From Spirochaetota bacterium (GTDB lineage: Bacteria; Spirochaetota; Spirochaetia; Treponematales; UBA12059), in assembly GCA_029547205.1 (NCBI GenBank), contig JAKPPT010000131.1, positions 1-64,000 on the forward strand: a stretch of 64,000 nucleotides of DNA. The letters run 5' to 3'. This document shows, in pieces, positions 1 through 64,000 of this stretch (position 1 is its first letter; every line of letters begins with the position of its first letter). A model generated the notes under the pieces. The model saw only the letters and a program-made list of their open reading frames with translations, did not search any database and was not told where the DNA came from. The translations under genes were made by a program, and so were the position numbers.

Positions 1-43
1 GCCGCCAGCGTTTGTTCTGAGCCAGGATCAAACTCTCCATCAT
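1..43 (-). rRNA. rrs: 16S ribosomal RNA, 5' end only
   Basis: The reverse complement carries the universal 5' signature of bacterial 16S rRNA: AGAGTTTGATCCTGGCTCAG at 36 down to 17. By alignment with the E. coli numbering, in which that block begins at nucleotide 8, the mature 5' end lies near 43. The rest of the gene, and presumably 23S and 5S, lie outside the window to the left. Confidence 0.95.
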
Positions 44-218
44 AGTATACTAAAAGCCTTTCGGCCCTTAGCTTCCTCATAATAGAAAGCAATTGCGCTC
101 CGCTTCTTCAAGCGTCGCTTGTGGCTTCAATCTCCCTTCACTAGCACCCGAAAGCTCTCGCCCCCAAGGCTAGTAAAGTGTATTCAAACCTTCCTGTCCT
201 GCTTCTCCATCCCTATAC

Positions 219-229
219 TGTTAAAGAAC
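219..229 (-). promoter_or_regulatory. boxA-like antitermination element of the rRNA leader
   Basis: The minus strand reads GTTCTTTAACA, close to the E. coli rrn boxA TGCTCTTTAACA. It lies inside the rRNA leader, about 180 nt before 16S. Known role of such elements: binding NusB/NusE to prevent premature Rho termination of rRNA. The identification rests on sequence similarity and position only. Confidence 0.65.
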
Positions 230-408
230 GAACAAAGCCCGGCTCGCGTTTTTAGGCACAAACCGCGCTCCATGTATCGGCACATTTCCCTTACAACTTT
301 AGCTGTGCTTTGATTACTCACTCAAAAGTTTTCAAGACCTGCGCACAGAGCGATCACGCGAGCCACTGCTCTCGCAGCACCCGCCACTTTTGCAATGCCC
401 CATTACAA

Positions 409-418
409 GGTCTGTCCC
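409..418 (+). repeat. GGTCTGTCCC word, copy 1
   Basis: This is an exact copy of a 10-base word found five times in the window. This one lies just downstream of the rRNA promoter, inside the leader transcript. Confidence 0.6.
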
Positions 419-439
419 TTTTGGGCGACAGTGGTGCTA

Positions 440-468
440 TGTATACCAGTATTTTAAAAATGTGTCAA
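440..468 (-). promoter_or_regulatory. Strong sigma-70 promoter of the rRNA operon
   Basis: The minus strand shows TTGACA (468-463), a 17-base spacer and TATACA (445-440). This is the best -35/-10 pair in the region and it points at the 16S gene. Transcription would start near 432. Confidence 0.75.
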
Positions 469-511
469 GCACCTTCGTTAATTTTCTTAGTTCAAGCAAA
501 AATCATGGTAT

Positions 512-540
512 TTGCTGCACCCGAAACTGTATACTATATG
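512..540 (+). promoter_or_regulatory. Possible promoter of the OmpA-like/nad genes
   Basis: TTGCTG, 17 bases, TATATG, about 40 nt upstream of the first gene of the group. The match is moderate and there is no other support. Confidence 0.35.
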
Positions 541-586
541 TCAATAATGCATGTATGCCGATACATGATATGGAGAGGTGTATACC

Positions 587-1789
587 ATGAATAGAGCGTT
601 ACGACGGATAGCGGTGCTTTTATGTGTGTTGTTTGGAACAACACTTCTTTTTTCAGACGAGCTCAAGTTTATTTTTGTAAAGGGAGATAAGTTCCGAGTT
701 GTTTCACAGGTTCAAGAAGATGTCTATATCAACAAGCGATATAACAATTCTGCAGAAATTCTCAACCGTATTGCATTTGAGGTTGCAGACACCCGTCAGG
801 ATGGCTCCGGATTCCTTAAAGGCAATTTTGTAACGAGTGTTCGCTACAATAATAGCACTGTATATGTCTCCGATGGTATCTATGATTCACAGTACTGGCA
901 CTCTCCGCTTGGCATATATGAAATTGCTCCAATATACTACATGCCGATTGTGCGAAATGTTCCTACCTTTCCGAACAAAAACATAGAGCCTGGAGATACC
1001 TGGACCGCGCCAGGTGAAGAGCGTCACGATTTTAGAAAAGATTTTGGTATCCCCGAACCCTATGTCATTCCTATCGATGTGCGATACCGCTATGTGCGTC
1101 GGGAAACTATAAACGGTAAAACCATTGCGGTAATCAGCGCCTCCTATACCATATTTTACCAGCCAGGTCCCCCGTCGGCATGGCGTAAGGCATATCCGAT
1201 ACTCATTGCTGGATATTCTGATCAGGTTCATTATTTTGATATTGCAGAAGGAAGATTACTTTCATACAAAGAAAACTTTCGTTTCATTTTCCAGCTATCA
1301 AACGGACTGGAAGTAGAATACCGAGGCATTGCAGAGGCTGAAGTGATTGAAGCAGAATTGATGGACAGGCAGAGCATGGCACAATCAATTCAGGAAGCTG
1401 TTAAGGGAATGCAAAACGTCTCCGTCCAACAAGATGAGCGTGGCGTAACTATCAGTCTTGAAAACATTCAATTTGTAGCAGATTCTACAAAACTGCTCCC
1501 TGGCGAAGAGGAAAAAATAAAAAAAATTGCAGAAATATTAAAACAGTATCCCGGCAGGAACATACAAGTTTCAGGACACACTGCGCTTGCTGGAACTCCA
1601 GAAGCACGCATGAAACTATCAATAGAACGAGCCAAAGTAATAGCAGAGATGCTCGTTGCACTCGGCGCTCGTAAACCAGAAGAAATCATTATTGTCGGCT
1701 ATGGAGCAGAAAGACCGATTGCTGACAACAGCACACCTGAAGGCATGGCACGAAACCGACGAGTAGAAATCACTATTCTTGAGAATTAA
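587..1789 (+). CDS. OmpA family outer-membrane/peptidoglycan-binding protein
   Basis: This is a 400-residue exported protein. A positively charged N-terminus and hydrophobic stretch (about residues 1-22, ending LLFS) form a signal peptide. Residues 25-270 are a Tyr-rich region that I do not recognise. The C-terminal 110 residues are an OmpA-like peptidoglycan-binding domain, with the pattern SGHTA, ERA..VAEML, GYGAERP and the final NRRVEI. The start at 587 is preferred over a GTG at 578, because GGAGAGG lies at a proper distance only from 587. It probably anchors envelope structures to peptidoglycan. nadC follows after 37 bases, so co-transcription is plausible although the functions are unrelated. 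Confidence 0.8.
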   Translation: MNRALRRIAVLLCVLFGTTLLFSDELKFIFVKGDKFRVVSQVQEDVYINKRYNNSAEILNRIAFEVADTRQDGSGFLKGNFVTSVRYNNSTVYVSDGIYDSQYWHSPLGIYEIAPIYYMPIVRNVPTFPNKNIEPGDTWTAPGEERHDFRKDFGIPEPYVIPIDVRYRYVRRETINGKTIAVISASYTIFYQPGPPSAWRKAYPILIAGYSDQVHYFDIAEGRLLSYKENFRFIFQLSNGLEVEYRGIAEAEVIEAELMDRQSMAQSIQEAVKGMQNVSVQQDERGVTISLENIQFVADSTKLLPGEEEKIKKIAEILKQYPGRNIQVSGHTALAGTPEARMKLSIERAKVIAEMLVALGARKPEEIIIVGYGAERPIADNSTPEGMARNRRVEITILEN

Positions 1790-1826
1790 TGAAATAATTA
1801 GTATAGTTACAGGGAAAGGTTGTTAT

Positions 1827-2720
1827 GTGATCAGCTTAAAACCTCATTATTATAAACACCTCGTGAAGCTTGCACTCAAAGAAGATCTCAACTCCGTTGG
1901 AGACGTTTCCACCAACGCGGTGTTTACAGGAAAAGAAATTGGCACATTCCGCCTGATTGCAAAAGCGCAAGGTGTTTTATGTGGCACAGCTGTATTCTGC
2001 GAAGTCTTTAGACAGATTGATACAAGGCTAACTATTGATAGTTATTTTACTGATGGAGATTCATTGACACCTGGCACCGTTGTAGCACGCGTACATGGTT
2101 CAATACGTTCTATATTGATGGGAGAACGGACTGCGCTTAATTTTATTTCACATCTTTCAGGTATTGCAACCCGTGCGCATGAGCTCGTATCAATTGCTCA
2201 CAACGTAGTTCAAAATGAAAATCAAAATAACCAGGAGCAATGTGTTCGAATACTCGATACCAGAAAAACACTGCCAGGATACCGTATGCTGCAAAAGTAC
2301 GCTGTTGGTATTGGCGGAGCGGAAAACCACCGCATTGGCCTCTATGACATGGTCATGCTCAAAGATAATCATATTGACGCTGCAGGCGGTATTACACAGG
2401 CAGTGGAAAAAGTTCGAAAGCGATGGGGAAACAAATATAAAATCGAAGTAGAAGCGAGGACACTTACAGATGTACAGGAAGCGCTTTCGCTCAATGTTGA
2501 CCGAATAATGCTTGACAACATGGACAACGACACCATACTCAAAGCAATAAAAATTATTAACGGGAAAATTGAAACCGAAGCTTCTGGAAACATGAACGAA
2601 CAGCGCCTTGCAAAACTAGCAGGCAGCGGATTAACATTCATCTCATTTGGAGAGCTGACGCATAGCGTCAAAGCCTTTGATTTTTCTCTCAAACATGAAA
2701 AGCCGGAGTCTCAAACATGA
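1827..2720 (+). CDS. nadC: Nicotinate-nucleotide pyrophosphorylase (quinolinate phosphoribosyltransferase)
   Basis: This 297-residue enzyme converts quinolinate and PRPP to nicotinate mononucleotide, CO2 and pyrophosphate, the third step of de novo NAD synthesis. Visible family signatures are DTRKTLPGYR, KYAVGIGGAENHR and VMLKDNH in the middle, and LDNMD with SFGELTHS near the end. The length is normal. The GTG start at 1827 is chosen because GGGAAAGG precedes it by 7 bases; a TTG-started frame from 1779 would overlap the upstream gene. The stop overlaps the nadA start (ATGA), which indicates translational coupling. Confidence 0.93.
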   Translation: MISLKPHYYKHLVKLALKEDLNSVGDVSTNAVFTGKEIGTFRLIAKAQGVLCGTAVFCEVFRQIDTRLTIDSYFTDGDSLTPGTVVARVHGSIRSILMGERTALNFISHLSGIATRAHELVSIAHNVVQNENQNNQEQCVRILDTRKTLPGYRMLQKYAVGIGGAENHRIGLYDMVMLKDNHIDAAGGITQAVEKVRKRWGNKYKIEVEARTLTDVQEALSLNVDRIMLDNMDNDTILKAIKIINGKIETEASGNMNEQRLAKLAGSGLTFISFGELTHSVKAFDFSLKHEKPESQT

Positions 2721-3808
2721 ACTCACCTGATACACAAAATATGGAACTTATTCACAAAATACAAAATATAAAACAACAATTAGGAACTTCTGTTGTTATT
2801 CCTGCACACCACTACATGCCACCGGAAGTTGTTGCTATAAGCGATTTTATTGGTGATTCGTACAAACTTGCAGTGCTTGCTTCAAAGACTGATGCAGAGT
2901 ATATCATTCTCTGTGGAGTCCGCTTTATGGCGGAAAGCGCTGCTATCCTTGCCCGCGCCGGAACAGAGCACCCGCAAACTGTGCTCACACCAGACCCTGT
3001 TTCCGGTTGTCCTATGGCTGATATGATTGATGCAATACAGTTTAAGCTGCTAATTACCATGCTGCAAAAAAAATTGCAGAAAGCTATCATTCCAGTGACC
3101 TATATGAACTCATACGCAGATGTTAAAGCACTCACTGGTGAATATAATGGAAGCATTTGTACATCAAGCAATGCAGAAGCAATCGTTCGCCATTTTATTG
3201 AACAGGATAAACCTGTATTCTTTACTCCTGATCGCAATCTAGGCTTAAACACTGCTCACAAGCTCGGAATACCAGACCGTAAAGTTTTTATTATTGATAA
3301 AACAGGGACAATACAGGGAGAAGGGAACCCCACCGAAGGGCTTTTGTTTATCTGGGATGGTTTTTGCCATGTTCACAAAAATTTTACCCTCCATGATATA
3401 AAACGAGTTCGTGAACAGTACCCCGGAATACAAATCATTGTGCATCCTGAATGTGATCCTGAAGTGGTACAGGCTGCTGATGCATCGGGATCAACAGAAG
3501 GCATGTATGCAAAGCTCAAAAATGCTCCAGGCGGATCAGTTTGGGCTGTAGGTACCGAAATAAATTTTGTAAAACGAGCTGCAACAGAGTTTACCGACAA
3601 AACAATAATTCCGCTAAAAGAATCGCTCTGCTTTAATATGGCTCGCATCAATCTTGAAAAGGTGCTTGCATCACTGGAATCTATCTTGAACCATAAAGCA
3701 GTTCCAGATAATCCGCTCAAATTCAAACTCAGTGTTGATGCGTCTGTAAAATCACTAGCAGAAAAAGCACTGAGAACCATGATTGATCTCACAGGAAAAT
3801 CACAATGA
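2717..3808 (+). CDS. nadA: Quinolinate synthase A
   Basis: This 363-residue iron-sulfur enzyme condenses iminoaspartate with dihydroxyacetone phosphate to quinolinate. The three Cys ligands of its [4Fe-4S] cluster are visible in CGVRFMAES, ICTSSNA and HPECDPE. These correspond to the three conserved positions of the family. The start overlaps the nadC stop, and its stop overlaps the nadB start by 4 bases, so nadC-nadA-nadB form one translationally coupled unit. The cluster is oxygen-sensitive, which fits an anaerobic host. Confidence 0.95.
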   Translation: MNSPDTQNMELIHKIQNIKQQLGTSVVIPAHHYMPPEVVAISDFIGDSYKLAVLASKTDAEYIILCGVRFMAESAAILARAGTEHPQTVLTPDPVSGCPMADMIDAIQFKLLITMLQKKLQKAIIPVTYMNSYADVKALTGEYNGSICTSSNAEAIVRHFIEQDKPVFFTPDRNLGLNTAHKLGIPDRKVFIIDKTGTIQGEGNPTEGLLFIWDGFCHVHKNFTLHDIKRVREQYPGIQIIVHPECDPEVVQAADASGSTEGMYAKLKNAPGGSVWAVGTEINFVKRAATEFTDKTIIPLKESLCFNMARINLEKVLASLESILNHKAVPDNPLKFKLSVDASVKSLAEKALRTMIDLTGKSQ

Positions 3809-5370
3809 ACAGTCACCCAGATGTGCTTATTATAGGCACAGGTATTGCCGGACTTTCAGCAGCTATTACAGCAAAAGAAGCAGGTCTTGATGTATTAGTT
3901 ATTACAAAAGCTGATGAAATTCAGGAAAGCAACACTAATTATGCACAGGGCGGAATCATTGCCTGGCAAGAAGCCGACACTCCACAAAAGCTCGCCGAGG
4001 ATATCTTTCGAGCGGGATGCTATTACAACAACAAAGAAGCTGTTTCCCTATTAGCAAATGAAGGCCCACATCTTGTATTTGATTTTCTTATTGACAAGGT
4101 ACACACACAGTTCAGTACTAACGATAAGAATACACTCGATTACACTGAAGAAGCAGCACACTCTGTTCGCAGGATACTGCATGCGCAGGATCATACAGGC
4201 GACGTAATCGAAGCCAGTCTCATCACTTATGCACAAAAACTGGGGATTGAAATAAAAACGGGGTGGACTGCTATCGATCTTATTACGAACAACCATCACT
4301 CGACAGACTGCCAGGAAATATATAGAGACCGCGAAGTTTTTGGCGCGTATGTGCTGGAAAATTCCACCGGTATTATTCACACAGTATTTGCATCTGCGGT
4401 AATACTGGCAACTGGAGGCATTGGCAATATTTATCAATTTACAACCAATCCGAAAGAAGCTACCGGTGATGGCATAGCAATGGCGTACCGAGCCGGGGCT
4501 GATATTATCAATGCCGAGTTTATCCAATTTCATCCAACTGCACTGTACCATAAAGACATCAGACGCTTTTTAATTTCAGAATCACTGCGCGGAGAAGGTG
4601 CTCGCCTGCTTAATAAAAAAGGCGAACGTTTTATGAAAAAATATTCACCAATGGAAGAACTTGCTCCCCGCGATGTCGTAGCTCGAGCAATTTTTGAAGA
4701 AATGGGACTCCTTGGTACCAATTATGTATATCTTGATCTAGCCAACTACTACACAGGATCTGTACCTATCCAAGAACGGTTTAATAAAATTTACACCGTC
4801 TGCAAAGAAGGCGGAATAGATATTACAAAAGAACCCATTCCCGTTACCCCTGCAGCCCACTATTTTTGTGGTGGTATTAAAGTAGACCAAAATGGCAAAA
4901 CCCAACTAAAACGGCTCTATGCCATTGGAGAAGTAAGCTGTACAGGACTCCATGGTGCTAACAGGCTTGCATCAACATCACTCCTCGAAGGCTTACTGTG
5001 GGGCGTACGTTCAGCAAAGCACGTTGCGGAAACGGTAAAACCCATAGCTGCACATAGGCTCAAAGCAATTCCCGATAGGAAAAAACCCGCTCACCCTGAA
5101 TTTTTTGAACCAATGGTAATATACCAGGATTGGAATCTTATAAAAGCAATCATGTGGTACCATGCAGGTATTATTCGCACGCAAAAAGGACTCGACCGAG
5201 CATTTTCAGATTTAAACTACCATGCTCACCGAATTACAAAATTTTATCGTGAAGCAGAGCTAACTCGAGATATTATTGAGCTGCGTAATGGCGTCGAAAC
5301 TGCGCAAATTATTGTGCGATCTGCAATGCATAATACAACCAGCATAGGATGCCACTACAGAAAAGATTAG
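3805..5370 (+). CDS. nadB: L-aspartate oxidase
   Basis: This 521-residue flavoprotein oxidises L-aspartate to iminoaspartate for NadA. The N-terminus has the FAD-binding GTGIAGLSAA motif. Further signatures are NYAQGGI, RILHAQDHTGD, EFIQFHPTALY, RGEGARLLN, APRDVVARA, HYFCGGI and GANRLASTSLLEGL, in the family order. It belongs to the succinate dehydrogenase/fumarate reductase flavoprotein superfamily, and the EFIQFHPTAL and GGI blocks fit NadB better than SdhA. In an anaerobe the electron acceptor is likely fumarate rather than oxygen (inference). Confidence 0.94.
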   Translation: MNSHPDVLIIGTGIAGLSAAITAKEAGLDVLVITKADEIQESNTNYAQGGIIAWQEADTPQKLAEDIFRAGCYYNNKEAVSLLANEGPHLVFDFLIDKVHTQFSTNDKNTLDYTEEAAHSVRRILHAQDHTGDVIEASLITYAQKLGIEIKTGWTAIDLITNNHHSTDCQEIYRDREVFGAYVLENSTGIIHTVFASAVILATGGIGNIYQFTTNPKEATGDGIAMAYRAGADIINAEFIQFHPTALYHKDIRRFLISESLRGEGARLLNKKGERFMKKYSPMEELAPRDVVARAIFEEMGLLGTNYVYLDLANYYTGSVPIQERFNKIYTVCKEGGIDITKEPIPVTPAAHYFCGGIKVDQNGKTQLKRLYAIGEVSCTGLHGANRLASTSLLEGLLWGVRSAKHVAETVKPIAAHRLKAIPDRKKPAHPEFFEPMVIYQDWNLIKAIMWYHAGIIRTQKGLDRAFSDLNYHAHRITKFYREAELTRDIIELRNGVETAQIIVRSAMHNTTSIGCHYRKD

Positions 5371-5385
5371 ATTATCATTGATAAA

Positions 5386-5421
5386 CACAGAGCAAAGCAA
5401 CAGAAAATACTCTGCTCTGTG
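5386..5421. terminator. Inverted repeat between convergent nadB and proS
   Basis: CACAGAGCA (5386-5394) pairs perfectly with TGCTCTGTG (5413-5421). No clear T-run follows on either strand, so it may be a weak terminator or an mRNA 3'-end stabiliser for the two converging genes. Confidence 0.4.
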
Positions 5422-5468
5422 AAACATACATATTATTAATATGCGCGTTCTGTACTACTTAAAAAACC

Positions 5469-6926
5469 TTAATATGCACGTGCAAAAATAGCTCTATGTT
5501 TTGCTGGAGCACCGCATAGAGCACAAACTCCGTTAATGTCGTCTTGATCATCGAGCGGCAGGCAGCGTATTGTTGCTTTCGTATCAGCTTTAAGTTTTGC
5601 CTCACACTCTTTGCTTCCACACCATAACCCACGAGCAAATCCGCTGTTTGAGTCCGACACACCAGCACTGTCTGTACTGAAATACTGCTTCATGCTCTCA
5701 TAATCTGCAATATCTTTTGTATGCTTATCCCTGAACTGTTTCGCACGTTCAAAGAGATTCTTTTGAATCGCTTTAAGCAGCTCATCAGCTCGCTGAACAA
5801 TTTCATCTTTTTTTACCGTTACTTTTTCACCAGTATCACGCCGAACCATAACAACCGTTCCCTGTGCCATATCTTTTGGTCCTGCTTCAATGCGTATTGG
5901 CACACCGCGCATTTCCCATTCGGCAAACTTCCATCCAGGACTTGCAGTATCATCGTCATCAAGCACAACCCGACGTCCTCTATCCCTCAACATGCTCGTA
6001 ACATCCTGTGCGTAGCGGAGCACGTCAGTTTTGCTATCAGTTTTGAAAATAGGAATAACGACAAGCTCTTCCTGTGCCAGCGTTGGAGGAAGAACCAATC
6101 CCTTATCATCAGAGTGAGTCATAATGATTGCACCAATGAGCCTGGTCGATACACCCCAGCTTGTAGCCCAGACATAATCAAGCGTACCACTCCGTGTCTG
6201 GAATTGTACATCAAAAGCTTTTGCAAAATTCTGTCCCAGAAAATGGCTTGTTCCAGCCTGGAGCGCTTTAAAATCCTGCATCATTGCTTCTATGCTGTAT
6301 GTATCAACAGCACCTGCAAATTTTTCACTCTCGCTTTTTTTACCAGCTATAACCGGTAAACAGAGATATTCTTCAACAAAATCTTTATATACGTTGAGCA
6401 TTCTGAGTGTTTCTTCGATAGCATCTTCTTTAGTCTCATGAGCAGTATGTCCTTCCTGCCAGAGGAATTCAGCAGTCCGCAAAAAAAGCCTCGTCCGTTT
6501 TTCCCACCGCACAACATTTGCCCACTGGTTATAGAGGAGCGGCAAATCACGGTATGATTGAATCCAGCTTTTATACATATGCCAGATAATGGTTTCGCTC
6601 GTTGGTCTCACGACAAGCGGTTCCTCAAGCTCCTCCCCGCCAGCATGAGTCACTACAGCCAGTTCAGGACTAAAACCTTCGACATGTTCAGCCTCTTTTT
6701 TAAGAAAACTCATAGGAATAAACATGGGGAAATATGCATTCTGATGGCCTGTTGCCTTAAACCGCCTATCAAGCTCATCACGGAGCCGTTCCCAGATACT
6801 ATACCCGCGGGGGCGTATGACCATGGAACCTTTAACAGGTGAGTAATCAGCAAGTTTTGCATTAAGAATAATATCAATATACCATTGTGAATAATCCACG
6901 CTGCGTGGTGTAATTTTCTCTGCCAT
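5469..6926 (-). CDS. proS: Prolyl-tRNA synthetase, archaeal/eukaryote-like type
   Basis: This 485-residue class II aminoacyl-tRNA synthetase charges tRNA-Pro. The catalytic core shows [12 protein letters not shown] and then [20 protein letters not shown] with EGHTAHE. The C-terminus carries a Cys-rich zinc-like module (CGSKEC, CALCG) and ends in Tyr. This short form without an editing insert is the archaeal-type ProRS also found in Thermus and some spirochaetes. The second in-frame ATG (6926) is preferred: GAGG lies 7 bases before it but only 1 base before the first ATG at 6932. Confidence 0.94.
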
Positions 6927-6969
6927 AGCCATACCTCGTCATAAAAAAATTGCTTATGAACCGCTTAAT

Positions 6970-6996
6970 ACTATACAAAAGCACCTAAAATGTCCA
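6970..6996 (-). promoter_or_regulatory. Possible proS promoter
   Basis: The minus strand shows TGGACA, a short 15-base spacer and TATAGT, about 45 nt upstream of the proS start. The match is moderate and the spacer is shorter than usual. Confidence 0.3.
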
Positions 6997-7032
6997 TAAA
7001 TCCAGCTTAAAAATGCCAAAAATTAATTACAG

Positions 7033-7074
7033 GAGGGACACTCTTTGTACTCTCTCTACTCTGAGAGGGACACT
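7033..7074 (+). repeat. Short direct repeat in the proS upstream region
   Basis: GAGGGACACT occurs at 7033-7042 and again at 7065-7074, separated by a pyrimidine-rich CTCT tract. The intergenic stretch 6927-7294 otherwise holds only promoter-like sequence. A 69-codon open frame at 7045-7254 has no ribosome site and no recognisable protein features. Confidence 0.5.
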
Positions 7075-7235
7075 TTTTCAATCATTAACGCCATGGCAAA
7101 TTCATGTTTTTTATTATTTACACTAGTACAACCGTATTATTTTTTATACAAAAACAGCCCAAACGTGCTGCGCACCAAAATGCTAATTGATTGTATTATA
7201 TACATATACATCAACTCGATTACGCAGAGCATCTG

Positions 7236-7252
7236 TTGGCATAATTTTTGCT
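7236..7252 (+). promoter_or_regulatory. Candidate sigma-54 (-24/-12) promoter
   Basis: TTGGCATAATTTTTGCT matches the sigma-54 consensus TGGCAC-N5-TTGCW, with the GG and GC dinucleotides exactly 12 apart. Only the sixth base (T for C) differs. It would start transcription near 7263, 32 nt upstream of the next gene. Treponemes are known to carry rpoN. No enhancer site was identified. Confidence 0.5.
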
Positions 7253-7294
7253 AGAAAATCGTAGCAATAGCATGTTCTATGGTATGAGGAAAAT

Positions 7295-7915
7295 ATGAGT
7301 GATTTAACAATTTTTTTAGTAAATAACCGTCAAAGGCTGATGATTGATCAGCTTACAACCGAAATCATCAGAAAATCAATTCACATGCTCATCGCTCTCG
7401 TACCACTGTTAGCTGCATGGAATTATGGGTTAACAGTAACACTTATGCTGATGGGTATTGTTGTGTATACATACAGCGAATTCCTCCGCCAGCAAGGTTA
7501 CGAAGTTGCTATAATCTCTAAGCTAACTTCTGCAGCAGCACGAAAACGTGATGCAGGCAAATTTGTACTCGGTCCTATAACACTTGGACTTGGAGCACTA
7601 CTGGCACTGATCGTATTCCCACGTACGGTATCAACAATCGCTATCTATGCGCTTGCATTTGGTGATGGACTATCCAGTTTAGCTGGAAGAATGTTTGGTT
7701 CCATTACACTGCCGCTCACAAAAGGAAAATCGCTCGAAGGAAGCTTAACTTGTTTTCTCGCTGTGCTAACAGCTGCCTATGCCACTGGCTATGAACCTGT
7801 TCGCGCACTCATCATAGCTCTGAGCGCTACCCTCTTAGAAGCTGCACCAACAAAAGATTTCGATAATTTTATTATACCGCTCGGAGTGGGCATTGTAGCG
7901 TTACTCGTACATTAA
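7295..7915 (+). CDS. Dolichol/phytol kinase-like (SEC59/VTE5 family) membrane protein
   Basis: This 206-residue integral membrane protein has about six hydrophobic segments. The block around residues 122-150, ALAFGDGLSSLAGRMFG followed by TKGKSLEGS, is the signature of the CTP-dependent polyprenol/phytol/diacylglycerol kinase superfamily, which is also related to cytidylyltransferases. A second conserved-type block is LLEAAPTKDFDN near the end. It likely phosphorylates a lipid alcohol, but the substrate cannot be read from sequence. GAGG precedes the ATG by 6 bases. It sits behind the candidate sigma-54 promoter and converges with the next gene. Confidence 0.75.
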   Translation: MSDLTIFLVNNRQRLMIDQLTTEIIRKSIHMLIALVPLLAAWNYGLTVTLMLMGIVVYTYSEFLRQQGYEVAIISKLTSAAARKRDAGKFVLGPITLGLGALLALIVFPRTVSTIAIYALAFGDGLSSLAGRMFGSITLPLTKGKSLEGSLTCFLAVLTAAYATGYEPVRALIIALSATLLEAAPTKDFDNFIIPLGVGIVALLVH

Positions 7916-7925
7916 TTCCGTGGTA

Positions 7926-8720
7926 TCAATCCCACATATACCGTGTAAAGAGTATTTTTATATAGATAATAGCTGAGGCTGCACAGACAATCCCGGCAAT
8001 AATTACCTGCACCATGCCAGCAGCATACTGGAGAATTTGTCTGCTTATCATGAATCCAGCTATCAAAAATCCAGCATTTACAAACACACTATCATTTTTG
8101 CCTGCTACAAAATAATTTGCTACTGTAGCTAGTGACATAAAAATTGTCACCGCATAATACGCCTTGCTATTACCTATTGCAGAAAGGAAACTGGAGTCCA
8201 TGGTCCCGCTATTAACTGGTTGTAATACCGCAAAAAAAATAGCCAGGAGCAAGAGGCCAATAAAATATTGAAATATACTAAACTGATTGAGACCACAAGG
8301 ATAGAGGCTTCCCATAAGCAGACACAAGATACCTAAAAAACGAGCACTAATAACAGCTCGAGAAACTGTATCGATAATGAACACATAATTTTTTGAAAAA
8401 TATAAAAGCAGTGTTACAAATCGTGCTGCTTCAAAAATCATCGTAAACGCAGCAGCTGAAAAAAAGAAAAGTTCAAACGAAGTAGTTTTTCTTAATCTTA
8501 AAACAAAATAAAATGAAATAAACAGACCTATAAAACAAGATATCCCTGCTGCAACTATTCCGGATAAAAACATAGTACGGTATTGCTCAGAAAACAGAAA
8601 CGCTGTAATGGTTTTTCCAGCTATGCTACTGCTCACTGTCAGCCATACTATTAAACCGGTTATAAGCAAACCAACAATCAGGAAAATATAGTATAATTTA
8701 GTTCTGGAACTAATCTGCAC
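7926..8720 (-). CDS. Multi-pass membrane protein of unknown function
   Basis: This 264-residue protein is almost wholly made of hydrophobic helices (about seven), with no catalytic motif that I recognise. It starts with GTG; no upstream ATG is in frame and the next Met is past the first helix. There is no Shine-Dalgarno. Instead a TACACT hexamer ends 6 nt before the GTG, which suggests a leaderless transcript. It is convergent with the lipid kinase-like gene, with only 10 bases between stops, and divergent from the following secreted-protein gene. Confidence 0.7.
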   Translation of the reverse strand: MQISSRTKLYYIFLIVGLLITGLIVWLTVSSSIAGKTITAFLFSEQYRTMFLSGIVAAGISCFIGLFISFYFVLRLRKTTSFELFFFSAAAFTMIFEAARFVTLLLYFSKNYVFIIDTVSRAVISARFLGILCLLMGSLYPCGLNQFSIFQYFIGLLLLAIFFAVLQPVNSGTMDSSFLSAIGNSKAYYAVTIFMSLATVANYFVAGKNDSVFVNAGFLIAGFMISRQILQYAAGMVQVIIAGIVCAASAIIYIKILFTRYMWD

Positions 8721-8726
8721 ACATGC

Positions 8727-8756
8727 AGTGTACTATAAGGTATTGATTTCTGTAAA
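8727..8756 (-). promoter_or_regulatory. Promoter giving a leaderless start at 8720
   Basis: The minus strand shows TTTACA (8756-8751), 18 bases, TACACT (8732-8727), then 6 nt to the GTG start. The predicted transcription start coincides with the start codon. Confidence 0.5.
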
Positions 8757-8819
8757 CTGCATCATTCTTTCTACCGAAAATCAAAGCAACCAGTATGGTC
8801 GAGTAAAGAGGATAAATCG

Positions 8820-9491
8820 ATGAAAAGAATTATAGTTTTGTTCCTATGTATCAGTTTGTTTGCCGTACCGCTCTTTGCAGGAGATATTCCTACTTTTGTC
8901 AATCTTGGGTTTTCTGCTAATTCCGAATATTTTATGTTTGGCTACTATGGCATCGACAGTGTAACCGGTAAACCATATGCAGAAATTTTTGTAGTTAACA
9001 CACAAAAAAACGATTTTACCGGAGATGGTATTTTTCGAGCACAATACAGCACCCAGCTTGAGCCAGGCTGGAATGCTCTCGCTGGCTTTCTCGATTTATA
9101 TAACAAAACCACACCAGTGATTAAAAAATACAATATAAATCATTTTAATCAGGGAAGACTTGCATTTCTGGCGATTGATAACAGTGCAGACACTATCTCG
9201 TATAAGGACACTGATGGTTCCGAATGGCAGATTACATTAAATAAAAAAGTCAATGAATCTCCAGGGTCTGTATCATCGTCATTTAGTATACAATTTACTA
9301 TTAATCGTGCTGGCAGCAGTAAAACCTATACAGCAGGAAATCCTGGCATTGTGAGAAAAAATGTAAACAATTACATTATCAGGCAAATTATTATTGCACC
9401 TGATGGGAAAACGATTGTATTTATTATCGAAAAAGAAGAAGCTGGCGCAAAGGGCATGCGGTACATGGTGGAAACATACCGCATACCTTAA
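8820..9491 (+). CDS. Secreted protein, DUF2259-like
   Basis: This 223-residue protein has a clear signal peptide (residues 1-20, ending LFAG). The opening of the mature part, DIPTFVNLGFSANSEYFMFG, resembles the predicted secreted proteins grouped as DUF2259 in spirochaetes. That is recognition from memory, not a search. The rest is a beta-rich sequence without catalytic motifs. GAGG lies 8 bases before the ATG. Function is unknown; a periplasmic or outer-surface location is likely. Confidence 0.65.
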   Translation: MKRIIVLFLCISLFAVPLFAGDIPTFVNLGFSANSEYFMFGYYGIDSVTGKPYAEIFVVNTQKNDFTGDGIFRAQYSTQLEPGWNALAGFLDLYNKTTPVIKKYNINHFNQGRLAFLAIDNSADTISYKDTDGSEWQITLNKKVNESPGSVSSSFSIQFTINRAGSSKTYTAGNPGIVRKNVNNYIIRQIIIAPDGKTIVFIIEKEEAGAKGMRYMVETYRIP

Positions 9492-9502
9492 TCTCGTGTA
9501 GC

Positions 9503-10918
9503 TTATGTAAAATTGTTTTTAAGACAGGCCCCGGCGGTATTCATTTCTATAAAATTGGTGGTGTTGCTCATGCCAGGTGCACCACCAATAACAACGACAA
9601 GATCATCTTCTTCTAAAAAATCTTTCTCCAATAATACCTCAACTGAAGAACGAACTAATCCTTCAGTGCTTTCCTGATGCGGCAAAAGGTCAGAATAGAC
9701 ACCATATGAGAGTGACAGCTGCCTAACTGTTCTTTCGTTTGGACTAAAAGCATACACAGGAACATGACTGCGGTAACTGGCAATCACACGCGCAATTGAA
9801 CCTGTCTCGGTATCAGCAATAATCGCCTTAACTGGTAATCTTCTGGCGCTCATAGCAGCAACTCGCGCAAGATAGAGCCTCACATGGTTGTATGTTGCTT
9901 GGGTCTCTTTTTCCATATATGGCTTTTGGCTCTCTGCCTGTATAGCAATTCTGGTCATAGTCTCTACAGCCTCAAGCGGATATTTCCCAAATGCTGTTTC
10001 TCCCGAAAGCATAACAGCATCGGTACCATCAAATACTGCATTCGCAACATCGGAAACCTCAGCTCTCGTAGGACGCGGATTGTCTATCATCGTATGAAGC
10101 ATTTGTGTTGCTGTGATGACAGGTTTACCCTTATCGATACATGCATTGATAATTGCTTTTTGCACACCGGGAATGCGTTCAGACGGTATTTCCACACCTA
10201 GATCTCCTCGTGCAATCATGATGCCATCAGCAAAATCTAAAATCTCAAGCAAATTAGTTACACCCTGATTGTTTTCTATTTTTGCTATGATCTTTGCTTT
10301 GCTGCCAAAGCTGTCGAGCAAGCGACGAACTTCCTGCACATCATTCTTATTTCTCACAAATGAATGTGCAATAAAATCGATATCATAATCTGCTGCGAAT
10401 TTGAGATAGGCGACATCTTTTTCCGAAAGCGATGGCACATTGAGAGATACATTGGGTACATTGACATTCTTGCGTTCTTTAATTACTCCCGAGTTTAGAA
10501 CCTCGCAGAGGAGCACCCCATTTGCCTTATTTTTTACCTCTAACGCTATCGTCCCGTCCTCAATTAAAATTTTAGATCCAACTGGCACTTCTGCTACAAA
10601 ATTGCTGTACGAAACATCAAATCCTTTACGCTGATCATCTACCTTTGGAATAGTTATTGTGTCTCCCTGGGCTACCGTTATCGGTTCAGGCACATTTCTT
10701 GTTCGCACTTCAGGTCCTTTAGTATCAACAAGGATACCGAGCCGTGGAGATACTTTTCGGACTGTTTCTACAATCTTTACCGACGCTTCTGGCGTCTGGT
10801 GTGCAGTATTAATGCGTACTACATCCATACCGGCTTCATACAACGATCTGATGAACGCCTCATCGCAACGATTGTCAGAAATTGTTGCCACAATTTTAGT
10901 TAATTTTTGTCGTTTCAT
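9503..10918 (-). CDS. pyk: Pyruvate kinase
   Basis: This 471-residue glycolytic enzyme transfers phosphate from phosphoenolpyruvate to ADP. Visible signatures include IIAKIENNQG with the catalytic Lys, MIARGDLGVEIP, TATQMLHTMI, NPRPTRAEVSDVANAVFDGTD and SGETAFGKYP. The length is standard. The N-terminal phosphate-binding block reads VRINTAHQ, where most enzymes have R.N.SHG; the Arg and His are kept. No convincing Shine-Dalgarno precedes the ATG. Confidence 0.96.
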   Translation of the reverse strand: MKRQKLTKIVATISDNRCDEAFIRSLYEAGMDVVRINTAHQTPEASVKIVETVRKVSPRLGILVDTKGPEVRTRNVPEPITVAQGDTITIPKVDDQRKGFDVSYSNFVAEVPVGSKILIEDGTIALEVKNKANGVLLCEVLNSGVIKERKNVNVPNVSLNVPSLSEKDVAYLKFAADYDIDFIAHSFVRNKNDVQEVRRLLDSFGSKAKIIAKIENNQGVTNLLEILDFADGIMIARGDLGVEIPSERIPGVQKAIINACIDKGKPVITATQMLHTMIDNPRPTRAEVSDVANAVFDGTDAVMLSGETAFGKYPLEAVETMTRIAIQAESQKPYMEKETQATYNHVRLYLARVAAMSARRLPVKAIIADTETGSIARVIASYRSHVPVYAFSPNERTVRQLSLSYGVYSDLLPHQESTEGLVRSSVEVLLEKDFLEEDDLVVVIGGAPGMSNTTNFIEMNTAGACLKNNFT

Positions 10919-10975
10919 ATGCTTGAATATCGCAAATTTTTGATAAAAAGTATATAGCTTGACTCTAGGCGTTAA

Positions 10976-11064
10976 AGTGGTCTGTCCCTGAAAGGCGAAG
11001 GGGATGGCAAACCCGGGGTGGCCACCACAGGAATTACTTCAGTGATGAGAAGTTGTCTGACCCT
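10976..11064 (+). repeat. Imperfect direct repeat flanking a GC-rich non-coding block
   Basis: AGTGGTCTGTCCCT (10976-10989) and AGTTGTCTGACCCT (11051-11064) differ at two of 14 positions and flank about 60 bases that are richer in G+C than their surroundings. The left copy includes the recurrent GGTCTGTCCC word. The block lies between divergent pyk and the next gene. No open frame or known riboswitch was recognised. Confidence 0.5.
10979..10988 (+). repeat. GGTCTGTCCC word, copy 2
   Basis: This copy is intergenic. It extends to the 15-mer GGTCTGTCCCTGAAA, which recurs in reverse orientation at 59720-59734. Confidence 0.65.
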
Positions 11065-11086
11065 TCCTTGACTGTACCCTTATTTA

Positions 11087-11557
11087 ATGATTAAACTTGA
11101 AATTATGAAACGCACACCAATGATTCTGCTTTCCGCCATTTTTGAGTTTATCAGAATAATTTTGCTTGCATTAGGAGCACGTCTGATCATTGCAGGGGAT
11201 TCTACTATGGTAAACAATCTGGCAACTATCTTGCTTGTGAGAATTTTGATTGTAAGTAGCTTTTTATTCCCTGCGTTACTCATGCTTGCCTGGTTTAATA
11301 CAAGCTATACACACTTTCTTACTCTCTTTGTTCCTCTAAAAATTGCGTTGATTATAACCGATGCATCTAGCTTTTTCACAGTGCTTACAAGCACAGCACA
11401 GCTGATTGTTTCGCAAGCAAATACCGTACTCGCTATAAGCCTTACTATCCTTATTGCGATTGACAGCTTTATTTTATTTTCTGTAAACAGAGAAATAAAA
11501 AAACGTAAAAAGCTTCAACAAGAAACACCAATAATTGAAACTGTGGAGTTGTCGTAA
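11087..11557 (+). CDS. Small membrane protein, first gene of the ParA/FapA group
   Basis: This 156-residue protein has about four hydrophobic segments and a charged C-terminal tail (REIKKRKKLQQE). I do not recognise it. The ATG at 11087 lacks a Shine-Dalgarno; an alternative ATG at 11105 is no better. Its stop codon overlaps the ATG of the ParA-like gene (TAATG), so the two are translationally coupled. A membrane partner of the ATPase is therefore a reasonable guess. Confidence 0.6.
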   Translation: MIKLEIMKRTPMILLSAIFEFIRIILLALGARLIIAGDSTMVNNLATILLVRILIVSSFLFPALLMLAWFNTSYTHFLTLFVPLKIALIITDASSFFTVLTSTAQLIVSQANTVLAISLTILIAIDSFILFSVNREIKKRKKLQQETPIIETVELS

Positions 11558-12702
11558 TGCATATCGTTCCAATTGCAAGCGGCAAAGGTGGTGTTGGAAA
11601 ATCCATGATCTCTGCAAACCTTGCTATTGCCCTTGCGGAAGCAGGTAAAGAGGTCATCCTAGCCGATCTTGATCTTGGTGCTTCAAATTTGCACATCATT
11701 CTTGGAACAACTGCAACACCGCGAGGCATTGGAAATTTTTTATCCAGTCCTGGAACTGATATTACTTCAATTATTTATGAAACTGATATTCACAACCTGT
11801 ATTTTATTCCTGGAGATTCTGAAATACCAGGACTCGCTAATATTACCCAGCGCCAAAAAAAAATGCTCACCAAAAAGCTGCTGGGTCTTTCTTGTGATTA
11901 TTTAATTCTTGATCTTGGTGCAGGCAGTAATGTAAACATTCTCGACTACTTCCTGCTCAGCAACCGCGGCATTGTCGTTTCTGCTCCCATGCTCACAGCA
12001 ACACTCAATGCGTACCTGTTTATTAAAAATATTGTATTCAAACTGATGTGGGAGAGCTGTCCGCCTAAAAGTCCTGGTAGAACCTATCTTGAATCGCTCA
12101 AAAAAGATGGAACTGTTTTACAAAAAGCACATCTACCGGAGCTTATAGCGCAGCTGCGCATACGCGATGCTGATTCACATCAAATGCTTAAATCACGGCT
12201 AGACCGATTTAAACCCAGACTCATCATGAACATGCTCGAAGACCCTAAAGATGCTGATCGGGCTCAAAAAATCAGGCGTTCCTGTCTCGATTTTCTTGGT
12301 ATTGACCTTGAACACCTTGGAATTATTTATCGAGATGATTTTCAAAACATTGCGCTCAATAGCCGTATCCCCATTGTCCGCTATAAGCCACAATCGGTAC
12401 TGGCACAAGCACTCTACAGAATAGCCGATAAGCTTATTTCTACCGAAGACGAAGATGAAACCCCTCTCTTTGATGAAGAGTACTACAATGACACTTATGA
12501 TGTTGCCAGCACGGAAGCCATGATGGATTTTGAAACAAAAGTTGATTATGTTGAGGAACTCCTCTCAAGTGGCGCACTCACACAAGGAGAGCTTATTGAA
12601 ACTATAAAACTTCAGCAATTCGAGATAAATCAGCTTAAAAAAGAAAATCAGCTATATAAATACAAATTAACTCAAGCAATCTCGCAGGGGTTTAAGGTAT
12701 AG
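11557..12702 (+). CDS. MinD/ParA/FlhG-like P-loop ATPase
   Basis: This 381-residue protein has the deviant Walker A box SGKGGVGKS at residues 8-16, then DLDLGASNLH and LILDLGAGS as the switch and Walker B regions, all typical of MinD/ParA ATPases. After about residue 280 comes an acidic linker (EDEDETPLFDEEYY) and a C-terminal coiled-coil-like segment (about 340-375). Family members position large assemblies such as flagella, chemosensory arrays or septa. It overlaps the upstream membrane gene and is followed within 2 bases by the FapA-family gene, so the three act together. The exact cargo is unknown. Confidence 0.85.
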   Translation: MHIVPIASGKGGVGKSMISANLAIALAEAGKEVILADLDLGASNLHIILGTTATPRGIGNFLSSPGTDITSIIYETDIHNLYFIPGDSEIPGLANITQRQKKMLTKKLLGLSCDYLILDLGAGSNVNILDYFLLSNRGIVVSAPMLTATLNAYLFIKNIVFKLMWESCPPKSPGRTYLESLKKDGTVLQKAHLPELIAQLRIRDADSHQMLKSRLDRFKPRLIMNMLEDPKDADRAQKIRRSCLDFLGIDLEHLGIIYRDDFQNIALNSRIPIVRYKPQSVLAQALYRIADKLISTEDEDETPLFDEEYYNDTYDVASTEAMMDFETKVDYVEELLSSGALTQGELIETIKLQQFEINQLKKENQLYKYKLTQAISQGFKV

Positions 12703-12704
12703 TC

Positions 12705-15653
12705 ATGGGAGATTTTAGCATAAAGGGTAAAATTACAATATATTTTGACACCCTCTATGTTGAAGCAAAACTAATCTTTGTCCCAGATCCTTCTGGAGAA
12801 ACGTACAATGCTGAATCCCTCAACAGCATATTGACAGCAGCAGGATTACGTGCAAACCAAGCTCAGTTAGAAAAAATTATTGTCAATTTTTCCAGAGCAA
12901 AGGGGCAAACATCTGAGCTCATTGCCAAAGGAGAAATGCCTATTGAATGGCAGCCAGAAACTGTAGTATGGGAGCAATTACCGGAAAAACCCGATTTTGA
13001 AAAATTTAAGCTCGAAGTTCTTAAAAACTCTGCTCCACCTGTTTTTTATAAAACAATTATTGAGCAGGTGCCTATTAGTAAAAAAACTACCGACTCTGCA
13101 ATGTTTGGCCTCATAAAAAAGGAAAAAACTGAAACTGTTATCGAAAAAAAAGAAAAACGCATCCAACTGCACGTTAAAGATCCTCAAATGCTTAAAGCTG
13201 TGTGGATTAAACAAGGAACGGTAGCAGGCACTCTATATCCCGCTAAACCAGGCAAAAATGGAAAAGATGTTTTTGGCAAAGTTATAAAAATTGAACCCCC
13301 TGAAAATCTTAATTTTTTACTCGGCGAAGGATTAAAGGTCGAAAAAAATCAAATTATTACACAAATTGACGGTTTTTTGCGCATTGGCAAACAGTGGGCA
13401 GATATTATCCCGTTTGCAGATCACTCATGGTCACTAAAAAAGGCAGCAGATGGCATTAGTATTTTGCTTGATTTTTTTCCTGGCTATCGGTTATTGCCAG
13501 TACCGTCAGTTTCACAGATACTCGATGAAGCTGTAACGCTAGGAGCTGCAAGAGATCAGCTTATTCAGCAAGAAAATCTTGAAGCTGAAATTACACGAAG
13601 TATCAAAACATCAAAGAGCCTCCTTGACTTTAATCTTTCATTAAACAGAGATGCAGTTATTGCTATCACAATTAGCGATGATAAACTTAAAGCAACATTA
13701 AAGCTTGTCAAAGGACAGGGCAACGGTAAACCGCTCGTTCTCAATGAGGTAGCAAAAGCTATATCCGAAAAAAAATTTGTTGGTATCAATTTTGAAAAGC
13801 TCAAAACCGACTTACTGCAATTCTATAAAAGCAATCAAATAGAACTTTCTGACTATGTGCTCTGCGAAGGAGAGACACCTGTCCCGGGCAAAAACCGGGA
13901 ACTCTTATACCACATTGTTTTTGCGCCAGATGACCAGAAAGAATCAATACTACAAGCTGTTAAAAATGAGCCAGGCTTACCGCGCTTTGTAAAAAGTCTC
14001 GATGATTTTCCACTGGAAGACTGTCAGAAACTTGCTTTTGTTAAAAAAAATCAGCTCATTGCTCGTTTCTCGCCGCCGTCAGCAGGCAAAGCTGGTAAGG
14101 ATGTTTTTGGCAAAGAAATTCCTGCACCTCCAGGTAACGATCCAGTAATCTGGTTGTATGAAAACATCAGGCTTAATCAGGAATCACTCGAGAGCATTGA
14201 AGATGGTATTCTGCTTATTTCAGAAAAAGATGGCGAAACGTACATTAGGGTTATTCCATACCGTGATGCTTCGATTACTGTTTTCATTAGTGATGATTTT
14301 ATGCAGGCGACTGCAGACTTTATTCCAGAATACGGTCTCGGAAAAGACCTCTCACTCGATTTTGTGCTAGCAACGCTTAAAGAACATGCTATTGTTCACG
14401 GAATCAACCATGTAGCAATAGCTGATGGTATTAAAGTAGCAAAAGAGCAGGAGGGAGCAAAAGGTGTTCTCGTCGCTCAGGGGACAAAACCAGTTCCTTC
14501 AGGTGGTTATAAACTCGTTTGGCTCATTCAATTCGCAACAGGAAATGCTGTTACTATCAGAGAAAACGGAAAAGCTGATTACAAAAACCAGGATAGAATT
14601 ACTATGGTTGCAGCAAATCAGCCAGTGCTTGAACTTGCTAAAGTCGGGCAGGAAGGTCAGGACGGCACAGATATTACCGGTAAAACAATTAAAGCACCTA
14701 AAGATCCAGAAGCTTCACCACTTCCTGTGTGGGATGAACATCAATTTAAATTAGAGAACAAAGGTGAAGGCAACCAGGTACTCTATGCACTGATTGATGG
14801 AGAACTCTTTTATCAAAACAATACATTAAAAATCAATGAAGGATACAAAGTCGACTCCGATGTTGGTCCTCAAACTGGTAATCTCAAATTTCCCGGTTCA
14901 ATTGTTATCAATGGTAACGTCCTTACTGGCTACATGGTAATAGCAACAGGTAATATTACTGTAGGGGCTTCTGTAGAAGCAGCACTTGTTTCTGCCGATG
15001 GCTCAATTAAAATTAATGAAGGAATTAAAGGTGCAGGAAAAGGTACCATTCGAGCAAAAAAAACCATTGAAGCAGCATTTGCAGAACATGCATATCTTAT
15101 GGCTGTAGGAGATATTGTACTTCGCAGCTCTGCATTGCGCTGTGTTATTAAAACAAATAGCAAGCTTAAATTACTCGGTGATAAAGGTAATCTTGTAGGC
15201 GGTATGATACGAAGCAAACTTGGCATCGAAGCAAACAACATTGGATCAGAAAAAGAAATCAAAACTGAAATATCATTTGGTCAGGATTATTTAATAAAAG
15301 ATGCAATTGAAGTAGAAGAAAAAGAAATAGAAAAACTCAAAACTATGATTCTGCAAATTGATAAAACCATGCGCGAAGCTGAAAAAACAGGTAGCAGTCA
15401 GCTGACAAAACTCAGACAGGACAAGGTTAAAATTCTTAAACTGCTTGAACACCGATCCATACGGCTTATACAACTCAAAGAAAAATACGACGCTTATATT
15501 CCAGCAGAAATAATTGTGAGAAACACGCTATACCCTGGTGTAATTATTGAATCACATAACAGATATTACGAAGTCAAGCAAAAACGACAAAAAGTTATTA
15601 TTACTTTTGATCCTCAATCTGGTAAAATAATTGAAAAACCTCTCTCAAAATAA
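12705..15653 (+). CDS. FapA family (DUF342-type) large polymer-forming protein
   Basis: This 982-residue protein contains three copies of a Gly-rich motif of the form GK.GKDVFGK.I (residues about 183-195 and 464-476, and GQDGTDITGKTI near 655). The region from about 720 to 860 is a repetitive beta-helix-like stretch, and 875-930 is a Glu/Lys-rich coiled coil. This architecture is that of FapA/DUF342 proteins, which resemble bactofilin-like scaffolds. Most family members are 450-650 residues, so this one is unusually long because the N-terminal part is duplicated. It directly follows the ParA-like gene, which suggests a positioned scaffold. Confidence 0.8.
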   Translation: MGDFSIKGKITIYFDTLYVEAKLIFVPDPSGETYNAESLNSILTAAGLRANQAQLEKIIVNFSRAKGQTSELIAKGEMPIEWQPETVVWEQLPEKPDFEKFKLEVLKNSAPPVFYKTIIEQVPISKKTTDSAMFGLIKKEKTETVIEKKEKRIQLHVKDPQMLKAVWIKQGTVAGTLYPAKPGKNGKDVFGKVIKIEPPENLNFLLGEGLKVEKNQIITQIDGFLRIGKQWADIIPFADHSWSLKKAADGISILLDFFPGYRLLPVPSVSQILDEAVTLGAARDQLIQQENLEAEITRSIKTSKSLLDFNLSLNRDAVIAITISDDKLKATLKLVKGQGNGKPLVLNEVAKAISEKKFVGINFEKLKTDLLQFYKSNQIELSDYVLCEGETPVPGKNRELLYHIVFAPDDQKESILQAVKNEPGLPRFVKSLDDFPLEDCQKLAFVKKNQLIARFSPPSAGKAGKDVFGKEIPAPPGNDPVIWLYENIRLNQESLESIEDGILLISEKDGETYIRVIPYRDASITVFISDDFMQATADFIPEYGLGKDLSLDFVLATLKEHAIVHGINHVAIADGIKVAKEQEGAKGVLVAQGTKPVPSGGYKLVWLIQFATGNAVTIRENGKADYKNQDRITMVAANQPVLELAKVGQEGQDGTDITGKTIKAPKDPEASPLPVWDEHQFKLENKGEGNQVLYALIDGELFYQNNTLKINEGYKVDSDVGPQTGNLKFPGSIVINGNVLTGYMVIATGNITVGASVEAALVSADGSIKINEGIKGAGKGTIRAKKTIEAAFAEHAYLMAVGDIVLRSSALRCVIKTNSKLKLLGDKGNLVGGMIRSKLGIEANNIGSEKEIKTEISFGQDYLIKDAIEVEEKEIEKLKTMILQIDKTMREAEKTGSSQLTKLRQDKVKILKLLEHRSIRLIQLKEKYDAYIPAEIIVRNTLYPGVIIESHNRYYEVKQKRQKVIITFDPQSGKIIEKPLSK

Positions 15654-15704
15654 AATACAATAGTCAGAGCTGCAACTGCGCTGGCCTATAACTAAACTGA
15701 CACC

Positions 15705-15734
15705 TTGTATTATAGTATACAGACACGATATAGT
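15705..15734 (+). promoter_or_regulatory. Possible lgt promoter
   Basis: TTGTAT, 18 bases, TATAGT, about 25 nt before the ATG. AAGGAG precedes the start, so this transcript has a normal leader. Confidence 0.4.
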
Positions 15735-15758
15735 AATGCTAATAATTAAGGAGTACCT

Positions 15759-16721
15759 ATGACTGCATATTTAAATTATCCCGAATGGATACGTCCAGAA
15801 ATTATTCCAAATTTACCATTCCGATGGTATGGACTTATGTATCTCGCAGCTTTTCTTGTTGCCTATCTGCTGTTTTCAAAACAAGTAAAAGAACGCAACC
15901 TCAATTATTCCAAAGATGACATTGCAAATTTTTTCGTTTGGGGTATTGTGGGACTTCTGATTGGTGCACGTATTTTTGGAACACTGGTTTACGATACAAC
16001 TGGCCTTTATCTAAAAAAACCATGGCTCATTTTCCTACCATTTTCGGAAGATTGGCATTTTATCGGATATATGGGTATGTCATTTCATGGTGGTGTAATT
16101 GGGGGCATTATTGGTGTATGGCTCTACTGCAAAAAATACAATCGGAGCTTTTTAGAATTGGGTGATATGCTTGCTATTAGTATTCCTCTTGGCTACACCT
16201 TTGGCCGTCTTGGTAATTTTATTAACGGGGAATTGTGGGGTAAAGTCACAACAGCACCGTGGGGAATGGTATTTCCATACGCTCAGCGATTCCCAACAAA
16301 TGAGCCATGGGTTCAAGAAATTATGAGTAAAATCGGTATGACTTCTACTACATCGCTCGTTAATCTTCCCCGTCATCCATCGCAACTCTACGAAGCACTG
16401 TTTGAAGGTATTGTACTTGGATGTTTTATGTGGTTTTTTATACGAAAACATAACAAATTCAAAGGTTTTGCTATGAGTATCTTTATAACAGGGTATGGGA
16501 TTATACGATTTATACTTGAATATTTTAGAGAACCAGATGCTGACCTTGGTTACATTATTAAGCTAGGGAATCCACAAGCTTCAATTCATCTGTTCACTAC
16601 CCCGTTCAATTTTTCGATGGGTCAGCTATTAAGTTTTATAATGATTGTAGGAGGCCTTGTTTTACTATTTGTATGTCGAGCTAAAAATAAAAAAGAACAT
16701 AGCAATAACACATTATCATAA
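15759..16721 (+). CDS. lgt: Prolipoprotein diacylglyceryl transferase
   Basis: This 320-residue inner-membrane enzyme transfers a diacylglyceryl group from phosphatidylglycerol to the lipobox Cys of prolipoproteins. The Lgt signature GRLGNFINGELWG lies at about 150-162, preceded by SFHGGVIGG and followed by RHPSQLYEALFEG with its conserved Arg and His. Seven or so membrane segments and a Lys-rich tail are visible. AAGGAG lies 6 bases before the ATG. It serves the many lipoproteins of this window and is followed by a strong terminator. Confidence 0.96.
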   Translation: MTAYLNYPEWIRPEIIPNLPFRWYGLMYLAAFLVAYLLFSKQVKERNLNYSKDDIANFFVWGIVGLLIGARIFGTLVYDTTGLYLKKPWLIFLPFSEDWHFIGYMGMSFHGGVIGGIIGVWLYCKKYNRSFLELGDMLAISIPLGYTFGRLGNFINGELWGKVTTAPWGMVFPYAQRFPTNEPWVQEIMSKIGMTSTTSLVNLPRHPSQLYEALFEGIVLGCFMWFFIRKHNKFKGFAMSIFITGYGIIRFILEYFREPDADLGYIIKLGNPQASIHLFTTPFNFSMGQLLSFIMIVGGLVLLFVCRAKNKKEHSNNTLS

Positions 16722-16749
16722 ACAAATACATTGAATTATTAATTTGCAC

Positions 16750-16791
16750 GCGGGTTTGCTTGATAATTGCATACAGGCAACCCGCTTTTTT
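16750..16791 (+). terminator. Rho-independent terminator after lgt
   Basis: GCGGGTT (16750-16756) pairs with AACCCGC (16779-16785), followed by TTTTTT. Confidence 0.85.
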
Positions 16792-16820
16792 AACAGTTAC
16801 TATTGAGTTACAAGATTACA

Positions 16821-17462
16821 TCATAATCTTCCGAACAATCCCGTCTTTCCATTAAAAACATAATGCTTAGAATCAATCTGCGGTGCATTAAAAATCTTTG
16901 TACAGAAGGAAGCAAAAAGTGGTATCATCCCTGATTGATCCTCTATGATACTACAGATTAAACCGTTATTTTTTTCAATGTTCTGGAATCCTTTTAGTAG
17001 CCCTTCAAACATTCCTGACACTGTTTCAGAAACAATATTATTTTGTGGTTGTTTTAACATTACGCCATAGAATTTCCACGGTGAGGAATTTTCCTGCATC
17101 AGCAAATAGAGGAGCTTTGGTAGTGCAGTCATTACATGCACTTCCGTGGCATTGAAAGCTTTAGTAGCAGTTTCTGGTTCAAAAAAAACCGAGCTTTCGT
17201 ATATAACCAATACTTCATCAGGGTAACTGGAAAATTGATTAAAAATACTTAGCATAACACCGGACTCAGAAAAAAGAGATTCATAGTGCCATGGTATAAC
17301 CTGCATTTCCATTGGCACATCAATATCCGTTGCTTCTGATGCTGTTGGTTTTAATACGCATGCACAAATTCGATGTTCAAAAAAACCCGTATTGACTATT
17401 GCAGCAAGATAATCTTTAACCTGTTGAGTATAGTACGGAATTATAATAATTGTCTTTTTCAT
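16821..17462 (-). CDS. Hypothetical protein, no family recognised
   Basis: This 213-residue soluble protein opens with a beta strand, KKTIIIIPYYTQQVKDYLAA, reminiscent of an alpha/beta nucleotide-binding or glycosyltransferase-like fold, but no motif confirms this. It contains several aromatic residues and no signal peptide. No Shine-Dalgarno is present; TAAACT ends 6 nt before the ATG, which suggests a leaderless mRNA. It stands alone between lgt and nadE. Confidence 0.6.
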   Translation of the reverse strand: MKKTIIIIPYYTQQVKDYLAAIVNTGFFEHRICACVLKPTASEATDIDVPMEMQVIPWHYESLFSESGVMLSIFNQFSSYPDEVLVIYESSVFFEPETATKAFNATEVHVMTALPKLLYLLMQENSSPWKFYGVMLKQPQNNIVSETVSGMFEGLLKGFQNIEKNNGLICSIIEDQSGMIPLFASFCTKIFNAPQIDSKHYVFNGKTGLFGRL

Positions 17463-17468
17463 AAAAGC

Positions 17469-17497
17469 AGTTTACACTGTGTACACAGACAAGACAA
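17469..17497 (-). promoter_or_regulatory. Promoter giving a leaderless start at 17462
   Basis: The minus strand shows TTGTCT (17497-17492), 17 bases, TAAACT (17474-17469), then 6 nt to ATG. Confidence 0.5.
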
Positions 17498-17524
17498 GTA
17501 TCTCCAAGAATCCAGGAATGTATT

Positions 17525-19168
17525 ATGAAAATTGCTTTATGTCAGATAGAACCAACAATTGGTGATTTTGAAAACAACTGCTCATTAATTGTGTCAAAAA
17601 CCGAATCTGCCCTTGCACAGGGAGCTGATTTAGCTGTTTTTCCGGAAATGGCTCTCTGCGGATATCCACCTATGGATCTCCTCGATCAACCAGGTTTTTC
17701 AGAACAAAATGAACGAGCACTTAGAAAATTACAGCACTCGCTTCCACGATCAATTGCTGTAGCTGTAGGCCATATAGGAAAAAACATAAGCGGATCAGGA
17801 AGAGCTCTAACTAACTGCATTTCAGTAATCAAAGATGGCGCAATTGTTTTTTCTCAGGCAAAAACATTGTTACCCACCTATGATGTTTTTGATGAAGCCC
17901 GCTACTTTGAACCAGCAAAAGAGCGACAGGTATTCAAGTACCTCGATACTCGGATAGGATTTGCTATCTGTGAAGATGTATGGTACGAATCAGTACCTGT
18001 CCCCGGGCTTCACTATACTGTCGATCCAGCAAAAGAGCTTTTAGATCGCGGTGCTGAGCTTATCATTGTACCTTCTGCTTCCCCGTATCAGCTTGATAAA
18101 CTCGAGACACGAATTAATCTCTGTACAAAAATTGCTCGCAATGGCAATATTCCTGTAGCCTATTGCAACACATCTGGAGCAAATGATTCACTTATCTTTG
18201 ATGGACACTCCTTTGTTGTAAATGCGGAAGGCAGACTCTGCCATATTGCCAGCGCTGAGCCATACAATTTAATTTTCAATACAGCGGAACTCAATAATCG
18301 CAAAACAGCTGAACTGCCACATCAGTTTGAATCGCTTGAGAATGCGCTTGTCACAGGCATTAAGAGCTATATGAAAAAATGCGGTTTTGTCAAAGCACAT
18401 CTTGGTCTTTCTGGAGGCATTGATTCTGCTCTCGTTGCACTTCTTGCAACAAAAGCAGTTGATAATAAAAACATAACGTGCATTGCGCTCCCTTCACGAT
18501 TTTCTTCAGAAGGATCAATTACCGACAGTGAAGAGCTTTGTAACAATCTTGGCATACCGCTCAAAAAAATCCCTATAGAAAAACCATATACCGCTTTTCT
18601 CGAAGCTTTGTACCCCAATTTTGAAGACACAACCTTTGGTTTAACCGAAGAAAACCTTCAGGCACGTATTCGCGGGGTTATGCTTATGGCTTGGTCAAAT
18701 AAGTACAATAGCATGCTGCTCACTACCGGGAATAAAAGCGAACTCGCAGTTGGTTACTGCACCCTCTATGGCGATATGTCAGGAGCTCTTGCTCCAATAG
18801 GAGATCTCTATAAAACAAAAGTATATGAATTTTGTGAATATCTTTACAACCGTGACAGACTGCTCCCCCGAGCAATTATTGATAAAGTGCCCTCGGCAGA
18901 GCTTAGACCAAACCAAACCGATCAGGATTCGCTTCCACCTTATCCAGAACTCGATGCGATACTAGAATTGTACATTGAAAAAGGAGAAACATTGCATTCA
19001 ATCATACAAAAAGGTTTTAATCCTGATACTGTTGCTCGAGTTATCAAACTCACCGGTTATGCTGAATATAAACGCCGACAGGCAGCACCTGTACTCAAGG
19101 TAACATCACGTGCATTTGGATTGGGGCGCAGGTATCCAATAGCACGAAAACTCCATGAATTGCTATGA
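17525..19168 (+). CDS. nadE: Glutamine-dependent NAD+ synthetase
   Basis: This 547-residue two-domain enzyme converts deamido-NAD to NAD with ammonia released from glutamine. The N-terminal nitrilase-type glutaminase shows the Glu of FPEMALCGYPP, the Lys of AKTLLPTYDVFDE and the Cys of FAICEDVW. The C-terminal ATP-pyrophosphatase domain has LGLSGGIDSALV (about residue 292) and TTGNKSELAVGY. It completes the NAD pathway begun by nadBAC. AGGA precedes the ATG, and its stop overlaps the start of the next gene. Confidence 0.95.
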   Translation: MKIALCQIEPTIGDFENNCSLIVSKTESALAQGADLAVFPEMALCGYPPMDLLDQPGFSEQNERALRKLQHSLPRSIAVAVGHIGKNISGSGRALTNCISVIKDGAIVFSQAKTLLPTYDVFDEARYFEPAKERQVFKYLDTRIGFAICEDVWYESVPVPGLHYTVDPAKELLDRGAELIIVPSASPYQLDKLETRINLCTKIARNGNIPVAYCNTSGANDSLIFDGHSFVVNAEGRLCHIASAEPYNLIFNTAELNNRKTAELPHQFESLENALVTGIKSYMKKCGFVKAHLGLSGGIDSALVALLATKAVDNKNITCIALPSRFSSEGSITDSEELCNNLGIPLKKIPIEKPYTAFLEALYPNFEDTTFGLTEENLQARIRGVMLMAWSNKYNSMLLTTGNKSELAVGYCTLYGDMSGALAPIGDLYKTKVYEFCEYLYNRDRLLPRAIIDKVPSAELRPNQTDQDSLPPYPELDAILELYIEKGETLHSIIQKGFNPDTVARVIKLTGYAEYKRRQAAPVLKVTSRAFGLGRRYPIARKLHELL

Positions 19169-20283
19169 AGTCAAACTATATTCTTGTTATTATATGTATC
19201 GTTGCGCTCATCTTTTCTGCTGATTGTTTTTCACAAAACAATCAAATAACACTTACAGCAGTAGGTGATATTCTTCTTGCACGGCTTCCTGGCAAACACC
19301 TGCTTGCTTCAAGCGACCCATCATTTCCTTTTTCTCAGATACGGAAATATTTTTTAATATCTGACATTGCATTTGCAAATCTAGAATGTCCGATTTCGGA
19401 GCGCGGAACTCCTTACCCTGGCAAACCTGAAAACATTACCTTCCGTGCCCCGCTCAAAGCACTTACTGCGCTTGGAAACTCAGGGCTCACCATACTGTCT
19501 CTTGCTAATAACCATGCTAATGATTTTGGTCCCATTGCATTACATGATACCATTCACTACCTTAACCAAAAAGGTATCAAAGTATGTGGTGCCGGACGAT
19601 ATTCAGAAGAAGCTTCAAAACCTGTTTTTATTACTGCCAAAGGAATTCAGTTTGCTTTTCTTGGATTCGCTGAACCTGTGTGGAGTACCCGACAGGCTCT
19701 ACCATGGAAAAACTATAGAAAAGTTACACTAAAAGAGAATCGCATGCAGCCTGATGCAAAACTCTCACTGCTCCCTGAGGATTTTGCTGGAATAACCTAT
19801 CTCGCAGCCGCATTGAAATCTATTCAACAAATTAAACAAGAAAATCCAGACCGCATTATTGTTGTTTCAATCCATTGGGGTATCGAGCATGCGCACTATC
19901 CTGAGCAGTATCAAATTACTTTAGCGCACAGTATTATTGATGCCGGAGCCACCATTATTCTAGGACATCATCCGCATGTCCTTCAGAGTATAGAACTGTA
20001 CAATAAAGGGATTATTCTTTATTCAATGGGAAATTTTGTTTTTGATATGGCAAGCGATGCCACATATGAAAGCGCGCTCTTTCAGTTTACTTTTACAGGC
20101 AATACACTCGCCTCACTTTCAATCTTACCAGTGGTCATTAGCAGGAAAAATTTTGCTCCTGCTCTTGCTGATACAGCAACTGGTGCAAACATATTAAAAA
20201 ACATTCAAACCTATTCACAAAAACTTAATACAACGATTACGATATCAAACGGTACTGGAATGCTTGCCATTCCCACAAAGTAG
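19165..20283 (+). CDS. CapA/PgsA-like exported metallophosphatase-fold protein
   Basis: This 372-residue protein has a signal peptide (residues 1-23). The mature part carries the metal-binding pattern of the poly-gamma-glutamate synthesis CapA family: TAVGDILLARL, LSLANNHANDFG, SIHWGIEHAHYP, GHHPHVLQ and YSMGNFVFD. These proteins adopt a calcineurin-like phosphoesterase fold. No capB/capC homologues are nearby, so a capsule role is not supported; an unknown envelope phosphatase is as likely. It is coupled to nadE by an ATGA overlap. Confidence 0.82.
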   Translation: MKSNYILVIICIVALIFSADCFSQNNQITLTAVGDILLARLPGKHLLASSDPSFPFSQIRKYFLISDIAFANLECPISERGTPYPGKPENITFRAPLKALTALGNSGLTILSLANNHANDFGPIALHDTIHYLNQKGIKVCGAGRYSEEASKPVFITAKGIQFAFLGFAEPVWSTRQALPWKNYRKVTLKENRMQPDAKLSLLPEDFAGITYLAAALKSIQQIKQENPDRIIVVSIHWGIEHAHYPEQYQITLAHSIIDAGATIILGHHPHVLQSIELYNKGIILYSMGNFVFDMASDATYESALFQFTFTGNTLASLSILPVVISRKNFAPALADTATGANILKNIQTYSQKLNTTITISNGTGMLAIPTK

Positions 20284-20343
20284 AACATTATGGTTGATTT
20301 TTATTAGATTTATGGTATATTTATATGTGGGATTGCTGGTATC

Positions 20344-22191
20344 ATGCAAAAAAATCTTCTCATTTTATTTTTAATTTTTCTTCTCTATGCAGGGTTTTCT
20401 TGCAGTCTCAATGAATCTTTACTCTCAGAAAAAGACCTCCAATCCTATTATAAACTTGAAATAACCGATAATACCGCTCCTATATCCTCAACCAGAGCAC
20501 TCTCTGCAAAAAACAGCCTTTACTGTAAACTGTCAGTACTATCTGGCGGTCCTGCACCAGCAGGAATAAAGATTACATTACAAAATAGCAATAAAGAAAC
20601 ATCACTTGTGTATTCAATTGCAAAAACCGGAATTGCCTTATCAGAAACCAGCAACGTATACTATGTACCTTCATTTCCGGATAACCTTCCAGCGCTCCCG
20701 ATACCAGCTTCCCTTCCCGATGGTTACTACACAGTATTAGCAACAGTGTTTAATGCTCAGAATGCTCAGCTCGCTCAGTTTTCTAACACAGTGCTGATTT
20801 TCTCAAAACCAATTCCAGCATTTTCTATTGGCATGTACCCCGGCACATTAGAAACAAACGAGTACGTATTGTTCAAGCTCACTGCTACACCCGCTATTCC
20901 TGATACTGCCTGGATACTATGGAAAATCAACGATGTGACCATTAAGCAAAGTTCTCTTCAAAATGGCGGCGATCGAGTTGTCTGGCAAGCTCCCAGTGAT
21001 GAAGGAATTTATACCGTATCCGCATCGATATTTCCTTTTGTGCCACCAATGGAGCAAACAGCACTACCTCTCACAGAGGTAAATTTAACAGTATCAGCAA
21101 AGAAGTCGCTGATAGAAAAAAATTTTGTGCCAAAAGCCTTCTATACCATAAAATTGGATCCAGGATATCCTATAGAGCTTATACAAGATGAGAATTTAAC
21201 CGGGAATCTTATTGGAACGACAATTCCAGAAGCTTCTGGGTATTCGTTTGGATATATACTCGGTACAACTGGCTATGTCGAAAGCAGTCCACTGCAAATT
21301 GCTGGTATCTTTAATGAAAAATCACCAGTCAGCATTACTGTTCCGTTCTCACTCCCAAACACAAGCAGCATATCCGGAACGCTTTTTTCGATAGTAAATT
21401 CTCAGGGGGATACTGTATTTACCACCAGATTCTATGAAAAAAATCTCGAAATAAGTACCACATCAACCGCTACAATTCCATTTACTCTTATAAAAGACAA
21501 CTTTCTTCATTTTATTATAACGCCAATTGATAATAAACTGGCAGTGGAAATATATAACAATGGTAGTTTTATCGGTTCTGGATCAATTGAAAATACATTT
21601 ACAGAACAAAATGAACCATATCACATTACACTGGCTGGACCAAATGGACTTGCTGCTATTTACTATTCACTATCAATTTTTACTGAATACAATTCTCCCT
21701 TCTTACTGTATTACTCGTATATCAACAATAAAAAACTTATTTCCGCTGGTCAATTTTCACACAAAGATATGCAATCCCGTATTGTAACGAGAGGAAATAT
21801 CATTAAGACTTCTAAATCACTTATCATACCATCAGATAGTTCTGTTAGTATTCCGCTGGAACTTGTTAAAGGAAACAACCAATTCTTCTTTGAAGCAGGA
21901 ATTGAACAGGGATCACTCATACTATACATGGATAAAAAACCGCTCGTTACTATTGATAGTGATGGCACGATAAAACCGAGCGATACCGATAAATCATTTT
22001 CGATTGGTTCCTTATTAACCGAAAAGCGCATCATTTTTTCAGTAACATCATCATCGCTTTCAATCACTAATCCCAGTACCGACAAAACATACACGCTCAC
22101 GATTGTGCCTAATTTCGATTTTTCGCTTTCTTTTTCTGCAGTGAAGTCAAATATTGAATTATTTTCCTATATACTAACACTGGAACGTTAA
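20344..22191 (+). CDS. Large lipoprotein with LamG-like beta-sandwich region
   Basis: This 615-residue protein has a lipoprotein signal ending YAGFSC (Cys20). The rest is Ser/Thr/Ile-rich and predicted all-beta. Residues about 330-470 contain strand patterns such as FSIVNSQGD, LHFIITPIDNKLAVEIYNNG and PYHITLAGPNG, which resemble concanavalin/LamG-type modules, and a similar arrangement seems to recur at about 480-610. Earlier segments look Ig-like (TYVLFKLTA-type strands, GIYTVSASI). It is probably surface- or periplasm-exposed and binds carbohydrate or protein. No exact family was recognised. Confidence 0.65.
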   Translation: MQKNLLILFLIFLLYAGFSCSLNESLLSEKDLQSYYKLEITDNTAPISSTRALSAKNSLYCKLSVLSGGPAPAGIKITLQNSNKETSLVYSIAKTGIALSETSNVYYVPSFPDNLPALPIPASLPDGYYTVLATVFNAQNAQLAQFSNTVLIFSKPIPAFSIGMYPGTLETNEYVLFKLTATPAIPDTAWILWKINDVTIKQSSLQNGGDRVVWQAPSDEGIYTVSASIFPFVPPMEQTALPLTEVNLTVSAKKSLIEKNFVPKAFYTIKLDPGYPIELIQDENLTGNLIGTTIPEASGYSFGYILGTTGYVESSPLQIAGIFNEKSPVSITVPFSLPNTSSISGTLFSIVNSQGDTVFTTRFYEKNLEISTTSTATIPFTLIKDNFLHFIITPIDNKLAVEIYNNGSFIGSGSIENTFTEQNEPYHITLAGPNGLAAIYYSLSIFTEYNSPFLLYYSYINNKKLISAGQFSHKDMQSRIVTRGNIIKTSKSLIIPSDSSVSIPLELVKGNNQFFFEAGIEQGSLILYMDKKPLVTIDSDGTIKPSDTDKSFSIGSLLTEKRIIFSVTSSSLSITNPSTDKTYTLTIVPNFDFSLSFSAVKSNIELFSYILTLER

Positions 22192-22320
22192 AAGCTGTCG
22201 TCTTTCAACCGTAATATAACTTCAAATCTATTCGATATTTATTTTTTATTAGCTTGTTTTTTAAATTTTTTGCATTATTATAGTAGTGATAGATAAGTGA
22301 AACTGTAAGGAGCAGATTAT

Positions 22321-23409
22321 ATGAAAATTAAATGGCTACAAATCTTAACATTGATGCTTGCAGGAGCTTTAATAGTGAGCTGTGTAAGCTCTGCCCCTCC
22401 ACAACAGACATCCAATGGTTCACAAGCATCAAGTTCATCCAATTCATCGAGTGGGACAAACACCGAATATCAGAACAGGGCAAAAGAACTCGTTACAGGG
22501 TCAAGCAGTTCTGGTAGTTCCAGTTCATCATCTGGAACAGGTGGAACAACACAAACCAGCACAACTCAACCTGCAGCTACAACTAACACCGATGATGTAC
22601 CGCCAGCAATACCCGGCGTACTGACACCAGAAGAGCAAGCGTTCCTTGAAAACTATCTCAAACGCCTCACCTATATGGTTTACTACGATGAAAATGTTAA
22701 AATTGAACCGCAATACATTAAAGCTGCAATTGGCAGTGCAAATCGCTATCTCATCGAACGGATGGGAATGAGCGTCATTGACTATGATCAGATAGAACGC
22801 AATAAAAAAGACCAGCTTGCAGCATACCAAGCTGAAACTGGCGGTTCTATCGATCTGATTCAGTATATAGCACAAAAGTTTAATGCTGATGTGTATGTCG
22901 AAATTTCCGTAAACTTTTCTACATCTAGTGCAAATGGTGAGTACTTTGCAACCGCACAAGGCACCATGAAAATCTATGACACATCTACAGCTCAATTGCT
23001 TGGATCGCTCGCTTTTATGAGCAAACAAGGTTTTAGCAAGAAATCGATGGATGAGGCTAAAACCTTCGCAATAACTGGTGGAATATGGGAAGCAATGCCT
23101 AAAATGATCGAACAGTCAAAAGCTCTCATCCGCAATTCCCTTTCGAATGGCATCCGCTATGAGCTCATTATTCAAAAAACACCGGATGCTAAACTCATGA
23201 ATACATTCAAACGTACTCTCGCTAAATATGTCCGTCTTGTAGAGCAGGTGAGCTACTCACCTTCAGAAACTCGGTTTTACATTTTCTCATTTAAAACAAA
23301 AGATAAAATAGAAGATGCAATTTACGATGCTGCGGACAGAGCGGGACTTAAAGATATGTATCTTGTGTATAGCAGAGGCAAGTCCTTTACCTTTAATAGC
23401 GGATTATAG
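22321..23409 (+). CDS. Lipoprotein with CsgG/FlgO-like alpha/beta domain
   Basis: This 362-residue protein has a lipoprotein signal ending ALIVSC (Cys21), then a low-complexity Ser/Thr/Gly/Gln linker (about 25-90). The domain after residue 100 contains ANRYLIERMGMSVIDYDQIER, then YIAQKFNADVYVEISVN and GTMKIYDTSTAQLLGS. This is the order of elements in CsgG/FlgO/TolB-N-type domains. That is inference from pattern, not a search. GGAG lies 9 bases before the ATG. The next two genes are also lipoproteins, which suggests a joint envelope function. Confidence 0.65.
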   Translation: MKIKWLQILTLMLAGALIVSCVSSAPPQQTSNGSQASSSSNSSSGTNTEYQNRAKELVTGSSSSGSSSSSSGTGGTTQTSTTQPAATTNTDDVPPAIPGVLTPEEQAFLENYLKRLTYMVYYDENVKIEPQYIKAAIGSANRYLIERMGMSVIDYDQIERNKKDQLAAYQAETGGSIDLIQYIAQKFNADVYVEISVNFSTSSANGEYFATAQGTMKIYDTSTAQLLGSLAFMSKQGFSKKSMDEAKTFAITGGIWEAMPKMIEQSKALIRNSLSNGIRYELIIQKTPDAKLMNTFKRTLAKYVRLVEQVSYSPSETRFYIFSFKTKDKIEDAIYDAADRAGLKDMYLVYSRGKSFTFNSGL

Positions 23410-23429
23410 ACACTTTGTCTGAAAACAAG

Positions 23430-23457
23430 TTGAAATTAGCGCTGAATGCGTTAATAT
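23430..23457 (+). promoter_or_regulatory. Promoter of the LPP20-like lipoprotein gene
   Basis: TTGAAA, 16 bases, TAATAT. It lies 59 nt upstream of the chosen start and before an excellent ribosome site. Confidence 0.45.
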
Positions 23458-23515
23458 ATTGAGATGGATACGTAAATCCATCAATGAAAAGAGAGATATC
23501 ATAAGGAGGTATCGA

Positions 23516-24193
23516 ATGAAAAAAATCGTAATGGCAGTAATGCTTATAGCATCAGTCGTCGCTATCGCAGGTTGCGTACAGACCAAACCAGCACCTGCAC
23601 CGGAACCGCAGCCTGCACCAATGTCATCCATGACTCCGTTTGACATACTTCAGCATAAAGGAACGGTTCTTGGACAAAACAATCCACCTTCATGGGTAAT
23701 TGCGGCGCTTGAAGGCCCCAAAGCAGTCGAAAAGCTCCCTGATTACAAAGACAAATATGTAGTAGTCGTAGATGTAACCGGAAAAGATCTCGAAGGAACC
23801 AGACTCGCAGCACAGCGCCTCAATGCTGATACAGAAATTGCTCGATTCCTCAGCATCCGTGTTAAAGATGCATTTGCTGGAGCTCAGGTTGGTGACAAAG
23901 ACAAGATTGAAACCTACATGGAACGAGTTGTAAAGAGCGTTTCTGAAGCTCGCTTCAGCGGTTTCCGCCTTGAATCTGACTGGTGGGTACAGATCCGCTG
24001 GTACAAACCCGATGGAAAGAAGACATTTGATCGCGATGAATTCCGTGTCATGCAGCTCTATACCATCGAAAAAGACCTGCTCATGGAACAGCTTCGCAAG
24101 ATCCTCGATAGCGAAGGCAAAAATGAACCAAAGACTCCTGAAAAAGAACGAGCTATCCAGGCTGTTCAAAACGCATTTTCAGAAGGCTTCTAA
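23516..24193 (+). CDS. LPP20-like lipoprotein
   Basis: This 225-residue protein has a classical lipobox ending AIAGC (Cys20), followed by a Pro/Ala linker (PAPAPEPQPAP). The mature start NNPPSWVIAAL, followed by a helix-rich region with RLAAQRLNADTEIARFL, is typical of the LPP20 lipoprotein family, to which FlgP belongs. The ATG at 23516 is chosen because AAGGAGG precedes it by 7 bases. It has its own promoter and a strong terminator, so it is probably well expressed. Codon choice looks more regular than in its neighbours. Confidence 0.7.
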   Translation: MKKIVMAVMLIASVVAIAGCVQTKPAPAPEPQPAPMSSMTPFDILQHKGTVLGQNNPPSWVIAALEGPKAVEKLPDYKDKYVVVVDVTGKDLEGTRLAAQRLNADTEIARFLSIRVKDAFAGAQVGDKDKIETYMERVVKSVSEARFSGFRLESDWWVQIRWYKPDGKKTFDRDEFRVMQLYTIEKDLLMEQLRKILDSEGKNEPKTPEKERAIQAVQNAFSEGF

Positions 24194-24233
24194 TCCATCA
24201 AAACAATTTATTTGAACAAAAAGCATTACGAAC

Positions 24234-24269
24234 AAAAAGGCTGTCCTACATGTTGGACAGCCTTTTTTT
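24234..24269 (+). terminator. Rho-independent terminator after the LPP20-like gene
   Basis: AAAAAGGCTGTCC pairs with GGACAGCCTTTTT around an 8-base loop and ends in a T-run. The arms contain AAA/TTT, so it may act in both directions. Confidence 0.9.
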
Positions 24270-24293
24270 AAAATCAAAGTAATAATATAACTC

Positions 24294-24322
24294 TTGTTAT
24301 CTTACCTAATAAGCGTTATAAA
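24294..24322 (+). promoter_or_regulatory. Promoter of the following lipoprotein gene
   Basis: TTGTTA, 17 bases, TATAAA, about 50 nt before the ATG. Confidence 0.5.
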
Positions 24323-24373
24323 TAATAAAGAACTAAGTAAGTAACCATACATAATGGAAAGGAGCCTATACAT

Positions 24374-25852
24374 ATGGTAAAACGTGCTTTGTATACTTTT
24401 ATTTCTATATTGCTCATTGTTTCCTGTGTAAGCACTGCACCGAGTGCTTCGCAAGCACCAGAATGGACAACAAAAACACCCGGTCCCGATGGTACCTATA
24501 CATATTTTGTCGGTTACTCATCAGCAGGGAATGGTGATATTGCAAAAGCAACTGATGATGCAACCGCAAACCTCGTTGCTTCAATTATGAACTACATTGG
24601 GCAAAAAATTACCGTCGATTCTACCGCAGTTGCAAAAGCAACATTAGAATCGTATCAGGCAGATATTATTCAAACGGTAAAATCAGAATCAAAGGGTCGC
24701 ATCACCGGGTTTCTGATAAAAGAGAAATATATTGCCAAAAGTCCCGATGGCCGTGTCACCGTTTACATTCTTGCAGCCTATGAAACTAAAGAGCTAGAAA
24801 AAGAGAAAGCAAGAATTGCTGCAATATTTAAAGAAAAAGAAGATGCTGTTTCAAAGCCAGAGTCAGCTGGCGATAGCGCTGTTGCTCAGGGCAAATACTT
24901 CGATGCTATCAAATTTTATATACAGGCTGCAGTTGCCGCTTCAGGCTCCGATATCGATAATGCTGATATTAAGATGGAGCGCAATGTCAATAAAGCTCGT
25001 AACGTCCTCTCGAAACTGCGATTTATTAAACTCGATGCTCCGGTAAGTGTTGGCATGGGTAAAGCATACCCTAAGGCTTTTACAGCAAAACTTATTTATG
25101 GCGAAAATGATAATGCACCGGGTATTCCTGGCGTTGAGATTTTTGTTACCTATAACCGCATGCAAACTAATGGCAGAATTACAACAAAAACTGAACGCTT
25201 ACTTTCCAATACAGAGGGAATAATCAGTTTTACACCGCCAAATCCTGATTTTGTAGGAAAAGCAAAAGTGATATTTACGCTTAACCTTGATTCATCAAAA
25301 GACCTTATCGATCAAATACCTAGTCGATTTGCTGCGTATAAGGATTCACTGTTTGAGGAGCTCAGCAGACGGTACATTGAGTTTGAGTATGTTATCAGTT
25401 CTGATGCTAAAACCGTACCCACTGGTGTAGCAATCGTAGAGCTCGATGAAACCGGCAATCCTGCTACCACGAGCGTTGCACAGGGAGGTCTCTTTGAAAT
25501 TCTAGCAAAAGAAAAATTTAAAGTAGGTCTCGCTCCCATTGACATATCAACATTACTTACCATGAACGATTCACAAATCTACAATCTTGCAAAAAAACAA
25601 TATTCACCTTCACTACAGCGTTATATTTATGGAGTTGCAAGAGTTGTTCAAGTAGTAAAAGACGGATCAATGTATCAGGCTACTGTAACCATGACTGTAC
25701 GCTGTATCGATCTCAGTGCAGGAATGATTCTTTACAGCACCGAAAAAACTGCAATTGCTGTCGGTGCGGATAAAGCAGCTGCAATTCGCGCAGCACTACT
25801 CACTGTATCACGAGAAACTGTTGCAAAGGATTTATTGGCGAATCTTCCATAA
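24374..25852 (+). CDS. Multi-domain lipoprotein, LPP20-like N-terminus and CsgG-like C-terminus
   Basis: This 492-residue protein has a lipobox ending LLIVSC (Cys18). Residues about 30-150 (APEWTTKTPG, YFVGYSSAG, then helices and VTVYILAAYETKE) resemble LPP20/FlgT-N domains. Residues 170-210 look like one TPR-type helical pair (AQGKYFDAIKFYIQAA). A beta-rich middle (about 220-310) contains a possible carboxypeptidase-regulatory-like fold (PGIPGVEIFVTYN). The C-terminal part (about 345-490) has VAIVELDETGN, GGLFEILAKEKFKVG and MTVRCIDLSAGMILYS, a CsgG/TolB-N-like order. The overall plan resembles FlgT. AAAGGAG precedes the ATG. Confidence 0.65.
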   Translation: MVKRALYTFISILLIVSCVSTAPSASQAPEWTTKTPGPDGTYTYFVGYSSAGNGDIAKATDDATANLVASIMNYIGQKITVDSTAVAKATLESYQADIIQTVKSESKGRITGFLIKEKYIAKSPDGRVTVYILAAYETKELEKEKARIAAIFKEKEDAVSKPESAGDSAVAQGKYFDAIKFYIQAAVAASGSDIDNADIKMERNVNKARNVLSKLRFIKLDAPVSVGMGKAYPKAFTAKLIYGENDNAPGIPGVEIFVTYNRMQTNGRITTKTERLLSNTEGIISFTPPNPDFVGKAKVIFTLNLDSSKDLIDQIPSRFAAYKDSLFEELSRRYIEFEYVISSDAKTVPTGVAIVELDETGNPATTSVAQGGLFEILAKEKFKVGLAPIDISTLLTMNDSQIYNLAKKQYSPSLQRYIYGVARVVQVVKDGSMYQATVTMTVRCIDLSAGMILYSTEKTAIAVGADKAAAIRAALLTVSRETVAKDLLANLP

Positions 25853-25886
25853 AATAGTATCAGTCCTGGTAATTGCATAAACAAGT

Positions 25887-25917
25887 AAGCCCTGCTAACA
25901 AGCAGGGCTTTTATTTT
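25887..25917 (+). terminator. Rho-independent terminator
   Basis: AAGCCCTGCT (25887-25896) pairs perfectly with AGCAGGGCTT (25901-25910) around a 4-base loop, and TTATTTTT follows. Confidence 0.85.
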
Positions 25918-25993
25918 TCACAAACATTTATTAATTAATGTATTTCCACAATTATTTCATTCTGGCTCAATTAGCTAACACTTATTCATGCTA

Positions 25994-27547
25994 CTAATAG
26001 TTATGCTGTTTTTTTAATAAGATTTTCTGCAATGAAGCTTGAAGATAAAATCTTGCAGCACCATCATCCGGCAATATTTCCAATGCTTGCTTAAAGAGCG
26101 ATACTGCATGTGCATACGCTTTCTGATAGTATGCAATCATACCCTGTTCGAAAACCGTATTTACCTTGAGCTTTTTTTCTAAAATCTCATCGGGTAATCC
26201 ATTAAAAATTTCAAAAACCGATATAGGAATACTCTTTCCTTTAACGCGTACTTTTCCTATGAACCTATAACGATACGATACCAGATCAGAAATTTGCAGA
26301 AATGTCGACTCACTTATTACTATGCCAATGTTAAATGCTTTGGAAATGCTTTGCAATCTCGAAGCAAGATTGACAGCATCTGATATCACCGTCGCTTCAT
26401 AACGCTCATCAGTACCAATCACACCCATGATAATATTTCCAGTATTGATACCTACACCCAGGCTTACCGGCTTGTATCCAGAATTAGCCCTGTGTCTGTT
26501 ATACTCCTGAATTTTCTCTTGCATTTCTACAGCAGTTTTTAAGGCATTATCAGCACCATTATTTTCAGGAAAAACAGCCATGATACCATCACCCAGATAT
26601 TTATCAATAAACCCTTTATTTTGTGTCACAAGTGGAACCATACGGGAAAGATACGAATTAATAAACGCAAAATTTTGTTCTGGTGATAACTGCTCGGAAA
26701 GTTCGGTGAACGAACGCAAATCTGAGAAAAAAATTGTAACCTCTTTTTTTACTCTATCGCCTATTTTTAATTCATTTATATTGCTTACATCAAGTTCTTT
26801 TAGGAAAAAATCCGAAACATAATTTTTCGTAGTATTTGTTAAATTATCAATGCAGCTGTCCAGTGCGGTTATTTCCGGTGAATGAATTTGTAATTCTATT
26901 AATACTAAAAGTATGAGTGAGACTGCTACAGTATTTATAAAAATTATTTCTGCTATTTGTATTGAGAACGGTAAGATCTGGTTGCTCAGTGATATAATAC
27001 CCATTAGTACTTTTATAACAATGAGCGAACTGGTAAAAAATATAACTAGCCAGTATTCTATTGATTTATCTTTAATAATGACTGTTCGAATAACAAGATA
27101 CAGTAATAAAAAAGCAAAGAACCAATGAATTACTGTATTTTTAATTACCATATTGAAATGTGATAGCACAACAAGAATTGCACCAGATAAAAATAAAATT
27201 AGTATTGCTCCTGCACTATGTATAAAACCATTCAAAACCTCTTTACCCGAACTCTTATTTACTAATAGCACAATTATGATAAAATTGCAGAACAGTAGCA
27301 AATTAAGTATATACCCACTATAATCTTGCACATTATTCATCAAGAATAACCAGAAAGCTGGAGCTGTTTTTTCAACAATAGCTACAAAACTGCTTGAACC
27401 ACAATATACAATCATCAGTACAGATAAGAGCAATATACTCCCATAGTGTAAGAGCTGCCGTCTCATAATGAGGATAAATAAAATAACAAAAGCTGCACCG
27501 AGCCAAAACGCTGCAGAGCACAGAGAAACCAAAAGATCAGTATTCAT
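25994..27547 (-). CDS. Membrane-bound class III adenylate/guanylate cyclase
   Basis: This 517-residue protein begins with about seven membrane helices (residues 1-215). After a short helical linker comes the cyclase homology domain (about 255-425). The metal-binding Asp residues are visible in FFSDLRSFTELSE and DKYLGDGIMAVF, and the latter also gives the substrate Lys. The transition-state Asn/Arg pair lies in DAVNLASRLQ. Residues 445-517 form a TPR-like tail (GMIAYYQKAYAHAVSLFKQALEI). It makes cAMP or cGMP; the purine-specifying residues were not resolved. The N-terminal region is probably a sensor. There is no Shine-Dalgarno; a TACACT hexamer ends 9 nt before the ATG. Confidence 0.88.
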   Translation of the reverse strand: MNTDLLVSLCSAAFWLGAAFVILFILIMRRQLLHYGSILLLSVLMIVYCGSSSFVAIVEKTAPAFWLFLMNNVQDYSGYILNLLLFCNFIIIVLLVNKSSGKEVLNGFIHSAGAILILFLSGAILVVLSHFNMVIKNTVIHWFFAFLLLYLVIRTVIIKDKSIEYWLVIFFTSSLIVIKVLMGIISLSNQILPFSIQIAEIIFINTVAVSLILLVLIELQIHSPEITALDSCIDNLTNTTKNYVSDFFLKELDVSNINELKIGDRVKKEVTIFFSDLRSFTELSEQLSPEQNFAFINSYLSRMVPLVTQNKGFIDKYLGDGIMAVFPENNGADNALKTAVEMQEKIQEYNRHRANSGYKPVSLGVGINTGNIIMGVIGTDERYEATVISDAVNLASRLQSISKAFNIGIVISESTFLQISDLVSYRYRFIGKVRVKGKSIPISVFEIFNGLPDEILEKKLKVNTVFEQGMIAYYQKAYAHAVSLFKQALEILPDDGAARFYLQASLQKILLKKQHNY

Positions 27548-27556
27548 ACTACTTTA

Positions 27557-27584
27557 AGTGTAATATATTCTTACTAAAATACAA
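27557..27584 (-). promoter_or_regulatory. Promoter close to the cyclase start
   Basis: The minus strand shows TTGTAT, 16 bases, TACACT, then 9 nt to ATG. The predicted leader is 0-3 nt. Confidence 0.4.
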
Positions 27585-27703
27585 TGCTACCGCTTACTGA
27601 ATTGAGTATGTCAGGCTTTTCACTATAGCAACAATATATTTCAATTATTCAAATCACAATTTTATTTTATAAAATACAAAAAGCGCTATACAGTACAGTC
27701 ATC

Positions 27704-27732
27704 TTGTAATTTTTCATGTAATTGTATATTAT
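27704..27732 (+). promoter_or_regulatory. Promoter of the hydrogenase operon
   Basis: TTGTAA, 17 bases, TATTAT, about 40 nt upstream of the first gene. The five following genes have gaps of at most 44 bases and a terminator after the last. Confidence 0.6.
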
Positions 27733-27772
27733 ACAAACATATCGATAAATTTTATCTACTAGGGGGTCAATA

Positions 27773-28252
27773 ATGGCAGTAGCTCAAATTGAGTTCTCCA
27801 AAGAATTCGAGAGCTTTATCAATGCATGGAAGGATAAACCAGGTAATCTGATTATGATCCTTCATAAAATTCAGGAAGAGTTTTCATATATTCCTAGAGA
27901 GGCAGCAGAACGACTTTCTCATGATCTAAACCTTCCTCTAGCAAAGATTTATGGTGTTATTACGTTCTACCATCTTTTCAAGACCACCAAACCAGGAAAA
28001 TACAGATTGGCAATCTGCATGGGTACTGCATGCTACCTGAAAGGCGGTCAAGATCTTATCAATGAAGCAGAAAGTATTCTTGGCATAAAAGGTCATGAAG
28101 TGACCGAAGATGGTATGTTTTCAATCGATGCAGTCCGTTGCCTCGGCTGCTGTGGGCTTGCACCCGTACTCATGGTTGGCAATGAAGTCTATGGGAAATT
28201 AACCAAAGACGATATGGCTGACATTATTGCAAAGTATAAAGCTATTGGCTGA
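27773..28252 (+). CDS. hydC: NuoE/HydC-like [2Fe-2S] subunit of NAD(P)-linked [FeFe]-hydrogenase
   Basis: This 159-residue thioredoxin-fold [2Fe-2S] protein is homologous to the 24-kDa subunit of complex I. The four Cys ligands are in CMGTACYLKG (about residues 83-88) and RCLGCCGLAP (about 124-129). In bifurcating hydrogenases it passes electrons between the flavin subunit and the H-cluster subunit. GGGGGT precedes the ATG. Its stop overlaps the next start (TGATG). It is named HndA in the NADP-reducing nomenclature. Confidence 0.9.
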   Translation: MAVAQIEFSKEFESFINAWKDKPGNLIMILHKIQEEFSYIPREAAERLSHDLNLPLAKIYGVITFYHLFKTTKPGKYRLAICMGTACYLKGGQDLINEAESILGIKGHEVTEDGMFSIDAVRCLGCCGLAPVLMVGNEVYGKLTKDDMADIIAKYKAIG

Positions 28253-28785
28253 TGCACTATACAATATGCGATGTTGTGCTCGACTTGATTCATAACAGCA
28301 TTGAAGCAGGATCATCGCTCGTTGAGCTTTCGCTTATTGAAGATGCAAAAACTATAACTGTTGTTGTCAAAGACAATGGTAAAGGAATGGATGCAGAGAC
28401 GCTGAAACGTGTCCAAGATCCTTTTTATACTGATGGAGAAAAGCATACAGCACGGAAAGTTGGTTTAGGTATTCCCTTTCTTGTGCAATTGGCAGGTCAG
28501 GTGCAAGGTGCATGGAATATTGATTCCGAGCCTGGTATCGGTACAACAGTGAGCTTTTCCCTCCCTTACAAGCATATAGACCTGCCGCCAGTTGGCGATA
28601 TTCCATCATGCGTGCTGTCAGCATTCTGTTTTTCTGAGTCCGCTGACATTGCTGTTCACCGGTTTCGTGATGGAAGCGAAGTATATTCGGTTAAACGATC
28701 TGAAATCCTTGACGCTGTTGGTGATTTAACCGATGCACAAGCCTTGCTGCTGGCAAAGCAATACCTTGAATCACTGGAAACATAA
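28252..28785 (+). CDS. HATPase_c-domain protein of the hydrogenase operon
   Basis: This 177-residue protein is essentially a lone GHKL ATP-binding domain. The N-box (LIHNSIEAGSSLVEL), G1 box (DNGKGMDAET) and G2 box (RKVGLGIPFLVQLAG) are all present. There is no dimerisation/His-phosphorylation domain and no sensor. Such stand-alone ATPase genes recur in clostridial and acetogen hydrogenase operons, but their function is not established. Possible roles are protein kinase/anti-sigma-like regulation or assembly. It is translationally coupled to hydC. Confidence 0.8.
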   Translation: MHYTICDVVLDLIHNSIEAGSSLVELSLIEDAKTITVVVKDNGKGMDAETLKRVQDPFYTDGEKHTARKVGLGIPFLVQLAGQVQGAWNIDSEPGIGTTVSFSLPYKHIDLPPVGDIPSCVLSAFCFSESADIAVHRFRDGSEVYSVKRSEILDAVGDLTDAQALLLAKQYLESLET

Positions 28786-28804
28786 CTGTTATGGAGGTTA
28801 GCTC

Positions 28805-29200
28805 ATGGGTAAAATGACGCTGGAAGAACTCCGAAAACTGAGAGAGGCTCAGAAATCGGAAATCAGTAAGCGGGATACTGCCGGTAAAGACATAACCATT
28901 TTTGTTGGAATGGGAACGTGCGGTATCGCGGCTGGAGCAAAAACAACGTTTGACACACTCATTAAGGCTGTAGATGCAAATGGACTTTCTGATAAAGTAG
29001 TTGTTAAGCAAACAGGTTGTATGGGGCTTTGCTATGTTGAACCAACTGTTGAAGTAATTGCTCCTGGTATGCCACAAACTATTTATGGCAAGGTTGACTC
29101 AGCTACAGCTGAAGAAATTGTAAAAAAACACCTTGTTGAACACACACTCGTTGAAGGTCATATTTATGACCGGCCCGCAATTGATATCGTAAAGAAATAA
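28805..29200 (+). CDS. (2Fe-2S) thioredoxin-like ferredoxin, HndB-like
   Basis: This 131-residue protein starts with a charged helix, then a thioredoxin-like [2Fe-2S] ferredoxin domain. Cys residues occur in MGTCGIAAG and TGCMGLCYVEP, which supplies three of the expected four ligands, so the cluster may be atypical. Homologues occupy the same place in HndABCD and related operons. TGGAGG precedes the ATG. It probably relays electrons or stabilises the complex. Confidence 0.8.
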   Translation: MGKMTLEELRKLREAQKSEISKRDTAGKDITIFVGMGTCGIAAGAKTTFDTLIKAVDANGLSDKVVVKQTGCMGLCYVEPTVEVIAPGMPQTIYGKVDSATAEEIVKKHLVEHTLVEGHIYDRPAIDIVKK

Positions 29201-29215
29201 GCTGGAGGCTGCAGT

Positions 29216-31003
29216 ATGGCATTCAAACACTTTATACTGGTTTGCGGCGGTACAGGCTGTGAATCAAGCAAATCTGATGAAATTTATAAGGAACTCAAAG
29301 CACAAGCTGAAGCACAGGGTGTTGCTAATGAAGTTCAAATTGTAAAAACTGGATGTTTTGGTTTTTGCGAAAAAGGTCCTATCGTTAAAATTCTTCCGAC
29401 CGAATCTTTCTATGTAGAAGTAAAACCGGAGGATGCTAAAGAGCTAATTGCTGAACATATTATTAAAGGCCGCGAAGTACAGCGCTTGCTCTATAAAGAT
29501 GCACGTCAAAAAGAACGTGTAAAAACGACTGATATCGAATTCTATCAAAAACAATTCCGAATAGTGCTCCGCAACTGTAGTGTCATTGATCCTGAGAATA
29601 TCAATGAGTACATTGCCCGCGATGGCTACATGGCACTTGAAAAAGTGCTGTTTTCTATGAAACCAGAAGATGTTATAAACGAGCTTAAAATCTCGGGACT
29701 GAGAGGCCGCGGTGGTGCTGGTTTCCCAACCTGGAGAAAGTGGGACTTTACCCGACAGGTGCCCAGTGAGCAAAAATATGTTGTCTGCAATGCTGATGAA
29801 GGCGACCCAGGAGCATATATGGACCGCTCTACCATTGAAGGCGATCCACATTCAGTAATTGAAGCAATGACAATCTGCGGTTATACCATTGGCGCAACTA
29901 AAGGTTTTGTGTATATCCGTGCTGAATACCCACTTGCTATTGAAAGACTAAAAACTGCTATTAATCAGGCTCATGAATATGGACTTTTGGGTCAAAACAT
30001 CCTTGGCTCCAATTTTTCCTTTGATATTGAGATCCGTTTAGGAGCAGGTGCTTTTGTGTGCGGTGAGGAAACCGCTCTGCTTCACTCAATTGAGGGAGAC
30101 CGTGGTATGCCTACTCCCCGTCCTCCATTCCCCGCAATCAAAGGTCTCTGGGGCAAGCCCACTGTTATCAACAATGTAGAAACATGGGCAAACATACCGG
30201 TAATCATCAACAAAGGTGGCGCATGGTTTGCAAGCATCGGTACTGAGACATCAAAGGGAACAAAAGTATTTGCTCTCACCGGTAAAATCAACAATTCAGG
30301 TCTTGTAGAAGTCCCAATGGGAACAACGCTCCGTGAAATTATTTTTGACATCGGTGGCGGCATCAAAGGCGGCAAAAAATTCCTTGGTGCTCAAACAGGC
30401 GGACCATCCGGCGGTATTATTACCGAAGAATTCCTTGACACTCCAATTGATTATGAAAGCTTAACCGCGCTTGGTTCAATGATGGGTTCTGGCGGTCTCA
30501 TCGTTATGGATGAAGACGATTGTCCTGTCGATGTCTCAAAATTCTATATGGAATTCTGTGTTGACGAATCGTGCGGTAAATGTGCTCCCTGTCGTATTGG
30601 CACCGTGCAAATTCACAATATTCTGGATAAGATCACCAAAGGCAATGGCACAATGCTGGATCTTGAAAACCTTGAAAAGATTGGTCACGCCATGAAACGC
30701 GCAGCACTCTGCGGTCTTGGACAGACAGCACCTAATCCGACACTCTCTACACTCAAACGTTTCCGCAAAGTTTATGAAGAACATATCAATGACAAGCTTT
30801 GCCGTTCTGGTAAATGTAAAGATCTTGTTGTCTACAGTATTAATAAAGAAAAATGTATTGGCTGTGGACTTTGTGCACGCAAATGTCCTGTAAACTGTAT
30901 TTCAGGCGATAAAACACAAAAATATACTATTGATACATCAAAATGTATTAAATGTGGTGAGTGTTTCAAAGCCTGTAAGTTCAATGCTGTTATTAAAAAG
31001 TAA
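29216..31003 (+). CDS. hydB: NuoF/HydB-like flavin subunit of [FeFe]-hydrogenase
   Basis: This 595-residue protein binds NAD(P)H, FMN and several Fe-S clusters. Order: N-terminal thioredoxin-like [2Fe-2S] domain (GGTGCESSKS, TGCFGFCEKGP), then the NuoF core with RGRGGAGFPTWRKW, NADEGDPGAYMDR and GAGAFVCGEETALL. The [4Fe-4S] site ESCGKCAPCRIGT comes next. The C-terminus has two [4Fe-4S] clusters (CIGCGLCARKCP, CIKCGECFKACK). This domain set is that of HndC/HydB, the subunit that in bifurcating enzymes couples NADH and ferredoxin. It lies between the HndB-like gene and hydA. Confidence 0.93.
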   Translation: MAFKHFILVCGGTGCESSKSDEIYKELKAQAEAQGVANEVQIVKTGCFGFCEKGPIVKILPTESFYVEVKPEDAKELIAEHIIKGREVQRLLYKDARQKERVKTTDIEFYQKQFRIVLRNCSVIDPENINEYIARDGYMALEKVLFSMKPEDVINELKISGLRGRGGAGFPTWRKWDFTRQVPSEQKYVVCNADEGDPGAYMDRSTIEGDPHSVIEAMTICGYTIGATKGFVYIRAEYPLAIERLKTAINQAHEYGLLGQNILGSNFSFDIEIRLGAGAFVCGEETALLHSIEGDRGMPTPRPPFPAIKGLWGKPTVINNVETWANIPVIINKGGAWFASIGTETSKGTKVFALTGKINNSGLVEVPMGTTLREIIFDIGGGIKGGKKFLGAQTGGPSGGIITEEFLDTPIDYESLTALGSMMGSGGLIVMDEDDCPVDVSKFYMEFCVDESCGKCAPCRIGTVQIHNILDKITKGNGTMLDLENLEKIGHAMKRAALCGLGQTAPNPTLSTLKRFRKVYEEHINDKLCRSGKCKDLVVYSINKEKCIGCGLCARKCPVNCISGDKTQKYTIDTSKCIKCGECFKACKFNAVIKK

Positions 31004-31047
31004 CAGTTTGGAATCCGTGAAATCTTATTGAGAAGGAGTAGACCACT

Positions 31048-32799
31048 ATGGTCAATGCAAAAATAAACGGCATACCTGTTCAGGTAGCAGAAGGTACTAC
31101 AATTCTTGAAGCTGCTGAAAAGGCAAATATCAAGATACCGAAACTCTGTTACAACGACGATTTACCTGCGTGGGCAGCATGCGGTATCTGTGTTGTTAAA
31201 GTAGAAAAAAATCCAAAACTGCTTCGTGCATGCTGTACACCAATTGAAGAAGGAATGAATGTTATTACAAATGATCCTGAAATTGTTCAGGTTCGGAAAA
31301 CTGTTATAGAACTCATTCTTTCAACCCATCCCGATGACTGTCTCCAGTGTCCTCGAAATGGTCAGTGTGAACTTCAAACACTTGCAGCAGACTTCGGAAT
31401 TCGTGAACAACCATTCCCCAAGCGCCTTAAAGGTCTCAAAACCGATGAATCCACCGGGACCATTATTCTTAATCCAGAAAAATGTGTGCGCTGCGGACGC
31501 TGTGTTAAAGTTTGCCAGGACATGCAGAATGTATGGGCAATCGAGTTCCTGGGCCGTGGAGAAAATACCCACATAGCACCTGCTGCTGATGTTGCACTCG
31601 CAGAAGGACCCTGTATTAATTGTGGCCAGTGCTCAGCTCACTGTCCGGTTGGTGCTATCTATGAAAACGATCAAACCAAAGAAGTTTGGGACAACCTCAC
31701 ACGCTCAGAAAACGAAAAAGTATGCGTTGTTCAAATTGCTCCAGCGGTACGTGTTGCACTCGGTGAAGCTTTTGGCCTTCCCCCCGGAACTGTACTCACC
31801 AAAAAAATATACACCGCTCTTCGCAGGCTTGGCTTTGATGTAATATTCGATACAAACTTTGCCGCAGATCTTACCATCGTCGAAGAAGGTACAGAGTTCG
31901 TACATCGATTTACAAAGGAACCACAAAAACTTCCACTCATCACATCTTGCTGTCCTGCATGGGTAGATTACATGGAAAAATATTATGACGATATGATTCC
32001 ACACTTTTCCACAGCAAAGAGTCCCCAGCAGATGATGGGTGCTATGATAAAGACATATTGGGCTCAGAAAGCTGGCGTAGACCCGGCTAAGATTTTCTCA
32101 GTTTCTATTATGCCCTGTACAGCAAAAAAATATGAAAACGGCCGCAATAAAGACATGTACTCTTCTGGTTACAAAGATGTTGATGTCACACTCACAACCC
32201 GAGAGCTTGCCCGCATGATCAAACAAGCTGGTATCGATCTTGTAAATCTTCCTGATTCAGAACCAGACAGTCCCATGGGTCCCTACACTGGTGCCGGTGT
32301 TATATTTGGTGCTACTGGCGGCGTTATGGAAGCTGCACTGAGAACTGCATATCATCTCATCACCAATCAGGAACTCAAAGATGTTAACTTTACTGCTGTC
32401 CGCGGTATTTCTGGTGTTAAAGAAACCCGACTCCATATCAATGGTATCGAAGTTCGTGTTGCAGTAGCTCATCAGATGGGAAATATTGCAGCTGTTCTCA
32501 ATGAAATCCGCAGAGCAAAAGCGGAAGGGCGAGAAACACCCTGGCACTTTATCGAAGTTATGGCCTGCCGTGGTGGATGTATTGGTGGAGGCGGACAACC
32601 CTATGGTGCAACCGATGAAATCCGCGAAAAACGCATCAGTGGTATTTACCAGGATGACGAGAAGAGCACCTATCGCTGTTCACACCATAACCCATACATT
32701 AAACAGGTGTATGACGAGTTCCTTGGTGAGCCAAACGGACACAAATCACACGAACTCTTACATACTCACTATGAATCTAAACCAATCTATCATCGCTAA
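31048..32799 (+). CDS. hydA: [FeFe]-hydrogenase catalytic subunit
   Basis: This 583-residue protein has an N-terminal plant-type [2Fe-2S] domain, a His-ligated [4Fe-4S] site (HPDDCLQCPRNGQCELQ), and two [4Fe-4S] clusters (CVRCGRCVKVCQ, CINCGQCSAHCP). The catalytic domain has all three H-cluster signatures: TSCCPAW, MPCTAKKYE and MACRGGCIGGGGQP. It therefore looks fully active and reversibly makes or uses H2. Together with hydB/hydC it forms an NAD(P)H- and probably ferredoxin-linked hydrogenase. The maturases HydE/F/G are not in this window. Confidence 0.96.
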   Translation: MVNAKINGIPVQVAEGTTILEAAEKANIKIPKLCYNDDLPAWAACGICVVKVEKNPKLLRACCTPIEEGMNVITNDPEIVQVRKTVIELILSTHPDDCLQCPRNGQCELQTLAADFGIREQPFPKRLKGLKTDESTGTIILNPEKCVRCGRCVKVCQDMQNVWAIEFLGRGENTHIAPAADVALAEGPCINCGQCSAHCPVGAIYENDQTKEVWDNLTRSENEKVCVVQIAPAVRVALGEAFGLPPGTVLTKKIYTALRRLGFDVIFDTNFAADLTIVEEGTEFVHRFTKEPQKLPLITSCCPAWVDYMEKYYDDMIPHFSTAKSPQQMMGAMIKTYWAQKAGVDPAKIFSVSIMPCTAKKYENGRNKDMYSSGYKDVDVTLTTRELARMIKQAGIDLVNLPDSEPDSPMGPYTGAGVIFGATGGVMEAALRTAYHLITNQELKDVNFTAVRGISGVKETRLHINGIEVRVAVAHQMGNIAAVLNEIRRAKAEGRETPWHFIEVMACRGGCIGGGGQPYGATDEIREKRISGIYQDDEKSTYRCSHHNPYIKQVYDEFLGEPNGHKSHELLHTHYESKPIYHR

Positions 32800-32822
32800 G
32801 TGATACGTGTATAAAACTAATG

Positions 32823-32861
32823 GGGGCTGTCCAATTTTCGGACAGCCCCTTTTCTTTTTTT
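32823..32861 (+). terminator. Rho-independent terminator of the hydrogenase operon
   Basis: GGGGCTGTCC (32823-32832) pairs perfectly with GGACAGCCCC (32840-32849), followed by TTTTCTTTTTTT. Confidence 0.92.
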
Positions 32862-32931
32862 CAACAAGTATTTGTCTACGGCTATCTGATACTTCTAGCT
32901 GCAAACGGCATGTAAACCGCTTGCATTGTAA

Positions 32932-35469
32932 CTATGCCCAGGTAATGAAACCAGGCAGGAATGGATGAGGCAAATCTTCATGGCGAGGTAACACACGGAC
33001 TGCATAACCATGTTGTCCGGTATCTTCACATTGTATCGAGACACCATACTCAACGAGAGAACCCTGTTTCGAAAGTACATGCATTGGTACGCGTTTAGGT
33101 TTTTCTATCATGCCAGTTGTAGAAAGCTGACCATGACAAACTTCTACAAGGACTTCTTCAGGTGTTAGATTCCCAAGCTCAACCTTAGACTTAACCTCAA
33201 CCAATTCACCTCGAGTCATAACTGGTTTTGCATTTGTAGTAAATTCTTTTACCGAAATATGAGCCCAGTTTTGTGCCAGTTTAGAAAGATATACCGAAAC
33301 TTTTTTGGCTGTTTCGTAATGGCTTGCCTGTATTTTTTGAGCGTTTTGCAGCGCAGGGAAATAGTATTTCTCAGAATAATCCAAAAGCATACGATGGCAT
33401 GAAAAGTGAGAACCAATATACTTCATCGAACTTTTCATCATCTGAATCCAGTCACGAGGAAGATTGTCCCTTCCGCGTTCATAAAACTTAGGAACAATCT
33501 CTCGTTCAAGCAGATCATAGAGCGCTTTGGATTCTATATCATTTTGAAGTTCAACATCGGTGTATTCTTCACCTTTACCAATTGCCCAACCAATTTCAGG
33601 ATGATATGCCTCAGCCCACCAGCCATCGAGTACTGAACAATTAAGTACTCCATTCATTCCTGCTTTCATGCCGCTCGTTCCAGAAGCCTCAAGCGGCCTG
33701 AGTGGAGTATTGAGCCATACATCAGAACCAGTAACCATATAGCGCGCCATCGTCATGTCATAATCTTCAAGGAAAATAATCCTGCTCTGCACATCATCTC
33801 TTCTTGAAAAGTGTACCAGTTCTTTTATAAGCTCTTTTCCAGGAAGGTCGTGCGGGTGTGATTTTCCAGCAAAGATTATTTGTATTGGCCTTTCTTTGTC
33901 CATCAAAAGTTTTATGAGCCTATCGGGATCACGAAGGAGCAAGTTGCCTCGCTTATAGGTTGCAAAGCGCCGTGCAAATGAAATTGTTAAAATCGAAGGA
34001 GAAAGCGCATCATCGGCTCTAATGAGATTTTTATCAGAATATCCCATATGTTTGAGCTGTCGCCGAAGTCTGTCTCTTGCAAATGCAACCAATCGTTCTC
34101 GCCGGCGCTCGTGCGTTCTCCAGAGTTCTTCATCGCTAATTCGATCCATCCTGTCCCAAATTGCAAGATTGGTTGGTTCATCGTAAAACCGCGGACCAAA
34201 ATAGCGGTCTAATAGCTCTAGCATTGTGTACGAAATCCATGTTCGAGGATGTACCCCATTAGTAACATGACCAATGGGTATTTCCGGTTCAGGGAGTTCC
34301 GGCCACAGCTTTTTCCACATCGATCTGCTCACATGACCATGGAGCTCAGAAACACCATTTGCATAGTAGGCATGCTTGAGCGCCATGACTGTCATGCAAA
34401 ATGGTTCTTGGTTATCATTGGGATCTTCACGACCCAGTGCAAGAAAATCATTCCAGGAGAGTCCTAGCTTATCAGCCCATGACTTAAAATATTTTTCTAT
34501 TAGATCTGTACCAAACCGTTCATTACCAGCAGGAACAGGTGTATGAGTTGTGAAAATTGTAGTCATTTGTACTGTTCGCAAGGCTTCCTGATATGAGAGC
34601 TTTTCGTTGTCCATAAGTTCGCGTATGCGTTCAAGCGACAGGAATGCTGCATGCCCCTCATTAATATGCGCAACAGCAGGATTAATACCAAGAGCGCGCA
34701 ATGCGCGAATACCGCCAATCCCAAGTAGCATTTCCTGCCGTATCCTCATTTCCTTATCGCCGCCATATAAAGTTGCCGTAATCGTTCGGTTTTCCGGAAT
34801 GTTGTCTTCAATGTTAGTATCGAGGAGATAGAGCGAGGCTCTTCCAATTTTTACTTCCCAGACTTTAGCAACTATCTGTGATCCAGCCATCTCAACAGTG
34901 ATTTTTATCGAATTACCGTTTTTATCATTGCATTGATGTACCGGCATGTTATACCAGTCATTTTCTGGATAATCTTCCTGCTGAAAACCATCAGGATTCA
35001 AGTACTGTTTGAAGTACCCCTGTCGATACAAAAGACCTACACCAACGAGCGGGAGCCCCATATCCGAACTCGTTTTCATGTGGTCTCCCGAAAGTATACC
35101 AAGGCCGCCTGAATAAATTGGCAGTGAAGAATCGAGTCCATACTCCATGGAGAAATAGGCTATGGTATCTTTGTAGCTGCCTTTATACCATGGCTGAGCA
35201 TTTTTATAAGCAGAAAATCTGCTGTATACTTCATTGAGTGCTGCAATGAAGGAATCATCATTTGCCATTTGCTCGAACCGTTCCTGAGAAACCATACCGA
35301 GCATTTTTGCAGGATTCTGATTTGACTGTGCCCAGACATCATAATCGAGCCTGATAAACAGCATGATTGCATCAAAATTCCATGAAATCCATAAATTATG
35401 AGCAAGTTCGTCAAGCGGTTGCAATTTCTCTGGAATCATTGGTTTGATTGTGTGATGTATAATATGCAT
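32932..35469 (-). CDS. glgP: Alpha-glucan (glycogen/starch) phosphorylase
   Basis: This 845-residue PLP enzyme releases glucose-1-phosphate from storage glucans. The N-terminal region (LAHNLWISWNFDA) is the DUF3417-type extension of this phosphorylase subfamily. The PLP-lysine block EASGTSGMKAGMNG and GGWLD-equivalent region near it are clear. The start at 35469 is preferred because GGAGG lies 5 bases before it; the longer frame from 35517 lacks a ribosome site. It links stored glycogen to the glycolytic/hydrogenogenic metabolism around it. It converges with the hydrogenase operon. Confidence 0.93.
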   Translation of the reverse strand: MHIIHHTIKPMIPEKLQPLDELAHNLWISWNFDAIMLFIRLDYDVWAQSNQNPAKMLGMVSQERFEQMANDDSFIAALNEVYSRFSAYKNAQPWYKGSYKDTIAYFSMEYGLDSSLPIYSGGLGILSGDHMKTSSDMGLPLVGVGLLYRQGYFKQYLNPDGFQQEDYPENDWYNMPVHQCNDKNGNSIKITVEMAGSQIVAKVWEVKIGRASLYLLDTNIEDNIPENRTITATLYGGDKEMRIRQEMLLGIGGIRALRALGINPAVAHINEGHAAFLSLERIRELMDNEKLSYQEALRTVQMTTIFTTHTPVPAGNERFGTDLIEKYFKSWADKLGLSWNDFLALGREDPNDNQEPFCMTVMALKHAYYANGVSELHGHVSRSMWKKLWPELPEPEIPIGHVTNGVHPRTWISYTMLELLDRYFGPRFYDEPTNLAIWDRMDRISDEELWRTHERRRERLVAFARDRLRRQLKHMGYSDKNLIRADDALSPSILTISFARRFATYKRGNLLLRDPDRLIKLLMDKERPIQIIFAGKSHPHDLPGKELIKELVHFSRRDDVQSRIIFLEDYDMTMARYMVTGSDVWLNTPLRPLEASGTSGMKAGMNGVLNCSVLDGWWAEAYHPEIGWAIGKGEEYTDVELQNDIESKALYDLLEREIVPKFYERGRDNLPRDWIQMMKSSMKYIGSHFSCHRMLLDYSEKYYFPALQNAQKIQASHYETAKKVSVYLSKLAQNWAHISVKEFTTNAKPVMTRGELVEVKSKVELGNLTPEEVLVEVCHGQLSTTGMIEKPKRVPMHVLSKQGSLVEYGVSIQCEDTGQHGYAVRVLPRHEDLPHPFLPGFITWA

Positions 35470-35509
35470 AGTATCCTCCGCTACAAGGTTTTGTATTATA
35501 ATAATGGAG

Positions 35510-35538
35510 TTGCACAATTATCACAAGTTCTTTACACT
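35510..35538 (+). promoter_or_regulatory. Promoter giving a leaderless start at 35545
   Basis: TTGCAC, 17 bases, TACACT, then 6 nt to the ATG of the UbiA-family gene. No Shine-Dalgarno is present. Confidence 0.6.
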
Positions 35539-35544
35539 ATTTTT

Positions 35545-36453
35545 ATGACAGTCAAGCAATTTCTGTTTATTGTAGAAATACGAACCAAAATTGTTTCTGT
35601 AAGTACTTTTTTACTTGCACTTTCATATACACTCTGGACAACAGGGTCTGTCCCTCTCCATCTTGTCATACTCACCTTTATTGCAGCGCTCTTTGTCGAT
35701 ATGGGAACCACCGGTTTTAATTCATATTTTGACTGGTATCATAACGTTGACGATCCCAAATTCAACAAAGAAGATGCGAAAGTAATAATTCACGAAGGTG
35801 TGTCCCCAGGTTCAGCGCTCATTGCAAGCATTGCATGCTGGATGGTTGCATTTGTGCCCGGTGTGATTATTACTGTGATGAGAGGGTTACCAGTTATCGC
35901 AATAGGCGCAGTTTGTCTCCTCGTCGGCTTTTTTTACTCAGCAGGTAAACGACCGATTTCCTTTACACCTTGGGGGGAATTTTTTGCCGGAGGATTTTTA
36001 GGTACCGTTTTTTTTGTTCTCTGCAACTACATTTTTACCGGAACATTTAGCGAAAAAGCCTTTCTAGTTTCTCTACCACAATCGTTCAGTATTGCCGCAA
36101 TTCTCTCTACTAATAATGCATGTGATTTTGATGGAGATAAGGCAGCTGGCAGAAAAACACTTGCTATACTAGCAGGGAAAAAACTGTCACCCTACATAAT
36201 CTACACACTTGAATTTTTATGGCTCATCTCATTGTTCATGTTAACAGCTTTTAAATATTTACCGGGTATCGTACTTCCACTGGCTACGATTGTTGCTGTT
36301 ATCGTATCGCATGAATTATACTCAATGCATATCCGCGGCTACACTCATGCTACAAAAGGACCCAATATGGGTTCTATATCAAAAATCTTTTTGCTTGAAA
36401 CTGCAGGTATCCTGGCCAGTTTCGCGCTAGATTTTTTTGTGTTCCGATCATAG
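35545..36453 (+). CDS. UbiA-family prenyltransferase (MenA-like)
   Basis: This 302-residue membrane protein has about eight or nine helices. The first Asp-rich motif is NSYFDWYHNVDDP (about residue 62), and the second is NACDFDGDKAAGRKTLA (about residue 192). The second motif is close to the MenA pattern. It would attach a polyprenyl group to an aromatic or other acceptor. No menaquinone genes are nearby, so the acceptor is unknown. The start at 35545 is set by the leaderless promoter; a longer frame from 35398 would run antisense into glgP. It contains a GGTCTGTCCC copy. Confidence 0.82.
   Translation: MTVKQFLFIVEIRTKIVSVSTFLLALSYTLWTTGSVPLHLVILTFIAALFVDMGTTGFNSYFDWYHNVDDPKFNKEDAKVIIHEGVSPGSALIASIACWMVAFVPGVIITVMRGLPVIAIGAVCLLVGFFYSAGKRPISFTPWGEFFAGGFLGTVFFVLCNYIFTGTFSEKAFLVSLPQSFSIAAILSTNNACDFDGDKAAGRKTLAILAGKKLSPYIIYTLEFLWLISLFMLTAFKYLPGIVLPLATIVAVIVSHELYSMHIRGYTHATKGPNMGSISKIFLLETAGILASFALDFFVFRS
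35645..35654 (+). repeat. GGTCTGTCCC word, copy 3
   Basis: This copy lies inside the UbiA-family gene, where it is part of codons for Gly-Ser-Val-Pro. Confidence 0.6.
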
Positions 36454-36529
36454 GCACTATACAATCACTTTTTCTAACATATTACACTATATCGAGAATA
36501 TGTATGCAAATGTTCGCATAAAGCAAGAG

Positions 36530-36558
36530 TTGCAGTCTCACTATTCTTGTATTATAAT
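36530..36558 (+). promoter_or_regulatory. Promoter of the ferredoxin-AOR operon
   Basis: TTGCAG, 17 bases, TATAAT, 38 nt before the GTG start. AGGAGG lies between them. Confidence 0.65.
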
Positions 36559-36596
36559 GTCATCGCTTATGTACGTTAGTAAAAGGAGGCGCCTCT

Positions 36597-37052
36597 GTGA
36601 TTAAATATCTTAAACTGCATCACGATAAATGTATTGGATGCATGACCTGTACCAGCACCTGTTCTAAAATGTATTATAAGGAAGAAAATCCTGCAAAATC
36701 CCGCATTGTTGTACAGGAGCAAGGCATTGGGAAATACCATCTCGTAGCCTGTGATCAGGAATGCCGAAAATGTGTAGAAGAATGCCCCACACAAGCTATA
36801 ACCGTCAACGCACAAGGTGTTGTTATGATCAACAGCAAGCTCTGTGTAGGCTGCCTTGCCTGTGTCGCGGTATGTCCCATCAATGCAATGCGTTATTTCC
36901 CCGGTCAATCAACCCCATTTAAATGTATTGCATGCGGTGCCTGCGCTAAAACATGCCCTGCAGATGCACTTGAAATTGCAGAAAAGGAAGAAAGCCCTCA
37001 GGCAAAAGAATATATTGAAGTTACCGCTCATTTACGAAAGGAGCACAAATAA
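36597..37052 (+). CDS. Polyferredoxin-like protein with four Cys-rich motifs
   Basis: This 151-residue protein has Cys groups at CIGCMTCTSTC, ECRKCVEECP, CVGCLACVAVCP and CIACGACAKTCP, room for up to four [4Fe-4S] clusters. It starts with GTG, and AGGAGG lies 7 bases upstream. Its stop overlaps the AOR start (TAATG). It is therefore probably the electron-transfer subunit of the tungsten enzyme encoded next, passing electrons between it and soluble ferredoxin. Similar small subunits are known for some AORs. Confidence 0.88.
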   Translation: MIKYLKLHHDKCIGCMTCTSTCSKMYYKEENPAKSRIVVQEQGIGKYHLVACDQECRKCVEECPTQAITVNAQGVVMINSKLCVGCLACVAVCPINAMRYFPGQSTPFKCIACGACAKTCPADALEIAEKEESPQAKEYIEVTAHLRKEHK

Positions 37053-39205
37053 TGGAACTCAATGCTGGAAAACAGTTTAAAGTACTAAAAGAAACAACAA
37101 TTGCACCAAAATCCGTTCATCGTGGTTATGCAATGAGAACGCTTTACATTAACGTCGGAACTGGTGAAATTAAAGAAAAACCAGTTTCTGAAGATATGAA
37201 AAAACGCTTTACCGGGGGTAAAGGTTTTGGGCTCAAGCTGCTCTGGGATGCAGTTAAGCCGACAACACGATGGAATGATCCTGAAAACGAAATCAATATT
37301 GCAATGGGTCCTATTTGTGGAAACACCAATTATCCCGGTTCTGGCAAGAGCCTTGTTGTTTCTCTATCACCCACAACAGGAATACCTATTGATTCGAATG
37401 TGGGCGGCTATTTTGGTCCTTACCTCAAGTTTGGCGGCTGGGATGCTCTCGAACTTCAAGGTAAAGCCGATAGTGATGTAATTGTTTTTATTGACAGCAA
37501 TACAGGTTTAATTCAAATATTGGAAGCTCCACAAAATCTGCCAGGGGACACTCATTTGCTTGCAGAAGAACTTACCCGTGCATTTGCACAGGATGAACAG
37601 GATCTTCAGGCTGTTTCAGTTGTCTCTTCAGGACGTGGAGCAGAACATACATACCTTGGACTTCTTAACTTTAGTCTATGGGATAAACGACGAAACGGTG
37701 TCCGTGTTAAACAGGCAGGCCGCGGTGGTATCGGTACCGTGTTCCGTGATAAAAAAATAAAGGCACTTGTCGTTCACTTCAAAGGTGTTCATCAAAACCT
37801 CAATGATGCGGCTGATCCGGCTGCAGTACAGCGCATTGGTCTCAAACTCCATAAGGAAATTATTGTGAATGATGACAAACAGTGCAAAATGCGCAGGCAG
37901 GGAACAGCGCACCTCATGGAAGTAATGAACGACTACGATCTCCTCCCAACAAAAAATCATCAATACGGACAGGATCCAAAAGGTCCAGAACTTGCAAGTT
38001 GGGTATGGGAAAAGCTTTTTAGCCAGAAGCTTCCTGATGGCTGCTGGTATGGTTGTACACTAGCTTGCGCTCATGCAGTCGATAACTTTGAACTTAAAAC
38101 AGGTCCTTATAAAGGAACAAAAGTTTGTGTAGATGGACCGGAGTACGAAACCGCAGCTGGCGTTGGTTCTAACATATACTGTTATGACCCGGAAGGTATT
38201 CTGGAAATTAATTTTTACTGTGATACATACGGTATTGATACAATCAGTTTTGGAACTATTACTGGCTTCCTCATGGAATGCTGGGAAAAAGGCATTATCG
38301 ATGCTTCTAAAACAGAAGGCGTTGATCTAACCTGGGGCAACTGGAAAGGTGCATGTGAAATTCTCCATAAAATGGCTGAAGGTACCGAATTCGGCAAGCT
38401 TGTCGGCAAAGGTGTTAAGTTCTTGGCTGAATATTTTGTAAATACGTATGGTGCAGATCCTCAATACATGAAAGATATTGCGCTCCATGGAAAGGGACTC
38501 GAGCAGTCACAGTACATTTCCAAAGAATCGCTTGCTCAGCAGGGTGGGTACTACCTCACCAATAAGGGTCCGCAACACGATGAAGCATGGCTCATTTTCA
38601 TGGATATGGTTAATAACATGCTTCCAACCTTTGAGAAGAAAGCAGATGCTCTGCACTACTTCCCTATGTTCCGAACATGGTTTGGACTCCAGGGTCTCTG
38701 TAAGCTCCCCTGGAACGATATTGAACCCGCTGACAATGCAAAATGGCCTGAACCAAACAAAGTCCCCGATCATGTTAAAAATTATTGCGACTTATATACA
38801 GCAATTACCGGTGAACCGCTCGATTGGGACGGACTTATCATCCAGAGCGAACGCGTCTATAATTTCCAGCGTGTATTTAACCTGAGAATGGGTCACGGTC
38901 TCCGCAATGATGATTATCCTCCATATCGGGCTATGGGTCCTGTAACACCAGAAGAGTATGAATCCCGAAAAGAGCGGTATGATAAACAACTCAGTGAAAA
39001 GCTCAATCTAAAGCCCGAAACCATGAGCACTGCAGAAAAAATTGCAGCGCTGCGAAAATACCGATTATCACAGTACGAAAGCCTTGTTGATGCTGTCTAT
39101 AAGCGCCGAGGATGGAATAACCAGGGTGTTCCAACCGTTGAACATCTCCAAAAACTTGGTATGGATCTTCCCGAAGTAATAGCAGTTGTAAAACAGCATC
39201 TTTAA
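37052..39205 (+). CDS. Aldehyde:ferredoxin oxidoreductase family (tungstopterin) enzyme
   Basis: This 717-residue enzyme of the AOR family reversibly oxidises aldehydes to acids with ferredoxin. The typical N-terminus (RTLYINVGTGEI) begins at residue 28, after an unusual leader segment. Pterin-binding-type blocks TGGKGFGLKLLWD, SNVGGYFGPYLKFGGWD and AGRGGIGTV are present. The [4Fe-4S] ligands appear as CWYGCTLAC, a C-x3-C-x3-C spacing; the Pyrococcus AOR has C-x2-C-x3-C. A later Cys in GLQGLCKLPWND is the likely fourth ligand. The substrate cannot be assigned. It is coupled to the ferredoxin gene. Confidence 0.9.
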   Translation: MELNAGKQFKVLKETTIAPKSVHRGYAMRTLYINVGTGEIKEKPVSEDMKKRFTGGKGFGLKLLWDAVKPTTRWNDPENEINIAMGPICGNTNYPGSGKSLVVSLSPTTGIPIDSNVGGYFGPYLKFGGWDALELQGKADSDVIVFIDSNTGLIQILEAPQNLPGDTHLLAEELTRAFAQDEQDLQAVSVVSSGRGAEHTYLGLLNFSLWDKRRNGVRVKQAGRGGIGTVFRDKKIKALVVHFKGVHQNLNDAADPAAVQRIGLKLHKEIIVNDDKQCKMRRQGTAHLMEVMNDYDLLPTKNHQYGQDPKGPELASWVWEKLFSQKLPDGCWYGCTLACAHAVDNFELKTGPYKGTKVCVDGPEYETAAGVGSNIYCYDPEGILEINFYCDTYGIDTISFGTITGFLMECWEKGIIDASKTEGVDLTWGNWKGACEILHKMAEGTEFGKLVGKGVKFLAEYFVNTYGADPQYMKDIALHGKGLEQSQYISKESLAQQGGYYLTNKGPQHDEAWLIFMDMVNNMLPTFEKKADALHYFPMFRTWFGLQGLCKLPWNDIEPADNAKWPEPNKVPDHVKNYCDLYTAITGEPLDWDGLIIQSERVYNFQRVFNLRMGHGLRNDDYPPYRAMGPVTPEEYESRKERYDKQLSEKLNLKPETMSTAEKIAALRKYRLSQYESLVDAVYKRRGWNNQGVPTVEHLQKLGMDLPEVIAVVKQHL

Positions 39206-39220
39206 CCATCAAAAAAAAGA

Positions 39221-39250
39221 AAAGGCTGTCCTTTTAGGGCAGCCTTTTTT
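39221..39250. terminator. Bidirectional terminator between AOR and the NUDIX gene
   Basis: AAAGGCTGTCC pairs with GGGCAGCCTTT (one G-U), with TTTTTT to the right and an A-run to the left. It can therefore serve both converging genes. Confidence 0.85.
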
Positions 39251-39265
39251 ATTACGATTTTGTTT

Positions 39266-39823
39266 TTAATGCGAATAACCTCGATAGCGCATATAAAAAA
39301 ACAGTGATGCTGTCATTAACGCGTGTCCTGCATCTTCTCCGCCTACCATATCAATTGCATCTTTTTCAGGTATGAGTACAACCTCAATTTCTTCATGTTC
39401 ATCGAGATATTGTGGCCGCACCAACGTACAATTTTCCGCTATAAATGCATGAAAATGATTGCACATAAATGCTGGGTTTGGATTTAAGACCCCAAGCGGG
39501 ACAATCATTTCGGGCTGATACCCTGTTTCTTCTACAAGCTCACGAGCAATTGCAAGCGAAGGATCTTCGCCTTTTTCGATAATCCCTCCCGGAAACTCAA
39601 GTGATACAGTATTAGTACCATGTCTGAACTGCCGTATCATAACAAACTTTCTTCCCTCCGGTGTTTCGACAACCGGAATTACGCCAGCCCAATCCAAAGA
39701 ATCAATAAGGAAAAACGTACCCTCTTTACCTTCACAAGATTTTCGCAGCACAGAGTATAGCTTAAAAATATGGCAATCCTGCAGAAGCTTACGCTCTATT
39801 TCTTCCCAGCATTGTATAATCAT
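39266..39823 (-). CDS. NUDIX hydrolase, ADP-ribose pyrophosphatase-like
   Basis: This 185-residue protein has the complete NUDIX box in GIIEKGEDPSLAIARELVEE followed by TGY, matching G-x5-E-x7-R-E-U-x-E-E-x-G-U. The upstream strand FVMIRQFRHGTNTVSLEFPGG is that of ADP-sugar pyrophosphatases. It probably cleaves ADP-ribose or related nucleotide sugars. The Met at 39823 is preferred over 39862: a TATACT hexamer lies 8 nt upstream, giving a nearly leaderless start. It diverges from the glycosyltransferase gene. Confidence 0.85.
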   Translation of the reverse strand: MIIQCWEEIERKLLQDCHIFKLYSVLRKSCEGKEGTFFLIDSLDWAGVIPVVETPEGRKFVMIRQFRHGTNTVSLEFPGGIIEKGEDPSLAIARELVEETGYQPEMIVPLGVLNPNPAFMCNHFHAFIAENCTLVRPQYLDEHEEIEVVLIPEKDAIDMVGGEDAGHALMTASLFFYMRYRGYSH

Positions 39824-39831
39824 ACATATCC

Positions 39832-39837
39832 AGTATA
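39832..39837 (-). promoter_or_regulatory. -10 element close to the NUDIX start
   Basis: The minus strand shows TATACT 8 nt before the ATG. No convincing -35 was found. Confidence 0.35.
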
Positions 39838-39883
39838 CAATGAAAATAGAATTTATGCTCATACTATATTCAGGAGTTCCTGT

Positions 39884-41044
39884 ATGGAAAAAAAGCGAGT
39901 ACTAATACTCTCTGCAAGCGTTGGAAGCGGGCACATTAGAGCAGCACAGGCTCTGGAAGAAGCATGTAACAAAAATCCGCTCATTGAAGAAGTACTCCAT
40001 ATCGACGCCCTTGAGTATACATCCTTTTTTTTGAGAAATCTCTATTCAAAAGGTTACCTTAAAGCTGTTCAGTATGTGCCAGATTTATGGGCATGGGGTT
40101 TCGAAAATACGGATGAACCATGGAAAAAGAGTCAATTTGGCATCGATATTCAAAAAGCTCAATCACAACCACTCGTAAAAAAAATTCTCACCTACAACCC
40201 TGATTTTATTATCTGCACACACTTCACACCAGCAGATATTGTTTCGAGATTAATCATGCTCGATAAGTTGCATGCAAATCTTGGAATCGTTGTAACTGAT
40301 TTCTATGTACATGCACTCTGGTTAACCGATATTTTCACACGATACTTTGTTCCCAAAATGGAAAATAAAATACACCTTAATAAATATGGTATTCCGTTGG
40401 ACAGAATTGAAGTTACCGGAATTCCTGTGATGCAGAGTTTTATACCCCCTGAAGACACGTCAGATCTTTTTAAAAAATATAATTTTGATCCTGCTATCCC
40501 AATAGTGCTTCTCTCTGCTGGAATGTTTGGCATTATGCCTGCAAAAGATATCCTCAGAATTCTCGAAAACATCCAGACACACTGTCATATTGTAATAATA
40601 TGCGGTAAAAGTGAATCATTACGCAAACAGCTTCTGGCACTTATTGAAGAAGTAAAACCACGAAACCAATACACCATTGTAGGATTTACCAATACCATGC
40701 ACGATTACCTCCACATGGCAAAAGTTTTTATTGGCAAACCTGGAGGACTAGCTACCAGTGAAGCCCTCTGTGCAGGAGTCCCTATGATAATCTGGAATCC
40801 GATACCGGGACAGGAAACATATAATGCTTACCATATTCTTGAAAACGGTGCAGGACTCTTACCGGATAACGCACTCACTATTGGCTACAAAGTTGATATG
40901 ATTTTACAGGACGAGGTGCTCTATGAACAGCTTAAGAAAAATGCTTTGAGCATTGCTCAACCAAAAGCTGCTGAAACAATTATAGAGATAATGCTCCTCA
41001 ATAATAATGAATCGCCTGTCAAAGCTTTTAAAAAGAAACAGTAA
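39884..41044 (+). CDS. Glycosyltransferase, MGDG synthase/UgtP-like (GT28)
   Basis: This 386-residue protein starts with VLILSASVGSGHIRAAQALEEA, the lipid-acceptor domain typical of monogalactosyldiacylglycerol synthase and UgtP. The C-terminal nucleotide-sugar domain has VFIGKPGGLATSEAL and GVPMIIWNPIPGQE, like MurG and related GT28 enzymes. It probably transfers glucose or galactose to diacylglycerol to make membrane glycolipids, which are abundant in spirochaetes. AGGAG lies 7 bases before the ATG at 39884. Confidence 0.88.
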   Translation: MEKKRVLILSASVGSGHIRAAQALEEACNKNPLIEEVLHIDALEYTSFFLRNLYSKGYLKAVQYVPDLWAWGFENTDEPWKKSQFGIDIQKAQSQPLVKKILTYNPDFIICTHFTPADIVSRLIMLDKLHANLGIVVTDFYVHALWLTDIFTRYFVPKMENKIHLNKYGIPLDRIEVTGIPVMQSFIPPEDTSDLFKKYNFDPAIPIVLLSAGMFGIMPAKDILRILENIQTHCHIVIICGKSESLRKQLLALIEEVKPRNQYTIVGFTNTMHDYLHMAKVFIGKPGGLATSEALCAGVPMIIWNPIPGQETYNAYHILENGAGLLPDNALTIGYKVDMILQDEVLYEQLKKNALSIAQPKAAETIIEIMLLNNNESPVKAFKKKQ

Positions 41045-41075
41045 TTTGAGACTACCAGACACTATCTAATGCGGT

Positions 41076-42506
41076 TTATATTTTGTCTATCAGCATGGAA
41101 CATTTACCAGAAGGAATAGGCAGTGTCTTTTTCTTTTTTCCGATAATGTTGATGGTAAAATAGTACAGCTTTTCAGATTCCATGTGGATTTCCCACCCTC
41201 GACCACTTTTGTTTGAAAGAATCGTTACCATGTTACGCTTGAGGCTGAGGTTATCAATACCCATAACCTCAAGATTGGGAATATTCCAGTCAACGGTTTT
41301 TCGTGGTAGTGAAACTGAAAGCCCTATGATATTTTCTATCATCATTGCAATTGTAGCTAATCCTATATAATGAAAGTACTGAGGCCGTGGCCATGCAGGT
41401 GAATCCGGATATATTGCCTTCCCTTCATTTTGTGGCTGATATGCTTCCCACACGAGCATCTTGCCAGAAGTATTTTCATTAGTATGCATGGAATCAAGGA
41501 TAAAATAGAGCAGCCTGATAGCGCTATCCCGGGCAATTTCCCACTGATCATATTTTTCGAGACCCTTGATTATCATATAGGTATATGCAGGTATTACTGA
41601 GCCCCTGCATCCCATACCGCGCTTATCATAGTCAGGATCATCCATGGAAAGCGTCGGAAAAGGATTCTCCGAGCCAAATGTTGCATGGTTTGATAGATGC
41701 TGAATGAGCCTTCCTGCACGCTCTTCATTGAGCATTTCACCTAAAAGTGGCCAGAATCCGCCTATATACTTTCTCTTAATCTGAGTTTCAGAGCCATCAA
41801 GATCATAGTAAAAACTATCTTCGTCATTCCACATCATCGAATTAATGCGGTTCTTCAATGAAAAATAGTTTCTTTTGTATATAAAACTGATCTCTTTATC
41901 ATTCAGAATATCTCCAAGCGCAGCCATGTACAAAGAATTGATAGCCATTACCGCATTAAAATCGATTGGATAGACACATTCTCCTCTCGGAAGATTAAAG
42001 AGCCCTGTGGCTGTAAGTGGTGGTGCATAGAGACCATTTTCTTTTTTGAAATTTTCTTCTATCCATGTATAATATTTACGAAGGATAGGCATAACGTCTT
42101 TTACACGTTTTTTATTAGCTGTTTTGTGAAATATATTGTATTCTGCCCAGGAAAACAGCGGCAGTCCAAGACATTCTGGATTATTGGCATCTGATATCAC
42201 CGCGCCAGTGTTGATATCATATTTAGCACGTATGGCACCATTCGGTTCCTGTTTTGCATAGAGCGCATCTAATCCATTTGAACATGAATATAATCTATTT
42301 GAATAAACAAGAAAAAAGGATGCAAAAATATGAGCATCTTGCTCTAAAATCGGGCTTTCAGGATAATAAAAAAACCGATTAGACCCGAACCCAGCAGATG
42401 CAGGTGGAGTAATCCAGCAGTCAGAAATAAGTGCCCAGGTTCTATCATAAATATCAACGAAATCTTGATCATAGAAATGTATGCCCGGGAAACCATGTTT
42501 ACTCAA
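41076..42506 (-). CDS. (alpha/alpha)6-barrel glycoside hydrolase, MGH1/GH63-like
   Basis: This 476-residue protein shows patterns of the mannosylglycerate hydrolase/GH63/trehalase barrel. Visible blocks are FYYPESPILEQDAHIFASFFLVYS, SWAEYNIFHKT, YPIDFNAVMAINSLYMAALG, MMWNDEDSFYYD and GCRGSVIPAYTYMI with WEAYQP. The longest blocks are split here only for reading. No signal peptide is present, so it acts in the cytoplasm, possibly on compatible solutes or oligosaccharides. It starts with TTG after GAGGG; no ATG is available near the conserved N-terminus. Confidence 0.8.
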   Translation of the reverse strand: MSKHGFPGIHFYDQDFVDIYDRTWALISDCWITPPASAGFGSNRFFYYPESPILEQDAHIFASFFLVYSNRLYSCSNGLDALYAKQEPNGAIRAKYDINTGAVISDANNPECLGLPLFSWAEYNIFHKTANKKRVKDVMPILRKYYTWIEENFKKENGLYAPPLTATGLFNLPRGECVYPIDFNAVMAINSLYMAALGDILNDKEISFIYKRNYFSLKNRINSMMWNDEDSFYYDLDGSETQIKRKYIGGFWPLLGEMLNEERAGRLIQHLSNHATFGSENPFPTLSMDDPDYDKRGMGCRGSVIPAYTYMIIKGLEKYDQWEIARDSAIRLLYFILDSMHTNENTSGKMLVWEAYQPQNEGKAIYPDSPAWPRPQYFHYIGLATIAMMIENIIGLSVSLPRKTVDWNIPNLEVMGIDNLSLKRNMVTILSNKSGRGWEIHMESEKLYYFTINIIGKKKKTLPIPSGKCSMLIDKI

Positions 42507-42602
42507 AATACTTAGCCCTCTATACTATGCGATGATGAGAATGACAGCAAATCTATCAAAATATAATTGGAATATCAAGTTTTGTCAAATTTTTCATTAA
42601 TT

Positions 42603-42631
42603 TTCAATACCATTCATATTGTGCCGATACT
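42603..42631 (+). promoter_or_regulatory. Promoter giving a leaderless start at 42638
   Basis: TTCAAT, 17 bases, GATACT, then 6 nt to ATG. The -35 match is weak. Confidence 0.35.
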
Positions 42632-42637
42632 AATAGT

Positions 42638-42919
42638 ATGTTGATAACCCTCTATAAACTAATTGATGAGAACGCTGTCTATATATATACAATTCATGAC
42701 CGCGATAGGTTACTGGATTATCCGTATTCTGTAACAACAAACTGGCGAAAAAATGCTGGTAAAGGAAGAGAACGAACAAAAGGGTTTACAACTGAGTATG
42801 AAAAAAACCACTACATCCAGAAAGTGTTTAATGAAAAAATCAAAGCAGGATACAAAATTCTCTATTCATTTGAAAAAAAACACGAAATTCCAATTGATTT
42901 GACAAAGTTCGCCCATTAA
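42638..42919 (+). CDS. Small hypothetical protein
   Basis: This 93-residue basic and aromatic-rich protein contains repeated Tyr and Lys residues (KKHEIPIDLTKFAH at the end). No family was recognised. Support comes from the promoter placed for leaderless translation and from its freedom from overlap with other genes. It has no Shine-Dalgarno. It could be a small conserved spirochaete protein or a chance frame. Confidence 0.45.
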   Translation: MLITLYKLIDENAVYIYTIHDRDRLLDYPYSVTTNWRKNAGKGRERTKGFTTEYEKNHYIQKVFNEKIKAGYKILYSFEKKHEIPIDLTKFAH

Positions 42920-42940
42920 TTGTTATAGGTAATACCTGTC

Positions 42941-42964
42941 CCTCAAATTCCTCCTCAAATTCCT
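42941..42964 (+). repeat. 12-bp perfect tandem duplication
   Basis: CCTCAAATTCCT occurs twice in tandem, in the intergenic stretch after the small hypothetical gene. It is immediately preceded by CTGT, so it also forms a GTCCC word. Confidence 0.7.
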
Positions 42965-43033
42965 TAATTCAATCCGCATTGTTTACCTGTAATGCAATCT
43001 AAGCTAATTATTTATAATTTTAACAGTACCTTT

Positions 43034-43390
43034 TTACTCTCCATACATGCTTCCTTTTTTTAGCCCGCTTTCATACAATTTACCACATGCCAGATACATG
43101 CTCAGTTTTGTTGTAGCAAGGAGCATACCGTTTTTTTTTGCCTCATCAACCATGTCCTGTGTTGGTAGCTTTCCTCTGACAAAAATTATTGCACTTATAT
43201 CCATGAGATGAGCTGTCCGTATTGTTTGCAGAGTAGTAAGACCCGTGAGCAGTACAGAAGAATCTTTAGCGAATGCCATGACATCACTCAATAAATCTGA
43301 ACCGCAGGCACTCATAATTTCTGTGTCGAGTAATGTTTCGCCAGTAATAATGTCTGCCTGTAGGACTTTACATATTGTTTGTAGGTTCAT
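43034..43390 (-). CDS. DRTGG-domain-like small protein
   Basis: This 118-residue soluble alpha/beta protein has the pattern of stand-alone DRTGG-domain proteins. Supporting blocks are ICKVLQADIITGET, MSACGSDLLSDVMAFAKDSSVLLTG, and AIIFVRGKLPTQDMVDEAKKNGM. The middle block is quoted only for orientation. Such proteins are often encoded beside NAD(P)-linked [FeFe]-hydrogenase or HATPase genes in clostridia; here the hydrogenase operon is 10 kb away. The function is probably regulatory and is unproven. AAAGGAAACT precedes the ATG. Confidence 0.7.
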   Translation of the reverse strand: MNLQTICKVLQADIITGETLLDTEIMSACGSDLLSDVMAFAKDSSVLLTGLTTLQTIRTAHLMDISAIIFVRGKLPTQDMVDEAKKNGMLLATTKLSMYLACGKLYESGLKKGSMYGE

Positions 43391-43463
43391 AGTTTCCTTT
43401 CATCACAGTTACTGTAATTGGTTTTCACTTACTATAATAGTACCTAAAATTACTATATTTTGC

Positions 43464-43469
43464 TATATT
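43464..43469 (+). promoter_or_regulatory. -10 element giving a leaderless start at 43476
   Basis: TATATT ends 6 nt before the ATG of the ThiF-like gene, which lacks a Shine-Dalgarno. No good -35 was seen. An alternative promoter is TTACTG-18-TATAAT at 43409-43438, which would give a leader of about 30 nt. Confidence 0.35.
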
Positions 43470-43475
43470 ATCAGC

Positions 43476-44093
43476 ATGGATAGAGAAACTATCAGAACAA
43501 TTCTCTCTCACTTTACTGTCGGCATTGGAGGTGCTGGGGGACTTGGTTCAAACTGTGCAGTAGCACTGGCACGAAGCAATATCGGCACACTCATTATTGT
43601 AGACTTTGATACCGTGTCCGAAGCAAATCTCGACCGACAGTATTTTTTCCTGCCTCAGGTTGGGCAACCAAAGGTAGCTGCGCTCAAAGATACCATTAAT
43701 ACAATCAATCCGAACGTCACTGTACAGCCATTTATAGAAAGAGTAACAAGAGATTCCATTGCTCGCCTTTTTGCTTCCTGTGATATTATTGTAGAAGCTT
43801 TTGATTCAGCAGAAACAAAGCTGATGTTTCTGGAAACCTGTATGCAATTATTCCCCGAAAAACCACTCATAACCGCTACCGGTCTTGCAGGATACGGTAA
43901 CTCAACAGGGATGAAAGTCCGAACAAGCGGCAACTTAATCATCATTGGCGATGAATCTGCTGAAGTCTCGCCTGATAATCCACCACTTGCGCCGCGTGTA
44001 GGCATCGCTGCAGCAATGCAGGCAAATGAAGCTATAGCAAAGCTTGTTGAAATTTACAGTAACGAGGAAACGTATGCGCATCGTATTAAATAA
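43476..44093 (+). CDS. thiF: ThiF-family sulfur-carrier adenylyltransferase
   Basis: This 205-residue E1-like protein has the ATP-binding GIGGAGGLGSN near the N-terminus and VDFDTVSEANLDRQYFF, which includes the conserved Asp and Arg. Then come QPKVAALKDTI and ATGLAGYGNS. It is a short form, without the C-terminal zinc and rhodanese parts of MoeB. It would adenylate the C-terminal Gly of the ThiS-like protein encoded next. The start at 43476 is chosen because the longer upstream frame overlaps the divergent DRTGG gene. It overlaps thiS by 20 bases. Confidence 0.85.
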   Translation: MDRETIRTILSHFTVGIGGAGGLGSNCAVALARSNIGTLIIVDFDTVSEANLDRQYFFLPQVGQPKVAALKDTINTINPNVTVQPFIERVTRDSIARLFASCDIIVEAFDSAETKLMFLETCMQLFPEKPLITATGLAGYGNSTGMKVRTSGNLIIIGDESAEVSPDNPPLAPRVGIAAAMQANEAIAKLVEIYSNEETYAHRIK

Positions 44094-44280
44094 TGAAACT
44101 ATCGAACTTCCGGAACACACGGAAATAAGTGTTAAAGATTTACTTGATTATAAGCAGTGGTCTTTCCCGCTCATTATTGTTAAACGCAATGGAAACCTAA
44201 TACAGCGAAATGAATGGGCTCGGACGATAATTCACGATGGGGACACAGTAGACGCTATTCATCTCGTGTCCGGAGGTTGA
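44074..44280 (+). CDS. thiS: ThiS/MoaD-like sulfur carrier protein
   Basis: This 68-residue beta-grasp protein ends with the required Gly-Gly (HLVSGG). Inside are EISVKDLLDYKQW and RNEWARTIIHDGDTVDAI, typical of ThiS. GAGG lies 6 bases before the ATG at 44074. It carries sulfur as a C-terminal thiocarboxylate for thiazole synthesis, or possibly for another cofactor. No other thiamine genes are in the window. It is paired with the overlapping ThiF-like gene. Confidence 0.85.
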   Translation: MRIVLNNETIELPEHTEISVKDLLDYKQWSFPLIIVKRNGNLIQRNEWARTIIHDGDTVDAIHLVSGG

Positions 44281-44285
44281 CCGCT

Positions 44286-44693
44286 TTACGATATACGAGT
44301 AAAAGATTCTTCAACCGTTACGGTATCGCAGAATGTCATTCTGACCGGACAGGTACGCGCTGCATGTTTTAGTTTTTCAAAATCTTCATCAGATATATCG
44401 CCTTTAATGGTGTATGCTACAATAATTTTTGCAATTTTTCTTGGATTCGCAGCCATCTCTTTCTGAAGTTCAAAGCTAATTTCCTTTACAGGAATACCTT
44501 TATTATGTGCAAACATGGTCATAATCACCGTTGCACAGGCACCAAATGAAACAGCACAAATATCTGTAGGAGAAAAACTGGAACCATCTCCGCCATTATC
44601 TTTTGGAGCTACAAGCTTAAAGGTAGTACCCGATTCATGTACTATTTCCAACGTCGTAGGACTCAATGATTTTCCCTTCATTACAACTGCCAT
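44286..44693 (-). CDS. OsmC family protein
   Basis: This 135-residue protein has the two redox Cys residues of OsmC/Ohr proteins, in SFGACATVIM and AARTCPVRMTF, and the family opening TFKLVAPKDNGGDGSSFSPT. Members reduce organic hydroperoxides or bind small molecules. It fits the oxygen-defence theme of the window. AAGGAG precedes the ATG. It converges with thiS, with only 5 bases between stops. Confidence 0.85.
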   Translation of the reverse strand: MAVVMKGKSLSPTTLEIVHESGTTFKLVAPKDNGGDGSSFSPTDICAVSFGACATVIMTMFAHNKGIPVKEISFELQKEMAANPRKIAKIIVAYTIKGDISDEDFEKLKHAARTCPVRMTFCDTVTVEESFTRIS

Positions 44694-44776
44694 GGCATGC
44701 TCCTTTTTTTATTGAAAATTACGAGAGAATTGTATACTGTTTCATTATTACAAGTCAAATAACAAATGGGAGTACT

Positions 44777-45358
44777 ATGAACCACACCATCAAACTCATT
44801 GCATTTTTAGGAAACCCTGGCATACAATACCGAAACAACAGACACAATGTCGGGTGGCTCTTCTGTGATTCATGCAAATTGTTTTCTGAACTTTCCTGGA
44901 AACGCGGTTTCAAAGGACACTGGGCTTCGTTTGAAACATCAGGCATTAAGGTATACTGCATTAAACCAGAAACATACATGAACCATTCAGGAGAAGCCAT
45001 ACAGGAGCTTGCTGCATACTACCAGATAACACGAGAAGAAGTACTTGTGGTACATGATGAACTGGAACTTCCATTTGGGTTTATTGGTATTAAATTTGGG
45101 GGCGGTCTTGGAGGACACAACGGACTCCGCTCCATGAATCAGCACTTACATGGACCAGATTTCTGGCGTCTCCGAATTGGTATTGGACGCCCTGATCATA
45201 GTGACATTGCAGGATACGTGTTATCAAATTTTAACAGCGAAGAACTATCAACTCTAAATAGAGCTATTTTCCCCAAAGCACTCGAGCTCATTGCTCCAGT
45301 ATTAGCAGGAACAACCATACAAATCACCAAAGAAAACACAAAAGTTAAAGCTGTATGA
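44777..45358 (+). CDS. pth: Peptidyl-tRNA hydrolase
   Basis: This 193-residue enzyme recycles stalled peptidyl-tRNA. Signatures are FLGNPGIQYRNNRHNVGW with the catalytic His, ETYMNHSGEA, VVHDELELPFG with the catalytic Asp, GLGGHNGLRSM and RIGIGRP. The ATG at 44777 is preferred over upstream frames: GGGAG lies 5 bases before it and the family N-terminus begins right there. Confidence 0.95.
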   Translation: MNHTIKLIAFLGNPGIQYRNNRHNVGWLFCDSCKLFSELSWKRGFKGHWASFETSGIKVYCIKPETYMNHSGEAIQELAAYYQITREEVLVVHDELELPFGFIGIKFGGGLGGHNGLRSMNQHLHGPDFWRLRIGIGRPDHSDIAGYVLSNFNSEELSTLNRAIFPKALELIAPVLAGTTIQITKENTKVKAV

Positions 45359-45381
45359 AACATCCACTCAAAACATAATAC

Positions 45382-45408
45382 TTGACACGCATGCAATAAG
45401 CATATAAT
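45382..45408 (+). promoter_or_regulatory. Promoter of the histidine operon
   Basis: TTGACA (45382-45387), a 15-base spacer and TATAAT (45403-45408). The hexamers are perfect but the spacing is short. TAATAC at 45405-45410 gives 17. Transcription would start at about 45415, almost at the leader peptide ATG. Confidence 0.65.
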
Positions 45409-45417
45409 ACTGAGCGC

Positions 45418-45477
45418 ATGATTATGTTTTCTATGCATCTCCATCATCATCATTTTTCTCATCCGGAGGCGTCATAG
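45418..45477 (+). CDS. hisL: Histidine operon leader peptide
   Basis: This is a 19-codon open frame, MIMFSMHLHHHHFSHPEAS. It has six His codons in a nine-codon window (45436-45462), all CAT. There is no Shine-Dalgarno, and the promoter places the transcript start within a few bases of the ATG, so it is probably translated leaderless. It lies directly before an antiterminator/terminator pair and the hisG gene. Scarce charged tRNA-His would stall the ribosome in the His run, freeing 45467-45479 for antitermination. Confidence 0.9.
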   Translation: MIMFSMHLHHHHFSHPEAS

Positions 45478-45535
45478 GAGACTAATCATACAGTATATGA
45501 TTGAGCGAGCGAAAGCCGCGGGTCCTATGAGGCCT
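45467..45535 (+). promoter_or_regulatory. his attenuator: antiterminator pairing
   Basis: AGGCGTCATAGGA (45467-45479) can pair with TCCTATGAGGCCT (45523-45535) at 12 of 13 positions. The second strand includes the loop and half of the right arm of the terminator, so the two structures exclude each other. The first strand covers the end and stop codon of the leader peptide and is hidden when the ribosome reads through. A small hairpin (AATCATA/TATGATT, 45484-45502) sits between. Confidence 0.85.
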
Positions 45536-45552
45536 GCGGCTTTTTTATTTTT
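45515..45552 (+). terminator. his attenuator terminator
   Basis: GCCGCGGGTC (45515-45524) pairs with GGCCTGCGGC (45531-45540), ten pairs including two G-U, with a six-base loop, followed by TTTTTTATTTTT. It precedes hisG by 45 bases. Confidence 0.92.
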
Positions 45553-45596
45553 ACTGCAAAAAGCCCAAACATCGGCACACCATGAAGGAGGAAAAC

Positions 45597-46451
45597 ATGG
45601 AAAAGCTAAGATTGCTTATTCCCAAAGGAAGAATCCTGAACAGTATTCTTGAACTGTTCCGAGATTCCGGAATCGTGCTCAGAGCTACAGAACGCGGATA
45701 TAGACCGCTTTCAAGCTTGCAATGGCTCGATGTAAAAATTATGAAACCTCAAAACATAGGAGAACTCCTGGAGCTTGGCAGTCATGATGCAGGTTTTACC
45801 GGTTATGACTGGCTCCAGGAAACACATGCCGATGTCGAAACTGTTATGGATCTTGGGCTTGATCCGGTATCAATTGTTTCAGCAATTCCGGAAAAATTTG
45901 AGCCAGCAACACTTGTACAAAAAGAGCTTGTTGTTGCTACCGAATATATCAATATTGCAAAAGCGTGGCTCGATACAAAAGGGTATCGGTACCGTCTCTT
46001 GAGAACGTACGGCGCAACTGAAGTGTTCCCTCCTGATGATGCAGATATGGTTATCGACAATTCATCAACAGGGGAGACATTAAGAGAAAATGGACTTAAA
46101 GTAGTAGATACAATCCTTACGTCTTCGACCTATTTTGTTTCGTCAAAACAGGCCATGGAAAATCCAGATAAGCGTATGTACATTGATCAACTTGCGATGC
46201 TCTTTACCGCTGTGCTTGATGCTCGAGAACGAGTCATGCTCGAAATGAATATCAGTAAAGCTGCATTGTCCTCCCTTGCCGGAAAGCTGCCCTGCATGCG
46301 CAGTCCTACTATTGCACCGCTCTATGAACAATCAGGTTATGCAGTCAAAATTGCTGTAAAACGAAACGAAGTCCCGCAACTCATACCCCTGCTTAAAACC
46401 ATGGGCGCAACTGACATCGTCGAATACGAGCTTAGAAAAGTTATTCTGTAA
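45597..46451 (+). CDS. hisG: ATP phosphoribosyltransferase, long form
   Basis: This 284-residue enzyme catalyses the first, committed step: PRPP plus ATP to phosphoribosyl-ATP. The N-terminus LLIPKGRILNSILELF is typical, and the PRPP loop is DMVIDNSSTGETLRENGL. The C-terminal regulatory domain (about 210-284, with APLYEQSGYAVKIAVKRNE) makes this the long, HisZ-independent form that is feedback-inhibited by histidine. The ATG at 45597 is preferred because GGAGG lies 5 bases upstream. An in-frame ATG at 45582 precedes that ribosome site. Confidence 0.95.
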   Translation: MEKLRLLIPKGRILNSILELFRDSGIVLRATERGYRPLSSLQWLDVKIMKPQNIGELLELGSHDAGFTGYDWLQETHADVETVMDLGLDPVSIVSAIPEKFEPATLVQKELVVATEYINIAKAWLDTKGYRYRLLRTYGATEVFPPDDADMVIDNSSTGETLRENGLKVVDTILTSSTYFVSSKQAMENPDKRMYIDQLAMLFTAVLDARERVMLEMNISKAALSSLAGKLPCMRSPTIAPLYEQSGYAVKIAVKRNEVPQLIPLLKTMGATDIVEYELRKVIL

Positions 46452-46467
46452 AAGGAGCCTTGATACT

Positions 46468-47112
46468 ATGGAAACAGAAACTAAAAACAAATTAACCTAT
46501 AAACGGTCTGCATTTCTTACAAGGACAACACGAGAAACAAGTATCAGCACAACAGTTACCATTGAGGGGACAGGTAAAGCAATTCTGAGCATTATGCCAG
46601 AGTTCATGAAACACATGTTAGAAACATTTGCACTCTGGAGCAGTCTCGATATTGAACTCGCTGCAGCAGGTGACATAACAGTCGACTTTCACCATCTCAT
46701 AGAAGACACAGGAATAGTATTTGGTCAAGCACTCAACGAAGCACTCGGTTCTAAACAAGGAATACGCCGCTCTGCATTCGCATATATCCCAATGGATGAA
46801 TCTCTCGTTCGCACCGTGATCGATATTTCGGGTAGAGGCTGCTGCTTTCTATCGGGTACCTTTGGAGAATCAGCTATTTACGCAGAAGCCACAACCTTCC
46901 CCGTTTCGCTCATTGAGGATTTCTGGCAGGCATTTGCCCGAAGTGCTGGTGTAACACTGCACATTGACATTCTAAAATCACGGAGTGCACATCACTCAAT
47001 AGAAGCGCTCTTTAAGGCTGCTGGCAGAGCTCTCAAAGAAGCATGTGCAATTGAGCCACCACAATCGGGGACAGACCCCCAAATACTCTCAGTGAAAGGA
47101 GTAATTGCATGA
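46468..47112 (+). CDS. hisB: Imidazoleglycerol-phosphate dehydratase
   Basis: This 214-residue monofunctional dehydratase converts imidazole glycerol phosphate to imidazole acetol phosphate. The Mn-binding His blocks are VDFHHLIEDTGIVFG and SRSAHHSIEALFKAAGRALKEA (split for reading: SRSAHH, then SIEALFKAAGRALKEA). It lacks a phosphatase domain, so histidinol phosphatase must be encoded elsewhere. Its 3' end carries a GGGACAGACC copy, in the codons for Gly-Thr-Asp-Pro. It overlaps hisH by 4 bases. Confidence 0.95.
   Translation: METETKNKLTYKRSAFLTRTTRETSISTTVTIEGTGKAILSIMPEFMKHMLETFALWSSLDIELAAAGDITVDFHHLIEDTGIVFGQALNEALGSKQGIRRSAFAYIPMDESLVRTVIDISGRGCCFLSGTFGESAIYAEATTFPVSLIEDFWQAFARSAGVTLHIDILKSRSAHHSIEALFKAAGRALKEACAIEPPQSGTDPQILSVKGVIA
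47068..47077 (+). repeat. GGGACAGACC word, copy 4
   Basis: This is a reverse-orientation copy inside the 3' end of hisB, extended here to GGGGACAGACCCCC. Confidence 0.6.
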
Positions 47113-47810
47113 TTGGCATTCTCAAAAGCGGAAACTATCGATCGGTATACAATGCGCTAGCCTATCTTGGTTTCGAAGCAGCGATACTCCAACAACCCGA
47201 TGAGCTCAAACCATCATACCGCGCTCTTGTGGTACCCGGTAATGGGAACTTTCAATCATTTATGGAGCGATTGCAACAATCAGGTTGGAAAGATACACTA
47301 CTAACCTGGATTAAAGCAGAAAGACCGTATTTGGGAATTTGTATTGGTTTCCAGATCCTTTTTGAAACAAGCGAAGAAACTATTACAGTTAGAGAGCTCG
47401 TGGTTCCCTCCGAAATCATTGCAAACATTAAACCGGATTCACAACTCACAGAGGGGCTCGGGATCATTCCAGGTTCGGTAAAAAAAATCCAGAGCAGCAA
47501 GGTACCACTCATTGGATGGAACTACACAACATTTTTAAGAAACATCATTTCTAATAGCTACCAAAAAGATGAATATTTTTATTACATCCATTCATACTAT
47601 GCAGCATGCTCAGACCCATCAATCGTAGTTGCTTCAGCAACATACGAAAACACAAAGTACTGTGCTGGGATTGCATACAATAGTATTACAGCTTTTCAGT
47701 TTCATCCGGAACGGTCAGGCATAGCAGGGCTTTCACTGCTCCAGACATGGGCAAACACAGTACAGTCACCGTCAAGCATATCGCGGCTCTCCAGGTACAT
47801 CGGAGGCTAG
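47109..47810 (+). CDS. hisH: Imidazole glycerol phosphate synthase, glutaminase subunit
   Basis: This 233-residue class I glutamine amidotransferase has the nucleophile Cys in YLGICIGFQILFETSEE and the His-x-Glu of the triad in FQFHPERSG. It supplies ammonia to HisF. It is somewhat longer than the usual 200 residues, with an extra stretch at about 95-120 and a short C-terminal tail. Gene order with hisF directly next supports the assignment. Confidence 0.94.
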   Translation: MIGILKSGNYRSVYNALAYLGFEAAILQQPDELKPSYRALVVPGNGNFQSFMERLQQSGWKDTLLTWIKAERPYLGICIGFQILFETSEETITVRELVVPSEIIANIKPDSQLTEGLGIIPGSVKKIQSSKVPLIGWNYTTFLRNIISNSYQKDEYFYYIHSYYAACSDPSIVVASATYENTKYCAGIAYNSITAFQFHPERSGIAGLSLLQTWANTVQSPSSISRLSRYIGG

Positions 47811-47814
47811 AACC

Positions 47815-48576
47815 ATGACGGCTAAAAGAATTATCCCCTGCCTCGATATTGCGAATGGAACAGTGGTCAAAGGCAATCAGTATCGAGCACTCACTCCAAT
47901 AGGTGATCCACTAAAACTTGTTCGGCGATACGAACAGGATGGTGCTGACGAAATCATTTTGCTCGATATCCTTGCAACACCAGATGCCCAAACACCGATG
48001 ACTGACCTCATACGACTACTCACTCCGTCTACCTTTATTCCTATATGTGTTGGCGGCGGCATCAGAAGCTTAGACGATGTGCATGCACTCATGGATGCGG
48101 GCACCGATAAGGTAGCAATATGCAGTGCTGCACTTGAAAACCCTGCACTCATTACCACAATAGCAAAACAGTACGGGAGCCAGTGCGTCGTTGTTTCCAT
48201 CGATGCAAAACAGGACACGACGCGAAAAACATGGTTGTGTTTTTCTCATGGTGGCAGAACAAACACCGGCATCGATGTCCTAACCTGGGCACAGGAAGCT
48301 GAAGCGCGTGGAGCAGGAGAAATTCTCCTCAACTCAATTGATGCTGATGGCACTGGAAAAGGATATGACATCAAACTGCTCAAAGCTGTTTCTACACGAG
48401 TACACATTCCTGTAATTGCATCGAGCGGTGCCGGAACCCTTGCACACATTCGCGATGCGTTCTCTGTAGGTCATGCCGATGCAGTCCTCATTGCGGGAAT
48501 GCTGCATCGTCGAGAGACAACCATACAAGCAATCAAACAATTTTTATTAGAAGAAGGAGTTACAGTACGATGTTAA
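47815..48576 (+). CDS. hisF: Imidazole glycerol phosphate synthase, cyclase subunit
   Basis: This 253-residue TIM-barrel enzyme forms imidazole glycerol phosphate and AICAR. The catalytic Asp residues are in IIPCLDIANGTVVKG and LLNSIDADGTGKGYD. Phosphate-binding Gly blocks are CVGGGIRS and ASSGAGT. The length is normal. It overlaps the next gene by 7 bases. Confidence 0.96.
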   Translation: MTAKRIIPCLDIANGTVVKGNQYRALTPIGDPLKLVRRYEQDGADEIILLDILATPDAQTPMTDLIRLLTPSTFIPICVGGGIRSLDDVHALMDAGTDKVAICSAALENPALITTIAKQYGSQCVVVSIDAKQDTTRKTWLCFSHGGRTNTGIDVLTWAQEAEARGAGEILLNSIDADGTGKGYDIKLLKAVSTRVHIPVIASSGAGTLAHIRDAFSVGHADAVLIAGMLHRRETTIQAIKQFLLEEGVTVRC

Positions 48577-49838
48577 TACCATCAATCGATATATCACAAG
48601 GCAAAGTGGTTCAGCTTAAACAAGGCGAGACGCTGATGCTCGAACGCGACAATCCGGAACAGCTCGTTCAGGAATTCTCTTTATATGGAGTACCTGCTCT
48701 CATCGATATTGACGCAGCAAAAGGTGAAGGCTCTAACCGTAATCTCATTACCTCACTACTTAAACTGCAATCATGCATAGTAGGAGGAGGCATCCGCACC
48801 ATTGAAGATGCTCGCTACTATATTGCAAATGGAGCAAAAAAAATAATTATTGGTTCGAGCATATTTTCTAAAAAACCAGAAACAGGTCAGTACACTATCA
48901 ATGAAGTATTGCTTTCCGAACTGCAAAAAACAATTGGAAGATCACGAATTATTGCAGCACTTGATGTACGCGATGAAACGGTTGTCATTAATGGCTGGAA
49001 ATCATCAACAGCGTTAAATATTTTTTCACTGCTGCCAAAAATCGAGCAGTATGCAGGTACCGTGCTGATTACGTCGGTACACCGAGAAGGACTTATGGCA
49101 GGGACAGACTTGCAGCTCTATAAAAAAATTAGGGAAACCACTAACATGCCTGTAATCGCAGCAGGCGGAATATTCACACAGCAAGAAATACAAGCACTCG
49201 CTCAGCTCAACATCGATTCGCAGCTCGGCATGGCTCTTTACACTAACCAACTTTCACTACCCGATGCCTTTAGTGCACAGCTGAACTGGTCTTCCGAATT
49301 GCTTCCTGTTATTGCACAAAGTCCCGAGGGGTCAGTCCTCATGCTAGGTTATACAAACCAGGAAGCGCTCAAGGAAAGTTTTTTACGACGCAAACTGTGC
49401 TTTTACAGCAGGAGCCGGAAGCGCCTCTGGATGAAAGGGGAAACGTCTGGTAACACGCTCGCCCTCATCAGCATGCGTACCGACTGCGACCGTGATACCA
49501 TTCTAGCACAAGTTGTCCCCAAAAGCCCGGTATGTCACACAGGGAACGGAACCTGTTTTGGTGAACCTATATTCACACTGGAACAGCTCCAGAACATCAT
49601 CAGAGAACGATTTACCAATCCGACACCGGGCTCATATACAGCAACTCTTGATGACAGTGCAGCACGTGCAAAGCTCATGGAAGAAGCACAGGAAGTCTGC
49701 GAAGCGAATACCGCAGAGGAAGTTATCTGGGAATCTGCCGATGTGCTCTACTTTCTCCTTGTGCTCATGACCAAAAAAGGGGTCAGTCTTGATGCAGTTC
49801 TGCGGGAACTCGAACGGAGAAGGAGGCTCAAGCAATGA
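48570..49838 (+). CDS. HisA-HisI-HisE trifunctional fusion
   Basis: This 422-residue protein carries three his-pathway domains. Residues 1-235 are HisA, the ProFAR isomerase TIM barrel: LIPSIDISQGKVVQL gives the first catalytic Asp and ALDVRD the second. The usual DxxxDG block is diverged to TSVHREG. Residues about 240-335 are HisI, phosphoribosyl-AMP cyclohydrolase, with SRSRKRLWMKGETSGN, the metal site RTDCDRD and VCHTGNGTC. Residues about 335-422 are HisE, phosphoribosyl-ATP pyrophosphatase, with LMEEAQEV and SADVLYFLLVLM. It thus does steps 2, 3 and 4 in one chain. HisIE fusions are common; the added HisA is not. Confidence 0.9.
   Translation: MLIPSIDISQGKVVQLKQGETLMLERDNPEQLVQEFSLYGVPALIDIDAAKGEGSNRNLITSLLKLQSCIVGGGIRTIEDARYYIANGAKKIIIGSSIFSKKPETGQYTINEVLLSELQKTIGRSRIIAALDVRDETVVINGWKSSTALNIFSLLPKIEQYAGTVLITSVHREGLMAGTDLQLYKKIRETTNMPVIAAGGIFTQQEIQALAQLNIDSQLGMALYTNQLSLPDAFSAQLNWSSELLPVIAQSPEGSVLMLGYTNQEALKESFLRRKLCFYSRSRKRLWMKGETSGNTLALISMRTDCDRDTILAQVVPKSPVCHTGNGTCFGEPIFTLEQLQNIIRERFTNPTPGSYTATLDDSAARAKLMEEAQEVCEANTAEEVIWESADVLYFLLVLMTKKGVSLDAVLRELERRRRLKQ
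49101..49109 (+). repeat. GGGACAGAC word, near-copy
   Basis: This is a nine-base match to the recurrent word inside the HisA part of the fusion gene; the tenth base is T instead of C. Confidence 0.4.
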
Positions 49839-50914
49839 AATATTGGAATGAACGCATTAGCACGATCGAACCCTACACTCCCGGAGAGCAACCTCAAGAC
49901 AGCAACTGGATCAAGCTCAACACTAATGAAAACCCTTGGGAACCCGCACCATCGGTACTCGAGTCAATCATGAACGCTGCGGCAGCAAACCTCAATCGAT
50001 ACCCTGACCCCAATGCTCGGTTGTTTTGCTCTGCAGCAGCACAGTATTGCAAGGTTCCTGAGTCATACATATTTGCTGGAAATGGTTCCGATGAAATTCT
50101 CGCTTTTGCGTTTGGGGCACTGTTTAAACCGCCCATTGTGTTTCCCGATGTAACCTACAGCTTCTATCCCATATATGCTGAGCTCTGGTCGCTTCCATAT
50201 GAAACCGTTCCGCTTAGCGATAATTTTGTTATCTATCCGGAAATGCTCTTGAGACCATGCGGCGGTGTTATGCTCTGTAATCCAAACGCACCAACAGGTA
50301 TTGCATTACCGCGTGAACGTGTGCTTGAAATCGTCTCCTATCACCAAAAACAAAACACTGTCGTAATTGTTGATGAAGCGTATGTCGAGTTCGGAGCAGA
50401 ATCTGTTGTCCGTGACACAGAACAGTACGACAACCTGCTTGTCGTGAGGACACTCTCAAAATCAAAAAGCATTGCCGGTCTCAGGGCAGGATATGCTGTT
50501 GGAAATCCTGATCTCATAGCTGGCCTCAAGCGGATACGCGATATGGTCAATTCATATACCATGAACACAGTCTCTCAACTTGCCGGGGCAGCTGCTCTGC
50601 TCGCAGAAGAATACTATGCAGCGAAAACTTCTCTGCTCATCAGGACTCGAGAAGCGACACGGGATCGCCTCATAGCAGGAGGATGGCAAGTGCTCCCCTC
50701 AAGTTCTAATTTCTTATTCATGAGTCTTCCTGGTACAAACGGAGTTGAACTCTACAGCGCATTTAAGGAGCGACGCATACTCGTGCGCTACTGGGATAAA
50801 CCTAAAATACGCAATCACATCAGAGTTACAATAGGCACTCCAGAGGAAATGGATATTTTTTGCCAGACAGCGCTCGAGCTTGCTGGATCTAACCGTAATG
50901 CACAAGGAGCATAG
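49835..50914 (+). CDS. hisC: Histidinol-phosphate aminotransferase
   Basis: This 359-residue PLP aminotransferase converts imidazole acetol phosphate to histidinol phosphate. The N-terminal KLNTNENPWEP and LNRYPDP, the GNGSDEIL block, the VDEAYVEFG block and the PLP-lysine block TLSKSKSIAGLRAGY are as in HisC. The start overlaps the fusion gene's stop by 4 bases. Confidence 0.95.
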   Translation: MKYWNERISTIEPYTPGEQPQDSNWIKLNTNENPWEPAPSVLESIMNAAAANLNRYPDPNARLFCSAAAQYCKVPESYIFAGNGSDEILAFAFGALFKPPIVFPDVTYSFYPIYAELWSLPYETVPLSDNFVIYPEMLLRPCGGVMLCNPNAPTGIALPRERVLEIVSYHQKQNTVVIVDEAYVEFGAESVVRDTEQYDNLLVVRTLSKSKSIAGLRAGYAVGNPDLIAGLKRIRDMVNSYTMNTVSQLAGAAALLAEEYYAAKTSLLIRTREATRDRLIAGGWQVLPSSSNFLFMSLPGTNGVELYSAFKERRILVRYWDKPKIRNHIRVTIGTPEEMDIFCQTALELAGSNRNAQGA

Positions 50915-50919
50915 CAACT

Positions 50920-52296
50920 ATGGAAACCTTACAAAACAAAAAATCAGAAACTATCAGCAACTCAATTCCGTTATATAGAAGCGAACAATTTTTAACTTTA
51001 TGGAACAAAATTCAGGCTACAAGCAATAGTGGCAACAAAGCAATCGTTACTGCCGTATCGGAAATTATTGAAAACGTACGAACCAATGGAGATAGTTCGC
51101 TCTATCGGTATACGGAACAATTCGATGGAGTCAGGCTTTCCACTTTGAGAGTAACACAGGCTGATATTGAGCGAGCATACAGTGATCTCAACAGTGAAAA
51201 CCCTGCGCTCATTGCTGCACTCAAAAAAGCAGCTCATAGTATTCGGAGATTTGCAGAACTCCAGGCTGCTGAGCTGCAAAATTTTCAAGTAATGATCGCA
51301 CCCGGTGTTAGTGCAGGTCAGAAAATAGTACCAGTTACCGCTGCAGGTATTTATGTCCCCGGAGGACGGTATCCGCTTATTTCATCGGTGCTCATGGGTG
51401 CAATCCCTGCACGAGTAGCTGGAGTTAAAAAAATAATACTTGCAACCCCACCCACAGCATCGGGAACACCCGCATCAGGTATTTTAGCAGCCGCAAAAAT
51501 TGCTCAGGTAGATGAAGTGTATACAATTGGCGGAGCACAGGCTATAGCAGCGCTGGCTTTTGGCACAGAGACTGTCCCCCGTGTCGATGTCATTGCAGGA
51601 CCGGGAAATGCCTACGTTGCAGAAGCAAAGCGTCAGGTGTACGGCTACGTAGGAATTGATCTCATTGCAGGACCAACCGATATTCTCATTCTAGCCGATG
51701 AAAAGCACTGTACCGGTATCGGTGCTCGCCTCATTGCATTGGATATGCTTGCACAGGCAGAACACGACCCCAACGCTCAAGCGCGCGTACTTGTCCCGAG
51801 TGAAGCAGCAGGAAATGCAATTAATAAAGCTCTACAGGAAGAGCTTGCACAGTGCAAAAATAAAAATATAGTAACAAGCTCACTTTCTGCTAACGCTGCA
51901 ATTATTGTTTATTCGACAGTCTCAGAAGCAATCTCACTTGCAAATACCATTGCTCCAGAACATCTCGAACTCTTTTGCAGTAATGCAGCGTATATCAGTC
52001 AGAATCTCATTAATTACGGTTCGCTATTTATTGGTCAGCTCACTCCCGAAGTTCTCGGCGACTACGCTGCCGGCGTCAACCATACACTGCCAACTATGGG
52101 TAACGCACGCTTTTCGAGCGGTCTTTCCGTGAGAACCTTTCTTAAATCATCAACCTTTCTTTCCTGCCGCGAAGGAACAGGTCTTGCAGAATTGCTCGAA
52201 ACGAGCATGATTATCGCAGAAGCAGAGGGCATCTTTGCTCATAAGCACAGCGCACAGGCAAGAGTTATGCTTAGCAAAAACGGTGAACCTAGATGA
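50920..52296 (+). CDS. hisD: Histidinol dehydrogenase
   Basis: This 458-residue enzyme performs the last two NAD-dependent oxidations to histidine. Signatures are YVPGGRYPL, AGPTDILILADE, LAQAEHDPNAQA with zinc and catalytic residues, APEHLEL and VNHTLPTMGNARFSSGLSV. AAGGAG precedes the ATG. It is the last gene of the operon and is followed by a terminator. Confidence 0.96.
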   Translation: METLQNKKSETISNSIPLYRSEQFLTLWNKIQATSNSGNKAIVTAVSEIIENVRTNGDSSLYRYTEQFDGVRLSTLRVTQADIERAYSDLNSENPALIAALKKAAHSIRRFAELQAAELQNFQVMIAPGVSAGQKIVPVTAAGIYVPGGRYPLISSVLMGAIPARVAGVKKIILATPPTASGTPASGILAAAKIAQVDEVYTIGGAQAIAALAFGTETVPRVDVIAGPGNAYVAEAKRQVYGYVGIDLIAGPTDILILADEKHCTGIGARLIALDMLAQAEHDPNAQARVLVPSEAAGNAINKALQEELAQCKNKNIVTSSLSANAAIIVYSTVSEAISLANTIAPEHLELFCSNAAYISQNLINYGSLFIGQLTPEVLGDYAAGVNHTLPTMGNARFSSGLSVRTFLKSSTFLSCREGTGLAELLETSMIIAEAEGIFAHKHSAQARVMLSKNGEPR

Positions 52297-52394
52297 TTGG
52301 GCAGCACCATGTTTCTTGCATAATTAATTAGTAAATGAACGTCTCCCTATAAGTGCACTGCGTTAAATTACTTCGTAATCGGCCACACCATCAC

Positions 52395-52428
52395 GAGCAA
52401 TACGTCACACCTGGCGTATTGCTCTTTT
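52395..52428 (+). terminator. Rho-independent terminator of the his operon
   Basis: GAGCAATACG (52395-52404) pairs perfectly with CGTATTGCTC (52415-52424), followed by TTTT. The rest of the 220-base gap to the helicase gene holds its promoter. Confidence 0.8.
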
Positions 52429-52503
52429 ACCGCTCGCTGATTCATTAGTTTTGTCACACATTACGGTTAGCACCTTTTACTGGTAAATCCCCGTCAAACA
52501 GTG

Positions 52504-52509
52504 TATACT
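52504..52509 (+). promoter_or_regulatory. -10 element giving a leaderless start at 52517
   Basis: TATACT ends 7 nt before the ATG, and there is no Shine-Dalgarno. The -35 is poor (TGGTAA at 17 bases). Confidence 0.5.
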
Positions 52510-52516
52510 CACAATC

Positions 52517-54883
52517 ATGGACAAACAGGAAATCCTCAATTCTATTATCGCCGATCCTCGCTTTGCCAAAAACATAGTGTATGAAAAAATCATCCCTGCT
52601 ACGCATGGAACATATAGCAATTTCCCAGCAACCCTGCCGGGACCGCTTGTTACTGCACTACGGGCTCGGGGAATTGAACAGCTCTATACTCATCAGGCAG
52701 AAGTATGGGAAGCAGCACAGCAGGGCAATAATGTCATTGTTGTAACCCCTACCGCATCGGGGAAGACTCTATCGTATAACCTTCCCGTGCTTTCTGCTCT
52801 GCTCACCGATGAGCATGCCCGTGCTTTGTACCTCTTTCCAACAAAAGCGCTCTCACAGGACCAACAATCAGAACTCAACGAACTCATTCTTGCATCACAG
52901 GGATCACTTCCTATCAAAATATGCACCTATGACGGGGACACACCAGAATCTCTGCGGATATCCGCGCGCGATACGGGACGCATCATAATAAGCAACCCCG
53001 ATATGCTCCATACAGGGATACTTCCCAACCATCCCAAATGGATAAAATTTTTTTCACGCCTCAAATATATCATTATTGATGAAGCACATGCTTACCGTGG
53101 TGTTTTTGGCAGCCATGTCGCAAATGTGATACGCCGATTAAAACGCATTACCGCATTTTATGGAGCAAAACCACAATTTATCCTCTGCTCAGCTACTATT
53201 GGTAATCCTCAAGAACTAGCGGAATCACTCATTGGAGAACCCATAACCCTCGTTGATAATAACGGTGCACCACAAAGCGAAAAACGTATTATCCTATACA
53301 ATCCACCTATCGTTGATTATGTCCAGGGCATCAGAATAAGTTCTATTAACGAAAGTCGGAGATGGGCTGTCGCTTTGCTCAAAGCAGGTATAAAAACAAT
53401 TCTCTTTGCGCATTCCCGTGTCAAAACCGAGGTCGCTGCAAGCTATATTCGTGAAGACCTTGCTAATTTTTATACCGATAACAGCCGCATACGCATCGAG
53501 CCATACCGCGGAGGGCTCCTCCCAAACGAACGGAGAGAAATTGAGCGGGGACTCCGTGAAGGCACAATTCACGGCGTCGTTTCCACCAACGCACTGGAAC
53601 TTGGTATTGATATTGGCGGACTCGATGCTGCAGTCGTAGCAGGATACCCCGGATCGTTTAACTCGTTCTGGCAGCAAATAGGTCGAGCTGGTCGGCGAGG
53701 CGGACTATCAGCATCGATATTTGTAGCATCATCTGCTCCACTCGATCAATTCATTATGAATGATCCTGAATGGTTCTTTAACAAGAATCATGAAGAAGCC
53801 CTGCTCGATCCAGATAATCCATACATTTACCTTGATCATGTAAAGTGTGCTGCTTTCGAACTTCCGTTTACTGCGGATGCACTCTCAAAAGACCCCTTTG
53901 GAGTGAATGCCCGCGATGCACTTGAGTTTTTAGAGGAAGATGGTATCGTTCGCCTGAGTGGAAACCGCTGGCACTGGTCTGATCGATCCTACCCTGCAGA
54001 AAGCATCAGTCTTCGTTCTGCAGCAAGCGATAATGTAGTAATCATTGACACAACACGTGGACGCAATACAGTCATTGGAGAAATGGACAGACCGAGCGCA
54101 AAAGAGCTCCTGTTTGATAATGCTGTTTACATTCACCGTGGAAATCAATTTATTGTAACAAAACTGGACTTAGAAAACCATAAATGTTTTGTTGAAGAAT
54201 CTGAAACAAATTACTATACCGATGCGCTTGTAAAAACAGATATCAAGCCACTCTCCGAAGACGAATCATATGAGTATGCGGTTTCTGAACCACATTCTGA
54301 GCAATCAGACAATGCTGCCCAGACACGAAAAATTCTTGCACGCGCCATAGTCGGTGATGTACTTGTACGGTCACAGGTTGCAAAGTATAAAAAGATCCGC
54401 TTTCATACCCATGAAAATGTAGGCTATGGAGACATTTCTCTCCCAGAAGAAGAAGTGCAGACGCGAGCCATAGCGCTCCTTTTTGGAGATGACACAATTG
54501 CGGGAAAAACGCTAACCGATCTTTCGGAAGAAGCTCTCGGCGATCTCCTTGCTGGTCTCGGTAATCTTGTAAAACACATCGCTCCAATTTTCCTGCTCTG
54601 CGATCCCCGGGATATCGGCATAGCCGAACGCGTACGGGATCCACACTTTGAAGTACCAGCGTTATATGTATATGACCACTATCCCGGAGGCACGGGTCTT
54701 GCGGAAGGCATTGCAGAGAAGGTTCCAGATCTCCTGCGATCTACTGCAAAAGCGCTCTTCGCCTGTCCCTGTAAGAACGGATGCCCATCGTGTGTCGGAC
54801 CAGAACATGATAAGACACTCGTTACTAATTTTTTTCATGCACTTATAATGCCGTCTGAGCTATCCAGTATCTTTATGCAGTAA
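52517..54883 (+). CDS. mrfA: MrfA-like DEAD/DEAH-box helicase with DUF1998 domain
   Basis: This 788-residue superfamily 2 helicase has Walker A VTPTASGKTLSYN (about 75-88), DEAH in IIDEAHAYRG, motif III CSATIGNP and motif VI QQIGRAGRRGG. The C-terminal DUF1998 domain ends with a four-Cys zinc site, CPCKNGCPSC. This is the layout of Bacillus YprA/MrfA and yeast Hrq1, 3'-5' helicases. In Bacillus MrfA acts with the exonuclease MrfB in a UvrABC-independent mitomycin crosslink repair route. The MrfB-like gene follows after 9 bases, which supports the assignment. Confidence 0.88.
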   Translation: MDKQEILNSIIADPRFAKNIVYEKIIPATHGTYSNFPATLPGPLVTALRARGIEQLYTHQAEVWEAAQQGNNVIVVTPTASGKTLSYNLPVLSALLTDEHARALYLFPTKALSQDQQSELNELILASQGSLPIKICTYDGDTPESLRISARDTGRIIISNPDMLHTGILPNHPKWIKFFSRLKYIIIDEAHAYRGVFGSHVANVIRRLKRITAFYGAKPQFILCSATIGNPQELAESLIGEPITLVDNNGAPQSEKRIILYNPPIVDYVQGIRISSINESRRWAVALLKAGIKTILFAHSRVKTEVAASYIREDLANFYTDNSRIRIEPYRGGLLPNERREIERGLREGTIHGVVSTNALELGIDIGGLDAAVVAGYPGSFNSFWQQIGRAGRRGGLSASIFVASSAPLDQFIMNDPEWFFNKNHEEALLDPDNPYIYLDHVKCAAFELPFTADALSKDPFGVNARDALEFLEEDGIVRLSGNRWHWSDRSYPAESISLRSAASDNVVIIDTTRGRNTVIGEMDRPSAKELLFDNAVYIHRGNQFIVTKLDLENHKCFVEESETNYYTDALVKTDIKPLSEDESYEYAVSEPHSEQSDNAAQTRKILARAIVGDVLVRSQVAKYKKIRFHTHENVGYGDISLPEEEVQTRAIALLFGDDTIAGKTLTDLSEEALGDLLAGLGNLVKHIAPIFLLCDPRDIGIAERVRDPHFEVPALYVYDHYPGGTGLAEGIAEKVPDLLRSTAKALFACPCKNGCPSCVGPEHDKTLVTNFFHALIMPSELSSIFMQ

Positions 54884-54892
54884 AACAAAACT

Positions 54893-56224
54893 ATGTCAAA
54901 CCGATTCAAAAGCAGGCTTGATCATATACGAAACACATCTCCGGCAAAGTCAATAAAAAACAATGATGAACTGCATTCAGAACCGCCTGTGCGTACTACT
55001 GCAATAGCCGCATCTACCGATACTTTTAAGAAACACCTGGAAAGGATTCGCACACGCAACATAAAAACCGGACGAGACGCTGCAGCTTCATTTGATACGA
55101 AACGTAGTACAGAACAGATACATCATAGTAAATCTACCTCTGGATGGGAAAGGCTCACTCAATTTTGCGAAAAGTACACAACGCAGATTCCACTCCCGTG
55201 CGAGTTCTCGAATTATCTGTCAGGTGACTGGCCATCGCTCATACCGCACACAGCACCGCTCTTTGAAAATCAAAACTCGGTGCCTGCTGCATCACTCCTT
55301 TTTTTTGATATAGAGACAACAGGTCTTTCAGGCGGCGCAGGGACAGTAGCCTTCCTGGCAGCATTTGGCTCATTTTCCTTTGACACAGCTTCTCAAAGCA
55401 TGGTGTTTACAATCAGGCAATATCTCCTCCTCGATTATCAAGGCGAACAGGAATACCTCTCAGCAATTCGCAACGAACTCGATCAGAACAACCTCCATCT
55501 TGTGTCATACAACGGGCGCGCATTTGATGAGCAGATACTCCGCACCCGTTTTTTGCTTAACGGCATCACGTTTCCTGAACATGCTTACCATTTCGATTTA
55601 CTCTATCCTGCCCGCACTCTCTGGAAACACCATCTCGATAATTGTTCGCAAAAAACGCTTGAAACCGCAATTCTTGGAAAAAATCGCGGATACGACCTTG
55701 GCGGAGAATTTGCGCCGTATGCGTGGTTTGAGTATCTTCGAACCGGTAATAAAACTAAACTACTTGAAATTGCCGAGCATAACTGTAAAGATATTCAAGG
55801 CCTTGCTGATATTTTTTTTGTCATTAACGCAATTCTCGAAAATCCATCAGACGCACGGTGGGCATATGATACCACACGACTAGGTATTCGCCTCACAGAA
55901 GAAACAAAGAAGCTTAACCTGCTCAAACTATCTGCAGAGAGCGATGCCAACGCGATGCTTGCATACGGTTCAGAATGTCTCAAACAGGGACTCATATCAG
56001 AAGGTATTTCGGTATTGACCAGGCTGGCACATAAAACCAATGCACCCTCGATGCTGCGCTCTGATGCATTCCGCAAGCTGGCAATACACGCTGAATGGGA
56101 CAAAAAGAATTATCAGGAAGCGCTGCTCTATACTGAGCAGGCTCTCATGCTCTCATTTGTAACGCCTCAAATTAAAGCCGAGTTTGAAAAGAGAAAAGCA
56201 CGGCTTATAAAAAAGCTCAAGTAA
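54893..56224 (+). CDS. mrfB: MrfB-like DEDD exonuclease with C-terminal helical repeats
   Basis: This 443-residue protein has an unstructured, charged N-terminus (1-75). The RNase H-like exonuclease domain (about 135-315) shows the metal-binding residues in LLFFDIETTGLSGG, the block SYNGRAFDEQILRTRF and EHNCKDIQGLADI. The tail (320-443) is TPR-like helices. It corresponds to Bacillus YprB/MrfB. It is 9 bases downstream of the helicase gene and lacks its own Shine-Dalgarno, so it is likely co-translated. Confidence 0.85.
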   Translation: MSNRFKSRLDHIRNTSPAKSIKNNDELHSEPPVRTTAIAASTDTFKKHLERIRTRNIKTGRDAAASFDTKRSTEQIHHSKSTSGWERLTQFCEKYTTQIPLPCEFSNYLSGDWPSLIPHTAPLFENQNSVPAASLLFFDIETTGLSGGAGTVAFLAAFGSFSFDTASQSMVFTIRQYLLLDYQGEQEYLSAIRNELDQNNLHLVSYNGRAFDEQILRTRFLLNGITFPEHAYHFDLLYPARTLWKHHLDNCSQKTLETAILGKNRGYDLGGEFAPYAWFEYLRTGNKTKLLEIAEHNCKDIQGLADIFFVINAILENPSDARWAYDTTRLGIRLTEETKKLNLLKLSAESDANAMLAYGSECLKQGLISEGISVLTRLAHKTNAPSMLRSDAFRKLAIHAEWDKKNYQEALLYTEQALMLSFVTPQIKAEFEKRKARLIKKLK

Positions 56225-56277
56225 CTACAAGAGCAAGCATAGAAAAATCTGCAGGCCACCGGGTGATGTCTTACGGT

Positions 56278-57252
56278 TTATTTTGTCTTACTCAATAGCT
56301 CATCGCGCTTTTTGCGATACTCGATAATTGGATAATCACCCTGAATTAAATTTTCTTTACATTTTAATTCGCTTCTCTTAGGTGTTTGTGTCTGTACCAC
56401 TCTCCTATCCTGATGCGCAACCATTCTATTAAACGGCATTGCGAGTTTTGCGATGAGCCTTCCTAATAGTGGTATGGTAAAGAAACGCTGATAAAACCTG
56501 AGATAGAGGAGCGTATGCTCATCATCAACAGGTATAAATGCGGCAAACACCCGTACTTTCCCCGCAATGTAGTTCTGCCACATGTTAGGAAAACGAAATT
56601 CAAGATGAAATTCTGGATACGGCTTAGCAATTTCATTTGATTTTTTAGGTTTTTGTCCGTGATCTTTTTCATTAAAAACATACACCCTAAACGCTTTATC
56701 GGAAATCCACTCCACGACAGGACCATTTACCAGCGTGCGGTTCCCCCGACCAATCGTGTTGTAGTGGACAAATGGAAGGTGCACCACATCAAGTTGATTT
56801 TCAATAACTCTCGAATAGTGAGCTTCCCATGTATCGTACACCGATGCATAGTAGAATTCATTGCCTATATCTTCAAAAAACTCTGGCGGTTCAAGTGTTT
56901 CTGGCGGATTATCACCCCACCATATCCAGATAAGATTGTGAGCTTCATATACAGGATAGCTTATGACTCTATACTGAGGAGGGACAGGAGTATCTCTGCC
57001 GTTTGCAGGAATAGTTACAACTTTGCCGGTTCCGTCGTATTCAAAACCATGGAAGGGGCATTGCAAATGTCCATTGACACATTTCCCCTTACTCAGGGCT
57101 GCCCCCCGGTGCGTACAAACATCACGAAGACAATGCACCATGTTGTTTGCATCACGCCAGAAAACTAATTTTTCATTGAGGCGCGTTACCCCTATCGGAT
57201 TCTTCCGAACATCGCGCGATTCAAGCACCACATACCATTGATTTCGAATCAT
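56278..57252 (-). CDS. Rieske-type aromatic-ring-hydroxylating oxygenase-like protein
   Basis: This 324-residue protein has an N-terminal Rieske [2Fe-2S] domain, CTHRGAALSKG then CPFHGF (C-x-H and C-x2-H), and a C-terminal catalytic domain. In the latter, ENQLDVVHLPFVHYNT supplies an Asp and two His for a mononuclear iron. Such enzymes normally need O2. Its neighbours rubrerythrin, superoxide reductase and rubredoxin suggest a role in oxygen response, or a biosynthetic step under microoxic conditions (inference). GGGAGG precedes the ATG by 7 bases. No reductase partner is adjacent. Confidence 0.85.
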   Translation of the reverse strand: MIRNQWYVVLESRDVRKNPIGVTRLNEKLVFWRDANNMVHCLRDVCTHRGAALSKGKCVNGHLQCPFHGFEYDGTGKVVTIPANGRDTPVPPQYRVISYPVYEAHNLIWIWWGDNPPETLEPPEFFEDIGNEFYYASVYDTWEAHYSRVIENQLDVVHLPFVHYNTIGRGNRTLVNGPVVEWISDKAFRVYVFNEKDHGQKPKKSNEIAKPYPEFHLEFRFPNMWQNYIAGKVRVFAAFIPVDDEHTLLYLRFYQRFFTIPLLGRLIAKLAMPFNRMVAHQDRRVVQTQTPKRSELKCKENLIQGDYPIIEYRKKRDELLSKTK

Positions 57253-57314
57253 ACAGCCCTCCCGTTGTACATTTACCTGTAAATATACTCATTTATAAAA
57301 AAGACACAAAAAAT

Positions 57315-57343
57315 TTGCATCGTTTACAATTGAGTAGTATATT
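57315..57343 (+). promoter_or_regulatory. Promoter of rubrerythrin
   Basis: TTGCAT, 17 bases, TATATT, 44 nt upstream of the ATG. The Rieske gene diverges from the same gap. Confidence 0.6.
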
Positions 57344-57386
57344 GAAAATGCTACTTTACTCACACCAATAAAAGGAAGGAGAAATT

Positions 57387-57962
57387 ATGAAGTCGATAAA
57401 AGGCACAAAAACAGAGAAGAACCTCATGGCGGCATTTGCCGGCGAGTCTCAAGCTAGAAACCGATACACCTTTTTTGCGAGCCAGGCAAAAAAAGAAGGC
57501 TTTATTCAAATTTCACTGATTTTTGAAGAGACAGCCAATCAAGAAAAAGAACATGCAAAACGGCTCTTTAATTTTATGGAGGGCGGAACCATCTCTATTA
57601 CCGGTGAGTTCCCCGCAGGACCTGTTGGAAGCACAGCAGAAAACCTCCTGGAAGCAGCACAGGGTGAAAACTATGAGTGGCAGACAATGTATCCTGAATT
57701 TGCAAAAATTGCCCGAGAAGAGGGTTTCGATGCAATAGCAACTGTCTTTGAATCCATTGCAGTTGCAGAAAAACAACATGCCAAACGCTATGAAAAACTG
57801 CGCAAAAACATACTGGAGCAAAAAGTATTTAAGCAGGACACCAAAGTACTCTGGCGCTGTCTCAACTGCGGATACATTTTTGAAGGCACCGAGCCGCCCA
57901 AAGCATGCCCCGCATGTGCTCACCCGCAGGATTATTTTGAACTCCTCGGGGAAAATTGGTAA
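57387..57962 (+). CDS. rbr: Rubrerythrin
   Basis: This 191-residue non-haem iron protein reduces hydrogen peroxide with electrons from rubredoxin. The four-helix diiron domain has FEETANQEKEHAKRLFNF and ESIAVAEKQHAKRYEKL, each with the Glu-x2-His ligand pattern. The C-terminal rubredoxin-like domain has CLNCGYIFEG and CPACAHPQDYF. The length is typical. AAGGAGG precedes the ATG. It heads a cluster of oxygen-defence genes. Confidence 0.96.
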   Translation: MKSIKGTKTEKNLMAAFAGESQARNRYTFFASQAKKEGFIQISLIFEETANQEKEHAKRLFNFMEGGTISITGEFPAGPVGSTAENLLEAAQGENYEWQTMYPEFAKIAREEGFDAIATVFESIAVAEKQHAKRYEKLRKNILEQKVFKQDTKVLWRCLNCGYIFEGTEPPKACPACAHPQDYFELLGENW

Positions 57963-58019
57963 TCGACATCAGTTTTTAGTATACTAAAAGTAAACACACA
58001 GTCGTGAAAGGAGGGAACC

Positions 58020-58400
58020 ATGACACAGATTGGTCAGGTATATAAATGCATGAAATGTGGAAACATCGTAGAAGTGCTCAATGCAGGCGCAGGAGAACTT
58101 GTTTGCTGCGGAGAGGCAATGATACTCCTAACAGAAAACACTACTGATGCTGCAAAAGAGAAACATGTTCCTGTTATTGAGAAAATAAGCGAAGGCTGGC
58201 GAGTCACCGTTGGCGCTGTAGCTCACCCAATGGAAGAAAAACACTATATCCAGTGGATCGAACTCTGGGCCGATGGAGCTGTTCACAGGGTAAATCTTAA
58301 ACCCGGAGATAAACCAGAAGCTGTTTTCGCTATCCAGGCACAGCATGTAACCGCACGTGAATACTGCAATTTACATGGGCTCTGGAAAGCAGAACTGTAA
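58020..58400 (+). CDS. dfx: Desulfoferrodoxin (2Fe superoxide reductase)
   Basis: This 126-residue protein reduces superoxide to peroxide. The N-terminal desulforedoxin domain has the centre I ligands CMKCGN and VCCGEAM. Centre II ligands are the His of [10 protein letters not shown], the His pair in [12 protein letters not shown] and the Cys/His of [17 protein letters not shown] precedes the ATG. The peroxide it makes would be handled by the adjacent rubrerythrin. Confidence 0.96.
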
Positions 58401-58451
58401 TCGATTCAAACAAAACTTTTGATGTTAATATATTTTAACAATATTACGAAC

Positions 58452-58480
58452 TGCTGCATGCTTAGGAAAGCATAGCAGCA
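58452..58480 (+). other. Hairpin between dfx and rubredoxin
   Basis: TGCTGCATGCTT pairs with AAGCATAGCAGCA with one bulged base. There is no T-run, so it is more likely an mRNA-stability or processing element than a terminator. Confidence 0.5.
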
Positions 58481-58510
58481 TAATAAAATGTTATTACTAA
58501 GGAGACTACA

Positions 58511-58666
58511 ATGAAGTATGTATGCGAAGTGTGCGGTTACATTTATGATCCTGCGGTAGGAGACCCTGATGGCGGCATCGCTCCTAATACCCCATTTGAA
58601 AAACTCCCCGACAGCTGGGTTTGCCCCATGTGCGGAGCAGGTAAAGAAAATTTTAGTCCGGCATAA
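58511..58666 (+). CDS. rub: Rubredoxin
   Basis: This 51-residue protein was read directly from the sequence. It starts [18 protein letters not shown] and has a second [11 protein letters not shown] motif, the two CxxCG knuckles that hold one iron, with the usual WVCPMCG context. It transfers electrons to rubrerythrin and superoxide reductase. GGAG lies 7 bases before the ATG. A terminator follows. Confidence 0.97.
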
Positions 58667-58720
58667 TTGTTACCTGACACAATCAGGTTTGTGTAGCAAA
58701 CCGATACAGCAAACCTCACG

Positions 58721-58751
58721 GTGCAGTAGTTGCAATTACTGCACCTTTTTT
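58721..58751 (+). terminator. Rho-independent terminator after rubredoxin
   Basis: GTGCAGTA (58721-58728) pairs perfectly with TACTGCAC (58737-58744), followed by CTTTTTT. The -35 hexamer of the next gene lies in its loop. Confidence 0.88.
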
Positions 58752-58758
58752 CTATTAT
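58730..58758 (+). promoter_or_regulatory. Promoter giving a leaderless start at 58766
   Basis: TTGCAA, 17 bases, TATTAT, then 7 nt to ATG. It overlaps the rubredoxin terminator. Confidence 0.6.
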
Positions 58759-58765
58759 AAAACAC

Positions 58766-59071
58766 ATGGATAAATCAAAACGTGCAGACTTTATCTTTTG
58801 CATTGGCTATGAGGGTGCAACCGCTCTTGTTGATGGCGCTATGAAAGCTAAATATGGTAACTTTACGACACAACAGCTTGCTGAAGCAGGACTATTTAGA
58901 GCTGCCTGTGCCTCTGCTCTATTTAGTGAAAACCCTGAAGAAATTCGGGCATTCATCGATTTTTATAACCAAAAAGCCGGAACAGCTCTCACTACCCCCG
59001 AAGAGCTGTCTAAGCTATTTGGTGTTTCCCTTGAAGATTTCGCTGGTAAGAATGTCCGTGTCTTAAAGTAG
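58766..59071 (+). CDS. Small hypothetical protein
   Basis: This 101-residue, mostly helical, soluble protein opens MDKSKRADFIFCIGYEG. It has a single Cys pair-like distribution and no motif that I recognise. It might be a conserved spirochaete protein. The ATG at 58766 is supported by a good promoter placed for leaderless translation. It converges with the rRNA methyltransferase gene, with 4 bases between stops. Confidence 0.65.
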   Translation: MDKSKRADFIFCIGYEGATALVDGAMKAKYGNFTTQQLAEAGLFRAACASALFSENPEEIRAFIDFYNQKAGTALTTPEELSKLFGVSLEDFAGKNVRVLK

Positions 59072-59075
59072 CAGC

Positions 59076-60275
59076 CTACTCCCGCTGTATCTCCATCAGG
59101 AACCCTTTGAGATAAAAGGATTCATCGTATCCCAACCGCACAGGATGATCGATATCCTGCCGTAATTCATGGATAACCTTTACAGTCACCCCTGCATCAG
59201 CAGCTGCGCCATTAAGCATGTACAGGAAATCATCACGCTTTATCCAATAGGAACATGAAAACGATGCAAGCAAACCACCTCTTTTAAGCGCACGCATAGC
59301 CCTCAGATTGATTTCTTTGTAACCCCGTAGCGCTTGCCTTACCGATGCTCGATTCTTTGCAAATGCAGGCGGGTCCAGAATGATATACTCATAGCTTTCC
59401 TTTGGCAGACTTCGTAAGACATCAAAAGCATTAGCACAGATTGTCTCTAGTCCTTTCTCCAGTCCGTTAAGCTGTGCATTCTCTTTAACCGCAGCAATTG
59501 CATAGTCAGAACTGTCTACTGCAACAACCGATGCTGCGCCTGCCTTGAGACAATTCAAGGCAAAACCACCCGCATTGCAAAACACATCGAGTACAGTGCG
59601 CCCCTGAGCATACGATGCAACGAGCCTCCGATTCGCTTTTTGATCTAAAAACCAGCCGGTCTTTTGTCCTTCATATAGAGAAACCGCAAACTGTAGCCCG
59701 TTTTCTTCTATTGTGATAGTTTCAGGGACAGACCCGTACACTACCCCGGAATACATGGGTAAACCTTCCAGAGCCCGTACCGGCGCATCGCTTCGCTCAA
59801 TAATACCCTGAGGTTTGCAGGCTGCAACCAATGCATCAATGACGGTTTGCTTGTTTCGCTCCATGCCCGCAGAAAGTATTTGCATAGAAATCCATGCTCG
59901 CTGAAACACATCAACAATGAGACCGGGAAGATTATCAGATTCTCCAAACACCAACCTGTACGATTGGGTATCGTGAGGAAGATACTGCGAGCGCCAACCG
60001 AGAGCCTGTGCAATGCGCGATTCAATAAGTTCTTTAGTGCACTGCTCCTCTTTTCTTGTGAAGAGACGCACCCTGATATGTGATTTAGGATTATAAAACC
60101 CTGTACCTAAAAGCTGGTTTTTTGCTGAGAATACAGCAACGTCCATACCCTGTGTCTCTTCTGCAGCAGGATTGAAATCTTTACTTGTATGCGATATTTC
60201 ATTATCATATACCCATGGATGCCCATGAAGGATGCGTACATCTTCATGGGGTTTTACAAAAACATGCGGGATCAT
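59076..60275 (-). CDS. rlmI: 23S rRNA (cytosine) methyltransferase, RlmI-like
   Basis: This 399-residue enzyme has an N-terminal PUA-like RNA-binding domain (FVKPHEDVRILHGHPWVYDNE) and a Rossmann-fold methyltransferase domain. Key blocks are LYEGQKTGWFLDQKANRR, the SAM loop LDVFCNAGGFALN, VVAVDSS, and the catalytic DPPAFAKNR. It probably methylates a cytosine of 23S rRNA, as YccW/RlmI does. The ATG at 60275 is chosen because the promoter TTGCAC-17-TACTAT lies just upstream and the family N-terminus starts there. It contains a GGGACAGACC copy. Confidence 0.9.
   Translation of the reverse strand: MIPHVFVKPHEDVRILHGHPWVYDNEISHTSKDFNPAAEETQGMDVAVFSAKNQLLGTGFYNPKSHIRVRLFTRKEEQCTKELIESRIAQALGWRSQYLPHDTQSYRLVFGESDNLPGLIVDVFQRAWISMQILSAGMERNKQTVIDALVAACKPQGIIERSDAPVRALEGLPMYSGVVYGSVPETITIEENGLQFAVSLYEGQKTGWFLDQKANRRLVASYAQGRTVLDVFCNAGGFALNCLKAGAASVVAVDSSDYAIAAVKENAQLNGLEKGLETICANAFDVLRSLPKESYEYIILDPPAFAKNRASVRQALRGYKEINLRAMRALKRGGLLASFSCSYWIKRDDFLYMLNGAAADAGVTVKVIHELRQDIDHPVRLGYDESFYLKGFLMEIQRE
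59725..59734 (+). repeat. GGGACAGACC word, copy 5
   Basis: This copy lies inside rlmI. Extended to the left it gives TTTCAGGGACAGACC, identical to the reverse complement of copy 2 over 15 bases. Confidence 0.65.
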
Positions 60276-60281
60276 ATCCGC

Positions 60282-60310
60282 ATAGTAAAGAACAAATGAG
60301 GCTTGTGCAA
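60282..60310 (-). promoter_or_regulatory. Promoter giving a leaderless start at 60275
   Basis: The minus strand shows TTGCAC (60310-60305), 17 bases, TACTAT (60287-60282), then 6 nt to ATG. The -35 is identical to that of the UbiA-family gene. Confidence 0.6.
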
Positions 60311-60337
60311 GATGCAGAGCCAAACAAAGGAGTCGCT

Positions 60338-61150
60338 ATGAAAAGAAAAACGTATGTGTTCATGATGATCGGCATTACCCTCTTAGTTATAGGAATTATT
60401 GCCGTGAGCATATTTAAAGACACATTTAATGAAAAAATCAGCGAGATAACGAACAACCCTGTTTTATTCGCTCAAACAACAAACACCTTTTTTACATCAA
60501 CAGGTATAAGCGGAAGCGGTACACTCAAACAAGAAACCCGCGCAGTACGTGATTTTTCATCAATTGATATGAGCGGTGTTGGCGTAGTGCATCTCAGGCA
60601 GGCTCAACAATATAAAGTAGTTATTGAACTCGATGATAATCTGCTCCAGTACTATGAAACCGTTGTAAGAAATGGTGTTCTGGAAATGCATTTTAAGCCT
60701 GATATCCATATCCGCAATCTTAAAGAATTGAATATCTACATCGATATGCCCGACTTAAAAGGGCTTTCACTATCAGGAACTACAACAATAATTTTTGATA
60801 CATCATTTTCAATAAAATTATTCCGTGCTGATATTTCCGGAGCAAGCAAGATTACAGGGACACTCTATACCGATACTATTGCAATAAGTGCAAGCGGTGC
60901 GACAGCAGTTACACTGGCAGGAAAAACGCAATCCTTAACAATCGATGTTTCTGGAACAGGAAACTTTGACTGTCTCGCGCTCAGCGCTCAAAAAGCCTAT
61001 ATCGACGCATCAGGTGCAGCATCACTCAAAGTGTCTGTATCCGATTATTTAAAAGTGGATATTTCTGGTGCATCGAGCGTTCAGTATAAAGGCAACCCAA
61101 AAATAGACAAAGACATATCAGGTATCGGGTTCCTCAAAGCGATAAATTAA
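60338..61150 (+). CDS. GIN-domain (DUF2807-like) protein with N-terminal anchor
   Basis: This 270-residue protein has one N-terminal hydrophobic helix (about 5-25). After it comes a right-handed beta-helix-like domain with repeats of the form IDMSGVG, ADISGASKI, ISASGATAV, IDVSGTGNF, IDASGAASL and VDISGASSV. This is the GIN/head domain called DUF2807. The function is unknown; it faces the periplasm or cell surface. AGGAG lies 5 bases before the ATG at 60338. A longer upstream frame would run into rlmI. A terminator follows. Confidence 0.85.
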   Translation: MKRKTYVFMMIGITLLVIGIIAVSIFKDTFNEKISEITNNPVLFAQTTNTFFTSTGISGSGTLKQETRAVRDFSSIDMSGVGVVHLRQAQQYKVVIELDDNLLQYYETVVRNGVLEMHFKPDIHIRNLKELNIYIDMPDLKGLSLSGTTTIIFDTSFSIKLFRADISGASKITGTLYTDTIAISASGATAVTLAGKTQSLTIDVSGTGNFDCLALSAQKAYIDASGAASLKVSVSDYLKVDISGASSVQYKGNPKIDKDISGIGFLKAIN

Positions 61151-61167
61151 AGATTTTTACAGCGTGT

Positions 61168-61201
61168 AAAAGCTGGCTAGTATACACAAGCCAGCTTTTT
61201 T
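61168..61201 (+). terminator. Rho-independent terminator
   Basis: AAAAGCTGGCT (61168-61178) pairs perfectly with AGCCAGCTTTT (61189-61199), and the T-run continues. Confidence 0.9.
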
Positions 61202-61275
61202 AATTTATCTTCACATTTTTCTTTTAATTTATTCAAAATGCACTACACTTATACTAGTACATGGAGGCATACAGT

Positions 61276-63072
61276 ATGAAACAGTCCAATACATTTCAGT
61301 GTAGAACAATAAGTATCATTGTTTTGAGCATACTAGTTTCAGTAGCATATACTGCTTGCGCAACTAATGCCGGCTTACCAGCTCATGAGAGTGGGGAATC
61401 ACCCGCCCCAGCGCCTGCTGCAGTAACTTCTGCCGATGAGACTTATAGAGGTAAAACTGCAAAATCTGAATTTAGTTCTGCACCACTACCATCAGGTGCA
61501 CCTAGGCCTACTTCATCTGGACTTAAAGCGGGATTCTCTGATGACAATGCACAATTCAATTACTTTGTTGATTTTCTCGAAAAATATAAACATGTTCCGC
61601 ACTATGCGTATGATATTTCAAACCGCATGTCCTTTACTATACTCGACAAAGATAATAAACCAATTGCAAACGCACGCATTGAACTCTATAGCGTAGAAAA
61701 TGGAGGGAAAGGATCCAAGCTCCTTGAAACTGGTGTCTCTACAGCTGACGGAAATTTCCGTTTTTATCCCCTCGAACTTGCAAAAAAAGCAGACCCTCAG
61801 ACTAATAATTTAACCTTTGTCTGGGCTGTCATTACGTATAATCAAACGCGTATTGAAAAGCTCATCGACTGCAATGGCATACGCAATCAGGAAATCGTTT
61901 TATCCACAGCACGAACAATCAAACAGCCTGTGCCACTCGATATTGTCTTTGTGATGGATACAACAGGATCGATGGGCGAAGAAATAGAACGGCTCCGTGC
62001 AACAATTCAAATTATCAACGACAATATAATAACCCTCAAACCACGACCTGCAGTCCGTTTTGGCATGGTGCTGTATCGCGATAAAACCGATGAGTATGTT
62101 ACAAAAGTGGTACCGCTTACGGATAACCTTGATCAATTTGAAAAAGAGCTAGCAACAGTTAAAGCAGGCGGTGGTGGAGATAGGCCAGAAGATCTTGAAT
62201 CCGCACTCGATGATACGCTCAATAAGCTCAACTGGAATACCGATGGCATACGGCTCGCATTTATCATCACTGATGCCGAAGCACATCTTGATTATGGAAA
62301 AACCTATACGTATATTGATGCTGCACGCGATGCAAAAAATAGAGGTATCAAGCTGTATACTATTGGTACCGGAGGGCTTCCGCTCGAAGGCGAATATCTT
62401 CTCCGCCAGATATCACAGATAAGCAATGCACGCTATATATTTTTAACATATGGAGAAAAAGATGAATCCGAAGGTGGGACAGAAGGAGCTGTAAGCCATC
62501 ACACCGGTTCTAATTTTACATCTGATAAGCTCGAAGTCGTAATTATAAAATTCGTTCGCGAAGAAATGGCCTTTCAGTCTGATACTCCCATCGTAACCGC
62601 GGAAGAATATTTTGAAGCACAAAAAACAGAATCACAAAAGAATGAGGAAATACTTTCACAGCTTTTTGAACAAGCACTCAATAATCTATTGGATTATTCG
62701 AGCTTAAAAATAACAAAGGATACGCCAATTGCCATCCTTCCCATAACTGCTCAAACTGATGAAAACAAAGCCGTTGCGGAATATTTCTCAGAACAAATCC
62801 TCATTACCGCAAGCAAACTTAAACGCTGTAAGCTTGTTGAGCGCAAAGATCTTCAAAAAATCCTTGAGGAACTAGAGCTCCAGCTTTCTGGCCTTGTTGA
62901 CGAAAAGAATGCAGCAAAAGTTGGGTATCTCCTGGGAGCCGAAGTGCTCATAACAGGGACACTCTATGTCAAAGATGGGAAGTACGAAATCTTTGTTAAA
63001 CTGCTCCGCGTTAGCACGGGAGAAATTCTTGCCGTAACGAGGGCTAAAATTGATAAAAAACTAGGTTTGTAA
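61276..63072 (+). CDS. Lipoprotein with von Willebrand A and CsgG/FlgO-like domains
   Basis: This 598-residue protein has a signal with lipobox-like YTAC (about residue 27), followed by a Pro/Ala/Ser linker. A short beta-sandwich (about 120-205: FTILDKDNKPIANARIELYS) precedes the vWA domain (about 215-430). There DIVFVMDTTGSMGEEIE is the metal-dependent adhesion site, with Thr-Gly-Ser in the DxTGS form. The last 130 residues (IAILPITAQTDENK, LVERKDLQKILEELELQ, LGAEVLITGTLYVKDGKYE) are CsgG/FlgO-like. The start at 61276 has GGAGG 8 bases upstream. It is a surface or periplasmic protein; the fusion is unusual. Confidence 0.8.
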   Translation: MKQSNTFQCRTISIIVLSILVSVAYTACATNAGLPAHESGESPAPAPAAVTSADETYRGKTAKSEFSSAPLPSGAPRPTSSGLKAGFSDDNAQFNYFVDFLEKYKHVPHYAYDISNRMSFTILDKDNKPIANARIELYSVENGGKGSKLLETGVSTADGNFRFYPLELAKKADPQTNNLTFVWAVITYNQTRIEKLIDCNGIRNQEIVLSTARTIKQPVPLDIVFVMDTTGSMGEEIERLRATIQIINDNIITLKPRPAVRFGMVLYRDKTDEYVTKVVPLTDNLDQFEKELATVKAGGGGDRPEDLESALDDTLNKLNWNTDGIRLAFIITDAEAHLDYGKTYTYIDAARDAKNRGIKLYTIGTGGLPLEGEYLLRQISQISNARYIFLTYGEKDESEGGTEGAVSHHTGSNFTSDKLEVVIIKFVREEMAFQSDTPIVTAEEYFEAQKTESQKNEEILSQLFEQALNNLLDYSSLKITKDTPIAILPITAQTDENKAVAEYFSEQILITASKLKRCKLVERKDLQKILEELELQLSGLVDEKNAAKVGYLLGAEVLITGTLYVKDGKYEIFVKLLRVSTGEILAVTRAKIDKKLGL

Positions 63073-63078
63073 TACTGT
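63050..63078 (+). promoter_or_regulatory. Promoter giving a leaderless start at 63085
   Basis: TTGATA, 17 bases, TACTGT, then 6 nt to the radA ATG. The -35 lies in the last codons of the vWA gene, and the -10 starts one base after its stop codon. Confidence 0.5.
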
Positions 63079-63084
63079 ATCAGT

Positions 63085-64000
63085 ATGGCAAAACAAGATA
63101 GAACAACCTATATTTGCTCCTCGTGTCATCACGAGGAGCCCAAATGGCTGGGACGATGTCCTGCATGCGGTGCATGGAATACCTTTCAGGAAGCGAGCGC
63201 CTCGCGTCTTCCCTCTGCCCAGCACATAAAACAAATTAGCTCCATTCCGCTCACAGGTATCACCACTGTTGATAAACCGCGTTTCTCTTCCGGTATCGAA
63301 GAAGTCGACCGGGTACTCGGCGGCGGAATTGTACCAGGCATGTCTGTCCTGATTGGGGGAGAGCCAGGCATCGGAAAAAGCACCCTGCTCATGAGCGTTG
63401 CCAGCAAATCAGAAACTAAAGGGACAGTCCTCTATGTGTCAGGCGAGGAAAGCCCACAGCAAATTAAAATGCGCGCCGACAGGCTCGGTGTGCACCGTGA
63501 TAAAATAGAATTACTGTGCACCAACGATCTGACGCATGTGCTTACCGCGCTCGAAAAGCTGCATCCCGTGATACTCATAGTCGATTCTATCCAAACCCTG
63601 ATTGCACCAGAAGCAGGGACAATCCCGGGAACAGCAAATCAAATTAAATACTGTGCGCTCGAACTAGCTGAATGGGGACGCAATCATGACACTGCATCGT
63701 TTCTCGTTGCGCATGTTACCAAAGATGGCATGATTGCTGGACCAAAAGCAGCAGAACACATTGTCGATGTCGTACTCATGTTCGAACAGAACGATACCGA
63801 TGCTCGATTCCTCCGCTCAAGCAAAAACCGCTTTGGCTCTGTCGATGAGGTTGGACTATTTCTTATGGGAGAAACTGGTCTTGAAGAAATATCAGACAGT
63901 TCCGGATTCTTTCTTGGAGGCAAGCGCGATAAAAATCCTATCGGGGTTGCAGTTGCAGCAACCTGGGAAGGGTCCCGATGTCTCATGGTGGAAATCCAGG
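63085..64000 (+). CDS. radA: DNA repair protein RadA/Sms, N-terminal part (runs off the window)
   Basis: The first 305 residues are present. The N-terminal zinc finger (YICSSCHHEEPKWLGRCPACG) is followed by the ATPase domain with Walker A GGEPGIGKSTLL (about residue 92). The RadA-specific KNRFG motif occurs in SSKNRFGSVDEVG near 252. RadA drives branch migration in recombination. The Lon-like C-terminal domain is beyond the edge. There is no Shine-Dalgarno; a leaderless start is predicted. Confidence 0.95.
   Translation, partial: MAKQDRTTYICSSCHHEEPKWLGRCPACGAWNTFQEASASRLPSAQHIKQISSIPLTGITTVDKPRFSSGIEEVDRVLGGGIVPGMSVLIGGEPGIGKSTLLMSVASKSETKGTVLYVSGEESPQQIKMRADRLGVHRDKIELLCTNDLTHVLTALEKLHPVILIVDSIQTLIAPEAGTIPGTANQIKYCALELAEWGRNHDTASFLVAHVTKDGMIAGPKAAEHIVDVVLMFEQNDTDARFLRSSKNRFGSVDEVGLFLMGETGLEEISDSSGFFLGGKRDKNPIGVAVAATWEGSRCLMVEIQ

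Follow-up and report, generated by a model that had tools for sequence, protein, structure and literature searches.

A probable leader-peptide attenuator of the histidine operon in Spirochaetia with a putatively leaderless sensor ORF

Described attenuators and the locus upstream of hisG

The enterobacterial hisL leader has an ordinary 5' untranslated region (UTR). Histidine (his) operons have known or predicted leader attenuators in Proteobacteria; such attenuators are also described for three groups of Firmicutes, the B. cereus group, Peptostreptococcaceae and Erysipelotrichales (PMC9413887, PMC2965389). The initial annotation linked the mechanism mainly to Proteobacteria, to which it is not confined. 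For other amino acids, the leader-peptide ORF of Sinorhizobium meliloti trpL is leaderless and lies at the transcript 5' end (PMC10117765), and leaderless translation has been discussed for Corynebacterium glutamicum ilvL, whose first hairpin is proposed both to block initiation and to act as an anti-antiterminator (PMC11857589).

The window, which is the whole 64,000-nt stretch of DNA analyzed here, contains an uninterrupted operon of seven genes on the + strand (45597-52296: hisG, hisB, hisH, hisF, a hisA-hisIE fusion, hisC and hisD). The first gene after the leader, hisG (TIGR00070; 45597-46448, + strand), starts with an ATG at 45597 and is preceded by the Shine-Dalgarno sequence AAGGAGG (45585-45591, + strand). 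The hisA-hisIE ORF (48570-49838, + strand) encodes 422 amino acids, with HisA at residues 1-231 and HisIE at 235-419, and so unites three his functions. Upstream of hisG lies a leader ORF of 19 codons, MIMFSMHLHHHHFSHPEAS (45418-45477, + strand), identified from the sequence and from His-rich leaders in relatives. It reads ATG ATT ATG TTT TCT ATG CAT CTC CAT CAT CAT CAT TTT TCT CAT CCG GAG GCG TCA TAG, with six CAT codons within nine, just as first annotated.

Like enterobacterial hisL, this locus has consecutive His codons in a short ORF before the first gene, an intrinsic terminator between that ORF and hisG, an antiterminator exclusive with the terminator, and a predicted default-off state when untranslated. 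The parts of a classical enterobacterial attenuator named in the initial annotation are present, but the layout differs: the 10 kb surrounding the site contain no match to the Rfam family RF00514 (His_leader) with an E value of 1 or less, no Shine-Dalgarno sequence precedes the leader ORF, the AUG probably lies at or near the 5' end, and strand 1 of the alternative stems falls inside the leader ORF. The best RF00514 match in relatives, L006:1297-1408 (+ strand), coincides exactly with the predicted attenuator and is below threshold (26 bits versus a cut-off of 49, E 4.3). Other Rfam matches in relatives were treated as chance: L088 matched two microRNA families at E < 0.01, and all remaining matches had E of at least 0.19. 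As in the predicted attenuators of Firmicutes, a His-rich leader, terminator and antiterminator precede his genes outside Proteobacteria; unlike them, the locus belongs to another phylum, and its leaderless geometry is not among the features described in the consulted parts of PMC9413887 and PMC2965389, a comparison made by description.

T-boxes control the his operon in some Firmicutes and Actinobacteria (PMC9413887), and the His-rich frame might merely be held within another RNA sensor of histidine, such as a T-box or ligand riboswitch. This is extremely improbable: a scan of the 10 kb surrounding the site gives no match to any Rfam family with an E value of 1 or less, the T-box family is found neither there nor in the loci of 16 relatives, and the transcript up to the terminator spans only ~130 nt, most of which the ORF and three stems explain. 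Directly observed here are the leader ORF, the promoter-like boxes and the terminator, together with stems that exclude each other, folds that depend on the modeled ribosome state, and conservation. These features very probably make up a ribosome-mediated attenuator that controls transcription of the his operon and has a leaderless sensor ORF; its start site, leaderless initiation, ribosome stalling and regulation by histidine are what we infer.

Terminator, alternative stems and their conservation

A terminator before hisG, initially placed at 45515-45540, is present and extends further: the 3:4 hairpin has 14 pairs (45511-45544, + strand; local fold energy -24.2 kcal/mol), is followed by TTATTTTT with a T tract to ~45552, and is kept in relatives. 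The strand 3 core (45523-45535, + strand; TCCTATGAGGCCT), which comprises part of the terminator 5' arm, the loop and the start of the 3' arm, is complementary at 12 of 13 positions to 45467-45479 (AGGCGTCATAGGA). This previously reported complementarity was recomputed and is real, and an equivalent helix occurs in 20 relatives. Two further parts came to light, promoter-like boxes (see below) and a 1:2 stem. In the unmasked leader, RNAfold pairs strand 1, the 5' part of the leader (45415-45442, + strand), with strand 2 (45465-45489, + strand) in a duplex of -27.3 kcal/mol. Without a ribosome, strand 1 would thus act as an anti-antiterminator that also hides the AUG, while strand 2 could alternatively pair with strand 3 through 45467-45479. 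The 1:2 stem completes the 1:2/2:3/3:4 logic of a classical attenuator. The RNA from 45410 to 45560 has a fold that beats all 200 shuffles, with a z-score of -4.7.

Ribosome positions were modeled by folding the transcript with the footprint removed, on the assumption that the footprint reaches 12 nt from the first base of the A site. When the A site occupies the tested codons between 45436 and 45451, the antiterminator is the most stable fold (-39.1 to -39.2 kcal/mol), and it stays so as the chain grows. Masking a ribosome at the leader stop gives the terminator fold (-24.2 kcal/mol), and the transcript without a ribosome forms the 1:2 stem plus the terminator. These modeled states agree with the earlier proposal that stalling at 45436-45453 frees the antiterminator strand and that reading to the stop hides it. 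When the stall is placed on the sixth His (45460), the ribosome hides part of strand 2 and the terminator becomes the predicted fold; this codon is therefore probably not one that controls the switch, and the working control codons are probably the first five CAT, in His-Leu-His-His-His-His (45436-45453, + strand). Thus, in the folding models and with conservation in relatives, the antiterminator is exclusive with the terminator and is chosen by ribosome position.

Pairing in relatives was scored on a structure-blind MAFFT alignment (A2) of 20 relatives. The antiterminator is paired in 84.7% of cells and the terminator in 97.2%, in counts that lean to well-aligned loci because the window, L033, L062, L080, L081 and L107 (misaligned by MAFFT or with different terminators) were left out. 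Double-sided changes in the antiterminator number 20 versus 9.3 in shuffles and its covariation score exceeds all 500 of 500 shuffles, a comparison in which related sequences may beat shuffles without any structure. Sliding the antiterminator register lowers pairing to 34-51%, in a control biased in its favor as the pairings were written after the alignment was viewed. A pairing like that of strands 1 and 2 is seen in 43 of 59 loci. Taken locus by locus, antiterminator duplex energies mostly fall short of significance, since the GC-rich arms of terminators can pair with many sequences; some loci also used a second or wrong terminator. The analysis therefore relies on alignment-based pair counts. 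The case for the switch is the conserved pairing and the slide and shuffle controls, together with the forced-state folds. The conservation check suggested in the initial annotation thus came out in its favor: upstream of hisG in relatives, the His leader and both alternative stems are kept, and the antiterminator covaries.

Past the His run, the C-terminal part of the leader (HLHHHGHAYAVAMIVIP) is kept in the own-family loci L016, L018-L020 and L022-L024, where the conserved codons possibly double as the antiterminator arm. Conserved tails in some genera would also suit translation coupling or an action of the peptide itself, with a plain terminator of the operon-boundary type read through at a fixed rate. 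Such a scheme is very unlikely: the terminator sits between the promoter and hisG, the antiterminator shows both conservation and covariation, and 119 nt separate the leader stop codon (45475-45477) from hisG in the window.

Promoter-like boxes and the leader start

For the predicted attenuator, the start of transcription is suggested by promoter-like boxes at 45382-45411 (+ strand), recognized in the sequence and by the same geometry in relatives. The window has a perfect TTGACA at 45382-45387 and an ambiguous -10 element, either TATAAT at 45403-45408 (15-nt spacer) or AATACT at 45406-45411 (18-nt spacer). The leader ATG follows these by 9 and 6 nt, respectively, and transcription is predicted to start at ~45415-45418.

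A TTGACA-like box (at least 5/6) is found near all 59 leaders collected from relatives. When starts were chosen blind to the promoter, the start codon lies 34-40 nt downstream of the first base of the box in 47 of 59 leaders; when any in-frame start is allowed, this geometry holds for 57 of 59, versus 54 of 1402 other ATGs (3.9%). Before these 59 were counted, inspection removed 14 His-rich frames (for example, L008, L045, L063, L034) that lacked a plausible start, promoter or terminator; counting all of them as failures still leaves 57 of 73. With an assumed spacer of 16-18 nt, most -10 elements end 6-10 nt upstream of the leader start codon, which places that codon at the usual position of transcription start. 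A Shine-Dalgarno-like sequence precedes only 4 of 59 leaders versus 26 of 29 hisG genes. Given this geometry and the few leaders with a Shine-Dalgarno sequence, the leader ORF is probably translated leaderless, with its start codon no more than a few bases from the predicted 5' end. The rule has exceptions: L062 has a longer box-to-start gap, and the L193 leader (family f13) has AGGAGG and an ordinary, longer 5' UTR.

L193, and a 5' end placed by prediction, leave room for a version of the same attenuator that has an ordinary leader led by a ribosome-binding site, is transcribed from further upstream and has a TTGACA-like box that is incidental or secondary. This arrangement is unlikely in view of the box-to-start geometry and the rarity of Shine-Dalgarno-like sequences before leaders. 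In the preferred leaderless arrangement, the leader ORF would resemble S. meliloti trpL and C. glutamicum ilvL in lying at the transcript 5' end, and its first hairpin would resemble that of ilvL in the proposed double role of initiation block and anti-antiterminator. Those systems serve other amino acids in other phyla, whereas here, in several families of spirochaetes, nearly all leaders of a his attenuator share the leaderless geometry.

Distribution in Spirochaetota and proposed mechanism

Regions upstream of hisG, gathered by HisG searches of relatives, the phylum and named genomes, were scanned for at least 4 His in 7 codons. This criterion is satisfied by chance in 15 of 2500 dinucleotide shuffles of such regions (0.6%) and in 0 of 125 reverse strands. 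Families carry anonymous labels, f1 being that of the window; from genome names, f5 may correspond roughly to Breznakiellaceae and f3 to Treponemataceae, and f13 is guessed to be Sphaerochaetaceae. A His-rich leader is found in 14 of 14 own-family genomes examined that have hisG, in 8 of 9 of f4, and in two other families of the order, f5 (5 of 11; 6 without) and f3 (3 of 16; 13 without). Among 75 named loci, 25 have the leader and 50 do not; the carriers are mostly termite-gut treponemes and include Breznakiella homolactica (L033) and Brucepastera parasyntrophica (L110). A HisG-domain search adds five of six genera of f13, another family in the class (L190-L194, of which L190 has just three His), and yields no leader in 14 other genomes of the class. 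None precedes hisG in 40 Spirochaetota outside the order. A further 20 members of the phylum also lack one close to hisG; one of these has a distant three-His frame.

His runs as such are rare: a pattern search used as a genome-wide null finds only 17 CAY4 sites in 2.65 Mb. The existence of those 17 leaves room for a His-rich frame and a terminator having come together by accident, an idea refuted by clade-wide conservation at the same place, with the forced-state folds also speaking against it; its probability is close to nil. On the HisG tree, the leader label of the putative attenuator needs at least 10 changes versus 19 in shuffles, a pattern that fits an old trait with repeated loss and could also reflect repeated gain. 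The clade-bound spread in the class Spirochaetia likewise fits an old group trait with losses. An origin by transfer, one of the two initially entertained, finds no backing, since nothing points to recent transfer from Proteobacteria; the other, an independent origin, is possible.

The window's HisG resembles those of f5 (60-65%) more than those of its own f1 (44-47%). The neighboring helicase (52517-54883, + strand) shares this preference (mostly 67-72% versus 57-65%), so the HisG pattern probably reflects lineage position rather than horizontal transfer of the his operon into the lineage. With both proteins nearer f5, the placement of the lineage deserves a check.

Ile- or Val-rich short ORFs followed by terminators occur upstream of ilvB in L226, L233 and L228 (relatives G033, G037 and G036) and are candidate branched-chain attenuators. 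The L226 and L233 leaders (MAVSARNGIIIISSIIITPGMMKEE and MKTKSLVKVVTVLVLVVSC) have a near-leaderless promoter geometry; that of L228 has an Ile run and a Shine-Dalgarno sequence. Searches upstream of trpE in relatives gave no clear Trp leaders. In the window's whole genome (G000), the his operon is complete, but neither the N-terminal domain of trpE (PF04715) nor ilvB (TIGR00118) is matched; the organism may be an auxotroph for Trp and for branched-chain amino acids.

In the proposed mechanism, RNA polymerase would start at or within ~3 nt of the leader AUG, and a ribosome would load on the emerging 5' end. With plentiful charged tRNA-His, the ribosome would reach the stop codon and cover strand 2, allowing the 3:4 terminator to end transcription before hisG. 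With uncharged tRNA-His, it would stall within 45436-45453 and cover strand 1, leaving strand 2 free for the 2:3 antiterminator, and the seven-gene operon would be read. Without a ribosome, the 1:2 stem would hide both the AUG and strand 2, and termination would be the default. More broadly, leader-peptide attenuation may be a long-standing, independently evolved Spirochaetia design built around leaderless initiation, serving his in several families and branched-chain genes in some relatives, a generalization to which we give even chances. If the transcript begins with the sensor AUG, the first hairpin would govern both ribosome entry and the antiterminator.

The attenuator type is already known, and what is new is the host group and probably the leaderless sensor ORF; no earlier report of spirochaete his attenuators was found in the open-access literature searched. 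The locus extends his leader-peptide attenuation to Spirochaetota, with 59 leaders being enough to read design rules. If the transcript starts at the sensor AUG, ribosome loading would be coupled to the earliest nucleotides made, which could help to synchronize polymerase and ribosome. The clear pattern of presence and absence offers a clean case for studying attenuator gain and loss.
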